Assembly: GCA_001275005.1 (NCBI GenBank)
Contig: JWZX01003328.1
Location: forward strand, 1-39,929
Length of the DNA: 39,929 nucleotides
Reading direction: 5' to 3'
From: Chrysochromulina tobinii
Lineage: Eukaryota; Haptophyta; Prymnesiales; Chrysochromulinaceae
The notes beneath the pieces are model-generated. The model did not search any database. It saw only the letters and a list, made by a program, of their open reading frames with translations, and was not told where the DNA came from. The translations under genes were made by a program, and so were the position numbers. Below, one piece after another: positions 1 through 39,929 of this stretch (position 1 is its first letter; each line of letters starts with the position of its first letter).

Positions 1-1134
1 CGCCGCTGAAGTTGTTGCTGGCCGTGGCGAGCGTCGTGGCGAGCTTCGGCCTGCCGCGGTGATGGGTCACGTGCTGCACGAGGCCGCTCTCTTTGGGTAT
101 CCGAAGTTCCGTCAACTGCGTGTGTGTATGTACCGGTAGGTGACGGTCAGGGGGGTGGGGGAAGGGGGGATGGGGGATACAGTGAGGGTGAGGCAGAAGG
201 AGGGTGAGGGTGAGGGTGAGGCAGAAGGGGGGTGTGAGGGGCGAAGGGGTGTGTGAAAGGAAGGCTTCTCTCGAGCGGGCGAGCGCCGTGTCGAGCGTGC
301 GAGCGCCGTGTCGAGCGGGCGTGCACGCACAATCTTGGTGTGCCATCCCACGCACAGCTGCGGCTCGTCGAGTTCGAAGAGCACGGAGCTCGTCTCCAGA
401 TCGGGCCGGCCGCCCGGCGCGTACTTGTCGGCCGAGATCCCGAAGCCGAGCGGCGCCGGCCACGAGGACCAGACGCACAGGGAGCCGTGAGCTGGGTCGA
501 TCTCGAGCGCCGTGATGAGCGCCGTGGCGAGGGCGAGGTGTGGTCGGCACTGCTCGCGCTCGGTGTACACAAACCAGCCCTCGGTGGGCAGCCACTCGAT
601 CGCCGACGCTGTGAAGCGCACGGCCGTCGACCCGCACTCGACTCGGCCGACACAGACGCGCCTCATTTGGAGAAGGAGGGCCGCGCCCGCTGGCGTCGCC
701 GACGCGGCCACCGCCGGCACGACGCTCGCCTGCGCCGCCGGTATGGCGCTCGCCGCCGGCGCCGGCGCCGGCGCCGACGCGCGCGGAAGCGTGCCGCCGG
801 CCGGTGTGGAGGAGGCAGCTCGGGACGATGTCGCCGTCGAGGAAGCCATCCGTGCTGAGGCGAACGGCGCCGCCGCCGCGGCAGCGCTGGGAGCGCTGCT
901 GCTACTGCTGGGCGCGCTGGGCGTACCTTGCCGCTGGCCGCCGGCCGCCAGCGGCCGCACGTTGGCTGGCTTGAGAGCGATGGTCTCGCCGCTCGCATCG
1001 ACCTGCACGTGGGAGCGCTGGCTCTCCTCGTCGCACCGGAGGACGCGCCCAGTCTTCCCATTCAGGTCGGCGCGCTTCTCTAGCGAGTGGATCTCGACGG
1101 CGTCGCCCGGCAGTGCTGTCCAGGCCCCTTCCAT
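1..1134 (-). CDS. SH3-like 'LNG' domain protein, two exons, 3' end beyond window
   Basis: Exons are 331-1134 and 1-115 on the minus strand, and the gene runs off the left edge. The first in-frame ATG is at 1134. Residues 1-62 hold a small SH3-like module (VEIHSLEKRADLNGKTGRV ... IALKPANVRPL), a form common in algal and oomycete proteins. An Ala/Pro/Ser-rich linker of about 85 residues follows, then an unrecognised folded-looking region (from about residue 150) containing EWLPTEGWFVY and LCVWSSWPAPLGFG. The intron 116-330 is inferred because the unspliced frame turns into Ser/Pro low complexity, while splicing HTKI|GTGCGT to CGCAG|TTGACG gives an open, protein-like continuation (LTELRIPKESGLVQHV). 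No catalytic motif was seen. An extra 5' exon is possible because a CTTCACAG acceptor-like site lies near 1250. The function is unknown. Confidence 0.6.
116..330 (-). repeat. Intron with two short tandem repeat blocks
   Basis: This 215-bp intron of the first gene carries two simple arrays. At about 181-235 the plus strand shows GAGGGTGAGGCAGAAG with interspersed GAGGGT units, and at about 272-315 a 20-bp unit (CGAGCGCCGTGTCGAGCG-like) occurs about twice. Both lie within the predicted intron, so they do not affect the protein. The donor is GTGCGT at 330 and the acceptor is CGCAG ending at 116. Confidence 0.5.
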
Positions 1135-1660
1135 CGGTGAGCGAGGGTCAAGTTGGTAGGAAATGTCAGTACGCCGGGGTGTGGAGTTGGTGGTGGCCGC
1201 ACGGTCGCCGCCGAATTGGGCGCGCTTGAGCCTTTGTGTTTCGTCACCTGTGAAGAGCACTTCACGAGCGGCACGAGCGGCACGGCGTCGCGCGCGCGCG
1301 CGCCAGCGGCCGATAGAAGGTGTTCCGTTTCAGGGCTCTCGGCCAGACGATCCGCACCCGCAGGCTCTCTCTTCAGGAGAGGACCATCGATCCGCTGCGG
1401 ATGCTGTGACGTAGGTGTGAGGGAGATTTCATGTGAGTGCAACGGAGTGGCGAAGCACAAGACACGAGGTTTTTGCGTCCGCTCTCTCTACGAATACGGT
1501 CTACATGTGACGCGCAACATCGCCTTGTCACTATAACATTTCACTAAAAGAGAAATATAGGAGTCGATTCTACCCACAAGGTGGAAGGCATCGGTCGACT
1601 GGCCGCTCTATGAAACCGCCACGCGGGGCTAACCACGCCTCGTGACAGCGAGATCAAAGT
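1135..1660. other. Spacer between first gene and thioesterase gene
   Basis: This 526-bp stretch lies upstream of the first gene and downstream of the thioesterase gene. Open frames here have no recognisable protein features. It includes a short alternating GC run near 1287-1302. I see no RNA gene or terminator. It probably holds the promoter and 5' UTR of the first gene. Confidence 0.4.
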
Positions 1661-2206
1661 TCAACACACCTTCTCGAGCGTGCTGAGCGCCTCGTGCTCT
1701 GCACGTGGCGCTGCGGCTGCGAGCGCGTCCAGTTCCGCCGACGACAGCCCGAGCCGGCCCAGGAGCTCACGAGGGGAGACGACCTCGCGTCCTTTGCGCA
1801 GCACGGCGCGGCACAAGCCGGCTGCCACTGGCGGCGAGTCCGCACCGGCCGCGTGGAACAGCTGCAGAAACCACATCGACCTCTCGTCGGCACCATGCAC
1901 GGTCGAGTGGATTTCGAAAGGTTGCAGCGGCTTGAGCTCCTTTCGGAAACGGGTGAAGGCTGAGGCGACGACAAAGGAAGCGCCCGACCTGCCCAAATGC
2001 GTCGCGAAGCCGGTCGCCACACCCATCTCCCATCTCGCCAGTTCGAGGTGCACGAGGTAGCTCGCGTTATTCATGTGGAGGAACTGATCGATGTCGAAGA
2101 GAGCGTTGACCCGCGCGCGGTAGATGTGCGTCGCGCCCATCTTGGAGGGCTGCAGGGCGCCGCGGAGGCAGGTGGAGAGCACCCTCGGCACATGGAGCAG
2201 CACCAT
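1661..2206 (-). CDS. THEM6-like hotdog-fold acyl-CoA thioesterase
   Basis: The protein has 181 residues from the ATG at 2206 (MVLLHVPRVL...). The frame is open upstream but contains no better ATG. The hotdog signature is clear at about residues 35-55: DIDQFLHMNNASYLVHLELA, where the buried helix after HMNNA is typical of the 4-hydroxybenzoyl-CoA thioesterase/THEM6 group. The stretch SAFTRFRKELKPLQPFEIHS also matches the family ('R.....PF'). The length fits single-domain hotdog enzymes. The expected reaction is hydrolysis of an acyl-CoA or similar thioester, but the substrate cannot be read from sequence. The N-terminus is short, basic and hydrophobic and could be an organelle-targeting leader. 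It is intronless. Family confidence is high and substrate confidence is low. Confidence 0.82.
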   Translation of the reverse strand: MVLLHVPRVLSTCLRGALQPSKMGATHIYRARVNALFDIDQFLHMNNASYLVHLELARWEMGVATGFATHLGRSGASFVVASAFTRFRKELKPLQPFEIHSTVHGADERSMWFLQLFHAAGADSPPVAAGLCRAVLRKGREVVSPRELLGRLGLSSAELDALAAAAPRAEHEALSTLEKVC

Positions 2207-2697
2207 ATTTGCCGACTGATTGAGAAGTGATCGACTTGTGGAATCCGACCGGCATGATTCCACAGAGTGCACAGACCACTGCCACACAATTGTTTCTGGA
2301 TACTACCACAGCGTCACGCAACACAAAATTGTTTCAAAGAGACGAGAGGAGACGAGGCACGAGCTCCGACGGCCACGGGCCGCAGGACACCGGATCACCA
2401 GACACCACGGCACACGTGTGCTCTGAAGCACCTCCGTCCCAGATGCTCCGTTCAATGCTCCGTCCCCAAGGCCGACTACAGACCCACGATGCAGTGACCT
2501 CATCGTAATTCCCGCTCCACCCCCTCCGCCCTCATGTGCTCCGCCTCGCGCCTCCTGCCCCCCTCGCCCCTGGCCACCTTCCGCGCTTGCGCTCCGCTCC
2601 TGCTCCCTGCGCGTGCCCCCCCTGTCCGCGCTCTCGTGCACCTCCCCCCTGACTGCACCCCAGCCACACACAGCGACCCTCATCATCAGCCCCCTGC
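2207..2697. other. Spacer upstream of thioesterase, 3' of TIR-TPR gene
   Basis: This is 491 bp with no convincing coding sequence. The plus strand of 2515-2700 is C-rich and the complementary strand reads as Gly/Arg-rich low complexity. Probable contents are the thioesterase promoter and the 3' UTR of the TPR gene. Confidence 0.35.
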
Positions 2698-5134
2698 TCA
2701 CGCCGTCCATCTCATCACGGGTGGTGCTCGACATGCCTCTTCCTCCTGTGAGAGCGCCGCCGCACACCGGCGCGTCTCAGGGTGCTCCGGCCCAAGGACG
2801 GTCCTCATGCGCTCGAGGGCCGCTTTCAGCGGGCGGAGCCCTCCGCCTGCCGCGCACTCGAGCCGGGCGTGGACGGCCTCGAGCAGCAGCGTCGTGTCCA
2901 CCGTCGGGCCCAGCGCCGCACGCGCCGTGCTGAGCACGCGTGCATCCACGAGCGCGCGGGCGCTCTCGATGCGGCCTTGCGCGCGGCGCACGTCTGCGAG
3001 CCAGGCTTGCGAGCGCAGCTGGGTGCGCTGGCCCTCTGCGAGCGTCGCGGCGCAGCCGTGGTGTGCTTCGAGGAGCAAGGTCTCGGCCTCGCCCAGCCGG
3101 CCCTGGTCGTGCAGGAGCCGCCCGAGGTTGTTAATCGAGGCGAGGGTGTCCGGATGACGATCACCGAGCGTCGCACGCTGCGCATCGAGCGCCTCGCGCA
3201 GCAGCCCGCCCGCCTCTTCGAGCTTGCCCTGGTCCTGCAGCAGCAACCCCAGATTACTAATCGAGATGAGGGTGTCCGGATGCCGATCGCCGAGCGTCGC
3301 ACGGCTCACCTCAAGGTCCTCGCGGAGCAGCACACCCGCCTCGTCGAGCTTGCCCTGATCGTGCAGCAGCCCCCCCAGTTTACTAATCGAGGTGAGGGTG
3401 TCCGGATGCCGATCGCCGAGCGTCGCACGCCTCGCCTCGAGCGCCTCGCGGTACAGCACGCCCGCCTCGTCGAGCTTGCCCTGGGCCCGCAGCAGCCCCC
3501 CCAGATTAGCAATCGAGGCGAGGGTGCGCGGATGCCGATCGCCAAGGGTCGCACGCCTCGCCTCGAGCGCCTCGCCGTACAGGACGCCCGCCTCGTCGAG
3601 CTTGCCCTGGGCCCGCAGCAGCAACCCCAGATTGTTAATCGAGGTGAGGGTGTCCGGATGCCGATCGCCGAGCGTCGCACGGCTCGCCTCGAGCGCCTCG
3701 CGGAGCAGCATGCCCGCCCCGTCCAACTTGCCCTGGGCGTACAGCAGCGTCGCCAGATTATTAATCGAGATGAGGGTGTCTGGATGCCGATCGCCGAGCG
3801 TCGCACGCCTCGCCTCAAGCGCCTCGCGGTACAGCACGCCCGCCTCGTCGAGCTTGCCCTGGTCCTGCAGTCAGCGCCCCCAGATTATTCATCGAGGCGA
3901 GGGTGTGCGGATGCCGATCGCCGAGCGTCGCACGGCTCGCCTCGAGCGCCTCGCGGAGCAGCCCGCCCGCCTCGTCGAGCTTGCCCTGGTCCTGCAGCAG
4001 CCTCCCCAGCCGATCCTGCAGCGCCGACGTTGCCCGCTCCTCGCGCGGCATGCGCGCCAGCGCCGCGCGGCCCTCGGCCGCGAGCCACTCGCGCAGCGAC
4101 GCGCACACCGTCGCCGTCACCGCACCGATGCCGCCCTCGAGCTGCGCCACCTCGGCCAGGATGTAGTCGCGGTCATCGACCATGGTGATCTGCGCGTCGG
4201 CCGCGTCGATGCCCGCCACGATGCCCGCAATCTCGCCGAAGCGCCTCGTCAGCAGCTCCGCGAAGCCGTCCACGTCCGCGGGCGCGAGCACCACATGTAG
4301 CGTCGCGCCCTTGGCGAGCGCCTTGACGAGCTCGAACAAGCACCACGCGCGCGTCATCGCGCCCGGCCCGCGGCGCATCCAGCGGGCAGGCGGCGCGCCG
4401 CGCTCGGGCAGCAAAAAGGGCTGATCAGGCGCGGGCCACTCGGCCGTGAGCGGCGAGCAGTACAGGAGGATCTCGCCGATGGCCGCCATCGCATCGGCAA
4501 AGACGTGGTCCGTGTCCTCCTTGCGCGCCGTGTGCGCCTCGCTGCCCCGAGGGTAGCGGCCGGCATCAAACTCGCCCGAGAGCAGCGTCTGCGAGGCCGC
4601 AAAGATGTCGATCCGCACGTAGCGCGTCACGCCGTCGGCGGCCTCGAGCTCGGCCAGCCTGCGCTCGATGGCGTCGAGCATGTCGCCCAGCTTCGTGCCC
4701 TCCCACGAGTACGAGAAGAAGGTGGTCGCGAGGCCGATGAGCGCGTCCGCCACTTCCCCGCGCGCCTCGGCCGTGAGCGCGAGCGTCTCGATGAGCGAGA
4801 GCCCCGTCGAGCGCGTGAGCGCGCACACGCTCCACTCGAAGCCCTCCTTCTTGATCAGGTCGCCCATCAGCATGCTGAGCGCGCCGCGCGCGCGGTAGAA
4901 GCGCCGGATGGCGCGCAGCATCTTGCGGCTGATGCCGCGACGGCCGCTCGGCAGGCGGCGCGCGTGCGGGCGCGCCGGCACGTCGAGCGTGCCCTTGGGC
5001 ACGCGCGCCGCCGCGATCGCGTCGAAGAGCGCGTCGGCGAGGGAGTCGGGATCGCTCCGGATCGATGCCTTCCGATCGACAAAGCGCAGCCCATTGCGCC
5101 GCCTCCGGATCACAGCCGACAAAGCGCAGCCCAT
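2698..5134 (-). CDS. TIR-like domain plus kinesin-light-chain-type TPR protein, frameshifted
   Basis: The gene reads from the ATG at 5134 in one frame to about 3871, and then continues in a second frame to the stop at 2698. The N-terminus is MGCALS, a good N-myristoylation signal with an adjacent palmitoylatable Cys. Residues about 138-290 look TIR-like: FFSYSW (139-144), a basic strand with RIDIFAASQ, ILLYCSPLTAEW, and RAWCLFELVKAL. The Glu in WCLFEL (residue 268) aligns with the catalytic Glu of TIR NADases, which is an inference from motif only. From about residue 375 there are about eight 42-residue TPR units with the core RATLGDRHPDTL. One extra base at 3871 breaks the frame inside the first full unit; relative to sister repeats, a T has been inserted on the plus strand. 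It may be a pseudogene, a polymorphism or an assembly error. A signalling or immune-like role is plausible but unproven. Confidence 0.7.
3082..3964 (-). repeat. 126-bp tandem repeats encoding 42-residue TPR units
   Basis: There are seven highly similar 126-bp units, about one TPR each, plus a degenerate unit at 2956-3081. Unit boundaries fall near 3838, 3712, 3586, 3460, 3334, 3208 and 3082. The core codes for REALEA-RATLGDRHPDTL-INNLG-LL-QGKLDEAG. The unit nearest the N-terminal domain is 127 bp because of an extra base at 3871. Near-identity between units indicates recent expansion or gene conversion. The repeat has no stops in several frames, which creates a long spurious open frame on the plus strand (2782-4188). 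Confidence 0.9.
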
Positions 5135-5135
5135 T
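5078..5135. repeat. 18-bp direct repeat at the 5' end of the TIR-TPR gene
   Basis: GACAAAGCGCAGCCCATT occurs at 5078-5095 and again at 5118-5135, with a period of 40 bp. Both copies lie within the first 60 bases of the coding region but in different frames, so one reads GCALS and the other NGLRFVD. The second copy creates overlapping ATG codons in two frames (ATGAATGGG), at 5138 and 5134; only the one at 5134 opens the gene. Confidence 0.8.
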
Positions 5136-5435
5136 CATGAGCCCATTGCGGAGCCCCGAATCGCGGAACTAGAGGGCTTCCAAATTTGGGTGGGCGAAGC
5201 TAGCGACCATGTACGTAAGGAGTGTGTATTCTGAGCGGGCAGAACATGTAACAGTGCCGTAGCACCGGTTGTCGCGTCTGTCGTGTTAACGTTCACACAC
5301 GACACACACACCTCAGATTACCGCGTACAAAGTAGTGAGAGTTGTAGCAGAGTACCGTACAAGTGCTGTCAACGCAAGGCTTGATTGACATAACAAGGAA
5401 CAAGCGAAGCAATCCCATCGGAAATACACCCAAAG
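5135..5435. other. Spacer between TIR-TPR and Cache genes
   Basis: This is 301 bp, AT-richer than the flanking genes, with no coding or RNA signal that I can see. It should contain the TIR-TPR promoter and the 3' UTR of the Cache gene. A run of CACACA-like sequence occurs near 5290-5312. Confidence 0.35.
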
Positions 5436-7252
5436 CTACGCCTTGTGGGCTCGCAGATGTGACATCGCGTGCTCCCGCAGCAGCTCGCGCAGCTCCACGG
5501 GCATCTCCGTCGACTGCCAGCACGTCACCTCGGCCGTGGCCGCGGCGAGCTCGCCTGTGGCGTCGCTCACGAGAAGCTGCAATTTCGCCAGCTGTGGGCC
5601 TAGGGCCGGGTCCTCGATCGAAGCGCCCTCGTGAGAGACGGAAGCGGAGAGACGTGCCCGGTTCAGCAGCTCCTTGAGCACGGCGGCCGCTGCTTTGGCC
5701 GCCGCTGGGCTCGGCGGCACGGCTGGCGGCGGCGGCGGCGGCGGCAGTGCAGTGCCCCCCCCAAGGAGAACCTCCGTCGGGGACGGTGCATTGGGGCTCT
5801 CGGACTCGAAATAGCCGACGCCCGCGTAGAGGGTGCCACGGGCATGTGTTGGCAGTGGTCGCAGATGGCTCGGCGAGACGCCCTCGCCCGTGCCCATTTC
5901 GCTCTCGTTCGAGTCGCTGCCCTGAGCGACCCCCGTTAGGCGCTTGAGCTCGCTCTCGCTCTCGCTGCTGCTCGAGGCATGCCTAGCGCCCTGTTGGGCG
6001 GCGAGGCGTGTGACGAAGCATCCCTTGGTACGCAGGGGCGCGTTCTTGCTCAGCCGCCACGGGTACGTGACCCAGCCGCCGCCCAGGCGCGCCGCGGCGT
6101 GGAAGCGCTTCAGGAGCGTCGGCTGATCGATCGACGTGTTCGCCGTTGCCTCGAGCACCTCGGCGAGTGTACGCCCTACAAAGGCAGGTGAGGCGCCGTG
6201 CGCGAGCAGGAGGCCGTCTGCCGTGCACACGAAGCCGTACATGCCATGTGCATGGCTGTCGGGCTGCGGGGGCTGGGCTGCCGGCGGCACCAGAGCGTAC
6301 CCGACCCCCGCATAGAACTCCTGTCCCCACTGTGTCACCTTCGAGATCCAGGCTCCCTTGTGCTGCAGCTTCTGGGTGGAATCGTTCCTCCATGCGTAAC
6401 TCACCTAATGAGGGAGGTCATCAGAGGTCATCAGAGCTGTGTGGAATCGTTCCTCCATGCGTAACTCACCTAATGAGGGAGGTCATCAGAGGTCATCAGA
6501 GCTGTGGAATCGTTCCTCCATGCGTAACTCACCCAATCGCCGCCCGCCTCGGCGGCTTGCTTGAAGCGCTCGTGCAGCGCCTCGCCGTCCACCTCATGGT
6601 TGCTCGTGAGCTCGAGCACCTCGCTCAGCGTCTTGCCGACGAACCGCTGATCGGCGCCGTGCGCTACGCACATGCCTGATTTGTAATTGAACACGAATCC
6701 GTAGAAGCCGGCGGTGCGATCGAGGCAGAACTTGACGCTCTTGCGCTCGGACTTGGGCGAACCAACTTTGGTTCCGAGGCTGTCCTCTGCCTCGGAGCCT
6801 GCGTCAGAGCTTGGCAATCCGCTGTCGAGCTCGGCTGAGGTACTGCGGCGGCGGCGGCGGCGGAGTGCCGGCTGCACGATTGGCTTCGTGGCCGGTTCGA
6901 GCGGCTTCGAGTCGACGAGCCAGCCCCACTGATGAGCCCTCGCGTCATCCAATACTCCGCGGTCGTTCTTGTGCTCGTCAGTCACTGAGAAGGATGGGCG
7001 TCTGCGAGGCGGTCTCTCTGACTCTGGTTTGATATCCTCCTCCTCCTCCTCCTCCTGCATCCATAAATGGTAAATGATGTAGGCGGCTACAGCGCCGGCG
7101 GCGACGGCGCCAGCGGCCACCGTCGCAGCTCTGCGCCACCGCGTGCTCGGTCGACTCATGAGACGCGAGAGACGTCTCCCTGACCCACACGCTAGTGTCT
7201 CTTTCGCTGCGGAATTCTTGAAAGCATTTTGGAGTGGGGGGAGTGCTTTCAT
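5436..7252 (-). CDS. Membrane-anchored protein with two sCache_2-like sensor domains
   Basis: Exons 6533-7252 and 5436-6404 (minus) give 562 residues from the ATG at 7252. Residues about 41-63 form one Ala/Val-rich transmembrane helix ending YIIYHLWM, followed by a run of Glu, a Pro/Arg/Ser-rich linker and two related modules. The first (about 180-285) has GFYGFVFNYKSG-MCVAHG-FVGKTL ... GGDWVSYAW ... WGQEFYAGVGY. The second (from about 295) has GMYGFVCTADGLLLAHG-FVGRTL ... GGGWVTYPW and is interrupted by a Ser/Glu-rich insert of about 55 residues before TLYAGVGYF. This order matches single-Cache family 2 extracellular ligand-binding domains, which are best known from bacterial receptors. No kinase, cyclase or other output domain is present. 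The intron 6405-6532 is required because both repeat copies inside it end in an in-frame TAG. The ligand is unknown. Confidence 0.72.
6405..6532 (-). repeat. Intron made of two tandem units copied from the next exon's start
   Basis: The 128-bp intron of the Cache gene consists of two units, 6470-6532 (63 bp) and 6405-6469 (65 bp). Each begins on the minus strand with GTGAGT and ends in CTCATTAG. The first 29 bases of each unit are identical to the first 29 bases of the downstream exon (6404 down to 6376). The remaining 34-36 bases are filler containing GAGGTCATCA twice (plus strand). Each unit therefore has its own donor and acceptor. Retaining either unit introduces an in-frame stop. Confidence 0.88.
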
Positions 7253-7302
7253 ACATGTGAATGGGTCGCCTCCCTCGTTTTTGTGAATTCCTTCAGGACG
7301 CC
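7253..7302. promoter_or_regulatory. Very short divergent promoter, Cache gene / RimM gene
   Basis: Only 50 bp separate the start codons of two divergent genes (ATG at 7252 on minus, ATG at 7303 on plus). The RimM frame also has an upstream in-frame ATG at 7261. An out-of-frame ATG lies 4 bp upstream of the Cache start (ATGTATG). Core promoter elements must lie in this interval or within the coding regions. No TATA box is evident. Confidence 0.4.
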
Positions 7303-8661
7303 ATGGCGCCCCTCGCTTTCTTTCTCCTGTTTGTTGCCGCGAGCCCGCTCGTCACATGTGCGCTTGCCGATGGCGGCAAAAGTCCGCCTGCGCGGCGCCT
7401 GAAGGCCAACAAGTACGCCCAGTTTTCCAAGGCGGACGAGGTTCGGCGCTCGCTGCGCTTCTCGAACGTGGACGATGCCTTCGGTGATGAGGTCACAGCA
7501 GAGCAAGCCAAACCAACGGCTGAGCCGCTGCGCGAGCGCGAAAAGTGGGCCTACCCAGACGCAGCGCAGGTTGACCAGCGCGACCCGACTACCTTTGGCT
7601 TCACGGAGATCGGCGTCGTGCTTGGCGCCCATGGCACACGCGGCGAGCTCAAGGTCTTGTCAGACTCAGACTTTGCTCACGAGCGCCTGTGCCACGCCGG
7701 GCCAACGTGGATGCGGCGCCCACGGCGGCGTGCGCCACGCGAGGAGCGCGTGCTGCGCGGGCGCAAGGGACCGGGCACCAATGTGTTCCTCGTGACGATC
7801 GAGAGCGTGCGCAGTCGTGAGGTGAGCACGCAACGTTCACTGCCGCTGTGCACCCCGCGTGCTTCGCCCTTTGCCCGTGCTGCGATCCTCTCAGCGCGCG
7901 CCCACGCGCTCTTGTGTGCACCTTCGACGCAGGCGGCCGACGCGCTCAAGGGCTCGACGTTGCACGTGCGTCGCGAGCTGCGCCCGGAGCTGGGGGAGGA
8001 TGAGTTCATGTTGTGGGAGCTCGAGGGATTGAAGGTGTACCTGGCGCTGGCTGTTGGGAAAGATGGTGTGGCGAGAGAGGAGGCGTCGAGCGCGAGTGCG
8101 GAAGGGCACGCATCAGCTCCAATGGATGGCGCCGTGACGGGCGCCACTGGTTCTCGATCTGCGGACACGACCAGCTCTGTGGCGGACGGTGCGCTGGCGT
8201 ACGTTGCAGGGGCATTTGTTGGCGTCGTGAGCGGACTGATCCCGCGCGAGGAGCTCACTGGCAGCCGCGAGCTCGGTAACGACCTGCTCGAGATCACCCT
8301 TTGCTCGTCCGTGCGTGGCGCCACCGCCGAGGGCGAGGACGAGGACGATGAGAATGACGTCGAGGATGCGTCCGTTGATGACGCTGATGACGAAGACAGT
8401 GACGTGAGCGCATCCGACCACGAAGGCGGCGAGGCGGGCGGTGACGAGGAGGACGGCGACGAGGATGAGAGCGTGCTCGTACCCTACGTCCCGCAGATCG
8501 TGGTTGACGTCCGGCTCTCTGAGGGCTATTTGCTCATCGACCCGCCGAAGGGGTTGCTCAAGATCTGCATTCAGCCCAAGCGGCGCGTACGCGTCGTCAT
8601 CCGTGGCTTGTTACCGGAACGCGCGCAGAGCCTCCTCGTACGCGAGAGCAGTAGTAGCTGA
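7303..8661 (+). CDS. rimM: Ribosome maturation factor RimM, plastid-targeted
   Basis: Exons are 7303-7821 and 7933-8661. RimM aids 30S subunit assembly through 16S rRNA head-domain folding and S19 binding. The N-terminal beta-barrel begins at IGVVLGAHGTRGELKV and continues to ALKGSTLHVRRE...EFMLWELEGLKVY. The PRC-barrel half follows, with VGVVSGLIPREELTG, GNDLLEITL, LVPYVPQIVVDV and IDPPKGLL. Two low-complexity inserts, one Ser/Ala-rich and one strongly acidic (EDEDDENDVEDAS), separate conserved strands and are absent from bacterial RimM. I chose the ATG at 7303 (CCATGG context) because it gives a clean signal peptide (MAPLAFFLLFVAASPLV...ALA) followed by a basic leader, the bipartite form used for complex plastids. 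The 111-bp intron (GAG|GTGAGC ... GACGCAG|GCGGCC) is a multiple of three and stop-free, so its retention would keep the frame. Confidence 0.88.
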   Translation: MAPLAFFLLFVAASPLVTCALADGGKSPPARRLKANKYAQFSKADEVRRSLRFSNVDDAFGDEVTAEQAKPTAEPLREREKWAYPDAAQVDQRDPTTFGFTEIGVVLGAHGTRGELKVLSDSDFAHERLCHAGPTWMRRPRRRAPREERVLRGRKGPGTNVFLVTIESVRSREVSTQRSLPLCTPRASPFARAAILSARAHALLCAPSTQAADALKGSTLHVRRELRPELGEDEFMLWELEGLKVYLALAVGKDGVAREEASSASAEGHASAPMDGAVTGATGSRSADTTSSVADGALAYVAGAFVGVVSGLIPREELTGSRELGNDLLEITLCSSVRGATAEGEDEDDENDVEDASVDDADDEDSDVSASDHEGGEAGGDEEDGDEDESVLVPYVPQIVVDVRLSEGYLLIDPPKGLLKICIQPKRRVRVVIRGLLPERAQSLLVRESSSS

Positions 8662-9192
8662 AATGCGCCCATCGTGGTTGGCCCACGAGGAGTAGCACAC
8701 ACCCTTGCATTTGGTTCTACATTAATTCTACACGTAGTAGATTAATTTTAATTACTCGGACCGTCTTCGCGTCTGCGATCTCGGTTCTCGAGCTCGCCGG
8801 TCGGCTCCGCAGCGGCCTTTCCGCGCACGGCGCAGCTCGCCCGGCTTTGATTCATCAGCATTCAGATTCACCGTCAACAGGCGGACGCGCCGATCGCCGA
8901 TTGCCCGAGTGCCGAGATGGCAGTTGGCAGATGCACGTCCTTGTCGCTTGTGGCCGTGGGACCTGGGACGGTGGGAGTATTCCCTGCGTTTTGGAACTCC
9001 CGGGTGCGAATGCCATGGTGAATGCACTCGCCTTCCCGTTTTGTTCCACATTATGTTCAACAGGGGAGTCGGTCCGGGCGCGGGCGCGACTCCCCCATGA
9101 CGCATGAGGTTCACGCTCGAGGCCTCGAGCATCACGCGACGCACGTGTGGCTGCCAGGCTCGAGGAGCGTCGACGGGTGGCTGCTAGCACTA

Positions 9193-9217
9193 CTGAACTG
9201 AACTGAACTGAACTGAA
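9193..9217. repeat. Pentanucleotide microsatellite (CTGAA)5
   Basis: Five perfect copies of CTGAA lie in the gene-poor stretch. A second pentanucleotide array with a different unit (CAAGT) occurs at 38111. Confidence 0.95.
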
Positions 9218-10034
9218 CTATCTCGAGACCTGAGAGGAAAGCTTTGTGTCAATTTGTGAATTCGAACGTTTTGGGAAGTTGCCAATCGTGCTTCTTGGTC
9301 GCCCGCGCGAAAAACGTCCCTGCTAAAACGCCTCCCGTCAGCACTTTCCGTCCAAGATGTACAATGCGAGCACAGCTCTTTTGTCTGCTAGGTTGGCAGA
9401 GCCTTGCCCATGGTGGTCCATGGGCCCGCGCCAGGCGTCGGGGTCCTCCATGCGGTCCGGGATTCGCAAAGGGAGGAAGGGCGCGACATTGCCCCGCCGC
9501 AACAGCCTCTCACCTCCTCCCTTGCTGCGACAGGCAACCGTGACGCGAGACGATGCGGTTGCCGCGAAGTTCTTACTATCGCCTGATGCTCAGCAGCCCA
9601 ATCTCATCCTCCGGCTCAAGAGGGAAGGAAAAGAGTGGAAGTGCGTCTCCTTCCCACAGTTGCCCCCGCAATCACCTCCGGAGCGCACAGCCTGCTTGCC
9701 CGGCCCATGAATCCCACCGTATCTGTCGCCTGCTCACGCCCACCTGCACAGGTGTAGTCCTTCGACCTCGCCGAGCACGGCAGGGCCGCTCGTCTCACCT
9801 GTCGCACAGCGCCGCGAGCCACGTGCGACGTGGAGTCCGATGAGGCCTGCGTCATTCGGATGCAGCCACGAGTGCACGCGCGAAGAGAATGACCACGAGC
9901 TGAATGATGCTGGTATGCAAGAACGTGAAGTATGGGGTGCTACGCCGATGCGGCTGCGACAACAGCTGTCCGTTGGAGTACCGCGCGCGCCGCAATCTGC
10001 TTCAAGGATCCAATTTCAGTACACAGTTTCGAGC

Positions 10035-10050
10035 CCGCGCCCGGGCGCGG
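10035..10050. repeat. 16-bp perfect GC palindrome
   Basis: CCGCGCCCGGGCGCGG is self-complementary. It sits just before an AT-rich tract (about 10083-10140) in noncoding DNA. It could form a cruciform or be a protein-binding site. It may also be chance in GC-rich DNA. Confidence 0.6.
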
Positions 10051-10341
10051 CCGGCGAGGCCGCGGCAGGCGCGTGACCCCACGTGAGCTTACAGCTTTAG
10101 ATCAGTACGCATATTATTAACGGTATGCAAATTATTGTGTGTTTAACGTCGCTATCCCGGGAGGTCTGTCCTTCGATTACTGAGGGTAGTTCGAGATCAG
10201 ATAAAACTCATTGTCACGTCCATGCCAATCTGACGTGATCGGGCGTTGCGAATCGGCGCAGTTCTCGGGAGATCGGGATCGCGCCTCTGAGACTTGCAGT
10301 CAAAACGCTCAGGACACATTTCGAGGTGCTGCCGACAGGGC

Positions 10342-11802
<1,461 letters not shown>

Positions 11803-12362
11803 TTGGTGCGAAAGTCAGTGCGTGACGATTTGTTCCGAGAACGCGAATGTCTTTCGGCAGTCAAAGTATTTATGGTCACCCAACTCCCAACAATCGGCGT
11901 CATAAGGAGGCAGTATCCACTAGCTCGAGGACCCCTGGACCCCATCACCACAACCAAACTCGAGCCGCCGGGCCGGCCTCAAAGGCCGGCCGCGCTAAAT
12001 CGCATTTAATCGCTCAGCCTTATCTAGATTCTAGAAGCCATATTTTAGGACGCCAGGCGGCCAGAGCGTCCAAAAGAAGGCGCATCTTCGCGTCTTCGGA
12101 TCCCCATCGCGTCCCTCCGCCCACGGTTATGAAAAAGGCCATACACACGAAGAGGCCGCGTGTAATGATTTTCTGATGACGTGTTCAAATCGATTGATTG
12201 ATTCATCTCAAATCGTGTCCACGTCATTTTCGAAAGAGTTTTTTATTCATTAGGAGGATTCCAATTAGGGAAACGCATCTCATACTACTGCGCAGTAGCA
12301 CCTCCCGAGAGCGAGCGGTCACAGCCTTGGATGGCGGAATTGTTGGCGAGCTTATTTCGGTA
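11803..12362. other. Divergent spacer with a GC hairpin
   Basis: This spacer separates the divergent GDP-fucose synthase and homeodomain genes. At 11971-11991 GGCCGGCCT and AGGCCGGCC flank CAA and form a 9-bp perfect stem. Around 12160-12260 the DNA is AT-rich. No gene is recognised. The homeodomain frame is open upstream of 12363 but lacks an ATG. Confidence 0.5.
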
Positions 12363-13769
12363 ATGGACGTCGACGCGGGACGAGAGCCGCACCCGGGTCA
12401 ATTGGTCTTTCAACCGTCGACGTCGGACGAGTCTTCCGCGGCTGCTTTCCTCGCTGGAGTAAAGTATGCCGGGAGGGGCGCCGCACGACAGAAGAGAGAT
12501 AAGGAGGCTGCAGGCATGCAGGAGGAGGAGACTGGAGATGGTGCGCCCGCCTCCTCTGACGCCGATACGGCCCACGCGGCCTCCGTCCTCGCGCACGTGC
12601 GCGGCGCGCTGGAGGCCCATGACGCGGATGTCGATTGTGACAAGGGGGAAACCCCAGATGGGACGATGCCACCAGCCAAGCCGCGCCGAACGCGCCAGAG
12701 CTTCTCATGGCGCCAGGTGGCCGTACTCGAGCAAGTCTTCGAGCAGGATCCCATGCCGCTCCAACTCCTGCGCGTCCAGCTCGCCGAGCGGCTGGGCGTG
12801 CAGCCTCGCACCGTACAGGTGTGGTTCCAAAACCGGCGCCAGAAGCAGAAGCAGCTTCAGCAAGCGATGGGCCAGAACCCGCCCTCGTTCCGTGCGTCGC
12901 ACCCGCGGCTCGTCTCGCTCCCGCCGTTGCAGCATGGCGGGGGCTCCTTCGCCGTCCCGCAGTCCAGTGGCGTGCCAGTTGCCACGGAGTACATGCCTGC
13001 GCCGGGGGCGACCATGGTGGCAGCGCCCCTGGGCCAGTACCTGTACGCTGCCTTCCCGCAGGCGCAAGGCCCCATCGTGACTCCGCCTCAGAACTCTTAC
13101 CTGCAGCCGCAGGTTGGCCCATCGCAGCTTCGATCGGCCAATGAGACGGCAGCTGAGACTGTGGACCATGCGACAGCGGCTGTCGCGGCCGCCGTGGCTG
13201 CGGCAACAGCCTCGGTGATGGTGGGGGCGGCGGCGCCGCCATCAAAGGGCGGGACGCCACTGCCCGCGGTGCCCATGCCAGGGTACGCTGGCATGCAGTA
13301 CTACTCGCAGCTGCTACAGCAGCACCCGCAGCATGCGGCTTCGGTGCAAGCTGCTCAATACGCCGCGCAGCAAGCCGCACACGCGGCCGGTGGCTCTTTT
13401 GTGCCCGGTCCGTCCTCCCAACCGCCCCTCGGCTACATGACTGTGAGCAATGGCCCGGGCAGGGATCGCCCGTTCGGGGCGATGGGGGCGCAGATGGACT
13501 CGCCGATGGTGCCGGTGCCGGTCTCGCAACTGACGAACACTCCAACCGTCTCGATGGCAATGCCGCTCGCACAAGGTCAACCGCAGTCGCGGCCGCCACC
13601 GCCGGGTCAGATCCAGTTCTATGGGACAGCATTTACGCAATTACCGACTGCGGCGAATGTCAGGGGGCTGTCACAGGGTCGGCCGACGATGCTGCACAGC
13701 GTGACCCCCGTCAACCCAACGCCCTTCATGGACGCACCCGGCGTGCACCCGCCAGCAGCAGTGCCGTAG
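12363..13769 (+). CDS. Homeodomain transcription factor
   Basis: This 468-residue intronless protein starts at the first in-frame ATG (12363). Residues about 106-165 form a homeodomain: KPRRTRQSFSWRQVAVLEQV (arm and helix 1), LAERLGVQPRTVQVWFQNRR (helices 2-3) and a basic tail. The WFQNRR recognition helix is intact. There is no three-residue loop extension, so it is not a TALE class protein. The N-terminal part is acidic and Ala-rich. The long C-terminus is rich in Pro, Gln, Ala, Gly and Met, as in activation or scaffold regions, with a poly-Ala-like AAAVAAAVAAATA stretch near residue 280. Nuclear localisation is expected. Target genes are unknown. Base composition matches the neighbours. 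Confidence 0.9.
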   Translation: MDVDAGREPHPGQLVFQPSTSDESSAAAFLAGVKYAGRGAARQKRDKEAAGMQEEETGDGAPASSDADTAHAASVLAHVRGALEAHDADVDCDKGETPDGTMPPAKPRRTRQSFSWRQVAVLEQVFEQDPMPLQLLRVQLAERLGVQPRTVQVWFQNRRQKQKQLQQAMGQNPPSFRASHPRLVSLPPLQHGGGSFAVPQSSGVPVATEYMPAPGATMVAAPLGQYLYAAFPQAQGPIVTPPQNSYLQPQVGPSQLRSANETAAETVDHATAAVAAAVAAATASVMVGAAAPPSKGGTPLPAVPMPGYAGMQYYSQLLQQHPQHAASVQAAQYAAQQAAHAAGGSFVPGPSSQPPLGYMTVSNGPGRDRPFGAMGAQMDSPMVPVPVSQLTNTPTVSMAMPLAQGQPQSRPPPPGQIQFYGTAFTQLPTAANVRGLSQGRPTMLHSVTPVNPTPFMDAPGVHPPAAVP

Positions 13770-14363
13770 GCTGTGCATCGAGGGGCATACGGGTGTTGCG
13801 CCCCACCCGCCGGGGTTGTGGCTGCCCAATCCGCCCAAGTCGGCGGGATGAGGGGTATGTGCCAGTGTGCACTGCGCTCCGCTCGATGAAGCTGCCGCGT
13901 GCCGCCTGCAGCGGATGCCAGCGACGATCGACAGCGGATACAAGCCATGTATCCATGTACAATGCTACAACCCTGTTGGTGTGAGGAGTGAGCATCAGCA
14001 CATGAGGACATACAATGCCTCTCCGAGGCTCTCGCCGGCGGCTAATGATGATGTACACCGTGTAGGTGGCACAAGCTAACCCGTCAAGAAGCATGCTAAC
14101 GTCAAACGTGAGAGCAATTGCGTGACGATTGGTCAGTGGTGCGGCGGTGTTTGCTCTGTCCTGTGAGAGACGCTGCCCGCTGCGACACCGCGCCATGGAA
14201 ACGCCGCGGATGTCCCCGGAGGCGTCCCCAAACGCACAGTCGCATTCACAAATCACAATGTCAATGAGATAGGAGGGGCGCAGGATTCGCGTTGTGCGAT
14301 GCGTCAGGATGCGTGTTGGTGTGTTGTGAATGTCTGTGCGTGTTGGTGATGTGTTGTGAATGA
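13770..14363. other. Spacer between homeodomain and symplekin genes
   Basis: This 594-bp stretch lies between two genes on the same strand. It has no recognised coding content. Near 14300-14360 the plus strand has imperfect GTGTTGGTGTGTTGTGAATG repeats directly before the symplekin start, a possible promoter-proximal element. No RNA gene is visible. Confidence 0.35.
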
Positions 14364-17300
14364 ATGACTAGCTGCTGGCGACGCTCGATGTCGACTGCCG
14401 ATATCATCGGTTCCCTCCTCGCGTCGGCGGCGGACGCTCTGCTCGACGAACCGGCGCGGCGCCATGCGCTTGGCCAAGTGAAGCTGCTGCAGGCACCACC
14501 GGAGGTCGTACGACCGGCAGTGCCTCTGTTGCTCCGCTTGCTTGAGGACCCTGCCGCTGATGTGCGCCGGATGGCGCTGGCTCTTGTGGAGGATGCAGGG
14601 CGCTCATGCCCGTCGACCATTCCCGAGCTGCTCCCGGCGCTGCTCACCAGGCTTAGCGACGAGAGTGCGCCCACGCTTAAGCGCGCCCTGGCAGCTGCGA
14701 CGTCGCTCCTCCGACCGACGCTTGTACTGCTGCTTGCTGAGAAGGATGAGGCTGCTGCCAAGGCACTCGAGCCCACCTGGGGGCACCTCCGCAAGCTGCG
14801 CGAGACAGCGGGCACGCTCCTCAACGCCGCGAGCGCCGCCGATTCGGTGCGCACTGCCGCCGTCAAGGCATGTGAGGCGCTGGTGCTCGCCTACACGGAC
14901 GAGCCTGAGGATGAGGGCACGGAGTCAGCGGAGGGGCCGCCTGGCGCCGATGTGACCAGTGGCGGCAGCGGATGGCGCCTGTCGGCGCTGCCTGCTGCAG
15001 CCGCGCTCGAGGATGGCAATGGTGCCAATCGAGGCGTACACGTGGGCGAGGGCGGCACGAGCGGCGCCGAGAGCAGCGGCAACGAAGGCGGCGGCGAAAC
15101 AGGTAGTGAGGGCGCCGCTGCTATCACGGCAAGCGAGGAGAGCAAGCTCGGCAAGCGGCCACCCCATCCGCTGCTCGAGCGCGCGGCACTCGAGGCCGAA
15201 GGCGAAGCTACCCTCACTTTGCTCGAGACGACGCTACTAGCGCCGCCCTCAGCGACAGTTCTGCTGGTGCTGCTCACGTCGATCGCGGCGCTTGCCCGGC
15301 AACGTCGGGTGCTGCTGCAACGGCTGAGCCGCACGCTCGCGGCGCTGTCGCGCGCTCTGCTCGAGCGCGCTGCCTCGCTCGCCGCGCTTCCGTCCCATCA
15401 GGTCGCCAACGCTCAGCAATCTCTACGGGCGGCGCTCCTGACTCTGCTCAAGACGACGCGCGCACGTGAGGACCGTGCTGTTGAGGAGGAGCTCGCGACG
15501 GCGCTGCGCCACCTCGGCGCGAACGAGCAGCTCAAGCATCTGTACAAGCTGATGGGCACCGAGCCCCCCCCGCTGCTCGGGGGGGGCGAGCGAGGCGCGT
15601 CCGAGAGCGCCGTATCGGGCGCCGGATCGAGCGCCGTATCGGGCGCCGTATCGAGCGCCGTATCGAGCGCCGCTGACGGCAGCGGGAGTACCAAGCGTGC
15701 CACTGCCGATGGCACCGAGGGAGGCGACAGCGCGTTCGCAGCAGGTCCGAAGCGCGTTAAGACCGAGGGGGCGCCCACGGCGGCGCTCGCGACGACGACG
15801 ACGACGAGCAGTGGAGGCAGTGCTGCCGCCTCGGCGCGCCTGGGGATGCCGCCGCGCCCGCCGCTGCTGCCCCCCGCGGAGCTCGAAGCTCTCCTCTCTC
15901 GGCTCGGGCCGCATCTCGTGGCGCAGCTCGTGATCGCCTCCATGCCGTGGCTGCCGCCGCGCCCGCCGCCGCCGCCGCCGCCGCCGGCTGGTACCGGTAC
16001 GGCGCTCGAGCGCAAGCCCATGAAGCTCAACGCTCCCATAAAGATGGACGCGGCGGCGTGCGCGTCGCTGGCGGAGGCGGCCCTGGCGAGCCTGATCGGC
16101 GACGATAGGGAAGCACAGCTCGCGGCGAGAGGGCTGGCCGAGGTGCGCGCACTCCTCCTCGGACGACGCGCGGCTGCATGCAAGTGCTCACCACGGCGCC
16201 CTCCTCTCCCCACAGGTGCGCGCACTCCTCCTCGGACGACTCGCGGCCAAGCAGCGCGCCGATGGCCCTTACTGTCACGCACTCGCTGCCCACGTGCTCG
16301 CGGCGCCAATGGAGCGCCTACCGGTGGCTCTCGCCTGGTTGCATGCAGAATTCGCCGAGCATGGGAGTGGCGCGACGGAGGTGGGCGGTGCTCAAGGCGG
16401 CGCCGCGAAAACGGGGGAGACGGCGTCGCCCAGCCGGTACGATGTGCTCGCCATGTCGCTGCTGCCGCGGCTGCGCCGTGCCCTGCCGCCCAATGCACGC
16501 GCCGCCGTCCAGGTGCTCTTGGATGTACCCAAGCTCATGTCCGAGTGGCTTTCAAAGCTCATTGAGCTCGAGGGGGAGGAGATGTGGCGACCGGGGCTCG
16601 CGGCCTACCGCGAGCTGGCGATGCAGCGCGACGCGCTCGGGCCGGCGTGCCTGCGCGCGCTGCTTCAAGTGGCGACCTCGGCTGGGGAGTCGGCTGGGGA
16701 GGCTGAGAGGCGCGCACACGCGGTCAAGATCGTGACGGCTCAGCTGCTCCCTTTACCTCGCTTCGCTTCGTTGATTGGCGGCTTTGCCGAGGCGCAGCTG
16801 CGCCGCCTCGTGGGCGCGTCCACCACCGCCCATCCGACGGCCAGCTGCGTCGGCGACGGGATGGACGTGTCATCGGACGGCGAGATGGCCGAAGACTCGT
16901 GGGCCATCAAGAGCCATCAGGAGGGCGAGGAGAACGAGGACATCCTCACGGCGCATGTGCAGCTCTACCTCGCAGTGGTTGCCAAGGAGCCCGCACGGCT
17001 GTGGCCTCTGCTCGCGCACTTTGGCGGCGCCTCGGCCGGCGCGCAGGCGGTGCTGGTGCGGAACGCGCCCCTGCTCGTGCCGCACATCGACCCCGTCGAG
17101 TTGGCGTCCCTCCTTGTGAGAGCGATGCGTGAGATACGGCCCCTTGACCCTAGTGCGCCGCTGATCCTCGCTCTACTCACGGCCGTGGCCGCCGGCTCGC
17201 CTACCGGTTCGCCGCCCGCACCGCCTGCACCGCCCGCGGCGCTCGTCGAGGGCACGCTTGAGCTCTGCTGCACCGAGCTGCGCGATGGCCGGTATGCAGT

Positions 17301-17931
17301 GCCGCTCCTACCGTTTGCTCCACGCCCGCTCGTCGAGAGCGTCCTGCCGCGGCTGCTCGGCATGGCACCGGAGACGGCGTCTGCGGCGCTCGCGGCGCTG
17401 ATGCATGCGAAGCCGCCGCCGTTGCCGCCGGCGCACCTGTTGCTGCTGCTGCACCAGCTGCCCTCGGATGGGTCTGCAGGCGTCAGCCTCAAGCAGCTCA
17501 TCGACGGCGTGCAGGCTTGCCTTGCAGAAAAGTCGGTGTTCACGATGCAGGTGGTGGCGGACGCGCTGCAGCTCATCGTGCATCTGGATCCGCTGCCGCT
17601 CATCTTCATGCGCACGACGATCCAGGCGCTCCTCTACCACCCGCTCCTCGCGCAGTTCACCATGGGCCTGCTGCACCACCTCATCTCACGCCAGATCTGG
17701 ACCTCGCCGCGGCTCTGGACGGGCTTCGTCAAGTGCTGCCAGCAGGGCATGCCTCACTCGCTCCCAGTGATGCTCGCGCTGCCCGCGCCGCAGCTGCTCG
17801 AGATTATCGAGCAGCAGCCCGAGCTGCGCCCGATGCTCATCAGCTACGGCGCCATGCATCTGAGCGAGGTTGACGACGACGTCAAGGAGGCTCTCGGGCT
17901 CACCGAGGAGGAGGAGGTGCTCGATATTTGA
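14364..17931 (+). CDS. Symplekin (Pta1-like) mRNA 3'-end processing scaffold
   Basis: Exons 14364-16142 and 16216-17931 encode 1164 residues. Symplekin scaffolds the cleavage/polyadenylation and histone pre-mRNA complexes in the nucleus. The N-terminal part (about 1-170) is HEAT-like helical (VRPAVPLLLRLLEDPAADVR, LPALLTRLSDESAPTLKRAL). The middle holds Gly/Ser-rich and Pro-rich low complexity, including PPPPPPPP near residue 537. The C-terminal half matches the Symplekin C domain: LKQLIDGVQACLAEKSVFTM, LDPLPLIFMRTTIQALLYHP and LWTGFVKCCQQGMPHSL, then LPAPQLLEIIEQQPELRPML. The 73-bp intron is needed because the two halves are in different frames, and splicing joins GLAE to VRALLLGRLAAK. The length is close to animal symplekin. 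An alternative start is Met9 (14388). Confidence 0.88.
15605..15672 (+). repeat. In-frame short tandem repeats coding SGAVSSAVS
   Basis: Imperfect 15-bp units built on GCCGTATCGAGC / GCCGTATCGGGC repeat about five times inside symplekin exon 1. They encode Ala/Val/Ser low complexity. The run keeps frame and lies in a probable disordered linker. Confidence 0.75.
16143..16247 (+). repeat. Symplekin intron whose 5' end duplicates the next exon
   Basis: The 73-bp intron is 16143-16215 (GAG|GTGCGC ... CCCCACAG|GTGCGC). Intron bases 16143-16174 match exon-2 bases 16216-16247 at 31 of 32 positions, the single mismatch being at 16168 versus 16241. The remaining 41 intron bases form a filler ending in a pyrimidine-rich tract and CACAG. 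Both splice junctions therefore sit at copies of the same AG|GTGCGC sequence. Confidence 0.93.
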
Positions 17932-18187
17932 GATGGTGGTGCCGGTCGGCGGCCGGCACCACACGGCCACGGGCATCGGCGGGCCGGGAGTTGTTAACAG
18001 CCCATTCACGCAGCTTTATACTCACCGATGTAGCGCGGCTTGTCGGCCCGCGTCGAGCTGTTTAAAGAAGCAGCGCTTGTTCACAGCCAATGGTTTAATT
18101 CGGCACCCAAGACACCGGACCGGCGTACATACAGTGTTGTTCACACCTCAAGTCGACGCAGCACCAGGGCGCGACAAACGTCGCGAG

Positions 18188-18793
18188 ATGCCCACAGACG
18201 CTGAGAGGCTCGCGGCCTGCGACGCGGAGGTTGCATCGCATCGTGCGAAATTTCCGGACGTGGCACACATTGAGCCAGAGACGCTTCGGCAAATGCAGTC
18301 CGATGGGCCGGTGTTGCTGGTCGACGTGCGCAGTGACGCAGAAAGGGCCATCTCAACCATCCCGGGAGCACTGCCGCTCAGCAAACTGCCGCGGCCACTA
18401 CCAGACGACGTCCCGCTGGTGACATTTTGCACAGTGGGCTTCCGAAGTGCACTGGAGGCGAGGCGACTGTTATCGACTGGAGGCGAGGCGTCTGGGCGAG
18501 CCGTGTACAGCATGTCTGGCGTCTTGAAGTGGGCCCACACTGGTGGTGTGTTTGTGGACGCAGGTGGTAACCCAACCCGACGCTTGCACGTCTTCGGTGA
18601 GAAGTGGCAAGCTCTTGCACCCAGCCACGTGGAAGCCATCATTTTCAGCACCGTGAGCCTAGGGCTGTTTCGTGCCGTCCTCCGGGTGCCGATTGTCATG
18701 CTCCAAACAATCGGGCAGCAGTTTCGGCTCGCTCTTGCTCGCCTCCTCGGCCTAGCGCCGCCAGCAGCAACCCACAAGGATCGCTCAAGTTGA
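18188..18793 (+). CDS. Single-domain rhodanese-like sulfurtransferase with hydrophobic C-terminus
   Basis: This 201-residue protein starts at the ATG at 18188. The frame is open upstream into the symplekin 3' end, but that part is a different gene. The rhodanese domain spans about residues 20-130: VLLVDVRSDAERAISTIPGA, then the active loop LVTFCTVGFRS, with the catalytic Cys followed by TVGFR as in CxxGxR-type loops, and VYSMSGVLKWAHTGG. After it, residues about 160-190 (AIIFSTVSLGLFRAVLRVPI) are hydrophobic and could bind or span a membrane. The family transfers sulfane sulfur; the acceptor here is unknown. The start lies 256 bp after the symplekin stop on the same strand. Confidence 0.85.
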   Translation: MPTDAERLAACDAEVASHRAKFPDVAHIEPETLRQMQSDGPVLLVDVRSDAERAISTIPGALPLSKLPRPLPDDVPLVTFCTVGFRSALEARRLLSTGGEASGRAVYSMSGVLKWAHTGGVFVDAGGNPTRRLHVFGEKWQALAPSHVEAIIFSTVSLGLFRAVLRVPIVMLQTIGQQFRLALARLLGLAPPAATHKDRSS

Positions 18794-19200
18794 ACAGGAG
18801 GGCGTCGCCGGCCCGTGCTTGCAGGGAACATGCAAACAACGAGAAGTGGGTAGTGGTGGCCGTGCTTCGCCGCCGAGCCGGAAACCGTGAACGTGGATCC
18901 GTCGGATCGAACGCGTCGGCGCCTCGGCCCGCGGCCGGCTGCGTAGCAAATGTTCTTAAATAAGTTCGGACAAGCCTGTGCGTACTTTAGCCCACACCAC
19001 CGTTCGGCGCAGCGGCCTTTGCGTCGACCTCGCACGGGACCCGCCACACGGGCGCACACCGGACCGCCGCGCCGGTGCCGTCACGGTTCGGTCTCGTTGT
19101 CAACAATGATGAGCCCACATAGAGCCGACCGCGGCCGTTCCCCATCCCCCGACGGCACGAGAGAGCTAACGACCCGAAGTGCAGTGTTGACCTACATTCA
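18794..19200. other. Spacer between convergent rhodanese and CCCH genes
   Basis: This 407-bp stretch should hold both 3' UTRs. No coding or RNA signal is recognised. Confidence 0.35.
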
Positions 19201-19475
19201 TTACTGCGTTGTGGCTGATGCGCTCTCCATACGCGTCAACCACGCAGGCCTCACCATGTGACGGCCACGGCCGCGCGGCGCCAAGCGGACGGGCTGACGA
19301 TCTTCTGCCGCACCGCTGCCGGTCGCCGGCAGACCCCACATAGCCTGAGTCACATTGTAGGCCTCCTCAATCTTATGCTGTCGGAGGGCCTCCTGCTTGG
19401 AGGCCCGCGATGAGAAGTCGAGAGGCGTACCATCTTGGCGCCTCATCATGGGCTCGAGAGGGCCGCCTCCGTCTA

Positions 19476-19521
<46 letters not shown>

Positions 19522-20373
19522 GCCACCGCCGCCGCTGGTAACGCCGCCACACGAAGCCGTGGTGTTTGACGATGGCGCTCCTGACGCGGCGGCAGCCGCG
19601 AGGGCTTCGTACTCGACATAGGCGGGGTCGTCGCCTTCGAAATCGCCTATCTCGCGCTGGCGCGACGCGCCAGGCGCATCTGCATCCACGTCACCCACGC
19701 CGTCGGTCACCTGCTGCCACTGTTGCTTCCGCGCCTCAGCCTCTTGCCGTATTCTTTGGCGCACCTCCTTTGGCGCGAGCTCTGCGTCTCCGTGTGCAAA
19801 CTGGCAGCGCTGGCCTCGCTTGCACTTGCCCTTCCCGCCCTGAAAGAGTGGGCAGCGCTGTAAGAAGAGCCCCTGCCGAGGGCCTGGCGGCGGCATGCCC
19901 GGACCGGTGGAGCCGTATCGTGGAGCAGTACGACCCTGGGCCAAACTAATTGGCGGCCGCCAGGACGCCTCGGGCTGCGCATAACCACGGCGGTCGTCCC
20001 GCTCACGACTGCCATTGTGGCGCTGCGGTGCCACGGGGCCGCCGCGCTCCGGCGAGGGCGAGCGTGAGCGCCGCCCGCGGCCGCTGCTGTCCTCAGTCAG
20101 CTCCTGGAGCCATGCAGGCCGTGTGGCCGGCTGCTGCTGCTGCTGCGGCGGCGGCGGCGTCAAGTGCGCGACGTCGTACCCGGCATCCTTACAGGCCTGG
20201 AGGTAGGCGGCACATGCTGCAGCGTACTCATCCGGTGTCTGATACTGATAGGCAGCGGCAGTGTCGCCCGCATCAGATGGTGGTGGTGGTGGTGCAGCAT
20301 CTTCCTCGGGTGGCGGCGGTGGCAGCTCGTCTGGAGGTGGCGGAGGTGGTACGTCATGACAGTGGTCCGCCAT
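19201..20373 (-). CDS. CCCH zinc-finger protein, probable RNA-binding/splicing factor
   Basis: This 390-residue protein starts at the ATG at 20373. It opens with proline blocks (DVPPPPPPDELPPPPP). A poly-Gln run follows, with the motif TRPAWLQEL, and then an RS-like segment (GRGRRSRSPSPER). One zinc finger lies at about residues 174-194: CPLFQGGKGKCKRGQRCQFAH, read as C-X9-C-X5-C-X3-H, near the CX7-9CX4-6CX3H consensus of RNA-binding CCCH fingers. A long poly-Gly tract and a C-terminal RGRGRHMVRPAWLTRME follow. The repeated RPAWL motif at both ends resembles short linear motifs of splicing proteins, which is an inference. A nuclear RNA role is likely. Only one finger is present. Confidence 0.83.
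19477..19518. repeat. (GCC)14 trinucleotide run coding poly-Gly
   Basis: Fourteen pure GCC units (GGC on the coding strand) extend with ACC interruptions to about 19535. They code part of the poly-Gly tract of the CCCH protein. The run is expansion-prone and its length probably varies between strains. Confidence 0.95.
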
Positions 20374-20512
20374 GCTAAAGAAAGCTATTCACAGATTTGT
20401 ACGGGTTTTCGCAAAAGAGAGTGTGAAATACGGATAGAACACACGCGTCTCACGTTCTTTGCAACGTATTTTGGGGGAATTGCGCGACTGTCTTGCGATT
20501 TTTCCCCCGCCG
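20374..20512. promoter_or_regulatory. Divergent promoter, CCCH gene / PAPS transporter gene
   Basis: A 139-bp interval separates two divergent start codons. Its composition is AT-richer than both genes (for example TTTGCAACGTATTTTGGGGG). There is no TATA box at a standard distance. If the transporter starts at 20558 instead, the interval is 184 bp. Confidence 0.4.
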
Positions 20513-21898
20513 ATGTGCCCACGACGGCCACCCGAGCGAAAAAGGGTTCCGCGTTCAATGGTGAAGGGGTTTCTCTCCTCGGTACATGCACTCATCATGG
20601 CCCACGAACAGCTCTTCACCTACACTGTCTCCTTTGGGAGCTTCTACTTGTTTGTCCTGATCTCCTTCCAGATGGTCAAGTCACCTGACTTCAGACGTGA
20701 CCGCGACAGGCTGTCGCGGCTGGTGCACGCCTGCGTCGTTGGTGACGAAGATATCAAGCGGAAGGGAGGCGGAGCTTTCGATGCTGACGAGTCAAGACCC
20801 GAAAGCTTTGCCGCGTCCGCGATGCGGCTGACCGTGTGCTCGGTCGGCATCCAGGTGAGCTACCTGCTCTGGGGTCTGATGCAGGAGCGCATCATGACGA
20901 AGCCGTACGAGACCGGGGAGCTCTTTCGCAGCAGCAAGTTCCTCGTCTTCGCCAATCGCATCCTCGCACTCTTCGCGGCCTGGGCGATGATGTGCTACAC
21001 AGGTGAGCCCGTGGTGCGCTGCGCCAATGGCGCGCCGCTGTACAAGTTCTCGTACTCGTCAGTGTCGAACATCATGTCCTCGGTGTGCCAGTACGAGGCG
21101 CTCAAGTTCGTCTCGTTCCCGACACAGGTGCTCGCCAAGTCGTGCAAGATGGTACCCACCATGCTCATGGGCTACGTCGTGTCGCGCCGCGTGCACGCCT
21201 GCTTCGAGTACGTGGTGGCAATGGGCGTCACGGCGGGCGCAGCCATGTTTAAGCTGTTTGAGACAAACGACGCACCGGTGAAAAACACCGAGCTTTGGGG
21301 CATCATCCTTATCACCGTGTACATGGTGCGTGACTCATTTACCTCCAACTGGCAGTCGGCTGTCTTCAAGGAGTACAAGGTCTCCTCGACAGCGATGATG
21401 CTCTACGCCAACCTCTTCTCCTCGGCGTTCACAGCTCTTGGGCTGGTGCTCACGCTCGAGGGGGTGACGGTGTACGCCTTCCTCGTGGCCAACCCCTCGT
21501 GCGTGCTCCATATCGTCACCATGGCCATCTGCTCCGCTGTCGGCCAGCTCTTCATCTTCTACACCATCAAACGGTTCGGACCAGTTGCGTTCGCGACCAT
21601 TCAGACCGTGCGCCAGTTCCTCTCAGTCGTGCTCTCGATCCTCTTCTTCGCGCATCCGATCAATCTGATGATGGGCTGTGGCATCGCCATCGTCTTCCTC
21701 TCGCTCGGAGCGGAGGTCTTCCATCAGTGGAGGAGGAAGCGCACCTCGCCCGGCCACAAGCCAGAGCCCCTCACGCCGCCCTCTGAGCTCGAGAGCCAGC
21801 GTGACGCGGACAGCATGTCGGATGTGGGCGACCATGCCGGCGATCGCTCAGACCAGCCCTCGGCGGCGCTCCTCCGCCCCTCGGCCGCGCGGTGGTGA
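20513..21898 (+). CDS. PAPS transporter, SLC35B2/B3-like
   Basis: The 461-residue protein runs from the ATG at 20513; the ATG at 20558 is an alternative start. The UAA/SLC35B family moves PAPS (active sulfate) into the Golgi lumen in exchange for nucleotide. Diagnostic stretches shared with animal PAPS transporters are GIQVSYLLWGLMQERIMT, QYEALKFVSFPTQVLAKSCK, VPTMLMGYVVSRR, VRDSFTSNWQSAVF and GQLFIFYTIKRFGPVAF. About ten hydrophobic segments are visible, with a basic/acidic loop (residues about 62-105) between the first helix and the core. The C-terminal tail is Ser/Pro/Asp-rich and follows EVFHQWRRKR. It is intronless. Its substrate call rests on the strong motif match. Golgi sulfation of glycans or lipids is the expected use. 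Confidence 0.9.
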   Translation: MCPRRPPERKRVPRSMVKGFLSSVHALIMAHEQLFTYTVSFGSFYLFVLISFQMVKSPDFRRDRDRLSRLVHACVVGDEDIKRKGGGAFDADESRPESFAASAMRLTVCSVGIQVSYLLWGLMQERIMTKPYETGELFRSSKFLVFANRILALFAAWAMMCYTGEPVVRCANGAPLYKFSYSSVSNIMSSVCQYEALKFVSFPTQVLAKSCKMVPTMLMGYVVSRRVHACFEYVVAMGVTAGAAMFKLFETNDAPVKNTELWGIILITVYMVRDSFTSNWQSAVFKEYKVSSTAMMLYANLFSSAFTALGLVLTLEGVTVYAFLVANPSCVLHIVTMAICSAVGQLFIFYTIKRFGPVAFATIQTVRQFLSVVLSILFFAHPINLMMGCGIAIVFLSLGAEVFHQWRRKRTSPGHKPEPLTPPSELESQRDADSMSDVGDHAGDRSDQPSAALLRPSAARW

Positions 21899-22576
21899 AT
21901 CTCGACCGCCCTTGGCGGCCGGCTTGGAGAGACACACCCGCCGCACCCGGGTGTGTTGGGCGACACACAGCCCCCCCGCGCAGTTTGAGATACGCGTACT
22001 TGTCGCAAGTTGGAGATTTTTAGTAGATAGCAAGGGTCATTCTACAAAAGTTTGAGGTATTTCCTTAATCCTTTGTCGTAAGGTATCTGGATAGCAGCTG
22101 CCCGCTCACGCGTCTCAGGCTACTACATAGAGGGGCGGCCGCGGACCCGCGCGGTTACCGTTAGTCGGAATATAATAATTTATTTAAATCGGCACCGGCC
22201 GGGCCCGGCCGGTTATTCTAGTTTCGATTAGGGCCCGGACGACCCTTACCGACCTGTTTGGCGGAACACGTTTATTCTCGTTTGAATGAGGGTGTACAGG
22301 GTCCGGCTAGGCGCCGGGTAATAACTAATTTGTAACATGCGTACGACATCGGCGTACGACATCTTCGGCGTACTACTGGTCTAGCCTTTCCCGCGGATTG
22401 GATTCCCCAGCTCCACCCCAGCACCCACTGCACGCCTTGTCCCCCATCCATCCCGTGAGCCGTGTGGCTGCCACGCCGGATCGCCCTCGGCCAAAGCAAT
22501 CAGGTAGCTGCCAACCCGTGTGCGCTGCGTCTTCTACGTTTGGGAGGTGATACTAGTAAACATGTGGGTGAATGGA
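21899..22576. other. Spacer between convergent genes, AT-rich core with GC palindrome
   Basis: This 678-bp stretch should hold two 3' UTRs. The core (22160-22190) is very AT-rich (TATAATAATTTATTTAAAT) and directly abuts a 20-bp palindrome at 22194-22213. Short direct repeats CGTACGACATC lie near 22341-22365. No gene is recognised. Confidence 0.45.
22194..22213. repeat. 20-bp perfect GC palindrome
   Basis: ACCGGCCGGGCCCGGCCGGT is fully self-complementary and follows an AT-rich tract in the spacer between convergent genes. It could extrude a cruciform or act in 3'-end formation, but no poly-T follows as in a bacterial terminator. Confidence 0.7.
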
Positions 22577-24715
22577 TCATGCGCATGGCTGAACACCGAG
22601 CTGGAGCAGCTGCGAGCGCAGCGCATCGAGGGAGCGCCCCATCTGCAGCGTCGCGTCGTGCTGAGCGTCGTGCAGCTCGATGGGTGGACCGAAAGGCATC
22701 TGGACGTCCGCCGTCGAAGACGAGTATGGATGCACGCGTGAGATCACGTGCGCCGAGCCCATGTGCAAGTGCGAGTCGAGCAAGGGCGAGTCGACAGCAT
22801 CATGGACGGCTCGCATCATGGACGGCACCCCCGCCGCCACGCCGAACGCCACCGGACCGCCGCCCGGACCGCCGCGGGTCGAGCCGGCGCTGGTGGAGGC
22901 GACGGCGCTCGGGTGGTATGCTTGCGGCCACGATGGGACCATCACGTGCAGCGCTTGCCCCGGCGCTGGCGGTGCCCGCGACGGCGCCCGCGCGCCCAGC
23001 AGCATCTGTGCCGGTAAGTTTTCCGGCAGATCCTGGGGCTGCTTGGCAGGCTGATCGACGGCCTTGGCAACGTGCCACTGCCACGCGGGCCCCGGCGCCG
23101 GAGTGGTTGGATGCGAAGGTAGCGGCAGCGCGGGTGCCGCCATCATCACCGGCGTCTGATGCCCCTGCATCTGCATCCAGTAATTGTGGGCATGCGAGGC
23201 GACCTGCACGGGTGGGCGCGTGAGTGCACGGGCGTGCGCGTGAGGAGCGCTCCATCCCTTGCCAAACATCTCGGGCTCGTGCAAGAAGCGCGTGTGCTCG
23301 TCTTTGCTCCGCGCCGGCGCGGGCGCTGCGAGGAGAGCGGGTGATCGTTCGTCATGCTCTGGCGATCTCATGCGAGGAGATCGTTCGCCATGCTCTCCGG
23401 AGGCGGCGTTCGCGGCGGCTGAAGTTCCCTCAGCGGCCACCGCCGTGGCAGCCGCCGCGGTGGTGGCAGCCGCCGCGGTGCTTGCTGCCGCGGTTCCGGC
23501 CGCCATCTCGCCATGCTGTGGCAGCGCCGCACCTCGGACCTTCACACCTCGGACCTTCACACCGCGGCCGTCCTTCGCGACTCGGACGTGCGCGACGGCC
23601 GAAGGCGCTGGCAGCGGCAAGGCCGTGGCAACGACAGCCGATGCCGCGGTGCACGCGGCGCCCGCAGTCTCCTGCGTTGGTGAGATCGGCGAGAGATCTT
23701 CCGGAGCCGGAGCGCCGTGGTTACGCAGCTGGAGCAGGCGCGAGAGGTGTGAAGGACGGCCGCGCTTCACGACGGGCGGAGGCAGGCACTTATGGGCGAT
23801 CCCAAACCGGCGGCAGCGCGAGCATGGTTGCTCACGGTCGCAGAGGACCTTGGCCGCACGGCAGGTCGCGCACGGCCGGGGGAGCTCTTCAGATGCACTG
23901 ATGGCTTCCATCTTGACATTGGGGAGCAGTGTCCATTCAGCGGCGTTTTTGGTGCTGGCAGTAGCAGGCAGCGATGCCTCCGCGGTCAACTTGTCAGCCA
24001 AAGCGGCGGCAGCTGCCACCGATTTTCTAACGGCCCCATCTCGGGATTCGGCGGCAGCTGTCGCCAGGTCCGGCGGCAGTCGAATCCCGAGATGGGGCTC
24101 TGATCGCATGCTAGCAGCGGCAGGGACTGCAGCGGCATCGTCAGGTGCTGAGGCAGGTGCGGAGCTGCGCGAAACAACTCGGTACGTAGCGATCTGGACG
24201 TGCTCATTGACTACCATCGGCACGGAGCCACCACACCACCGACCCTTCTTCTGACCCGACCAGTTGGTGGCCAACGGTACGTTCATGATGTCGATCGCCG
24301 ATGCGAGTACATGGAGCGCCTCAGCGCCTTGGTCCACTGCAGGCCCGCCCTGCACCTGCGTGTGAGTTGCCATGGTCCCCACCCCCAAGCTGGTCGGGAC
24401 GCCCATAGCACATCGCTTCGTACCGCGCTTGCTCGAATCCAGGGGCAACTCATGCAATGTGTCCCAAGGCATTCTCTGAGACGGTCCGTCACGAGACCCT
24501 TTCGCGCAGCGATTCTCCGTTGGCGTCTCGCGGAAAAGGCCAATCAATTGACGAACTTTTGGCAATATTCTTTGGCTTAAATTGGAAGGTCTGTGATGAC
24601 ACGAATACTCGGCAACCAAATCAAATACCGACGACTCACGCTTATGAACCTTCATTCCGCCGCCGCCGACACTGGTCAGATGTTCCACAGAGCTCCACAC
24701 ATCTTGAAGATCCAT
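22577..24715 (-). CDS. Zn2Cys6 (fungal-type) zinc-cluster transcription regulator
   Basis: This 712-residue protein starts at the ATG at 24715; Met at 24655 is an alternative. At about residues 280-308 lies the binuclear cluster CATCRAAKVLCDREQPCSRC then RRFGIAHKC, spacing C-X2-C-X6-C-X5-C-X2-C-X8-C, which binds two zinc ions. It is followed by a basic, AT-hook-like KRGRPSHLSRLLQ. The rest is Ala/Pro/Gln/His-rich and mostly low complexity, with local duplications (VKVRGVKVRG and HGERSP/HDERSP). No fungal transcription-factor middle domain is visible. Zn2Cys6 factors are mostly fungal but also occur in some protists. The start is only 30 bp from the upstream SDR stop on the same strand, so the 5' UTR is very short or the true start is further in. 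Confidence 0.8.
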   Translation of the reverse strand: MDLQDVWSSVEHLTSVGGGGMKVHKRESSVFDLVAEYSCHHRPSNLSQRILPKVRQLIGLFRETPTENRCAKGSRDGPSQRMPWDTLHELPLDSSKRGTKRCAMGVPTSLGVGTMATHTQVQGGPAVDQGAEALHVLASAIDIMNVPLATNWSGQKKGRWCGGSVPMVVNEHVQIATYRVVSRSSAPASAPDDAAAVPAAASMRSEPHLGIRLPPDLATAAAESRDGAVRKSVAAAAALADKLTAEASLPATASTKNAAEWTLLPNVKMEAISASEELPRPCATCRAAKVLCDREQPCSRCRRFGIAHKCLPPPVVKRGRPSHLSRLLQLRNHGAPAPEDLSPISPTQETAGAACTAASAVVATALPLPAPSAVAHVRVAKDGRGVKVRGVKVRGAALPQHGEMAAGTAAASTAAAATTAAAATAVAAEGTSAAANAASGEHGERSPRMRSPEHDERSPALLAAPAPARSKDEHTRFLHEPEMFGKGWSAPHAHARALTRPPVQVASHAHNYWMQMQGHQTPVMMAAPALPLPSHPTTPAPGPAWQWHVAKAVDQPAKQPQDLPENLPAQMLLGARAPSRAPPAPGQALHVMVPSWPQAYHPSAVASTSAGSTRGGPGGGPVAFGVAAGVPSMMRAVHDAVDSPLLDSHLHMGSAHVISRVHPYSSSTADVQMPFGPPIELHDAQHDATLQMGRSLDALRSQLLQLGVQPCA
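24033..24098. repeat. 18-bp perfect inverted repeat inside coding sequence
   Basis: GCCCCATCTCGGGATTCG (24033-24050) and its exact complement (24081-24098) flank a 30-base loop within the Zn2Cys6 gene, residues about 206-228. This would be a strong hairpin in DNA or mRNA. The loop contains GGCGGCAG near each end. It is not needed for any visible protein motif. Confidence 0.9.
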
Positions 24716-24744
24716 CCGATACAAGTACAATTGTATGGAGGGTC

Positions 24745-25584
24745 TCACTGCAGGGACGGCGCGCCGAGGCTCGGGCCGACGCGAGCGACGACCTTAGCAG
24801 CCGCTTGGTTGGTCGCAAGCACGATGAGGTCGGCGATCTGGACGTGCTTGGGGCGCGTCGCGGCGTACATGACATTGTCCGCAATGTCGGCAGCGACGAG
24901 CGGCTCGATGTCCTCATACACCTTGTCGGCCGTCGCTTGGTCGCCGCCGAAGCGCACTACCGAGAAATCGGTCTTCACCATGCCAGGGCTGATGGCGGTG
25001 ACGCGGATCGGGGTGCCCACTAGATCGTGCCGCGCAGCCATCGTGAACGCGTTTACAGCGTACTTCGTCGCGCAGTACACACTGCCTCCTGCATAGGCCT
25101 CGTGCCCGGCGATGCTGCCGATGTTGATGAGGTGGCCACTCCCGCGCGCACGCATTCCAGGCAGGAAAGCAGAACAGAAGGCGATCAGCCCAGTGACGTT
25201 CGTCGATATCATCTGCGCCACGTCACTCATTTTGTTGTCTGCGGCACCGGCAACCCCCAGTGCGAGGCCGGCATTGTTGACAAGGATGTTGACGTTTGCG
25301 TACGCAGGCGGCAACTGCGCGGGCAGCGCCTCGATTGCGGCCACATCCTGCACGTCGAGCGTCACGCAGTGCGGCTCCACGATCGACGGGTAGGCCTCCT
25401 TGAGCGCAGCCGATAGTGTGGCAAGGCGCTCAGTGCGGCGACCGATGAGGACGAGCACCGCGCCCGCCTCCGCAAAGCGCCACGCGCAGGCCTCGCCGAT
25501 GCCAGCGCTGGCACCCGTAATCAACGCAACCTGGCCGCTGATGTCGAGCGTACTATAAAGCGGCTTGGAGGCCGACAAGGACAT
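24745..25584 (-). CDS. Classical short-chain dehydrogenase (YdfG/Ymr226c-like)
   Basis: This 279-residue protein starts at the ATG at 25584. It has the Rossmann signature VALITGASAGIGEACAWRFA, the GRR motif that favours NADP, NILVNNAGLALG, the catalytic Ser in INIGSIAGHEAY, YCATK (Tyr-X3-Lys), and SPGMVKTDF after the active site. GVAGAADNKMSDVAQMISTN and the IEPLVAADIADNVMYAATRP tail closely resemble the NADP-dependent 3-hydroxy acid dehydrogenase group (E. coli YdfG, yeast Ymr226c). The expected reaction is oxidation of short hydroxy acids such as L-allo-threonine or serine. No targeting sequence is apparent. Confidence 0.9.
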   Translation of the reverse strand: MSLSASKPLYSTLDISGQVALITGASAGIGEACAWRFAEAGAVLVLIGRRTERLATLSAALKEAYPSIVEPHCVTLDVQDVAAIEALPAQLPPAYANVNILVNNAGLALGVAGAADNKMSDVAQMISTNVTGLIAFCSAFLPGMRARGSGHLINIGSIAGHEAYAGGSVYCATKYAVNAFTMAARHDLVGTPIRVTAISPGMVKTDFSVVRFGGDQATADKVYEDIEPLVAADIADNVMYAATRPKHVQIADLIVLATNQAAAKVVARVGPSLGAPSLQ

Positions 25585-25835
25585 CGCGCTCGGAGGCGTC
25601 TGATCGCGTCCGCTTTTGTGGAATGTTGTGTGGATGGGCCCCGGCCCCCGCCGAAACGCAAAACGAATTCAAATGATTGTAAGTTACACATAGAAACAAC
25701 CTCAGTCAGTCAAAGTCAATTTCGTCGCGGTCCCCGCCCCGCGCTCACCACACCGTCTCAGAGGACGGCTCCGCGGGCCCTCGGTCAACACAAGTCAGAG
25801 CGTTACGTTCTCCCGCGCTCGCTCTCGCAAAGCTC

Positions 25836-26879
25836 TCAGCTTGAGCTTCGGCGGAAGAGGCGACGCAGGAATCCCCGCATGGGAGTGGCAGGGACGCCGC
25901 CCATCGATGTGAGAGCGCCCTGCGCCACTGAGAGCTCACGCTCCGTTGGCGCCGCGCCGCGCTCCCGGCCCACCTTGCCCGCGTCCACCTCCTCGTATGT
26001 GCGACCCATTTCAAGTTTCGTCGCGTCCTGCTGCTCGCCGGGAAGCATCTGCTGAAGCACACGGTACGAGGCTTCAACGGCCGCCTCGGACGGGGGCGCC
26101 TTGTCAGATGCGAGCGCCTCCAGCGCCGTGCCGAGCGCGCCGGCCGGGTAGCCCGTCATCGTGAACATCTCAAACGTCTTGCCTGCTGCATGGGGCTCCT
26201 CGAGGCAGCTTACGAGCACCTCGGCCAGGTCGTCAGGGTTGGTGCGGCCGACAGCGACGTCGCCCTGCGAGAGGATCGGGCGGCCCGCCGGCCAGGTGTC
26301 CTTCAGTCCCGTCGGCCGCACGATGCAGTACGGTGCGCCGCCCTCGCGCAGCTTCGCCTCAGCCACCATCTTCTTGTCGAGAATCGCTCCCGGGTTGAGC
26401 CGGATGATCGGGATGTCGGCGGCGCCGACGAGCTTCTTCATCTTCTCCTCACTCCATTGTGGCCGGGACACGCCCGCGCTCGAACACAGCACAACTTTGG
26501 GCGCGTTGCCACTGGCGTTGCCATTGTCAAAGGCCTTGGCAAACTCGGTCACACCGTCGATGTCGATAAGCGTACCATCAGGCTTGAAGCCCGATGCGCA
26601 CCAAATGACGGCATCTGCGCCCTCAGACATGCGTTTGATCGCCGCCGCGCAGTCGTCGCTGGCGAGGTCGCAGAAGACTAGCTCGATGCGGCCATCTCGA
26701 GGCAAAACCTCCAGTGCTTTCGCTCCGTCGCGAACCACTGCGCGCACAGTAGTGGCGGTGCCTTCCCTCTGTAACAGGCGCTGCACGACGAGGCGGCCAA
26801 CGCGACCTGTAGCTCCAGCGACCACCACCGTAGGAGGAGCGAGGGCGCTCATCAGCGCGGTGAGCACTAGCGCAGCCAT
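25836..26879 (-). CDS. NmrA/TIC62-like atypical SDR, NAD(P)-binding
   Basis: This 347-residue protein starts at the ATG at 26879 (GCCATGGC context). The N-terminus MAALVLTALMSALAPP is hydrophobic and may be part of a targeting leader. It is directly followed by TVVVAGATGRVGRLVVQRLL, the GxxGxxG dinucleotide site of atypical SDRs. Other family stretches are ADAVIWCASGFKP, VVLCSSAGVSRPQW, IPIIRLNPGAILDKKM, YCIVRPTGLKD and VGRTNPDDLAEVLVSCLEEP, as in plant and algal plastid SDRs (TIC62/HCF173-like group). The Tyr-X3-Lys catalytic pair is not evident, so it may sense redox or bind a partner rather than catalyse. The C-terminus is Ser/Arg-rich (FLRRLFRRSSS). Confidence 0.8.
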   Translation of the reverse strand: MAALVLTALMSALAPPTVVVAGATGRVGRLVVQRLLQREGTATTVRAVVRDGAKALEVLPRDGRIELVFCDLASDDCAAAIKRMSEGADAVIWCASGFKPDGTLIDIDGVTEFAKAFDNGNASGNAPKVVLCSSAGVSRPQWSEEKMKKLVGAADIPIIRLNPGAILDKKMVAEAKLREGGAPYCIVRPTGLKDTWPAGRPILSQGDVAVGRTNPDDLAEVLVSCLEEPHAAGKTFEMFTMTGYPAGALGTALEALASDKAPPSEAAVEASYRVLQQMLPGEQQDATKLEMGRTYEEVDAGKVGRERGAAPTERELSVAQGALTSMGGVPATPMRGFLRRLFRRSSS

Positions 26880-27044
26880 GGCTTGTCGGAGTGGGGCACT
26901 TCCGATCTGCTTCGTGGAAACTTCCGTAGTGCACAAGTGGACTGTGAATTTCACACCGTGGAACGGGTCTTATCGTTTGAGTTGTTTCTGACAACACGGC
27001 AGGTTGTGATTACGGGCTTGATTCGTGGTTTCGCTTCATGTGGT

Positions 27045-28286
27045 TTACTTTTGCTTCTTGGACGGAGCAGCAGCCGAAGCTTTGCCGCTGATGCTAACGG
27101 CTGGAGCCTTGCGCTTGCCAGCAGCGCCGCCGCCGCCGCTGCTGCTCCCTGAAGCGCCGGCCTTGGACTTTTTTGCGAAGGCGTCAAAGATCGCTGAGCT
27201 CGGCATGGTCTTTGCTTCTCGGGCCTTGAAGAAGCTATCGATGCGCATCTGCTGTCCCGAGCGGCTGAGCGCTTTGAGCCGCTCGACGACCTTGGCCACG
27301 CGCGCCTCGTTGAACGAGTGGCGTCCGACGAGGAAGGTGGCGAGGCCGGCGTAATCGGGCGTGCCCCAGCTGAGCGTGACGGCCGCGGGGTCAACGACCT
27401 CGGGCTGCTTGAAGGTTAGGCGAACCTCATCGATACGCCACTGATCCGCTGGAGGCAGGTCGACCGCCTTCGCGGCGCCGAGGCTGGCGGCGGCGGCCTC
27501 AATGGAGCCGTGCGTCTTGAGCAGCTTGAAAGCGGTGGTGGGGCCGACGCCGCGGATGGTGCCGCAGTAGTCGCAGCCGCACAAGATGCAGAAGTCGATG
27601 AAGACGTCCATTGACACGTCGAGCTGCGCGAGCAGCGCCTCAAGCTTGATCTCGAAAACCGGCCGCTTGGTCTGCGTGCGGCTCGACTCGGTGTCGAAGA
27701 GGTTCTTGAGCATCGTGACGGCGCCAAAGGTGAGCGCGTCCATGTCCTCGGTCGCGACTGCGTGCACGTGCCCCGACTTGTTCAGTGCCGCGCAGGTCGC
27801 CTCGGCCTCGGAGGGGGCAAGTATCACCGGGCAACCGAGCAGACGCAGCAGCTCCTGGCAGTCGGCATTCATCTGCGGCGTCGCACGCGCTGTCCGATGC
27901 GCCGCCTTCCGAATCTCCTCGGGGTCGCCACTGGCTAGTGCCCTCGCCAGCTCGCTGTCCGCCTCGTCTTTCTTCTCCTTGCGGCCGGCGAGCGTCTGTA
28001 ACTTGAGCTCGGGAGGTTTGCCGTCGAAAACGTAGACGGGCTTGATTCCGGCCTCGAGCAGCTTGAGCGTGCGGCTCAAGAAGCCCTGGATGTGCGAGGT
28101 GACTTCGCCCGAGGCGTTGGATAGATTCGACTGCGCCTCTCCCTGGCGCACGGCCACGAGGAACTGGTATAGACACATGGATGCGTCGATAGCAATCGTG
28201 AGGCCCGTCATGGCCTCGAGCTTGGTTTCTTTGATGGCCAGCGGAGCCGCGTCGGAGATGAAAGGGAACAGTCCTTTGATGCCCAT
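27045..28286 (-). CDS. FEN1: Flap endonuclease 1 (FEN1)
   Basis: This 413-residue protein begins at the conserved MGIKGLFPFI; the reading frame is open 25 codons further upstream but without an ATG there. FEN1 cuts 5' flaps in Okazaki fragment maturation and base excision repair. The N and I nuclease regions are complete: IAIDASMCLYQFL, VYVFDGKPPELK, LAPSEAEATCAAL, VATEDMDALTFG, and CGCDYCGTIRGVGP at the helix-hairpin-helix. These supply the acidic residues that bind two metal ions. A PCNA-interacting PIP box, QQMRIDSFF, lies near residue 345. The tail is basic with a Gly/Ser run and KRKAP/KKQK, a likely nuclear signal. It is intronless and shares a divergent spacer with the ankyrin/oxygenase gene. 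Confidence 0.96.
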   Translation of the reverse strand: MGIKGLFPFISDAAPLAIKETKLEAMTGLTIAIDASMCLYQFLVAVRQGEAQSNLSNASGEVTSHIQGFLSRTLKLLEAGIKPVYVFDGKPPELKLQTLAGRKEKKDEADSELARALASGDPEEIRKAAHRTARATPQMNADCQELLRLLGCPVILAPSEAEATCAALNKSGHVHAVATEDMDALTFGAVTMLKNLFDTESSRTQTKRPVFEIKLEALLAQLDVSMDVFIDFCILCGCDYCGTIRGVGPTTAFKLLKTHGSIEAAAASLGAAKAVDLPPADQWRIDEVRLTFKQPEVVDPAAVTLSWGTPDYAGLATFLVGRHSFNEARVAKVVERLKALSRSGQQMRIDSFFKAREAKTMPSSAIFDAFAKKSKAGASGSSSGGGGAAGKRKAPAVSISGKASAAAPSKKQK

Positions 28287-28730
28287 CCTGCAGTCCCGTT
28301 CCGTTACAAAGGACGGATCAAACTTGGGGAAGTGGGTCTCTCTGGAATACACGGGACTCACGGATCACACAGACACCCTGTGTATGAAATCATAGCGGAC
28401 TTTTCGTAACGCTTATAAGTGAGCGTCCGAGCTCAAAGACGCAAAAGAAGTGAGTGCAGATACTATCTAAGTTGCTGTTGGGGGCGATCCGACCCTCCCA
28501 CAAGCTACACGCAAATACTTGATACTTGTGGCCAACCACCATGTGATCGCAAAAGTGTGAGCCAGTGGCTTCGCAACTTTCCACACAACGTGAGAAAAAT
28601 GTGGTGCCCGAGTACACATGTAACTCGAGGACACATCGCGCAGGAGGACTCCCAGTGAATCTGACGAGTTGAGATCCCGTCCGTGTGGGTGTTAACACCG
28701 ATCACCGTGTACGCAAGTAGAGTCTCATGC
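28287..28730. promoter_or_regulatory. Divergent spacer, FEN1 / ankyrin-oxygenase gene
   Basis: This 444-bp stretch lies between two divergent genes. Composition is mixed and open frames have no family features. It presumably contains both promoters. The 3' part up to 28730 lies directly before the ATG chosen for the next gene, so a 5' exon cannot be excluded. Confidence 0.35.
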
Positions 28731-29961
28731 ATGCCGCTTAAAGTGCCGGGCACACCGGCAAACGCCAAATCTCCGAGTCGAGGCCGAAAAAGTACCCGGC
28801 CATCAGAGAAACCGAACCACCTCCCCTTGCCCTCCTGCCGATCCTGGATGACGAGTTCCAGAATAGGTGTCGCGACAAGTGCTGCGAACCTGCTGCTGCG
28901 CTCGGCAGCAGCATCGCTCAACCCAGTCTTGGTTCAATGTGCCCTTGACATCGGAGCCAGCCCGCTGAGCACGAGTACTCTTGACCGCACGGCACTCATG
29001 CTGGCAATCATGAATGGTGGTGACCACGCGGCGACGCTCAATGTGGTTATCAGGCTGGTTGCCAGCGATGGCACCGCCGTCAACCATCAGAGCGCAACAG
29101 CTGGGCTCACCGCGCTGATGCTCGCTGCACTTTTGGGGATGCCAGCGGTTGTTCAAGCCTTGATCGAGGCGGGTGCTAAGGTGAGGCTTGACTATACACC
29201 GCCCTGGCCGCATCTGGTGCTGAGCGCAACAGCACCTACCCTGAGGACCACGTGGTGCCGATCGTCCCGCATCCGCCTGCTGTAACTTTGCTCAGGTCGA
29301 GACCGTTTGCCATCGTGGCGAGACTGCCTGGTGCAAAGCGCAGGCAGGGTCCAAGGTGAGCCACTGCACTCGCGCGACGATCATGAGAATATTGGGAGAC
29401 GCTGGCAACCCGCTGTGCAAACCGCCGGAGTCTTCGGTTGCAGTCACGGGGCCCGTGTACCTGCACGGCCTCATGGACGCTGCGTTGATGGCCGCGGTGC
29501 GTGAAGCGCTACACTCGACCCCACCCGAGCAGGTGCATGCGGGCAAATTTTACGCCAAGCGCACATTTGTGCGTGACCGGTCACTGGGCGAGCGCATCCT
29601 TGCGGCACTGCCCGAGGAGCTTGGCTTCCGTGGCTGTGTGTCCGACATGCGATTCTATGATTATCCTCTCGGCGGCTTCATCGCGCCGCATCTTGACGAA
29701 GCACACTGCTGTAAGGAGACTGGTCGCATCTCGACCACCACGTTCCTCCTCTATCTCCTGGGCGTGCCAGAGGGCGAGGGGGGCGAGACTGTCTTTCTCG
29801 ACCGCTTGCCGAAGGACTGCCTTGAAGGCGAGGACCCGCGCGTCTTGCAGTCGTTTGTCCCGGTTGAAGGCTCGATCTTGCTGTTCCCACACGTGATGCC
29901 ACACCAGGGACGCGCTGTTGGAACTCACCGTAAACTGCTGCTGAGGGGGGATTTGTATTGA
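28731..29961 (+). CDS. Ankyrin-repeat / 2-oxoglutarate Fe(II) oxygenase fusion
   Basis: Exons 28731-29180 and 29296-29961 give 371 residues. After a basic Ser/Pro-rich leader there are ankyrin-like repeats: VQCALDIGASPLSTSTLDRT-ALMLAI, then ATAGLTALMLAALLGMPAVV-QALIEAGAK. Splicing AAG|GTGAGG to CTCAG|GTCGAG adds VETVCHRGETAWCKAQAGSK and then ATIMRILGDAGNP, which continue the repeat. The C-terminal 190 residues are a prolyl-4-hydroxylase-like oxygenase: RFYDYPLGGFIAPHLDEAHC holds the H-X-D iron ligands, GEGGETVFLD is the conserved turn, and FPHVMPHQGRAV with HRKLLLRGDLY supplies the distal His and a basic 2-oxoglutarate-binding residue. There is no signal peptide, so it is probably a cytosolic or nuclear protein hydroxylase. 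The N-terminal leader and exact start are uncertain. Confidence 0.78.
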
Positions 29962-30069
29962 TGGGATGGGTTTGTCCCGGCGCCCCCGGAGTTTTACGGT
30001 TTCGTGAACGCAAAGTTTCACACATGTTGCTCGCCGTCGGCTGCTGCCGTCGGCGAAGGCGACACTGTC

Positions 30070-31395
30070 ATGTCGTTGTCCCGCCTCGTGCTCTTGGCCT
30101 CCGCGGTGGAGATCAGCGCGCGCTTTCAGCCCCATCAAATCCATCTGGCCTTCGGTGGCGAGCCGGACTCCATCGCCGTAGACTTTGCCACGGACGCGGA
30201 CGTGAATTGCACCTCGACGGGTGTGGCGTTTGGCACGTCGCCCGCGGCGCTGAACATGTTTGTGCCCGCCAGCAGCTGTTATTACTTCGCCGGCGCGCTT
30301 CAGTGGCAAAGCCAGGTGAAGCTCACCGGACTGAAGGCGGGCACAACGTATTACTACACTGCAGGTTCACCCGCCATCCAGCACGTTTCATGGTCTGAGA
30401 TGTACTCCTTCGTAATGCCCGATACGTCACCCACGTCGCCTCCCCAGCGGGTCGCCATTTTTGCGGACTTTGGCTACTTTAACAGTGAGTCGCTGCCCGC
30501 GCTCATCGCAGGTGCGTACACGGGCGCATACGACTGGGTCATCCATGCCGGTGACATTGCCTATGACATGGACTGGGACGGAGGCTTTGGTAAGATCGGT
30601 GCCGTCGGCAGCGAATTCTTGCTCGCGGTGGAGCCCATCGCCGCGACTCGGCCCTACATGGTGTCACCCGGCAACCACGAATGCGCCAACAACTTTACCC
30701 ACTACAGGAACCGCTTCGCGGCCCTTACGAATTTCACGGCCAAGGCCAGCGGCTCGCCGTCCAATCTGTTCTACAGCTTCGACTCCGGCCTGGCACACTA
30801 CATCAGCATCGATACCGAGTTGTTCGACGAGTTCGAGGGCGACGAGCTCGTTCACAACATGCTGACCTGGCTCAAGGCAGACCTCACCAAAGCGAACGCC
30901 AACCGTCACATTCGGCCCTGGCTCATGGCGTTTGGCCACAAGTGCAGCTACATGGCTCAAAACAGCTCGCTGTGGGAATCTCTCTTCTACAGCTACGGTG
31001 TCGACATGTACTTTTGCGGGCACGTGCACAGCTACAGGCGCTGGCTCCCATTCAACCCGATGACCAACGTGTATGACACGGCAGCTGCCAACAAGGATGC
31101 GAGCGTCTACACGAACCCGAGAGCAGTTGTGCCCATCGTGACCGGAGCGGCAGGGTGCCAGGAGCCCCCAGCGGCGCACTGCAACAACGACCCGAAGTCC
31201 ACATCGCCCAGCTACTGCGGCAACTACGGATTCGGCATCCTGGAGATCGCCAACGCAACCCACGCACATTGGACATGGAACACGACGGTGCCCCTCAACG
31301 GCTCGTCGGCGCCCAAGTTCAGTGACGACCTTTGGGTGATTGTTGACAATCACGGCCCGCGCACGACGCAGCAAGGCGATGCTAGTGGATTTTGA
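30070..31395 (+). CDS. Secreted purple acid phosphatase (metallophosphoesterase)
   Basis: This 441-residue protein starts at the ATG at 30070. MSLSRLVLLASAVEISA is a signal peptide. A fibronectin-like N-terminal domain follows (VKLTGLKAGTTYYYTAG). The metallophosphatase core has all metal-binding motifs in order: FADFG (DxG), HAGDIAYDMDWD (GDxxY), VSPGNHEC (GNHE), LMAFGHKCSYM (the lone His) and YFCGHVHSYRRW (GHxH). Several N-X-S/T sites fit secretion. Expected function is release of phosphate from organic esters at the cell surface or in vacuoles, typical of phosphate scavenging. Paired Cys near the C-terminus (CQEPPAAHCNN and YCGNYG) could form disulfides. It begins 108 bp after the oxygenase stop on the same strand, and no intron is needed. 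Confidence 0.93.
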   Translation: MSLSRLVLLASAVEISARFQPHQIHLAFGGEPDSIAVDFATDADVNCTSTGVAFGTSPAALNMFVPASSCYYFAGALQWQSQVKLTGLKAGTTYYYTAGSPAIQHVSWSEMYSFVMPDTSPTSPPQRVAIFADFGYFNSESLPALIAGAYTGAYDWVIHAGDIAYDMDWDGGFGKIGAVGSEFLLAVEPIAATRPYMVSPGNHECANNFTHYRNRFAALTNFTAKASGSPSNLFYSFDSGLAHYISIDTELFDEFEGDELVHNMLTWLKADLTKANANRHIRPWLMAFGHKCSYMAQNSSLWESLFYSYGVDMYFCGHVHSYRRWLPFNPMTNVYDTAAANKDASVYTNPRAVVPIVTGAAGCQEPPAAHCNNDPKSTSPSYCGNYGFGILEIANATHAHWTWNTTVPLNGSSAPKFSDDLWVIVDNHGPRTTQQGDASGF

Positions 31396-32579
31396 TAGGG
31401 ATTTTGCCGTGTCCGCTTGGTGTCCGACCACATCGCGCATGTGCATAATGTTGAGTGCGTGCGCGCGCGGTCCAAGGCGCGGTCCCGTCTGGTGTATGAC
31501 CCGATCGCCAACCCGCGCCCGATCGAGTAACGATCGAGTCAGAGCCGAATGCCGATCGGATGAGGCGAAAGGGAAAGGATGACATGCGCGTATCGACCAT
31601 TATGGATTAGGAAAGTTTGCTTCCAGGGTGGCCGGACCATACCTATAGGTCCTAGCAGCTGCCAAGCGGCAGGGCGCGAGGATTCGATGGCGACGAAAGA
31701 ACCGACCGAATGACCAACTTTTCCGGTGGGAGGCGTGGTCCCCGGTCCGGTCACGGAAACGCAAACCTTTCCGCTTCCCGTCACCGCGGTACCCGGAGTG
31801 GGATTCCGGATTGTGCCATGGCGTTATGCGGCAAGCATCCGATCCTTCGCAAACTGACGACACGGACGGCCCCTCGGAGCGTCGGAGGCGCGAATTTCGA
31901 ATCGGTGAAATGGGCAATCAAGTTTCGATCGATCAAAATTGCCCATTTTCGTGATCGAATCGGTGGCTGTCTCTCGAAGGAGCCAAGGAGGGGACGGCGC
32001 GCAGCGGACAACGTGGACAATCATGCAGACCGTTTGCTGCGTTGGCAGAGCACATAATAGCATGAATGCCGTACAGCCCGCCGCAGACGGCCGCTCGCGC
32101 CGCACTTTCGCCGCGCCGTCGCCTCGTCCGCTGCTGTCACCGCCATCACCATCGCCACGGTTGCCGCCGCCGTTGTCGCCGCCGCCGCCATCGCCGCCTC
32201 GGTCGCAGCCGACTCGCGCCTCCGCCGCTGTTGCGGCGCGGCCGGTAGCATACGAGCAGACTGCAGCGCATACCAGAGCTCTATCGAGCCCATGCCACGA
32301 GGTACAGCACATCAAAATGTGTCCTGATCAGACCATGAGCAGCAGGTTTGGACACACATGCTCCACCTCCGCCGCCGCTAAGTTAGAGCGCTGCAAAGCA
32401 GCACACGACGCCGAGGCCACTGCCAGAGCGTCTTTCGTCGTCGAGGATCCACGGATCGTTCTTCGTTGGTCGATGGTGCCTAAAGTACGAGGCTGTGCGT
32501 TGAAGTCGCGCGGCCAAGAGCTGTTTTCAGCTCTCCGCGAGGCTCGCGGGCCGCGTCAAGGTCGTTGGCATGGCGAGGT
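31396..32579. other. 1.2-kb spacer between convergent genes
   Basis: No recognisable gene is present. An open plus-strand frame (31939-32652) is dominated by a (CCG/CCA)-rich segment at 32130-32220 that reads as Pro/Ser. It overlaps the 3' end of the channel gene and has no family features. An 11-bp inverted repeat lies at 31908-31948. GATCGAATCGG-like words recur at 31900-31965. It could hold a long 3' UTR or a noncoding RNA, but nothing supports one. Confidence 0.4.
31908..31948. repeat. 11-bp inverted repeat
   Basis: AAATGGGCAAT (31908-31918) and ATTGCCCATTT (31938-31948) are exact complements across a 19-base loop that itself contains the palindrome TCGATCGA. It lies in noncoding DNA. 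Confidence 0.75.
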
Positions 32580-35500
32580 CTATTTTGTGTCTGATTTTTC
32601 TCGAACTGCTGTGACGGCCCGCTGGTTGTCGCGTGCGACGAGCTGCTCGTAGTAGACGCGCACGCCTTCAAGGTTGGCCGGGTCCGCCTCGTACTCGATC
32701 GCCTTCTTGAGCCGAATAAAGAGCCACTCAGCCATCGAGTTGGAGGTGATGCGCTCATACGCGGTGTTGAAGATGGCGATGAGCAGGTTGAGGAGCACAA
32801 AGTACGAGGTGACGATGAAGGACCAAAAGAGTGCGGAGGCTCCCAGCTGCACGCTGGGCGAGAGTGGCTCAATCATATCGAGGCTGGCGCCGCCGGCGAG
32901 CCACAGGCACATCTGGGACACGATGGACATGTAAGAGTAGTCGAAGGAAAGGCCTTGGGAGAGCGACGCGAGGTACTCGGACGAGACGCCAAAGTGGATG
33001 AGCGAGTAGAAGCCGTTGGCAAAGCCCACGAGCACGATGCCGAGCACAACCGCGAAGCGCACCGAGTCCGAGAGCATCTGGGTGACAGTGATCAACAGCG
33101 GGCCGAGCACCTTGAAGATAGCGACCAAGTTGAGGATCGAGAGGGCGAGGGTCACTTGCAGCGCGCCATCGAACAGCGCGAGGACCTCGGACAAGGACTG
33201 CACGAGGTCATTGTTATTCTCAAGGTCCACGGACGTGGCTACGCGCCACGCGGTCACGACGGGCACGAAGGCGAGGGAGTACAGGTCGAGTGCCTCGAAG
33301 AAGTTGAGGGATGCGGGTTTTGAGCGCAGACGGCGCAGCTGGTCATTGCCGAAGAGGGCCCAAGAAACCGCCGAGGCGCTAGTGGCCGCGTAGAAGAGGG
33401 GCGTCCCCGGCTCGCCCACGCTCGCGACGAAGACGGAGAACGCCATGGCGGAAAAGATGCCAAAGCGGTTTCGGTAGCGCTCGCCCGCGAAGGTGGACCA
33501 TTTACGCTCGAGTAAGTCGAGCATCAGAGGAGTCTCGAGGAGCTCTTTGCGCTCATGGCGCAAGATGAGCTCCTCGATGGTCACAGGCTGCCCCTTGCCA
33601 TCACGCAAGACGAGCGGCTTAAGCGGCTTGAGCAGTTTCGAGTCGGGCGCGGTTTCGAGTCGTTTCGAGTCGGGCGAGTCCGCCGCTGGCACGCCCTCGC
33701 CGAGCACGCCCGTGCCTTCCTCGGCGCGCGAGGGCGGAGCACTCTGGTCTTCGCTGAGCGGCAGCACGATCCCCCCGAACGAGTACCAGTACAGGTCGTT
33801 GCCCCACCATCGATACTCGAATCGGCTTTTGGCGTTCAGGAGCTCAAGCGCGAGCTCAGGCATCGTCTCGATCGCCATCGAGAGCGGCGAGCGGCCGCCC
33901 TTGTTGATCGCGAAGCCGTCGACGCCCACGCCCAGCAGGAACCGGGCCGCTCCGATGTCACGCGAGGACTCGAGCAGCGTGTGGAGCGGATTGGAGAGCT
34001 CGGCATCCACCTGATGAGGGGGCCCATCAAGAGCAATCAGTGGCAATCGGTGGCACTCAGCGGATGGGAGAGCTCGGCGGAAGGTATACCTCGCGGAAGA
34101 CCGAGGGTGGCAGGTGCTCACGCAGGTACTGGAGCACCTCGAGCTGACCGTTGAACGCGGCCGCATGCACAAGTGAGAAGAGTGGCGCGTCCTGCAGCAG
34201 CCACTCGAGACGTTGGCGCAGGTTGCACCCCGCCTGTCGGAGCATCTCGAGAGCCACCACGTCGCCCTCGAAGCATGCGTGCACTGCCGGCCCTCCCCAA
34301 TAAGTGGGCGGGAAGTTCGGGTCGGCGCAGCCGGAGGCGAGCACGTCTTTCAGGAGCTCGAGGCGCTCTGCCTCGGACACCCCAACCATCGAGCGTCGGA
34401 AGTTGCCCTCGTCGGGTCGCACTAGCAGGCAGAGCGGCGTGCGGCACCACCCTTCGAGCTGCCGCTCACCCGTCGAGCTGTTCAGCATCGCGGGCGGGTA
34501 GACAAAGTTCCAGTCGATCTCGGTGAGCGCGCGGATGGTGTTGAGGTCACCCGTCTTGATCGCATCGAGGAGCAACACCCGCTCCGCTGTCAGGTAGTCG
34601 TTGAGCTCGATCTCATTGCCATACTTCGTCTTGAAGCGGCGGTAAAGATCATCTTGCACGCGCAGCACGTCTACCGCGTCGTCGCCGAAGCCGCGCGACA
34701 GCGAGCCCTGGATGCGGCTCTCGATGACCCCGAGCCTCGCGGCATCCCTCTCGGCGGTGCTGTCAGACCTCCTAGAGCCGCTGTTGGAGGTGGAGGCTGC
34801 CGCCGCGAGCTGTTGGCGCACGTCGCTGTCGAGCAGCCGCATGTACTCAGCAGCCTGCATGTTGGCCACATTGGCGCGATTGGCGGCCTCGTCATAGGTG
34901 CTAAGCCGATCCGAGGCAGCCAAGAGCGCACGCTCGTACTGCAGCGAGTTCCAGATCAGGTCCGTCGCCATCTTGGAGAACTCGTCGAATGAGAGCCTCC
35001 CATCGCCGTTCCTATCGTACTGGTTCAAACGACGCTTGAGGTCTTTCGAGCCGCGAGTGAGCGAGGTAATGCCCACCTGCTCGAAGGCGATGTGCAGCTC
35101 GTTGGGGCCCAGGAATCCGTCGCGCGGCAGCGAGTCGAGCTTGTCGAACAGATCCCGCCACAACACCACCCGCCGTCGCTTGCGTAGCCAGTCGCGGGCG
35201 ACCGCGGTGATGCGCACGCCCGTCTTCGCGTACGCGTTCGCATTCCAGGGGGTCTTGAGCGTGCGCATGAGCACGCTGAACTCATCGAAGTTGAGAACGC
35301 CGTCCTCGTCTACATCGACCTCTCTTATCAGGGTCTTCAGATCGTCGGCAGGTGGGATATCCAGTTCGAGCCGCTTCAGCACCACAAGCAGCTCACGCAG
35401 GTCGATATTTCCATCGCCGTTGATGTCACACTCGTCGAAGCAGCGCTTCCATAGGCGGGCGGACGAGTCCTCGAAGAAGTCGAGCAGGCTCCCGCGTATG

Positions 35501-35697
35501 GACTGCAGGAGGCTGAAAGACCGAGTGCCTTTGTTTGACTGACCGATTGGCTGAGAGGCACTCTCAAGCAACAGCCGGCTGAGCTGCAGGTTGCTCGAGC
35601 TACTCCCACCCGACGCAAGCGCCAGGATCGGCGCCGCGCGGCGTGGCACCGTGATAGGCGGCGCGAACCAGCCGGCCGATGCACAAGCGACCATCAT
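32580..35697 (-). CDS. EF-hand / ankyrin / TRP-like cation channel
   Basis: Exons 34090-35697 and 32580-34010 give 1012 residues from the first in-frame ATG (35697). EF-hand loops lie at about residues 91-102 (DINGDGNIDLRE), 128-139 (DVDEDGVLNFDE) and 228-239 (DRNGDGRLSFDE), with a degenerate one at about 189-200. Ankyrin-like repeats follow (about 370-590, for example PLFSLVHAAAFNGQLEVLQY and NPLHTLLESSRDIGAARFLL). About six membrane segments occupy residues about 718-955. A pore-like loop carries FDYSYMSIVSQMCLWLAGG, and the last helix has YFVLLNLLIAIFNTAYERI, the typical TRP/voltage-channel S6 motif. Calcium sensing by the EF-hands and ankyrin tethering probably regulate cation flow. The 79-bp intron (GAG|GTATAC ... 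CATCAG|GTGGAT) joins the two frames within the ankyrin region. Confidence 0.85.
33985..34078 (-). repeat. Channel-gene intron with a diverged copy of the next exon's start
   Basis: The intron is 34011-34089 (minus). A 20-base word at intron positions 12-31 (34078-34059) matches exon-2 positions 7-26 (34004-33985) at 19 of 20 bases; on the minus strand it is GCCGAGCTCTCC[C/A]ATCCGCT. The remaining filler ends GCCCCCTCATCAG, resembling the filler end of the Cache-gene intron (CTCCCTCATTAG). Confidence 0.85.
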
Positions 35698-36625
35698 GAC
35701 GGATTTGTGTGCGGCCACTGTCGGCCGATTCAGTGCGTGCGTCCCATCGGGCGATTCTCGTGCCCGAGAGCGTTTCTCGCGCCTTGAGGAAACTCAATGT
35801 CGCGGCCAAACATGAGCTCGATGCGAAGTCTTGACCTCGCGCCTTGAGGTGTCTCAATGACGTATGACGAGGCGTGCGTACGAGCGCGGCCAAAGTGTCG
35901 AGCCGTTTCAGCGTACGTGCGATCCTTGAGTGAGTCTCAGTGTGAGTGAGATAGTCCTCCTGTCGTAACATAGGGCTTGCTTAGGGGGGCCGGTGGGGTG
36001 CTTTCGAGTGTCGGTCAATGGTGTCGGTCTTTCTGACGAGTCTGTTATCTTGTCTGTTATGTACATGTACTGATCATGTACCCCGAGCGGGAGGAACAGG
36101 GCCAACGTCCAAGCCGCTGGTCGAACCACTGACAGACCCACAGAGCACAGATAGGGTCGAGGAGCACGGAGCGGGGTGCGGGGAGAGGGGGAGTGCTCAG
36201 CCGACTCGACAAACGCACTCGAGCCCTTATCTCAATAAGGGCCTTATCTCGAGCCCGTCCATGCCACATCCTTAACATCCGGTCTGGCAACCTCAACGAA
36301 CCCCACTGGAGTCCCACTCCCCTCCTCAAAACCTAATCCTGCGGGCGAAAACATAGATTCCGGGTAGGCGGCCGTGCGGCCGAGCAAGAAGCTACAAGTA
36401 CTTTCAGTCGAAACAACACAAGCGCAAACGATTACTCCGGCAGCCAGCAATTTAGGAAAGAGTGAGCGAAGAAGAAGCGCTTGCTTGCTTACTTGCTTGG
36501 GGGGGAGGATTAACAGACCTGTTCACAGCGCATTAACAGCCCAGATCTCGCGGGGACACTCATCGCGGTCATCGCGAGGAGTCCAGGTCGCCCTCGCACC
36601 CTTCACGGCTCGCACACCAGCACAG
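35698..36625. promoter_or_regulatory. 930-bp divergent spacer with a 24-bp direct repeat and a hairpin
   Basis: The spacer lies between the channel gene and the StrG-like gene. CTCGCGCCTTGAGG...CTCAATG occurs at 35776-35799 and 35836-35859, 60 bp apart and matching 21 of 24 bases. It lies 80-160 bp upstream of the channel start and is a candidate paired binding site. GCGGCCAAA also recurs (near 35803 and 35888). At 36223-36242 GCCCTTAT-CTCA-ATAAGGGC forms a stem-loop. No gene is recognised. The StrG-like frame is open from 36374 but has no ATG before 36626. Confidence 0.45.
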
Positions 36626-37636
36626 ATGCACATCAAGTGTGTCATCACGGCCAGCGCGCAGCCAGGTCGTGCGGCGACGCTCACGCTCAAGCACTCATGG
36701 TCGAAGGAAAAGCCGCTTCCCGGATCGGAGGTAGCTGGCTGGGCGTCACCATGCAATCTTCATCCAGAGTTTCTTGTGCAGCGTACGCTGCAGTACGACT
36801 TGGGGGCACACAACTTCGTGGCGGCCGCCGAGGCCATCCTCGGTCCAGATCTTGCCAACCTCCATAAGGCACCGTTCAAGCCGCCAGCAGACACGCCTCC
36901 AGCGCTGCGCCGTGCGCAGATTCAGGCGCAGGTCAATGGTGGTGTCTCGAAAGCGGAACGCAAGGGCGCGAGAGACCATGCGGTTCACTTCGAGCGCACC
37001 GGCGAGTGGAGCCGCTTTTGTGAGGTGTACGACAGGTTCATCGCCGAGTGGGTCGTACCTCACGTCGGCAACGTTCCCATCCTGTACCAGCGCAAGCCCA
37101 TTCTACGCGTGGTGCTGCCGGACTCGGTACCGCCGACCAAGCCGCACTGCGATGCGGACTATTACCACGACAGCAACGAGATCAACTTTTGGATGCCGTT
37201 CACACGCGTGTGGGGCTCGAACACGCTGTGGAGCGAATCGGCGCCGGGGAAGGGCGACTACGCGCCATTTGAATGTGGGCCAGGTGAACTCGTGCGCTTC
37301 TACGGGAACCGCTGCCGCCATTACACTCTGGCCAACGATAGCGGAGGCACCCGGGTCTCCATTGACTTTCGCGTGATCCCTTTCCACCTGTACACGCCGC
37401 CCACGCCATTCGCCGAGCGCGCGAGTAAGCACGCTCTCGACATTGGTACCTCCAAGAAGGGTTACTACGCCCTCGCGGGCGAAGACAGGCTCGATGCAGA
37501 CGCACGTGCCGCCTTGCGCCGGTGGCGCGACGATGGGCAGCGGATTAGGAAGCTAGAGCAGCAAGACCAGCAAGACGAAGAGCAAGAGGAGGACCTTCAC
37601 CTTGTCCGGTCCATCGCATGTACGACAACGACTTGA
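36626..37636 (+). CDS. StrG-like / phytanoyl-CoA-hydroxylase-type Fe(II) 2-oxoglutarate oxygenase
   Basis: This 336-residue protein starts at the ATG at 36626, the first in-frame ATG. The core is at about residues 150-255. It has KPHCDADYYHDSNEINFWMP, giving the H-X-D iron ligands, then TRVWGSNTLWSES, GPGELVRFYGNRCRHYTLAN with the distal His, and GTRVSIDFRVIP with a conserved Arg for 2-oxoglutarate. The NEINFWMP...NTLWSES...TRVSIDFR pattern matches proteins annotated as streptomycin-biosynthesis StrG-like in bacteria and algae. The substrate is unknown. The C-terminal 45 residues are charged and Gln/Glu-rich. No signal peptide or membrane segment is visible. It converges with the coiled-coil gene, with only 54 bp between stop codons. 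Confidence 0.75.
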   Translation: MHIKCVITASAQPGRAATLTLKHSWSKEKPLPGSEVAGWASPCNLHPEFLVQRTLQYDLGAHNFVAAAEAILGPDLANLHKAPFKPPADTPPALRRAQIQAQVNGGVSKAERKGARDHAVHFERTGEWSRFCEVYDRFIAEWVVPHVGNVPILYQRKPILRVVLPDSVPPTKPHCDADYYHDSNEINFWMPFTRVWGSNTLWSESAPGKGDYAPFECGPGELVRFYGNRCRHYTLANDSGGTRVSIDFRVIPFHLYTPPTPFAERASKHALDIGTSKKGYYALAGEDRLDADARAALRRWRDDGQRIRKLEQQDQQDEEQEEDLHLVRSIACTTTT

Positions 37637-37690
37637 GTTGTGCAGGAGTCTATCGGATATTAATACACCACACGCATCGAGCTCAAAACC

Positions 37691-38068
37691 TCACTCCGCC
37701 AATTCGCTCTGCTCCGCATCCTTCATGTCGCCAGCCTCCATGTTGGCAGCATCCTCCGCCGCGCTTCGCGCCCTCTCTTGCAACATCGAGATCTCAGTGC
37801 GCAGCTCGTTGACCTGCTCCTGCGTGCGAGCCGCGGCGGGACCCGTTTGCCGCTTGAGAAGCTTCTCGTAGCGCTTCACACGCGTCACCACCTCCGCAAT
37901 TTGCCTTTGCGCATCCTTTATTGCTGCCGTCAGCTCCTCACGCCGGAGGCGATCGGACTTGCTCCCCTTGGCGATAACCGGTCGGCTCGAGCTGCGCGGG
38001 TGCTTGAACATTGTGGTGAACTTGGCCGTCGTGGCGCTCAGGCGCGCCTGCTTCTCCTGCTTGCCCAT
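37691..38068 (-). CDS. Small basic coiled-coil protein, function unknown
   Basis: This 125-residue protein starts at the ATG at 38068. It begins with a Lys/Arg-rich leader (MGKQEKQARLSATTAKF) and then a heptad-like helix from about residue 40 to 120 (AIKDAQRQIAEVVTRVKRYE, NELRTEISMLQERARSAAED), so it should form a coiled coil. I do not recognise the family. Support for being real comes from its clean ATG, its regular heptads and its position between two genes with tight spacing (54 bp to the convergent stop and 199 bp to the divergent start). Confidence 0.6.
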   Translation of the reverse strand: MGKQEKQARLSATTAKFTTMFKHPRSSSRPVIAKGSKSDRLRREELTAAIKDAQRQIAEVVTRVKRYEKLLKRQTGPAAARTQEQVNELRTEISMLQERARSAAEDAANMEAGDMKDAEQSELAE

Positions 38069-38267
38069 GGTGAGGGCCTCGTCGTGTGCCTTCCACTACG
38101 GTATGGTAGACAAGTCAAGTCAAGTCAAGTCAAGTCAAGGATTTCCTTCTGCGCGCACACCTCCCCAGCTGGAGCTTGCACATTCCTTTTCCCTTGCCGC
38201 TCCGAGACGTCTGCCCAAAGACTTGACTTGGAGTTGCCTTATTGAGGTACTTGCCTCCTATTGTTCA
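38069..38267. promoter_or_regulatory. Divergent promoter with (CAAGT)5
   Basis: A 199-bp interval between the coiled-coil gene and the transporter gene contains five perfect CAAGT units at 38111-38135. The complementary word ACTTG reappears at 38221-38229 (ACTTGACTTG). The repeats may set spacing or bind a factor. Otherwise no element is recognised. Confidence 0.45.
38111..38135. repeat. Pentanucleotide microsatellite (CAAGT)5
   Basis: Five perfect units are followed by CAAGG. It lies about 135 bp upstream of the transporter start and 45 bp upstream of the divergent coiled-coil gene start. Confidence 0.95.
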
Positions 38268-39368
38268 ATGTCAACACTTGTCTTGTCGATGTCAACGACT
38301 GTGACGACGAAACAAATTCGGGCCGAAATTCCGGCCGAGGGCACGCCGCTCGTTGGGCGAGAAGCCAATAATCGGAAGAGTTCGCGGAGCATCAGCGACC
38401 GCTCCTTGACGGTCGCCGCTGTCATGGCGCTCATCATCGTTGGCGTCTGCAAGGTCCAGCTGACCGCATACCTCTTCTCGTTGGCCAAGTACCCGACGGC
38501 CTACTCCTTTTACACCTGCATCGTGTCCGCGGTCCTGCTAGTTCCCGTCTTCATCCTCGTACCAAGCACGTGGGGGGTGCCGACCAAGGAGATGTTCCTC
38601 GGTCCGCACTACGCGCTCACGCTGATCGTTCTGTTCACAACCTTTGACCTCGGGTTCACAAACATCGCGCTCGCAAACATATCAGCGGCCTTGCAGCAGT
38701 GCATCGCCGCAACCGCCCCCTTTTGGACTATTATGATCGAGAGTCTGCTCCACCGCCGGTGCTACCACCCCATCCTATACAGCACGGTGCTCGGCCTGGT
38801 GTTCGGGGCTGTGCTTGCCTCGGTGGCGACCGTGCGCTCGCTCAGCGTCTTCGGCGCCATCGCCGCGGTCATCGCGGTCATCTGCTCCGCGAGTAAGTTC
38901 GCCTTGACGCACGCGGCCTTCACGCAGCAGAATAGCACCAAGGAGACCAGCATAGGCCCGCTCGCGCTCCTCTTCTGGGTTGACCTCCTGATGATCCCCA
39001 TCTACATGCCATGGGTGCTGATCAACGGCGAGCTGATCGACATGTTCAAGGACTCGAGCATGCATGCGAACGAGTGGTGGCAGTTCACGGGCACCGCCGC
39101 GCTCGGTGGGGTGCGCGCGCTCACGCAGTACCTCATGCTCAGCCTCGTGACGGCCACGTCAACTGCGACGGCCAACATCTTCACGATGGTGCTCAACATC
39201 ATGATCTCGATGACATGGCAGCCGAAAGAGTTACTTGCGGTGTCGCCAGAGCTCTTTGTCGGCATCGTGATCGTCATCTGCTGCAGCGTCCTCTACGTCT
39301 ACCTCAAGTCGAGCAGGGACGCATGCTGCGGCGTAATTCACGAGTGGAACGGCGGAGACAAGGGGTAA
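38268..39368 (+). CDS. Drug/metabolite-superfamily (TPT/EamA-like) transporter, tandem copy 1
   Basis: This 366-residue protein starts at the ATG at 38268. A hydrophilic N-terminus (...EGTPLVGREANNRKSSRS) precedes about ten membrane segments. The stretches FTTFDLGFTNIALANISAAL-QQCIAATAPFWTIMIESLL match the triose-phosphate/nucleotide-sugar transporter signature, in which the second half-domain helix reads '..P.fTvl.s'. CSASKFALTHAAFTQQ marks the start of the second inverted repeat. The substrate cannot be told from sequence. A close paralogue starts 200 bp downstream on the same strand. No lysine/arginine substrate pair of plastid TPTs was confirmed. Confidence 0.82.
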   Translation: MSTLVLSMSTTVTTKQIRAEIPAEGTPLVGREANNRKSSRSISDRSLTVAAVMALIIVGVCKVQLTAYLFSLAKYPTAYSFYTCIVSAVLLVPVFILVPSTWGVPTKEMFLGPHYALTLIVLFTTFDLGFTNIALANISAALQQCIAATAPFWTIMIESLLHRRCYHPILYSTVLGLVFGAVLASVATVRSLSVFGAIAAVIAVICSASKFALTHAAFTQQNSTKETSIGPLALLFWVDLLMIPIYMPWVLINGELIDMFKDSSMHANEWWQFTGTAALGGVRALTQYLMLSLVTATSTATANIFTMVLNIMISMTWQPKELLAVSPELFVGIVIVICCSVLYVYLKSSRDACCGVIHEWNGGDKG

Positions 39369-39568
39369 ACGCTGAGGACGTGAGGAGGCGGTTTAGAGGC
39401 GGTTCCCCCGTACGATACATAGTATGTCGAGTTGAGGTCGGTCGTTTGTATATACACTTTTCAGAAAATGTTTGGCGTGCCCAGCATGCATCGCGACCGG
39501 AAGTGTTGCCTTTTGCGGCCGACAAAACCGACCCAAATTTAGCCACCCATTTGCTTCGCCCGTGACCA

Positions 39569-39929
39569 ATGGCGTCTCAGGCCAAGGAAGGCACCCCACT
39601 GGTAGATAAAGATGATAAGAAGGATGAGAAGGACAGCGGGGCATGCTGCTCCCCAGCCACGGCCACCATCATTGCACTCGCCGGTTTGGTGACGACTGTG
39701 GTTGTCAAGGTGCAGCTCACTGCGTGGCTCTTCTCGATGTCCAAGTTCCCTACCGCGTACTCGTTCTATTCGGCGATCGTGACCGATGTCATGCTCATCC
39801 CCATGTTCCTCCTCTTTCCGAAGCAATGGGGCGTGCCCACCTTGGACATGTTCGGACCGCCCAAGTTCGTCTTCACTCTCATCATCATCTTCACAACATT
39901 TGACATGGCGTTCACCAACATTGCGCTTG
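39569..39929 (+). CDS. Drug/metabolite-superfamily transporter, tandem copy 2, cut by window end
   Basis: The first 120 residues are visible, from the ATG at 39569. They align with the upstream transporter along the whole length: EGTPLVDKDDKKDEK versus EGTPLVGREANNRK, VKVQLTAWLFSMSKFPTAYS versus CKVQLTAYLFSLAKYPTAYS, WGVPTLDMFGPP versus WGVPTKEMFLGP, and IFTTFDMAFTNIAL versus LFTTFDLGFTNIAL. They are therefore tandem duplicates that have diverged moderately, most of all in the N-terminal tail. The second copy has CCSP near residue 25. The rest lies beyond the window. Confidence 0.85.
   Translation, partial: MASQAKEGTPLVDKDDKKDEKDSGACCSPATATIIALAGLVTTVVVKVQLTAWLFSMSKFPTAYSFYSAIVTDVMLIPMFLLFPKQWGVPTLDMFGPPKFVFTLIIIFTTFDMAFTNIAL

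Follow-up and report, generated by a model that had tools for sequence, protein, structure and literature searches.

The predicted 128-bp intron of the double-Cache gene in Chrysochromulina tobinii is probably a recent introner-like insertion, in which a filler cassette without a donor site entered a coding exon together with a long duplication of its target, and later grew in tandem. This intron lies at positions 6405–6532, on the minus strand, of the window, i.e., the whole stretch of 39,929 nucleotides analyzed here (contig JWZX01003328.1, assembly GCA_001275005.1). The reading draws on the observed anatomy of the intron, the dispersal of its filler, the duplication of exon starts, the maintenance of coding phase and the variation among homologues, while the splicing of this and of the other introns described below is predicted from sequence. 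In more general terms, the insertion of a filler with a long target duplication seems to have taken place at numerous loci and to have involved two or more unrelated fillers.

Anatomy of the double-Cache intron

The intron consists of two units, of 63 and 65 bp, arranged head-to-tail, each composed of a copy of the start of the following exon and a filler. Its parts are the following:

6376–6404, minus strand: start of the downstream exon (29 bases), presumably the segment originally targeted, which codes for VSYAWRNDS(T), a stretch conserved in homologous proteins
6405–6440, minus strand: filler of unit 2, 36 nt, ACAGCTCTGATGACCTCTGATGACCTCCCTCATTAG, with CTGAT-containing decamers and the acceptor TAG, dispersed in the genome
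6441–6469, minus strand: exon-start copy of unit 2, identical at 29 of 29 positions, starting with GTGAGT
6470–6503, minus strand: filler of unit 1, 34 nt, equal to the unit 2 filler minus its first AC
6504–6532, minus strand: exon-start copy of unit 1, identical at 29 of 29 positions, giving the whole intron its predicted donor GTGAGT
6405–6532, minus strand: the predicted intron as a whole, 128 bp in two tandem units (65 + 63 bp), for which, of four translated forms, only the one with both units removed has the 531-codon frame

The 29-mer GTGAGTTACGCATGGAGGAACGATTCCAC (in minus-strand sense) is present three times without a single difference, and both fillers end in CATTAG, the longer one having AC added at its start. 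The array obtained a score of 304 in Tandem Repeats Finder. The lengths and coordinates of the units, the three identical 29-mers, the GTGAGT starts and the 34- and 36-base fillers had been described in the original prediction, and they hold on re-reading of the sequence. At 3086–4009 of the window, a 126-bp unit repeated in tandem about seven times was also noticed, coding on the minus strand (ALGDRHPDTL...; by eye similar to TPR of the kinesin-light-chain type).

Translation of the four spliced and retained forms indicates that removal of both units gives a single open frame of 531 codons from ATG, which matches Pfam dCache_2 with an E-value of 1.5e-10. Retention of either unit, or of both, introduces a stop, located in unit 1 at its own terminal TAG and in unit 2 at a TGA, in agreement with the earlier claim that only the loss of both yields the full protein. 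Two further suggestions gained support, namely that each unit is a potential intron by itself, as each has its own donor and acceptor, and that a second round of tandem duplication occurred, as unit 2 repeats unit 1 with the filler included. A nested stwintron was considered and rejected: the two units lie next to each other, both have a donor and an acceptor of their own, and no splice element is split.

The proposed source of the intron fared differently. It had been ascribed to the duplication of an AG|GT-containing exon segment; however, the preceding exon ends in ...GATTGG, so the donor context is GG|GT rather than AG|GT, and the branch-point and acceptor part, including the acceptor AG itself, is derived from a filler with copies dispersed across the genome. 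The Rogers/Hellsten model, in which an AGGT-containing exon segment is simply duplicated in tandem, would account for exon copies flanking a new intron and for the tandem array in the window. It is nevertheless very improbable here, as in that model donor and acceptor both come from the exon segment, which is not what was found: the acceptor is carried by the dispersed filler, the exon junction reads GG|GT and the same anatomy recurs with two different fillers.

Dispersal of the first filler and copies of exon starts

The genome of C. tobin has been reported to comprise 59 Mb, with 63.4% GC and an average of one intron per gene (PMC4580454). The assembly searched was the window's own, with 53,154,812 bases in 2253 contigs. 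A DNA search with 261 bases around the intron gave at least 37 matches, one being the window and the other 36 overlapping the filler stretches of the query. Pattern counts in the assembly revealed the filler end CTCCCTCATYAG at 1895 sites, compared with 8 for the reversed control, and it was followed by GT at 1255 of them, by GC at 273, by GA at 78 and by something else at 289. Similarly, CCTCATYAGGT was present at 2175 sites (16 in the reversed control) and CTGATGACCTCTGATGACCT at 1624, overlapping matches included (1 in the control). The decamer CTGATGACCT of the first filler includes CTGAT, in agreement with the general consensus for branch points.

Copies of exon starts were sought at 97 non-redundant CCTCATYAG sites that had sufficient flank and GT or GC as the next bases, and that come from loci L001–L088 and the window. 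An upstream copy of the following exon was present at 55 of these 97 acceptors (score of at least 10, tandem units counted singly), compared with 1 of 485 exon-swapped controls. In the strict set of single units, from which 49 sites with a second acceptor within 150 bp were dropped, 23 of 47 had the copy and none of 235 swapped controls did; the lengths of the copies were 11–35 bp, with a median of 19. The remaining 24 of 47 single units, without an exon copy at the threshold used, may be old, diverged or of other origin.

In most single units the match goes just 0–4 bases further upstream, while its right edge is variable (60 of 110 sites at a score of at least 9); the left edge of the copy hence coincides with the predicted splice site, a flushness that is built into a search anchored at the acceptor. 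Because 50 of the 88 loci were picked by a GT-containing pattern, the proportion of GT among these sites is no finding, and the genome-wide counts stand. The exon starts differ from locus to locus, as they do for the second filler described below. By eye, a terminal inverted repeat of 7 bases (CTGATGA...TCATCAG) is a candidate in the first filler, and none was seen by eye in the second.

A further, older-looking representative of this type is present in the window, in a gene which by eye encodes EF-hand-like and channel-like stretches:

34011–34089, minus strand: predicted 79-bp intron of the first filler type with a diverged exon-start copy, whose removal joins a 1044-codon frame

A second, unrelated filler with the same anatomy

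The second filler is composed of TGCATGCAAGTGCTCACCACGGCGCC, a pyrimidine-rich stretch and CCCCACAG, and by eye it is unrelated to the first. In the window it occurs in a symplekin-like gene:

16143–16215, plus strand: predicted intron with a 32-bp copy of the next exon (31 of 32 identical) and a 41-nt filler, TGCATGCAAGTGCTCACCACGGCGCC...CCCCACAG, whose splicing joins a 1165-codon frame

The homologue P0147 of this gene has PF11935 and PF12295, which we take to be symplekin domains. The exact 25-base core of the filler is present at 327 places in the assembly, compared with 0 for the control, and it sits near the filler start in the copies examined.

The sample for this filler included 40 small regions from 100 listed places, plus the copies present in first-filler loci. 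In the strict set, from which multi-unit loci were excluded and 18 sites were dropped, and with a search not anchored at AG, 33 of 49 single units have a duplication (score of at least 15), compared with 0 of 245 swapped controls; the duplications are 18–46 bp long, with a median of 29. This set replaces an earlier count of 37 of 53 against 3 of 265 (18–55 bp), which included the multi-unit loci L025, L097, L109 and L127. In 27 of the 33 duplications the left edge has an AG no more than 4 nt away, followed by GT in 21 cases, GC in 2, GG in 2, GA in 1 and AG in 1; in the other 6 there is no AG within 4 nt. The 16 of 49 single units without an exon copy at this threshold may likewise be old, diverged or of other origin. 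At a looser score of 9 a copy was found at 59 of 69 sites, a weak threshold at which controls reach 43 of 265 and 15 of 245.

Several other arrangements were noted. In locus L035, at about 2179–2270 (plus strand), a mixed filler with exon-copy anatomy contains TGCATGC and CTGATG pieces and ends in CTAACTAG. Locus L015 has further fillers with this anatomy at sites 527 and 1679 (minus strand), one with AATGACCTCT decamers ending in AATGACCAG and the other ending in GAGCTTGGCAG. In L036, at about 2475–2609 (plus strand), what was duplicated seems to be the last part of the preceding exon; as this piece is 27 bp long, a multiple of three, a small in-frame exon could be gained there instead.

A viral carrier of the fillers was also considered, and two scans of viral contigs gave one contig bearing the second core, L130, with the core at its very end. 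On this IMG/VR contig, which has phage-like frames by eye, the terminal second-filler core at 4495–4554 is followed by CCACAG and GTGAG, and the assembly is perhaps chimeric. Eight viral contigs with a 16-base match lack the exon-copy anatomy by eye.

Coding phase, tandem growth and local likeness of fillers

Coding phase is kept after predicted splicing in 17 of 23 testable introns, where one third would be expected (p 8e-5). The test started from 77 introns with a clear copy, 54 of which were dropped because a flank was short or contained a second motif, and phase was predicted from the open frame and the GC content at third positions. Among 100 listed of the 1255 sites, neighbors 150–1500 bp apart were on the same strand in 27 cases and on opposite strands in none.

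The same 100 listed sites represent 87 loci, 10 of which have two or three acceptor sites 30–150 bp apart, with unit spacings such as 70+70, 77+77 and 73+73. Adjacent units resemble each other across both exon copy and filler, with similarities of 0.80–0.97 in the four pairs measured, and the units in the window do so too. Duplication of whole units via direct repeats accounts for this better than a series of independent insertions would; in L007, exceptionally, the middle copy is different.

Fillers also tend to resemble their neighbors. Pairs alike at 20 or more of 22 positions make up 12% within contigs and 3.1% between them (175 within-contig pairs, 99 introns), and the within-contig mean was reached by 25 of 1000 label permutations; C40 and some other contigs add local arrays to the within-contig pairs, and a local spread of fillers is suggestive only. 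This likeness fits target-primed insertion or repair with filler capture, and it fits local copying during repair as well.

A process of repair without any mobile element deserves consideration at this point. At an exon that is broken or stalled, template switching would copy the exon start, capture filler from another intron and jump back, and introns would in this manner seed nearby introns. The broad range of duplication lengths, the variable 5' limit of the first filler, the greater likeness of fillers within contigs and the recurrence of exon-copy anatomy with at least two unrelated fillers and a few mixed or other ones are all in accordance with such a process. Nonetheless, it is rather unlikely to be the main explanation: the exact 25-base core present at 327 places, near the filler start, is what is expected of a defined element, and the extra bases preceding the second filler in L122, when sought in the genome, were present there alone, so that no donor tail was found in the single case tried.

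Empty and filled sites implied by homologous proteins

With the spliced double-Cache protein as query, 26 proteins were obtained, the best 10 of which were aligned. The junction is read through without an insert in P0121 (93% over the searched region) and in P0123–P0130. The longest contig for P0127 is 148 kb, so that its site is likely genomic and intron-free; P0121, whose ENA contig measures 3.5 kb, could represent a spliced transcript rather than an intronless allele. P0122, listed with a 17.6-kb contig, shows the same exon boundary: it starts at the first codon of the exon, as it should downstream of an intron ending in TAG. The original prediction had proposed a comparison with the orthologous locus, and the intron-less forms it looked for were seen, at the protein level.

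The corresponding search for the symplekin-like gene yielded 10 proteins, and the site corresponding to 16143 varies among them. It has no unit in P0147 (87%, longest contig 17.9 kb) and P0149 (54%), and one unit followed by the exon in P0151, P0152, P0153, P0155 and P0156, while P0154 has two translated units in succession, VRALLLGRLAAACKCSPRRPHLSPQ and then VRALLLGRRAAACKCSPRRPPLP. States of zero, one and two units at this site are thereby implied by the predicted proteins. P0150 is the window's own protein, and P0148 lacks the intron-bearing region. The latter (Chrysochromulina, EukProt, JGI Chrpa1 'OHIO'), compared by eye, matches the window protein almost exactly except in the missing stretches; this public gene model leaves out the intron-bearing part, so that introns of this kind may escape automated annotation. 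For another gene of the window, the closest named matches came from other haptophytes.

As expected of recent introner insertions, at two genes, the double-Cache and the symplekin-like one, the units are missing from predicted proteins of close relatives. These comparisons also bear on the idea of an assembly artefact or an unspliced, decaying coding minisatellite. Tandem repeats are prone to misassembly, and the double-Cache intron is predicted from DNA. Even so, this explanation is hardly credible, given that the two units differ by the extra AC, P0122 shares the exon boundary, one- and two-unit forms of the 16143 site are present in other records and the anatomy recurs at many loci, most of the testable ones being in phase.

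Proposed origin of the introns

According to the preferred reading, i.e., insertion of a donor-less cassette, a short non-coding element with branch-point-like decamers and a CATYAG acceptor would enter a coding exon at a staggered break. Fill-in of the stagger would then copy about 29 exon bases on both sides of the cassette. Where the duplicated segment starts with GT, its upstream copy could provide the donor and the beginning of the intron, with the cassette as the remainder. The downstream copy would stay as exon, and splicing would restore the original protein. Subsequently, the long direct repeats may allow unequal exchange or slippage to duplicate the unit of exon copy and filler, and the same exchange could delete a unit, in a scarless return to the intronless allele.

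The lengths of the duplications give some indication of the type of insertion. Instead of the fixed, short target duplication of 3–9 bp characteristic of DNA-transposon-type introners, lengths of 18–46 bp for the second filler and 11–35 bp for the first were found, the lower ends being set by the thresholds (scores of at least 15 and 10, respectively). Variable lengths of this kind are those of LINE-type, target-primed insertion. Because the duplication length is variable (about 15–46 bp in single units), target-primed or break-repair-type insertion is favored over a transposase with a fixed stagger; the spread speaks against a classical transposase, bearing in mind that the decay of old copies also shortens duplications. 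Similar predicted introns at many unrelated positions, the hallmark of introners, were found as well, with 1895 and 327 exact cores, varied exon starts and coding phase kept in most testable cases.

A broader proposal can be put forward tentatively, with slightly less than even confidence. It is that this haptophyte has an unrecognized process, in which staggered insertion generates duplications of about 15–46 bp with several unrelated acceptor cassettes, and the resulting introns behave as minisatellites, their units changing between zero, one and more by recombination between duplicated exon starts while the protein remains unaltered.

Relation to known systems

Introners that carry a 3' splice site and recruit the donor from a target site duplication have been described (Gozashti et al. 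2022, PMC9860276). That work gives target site duplications of 3–9 bp in earlier families and of 4 bp in an example from Chrysochromulina sp., which carries the 5' splice site and co-opts the 3' one, the opposite of the arrangement found here. The introners in that report include ones with rare GC and GA donors, and GC or GA likewise follows the acceptor at part of the present sites. In contrast to them, the duplication here is variable (about 15–46 bp), makes up approximately a fifth to half of the intron and is amplified in tandem with the filler.

Tandem exon duplication was proposed as a source of introns by Hellsten et al. 2011, and 24-bp exon repeats are described for fission yeast (PMC4974935). 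Both that system and, as predicted, the present one involve exon copies which create an intron, leave the mRNA unchanged and may number more than two, but here it is the dispersed filler, not the duplicated exon, that gives the acceptor and the branch region. Direct repeats of 4–30 bp (mean 11.4) near the borders of 213 introns from diverse taxa were reported by Rogers and Bendich (2025, PMC11782384). As in that report, direct repeats at both intron borders are read here as scars of insertion, whereas the present repeats are in many cases longer, go together with particular filler families and show near-identity in many copies.

The introner elements of Amoebophrya (PMC7789003), a parasitic dinoflagellate, are likewise introns that recur in the genome of a marine protist and are associated with direct repeats. 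They are described as having direct repeats of 3–5 nt, inverted repeats of 8–20 nt and non-canonical splice sites, unlike the long repeats and mostly GT at the donor position found here. The stwintrons of Hypoxylaceae (PMC8469720) are similarly composite, proliferating and removable in more than one step; however, they are nested, the inner intron interrupting a splice element of the outer one, and the abstract of that report mentions no flanking duplications, while the units here lie side by side.

No report of introner families with such long, variable duplications, or with tandem growth of units, was found in the open-access literature searched. The present case is judged to be a variant of introner-driven intron gain, with long duplications and tandem growth as its new features.

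Significance

The birth and loss of spliceosomal introns is a long-standing question with few recent cases that can still be read. Many candidate introns described here keep the scar of their origin, as a copy of the next exon forms the first part of the intron. Moreover, the alleles with zero, one and two units suggested at one site may form a naturally occurring series for measuring directly how introns arise, grow in tandem and are lost without a scar. The predicted structures illustrate how an element without a donor could still make a working intron. If the minisatellite-like reading is true, introns in this organism would be gained and lost precisely and often.
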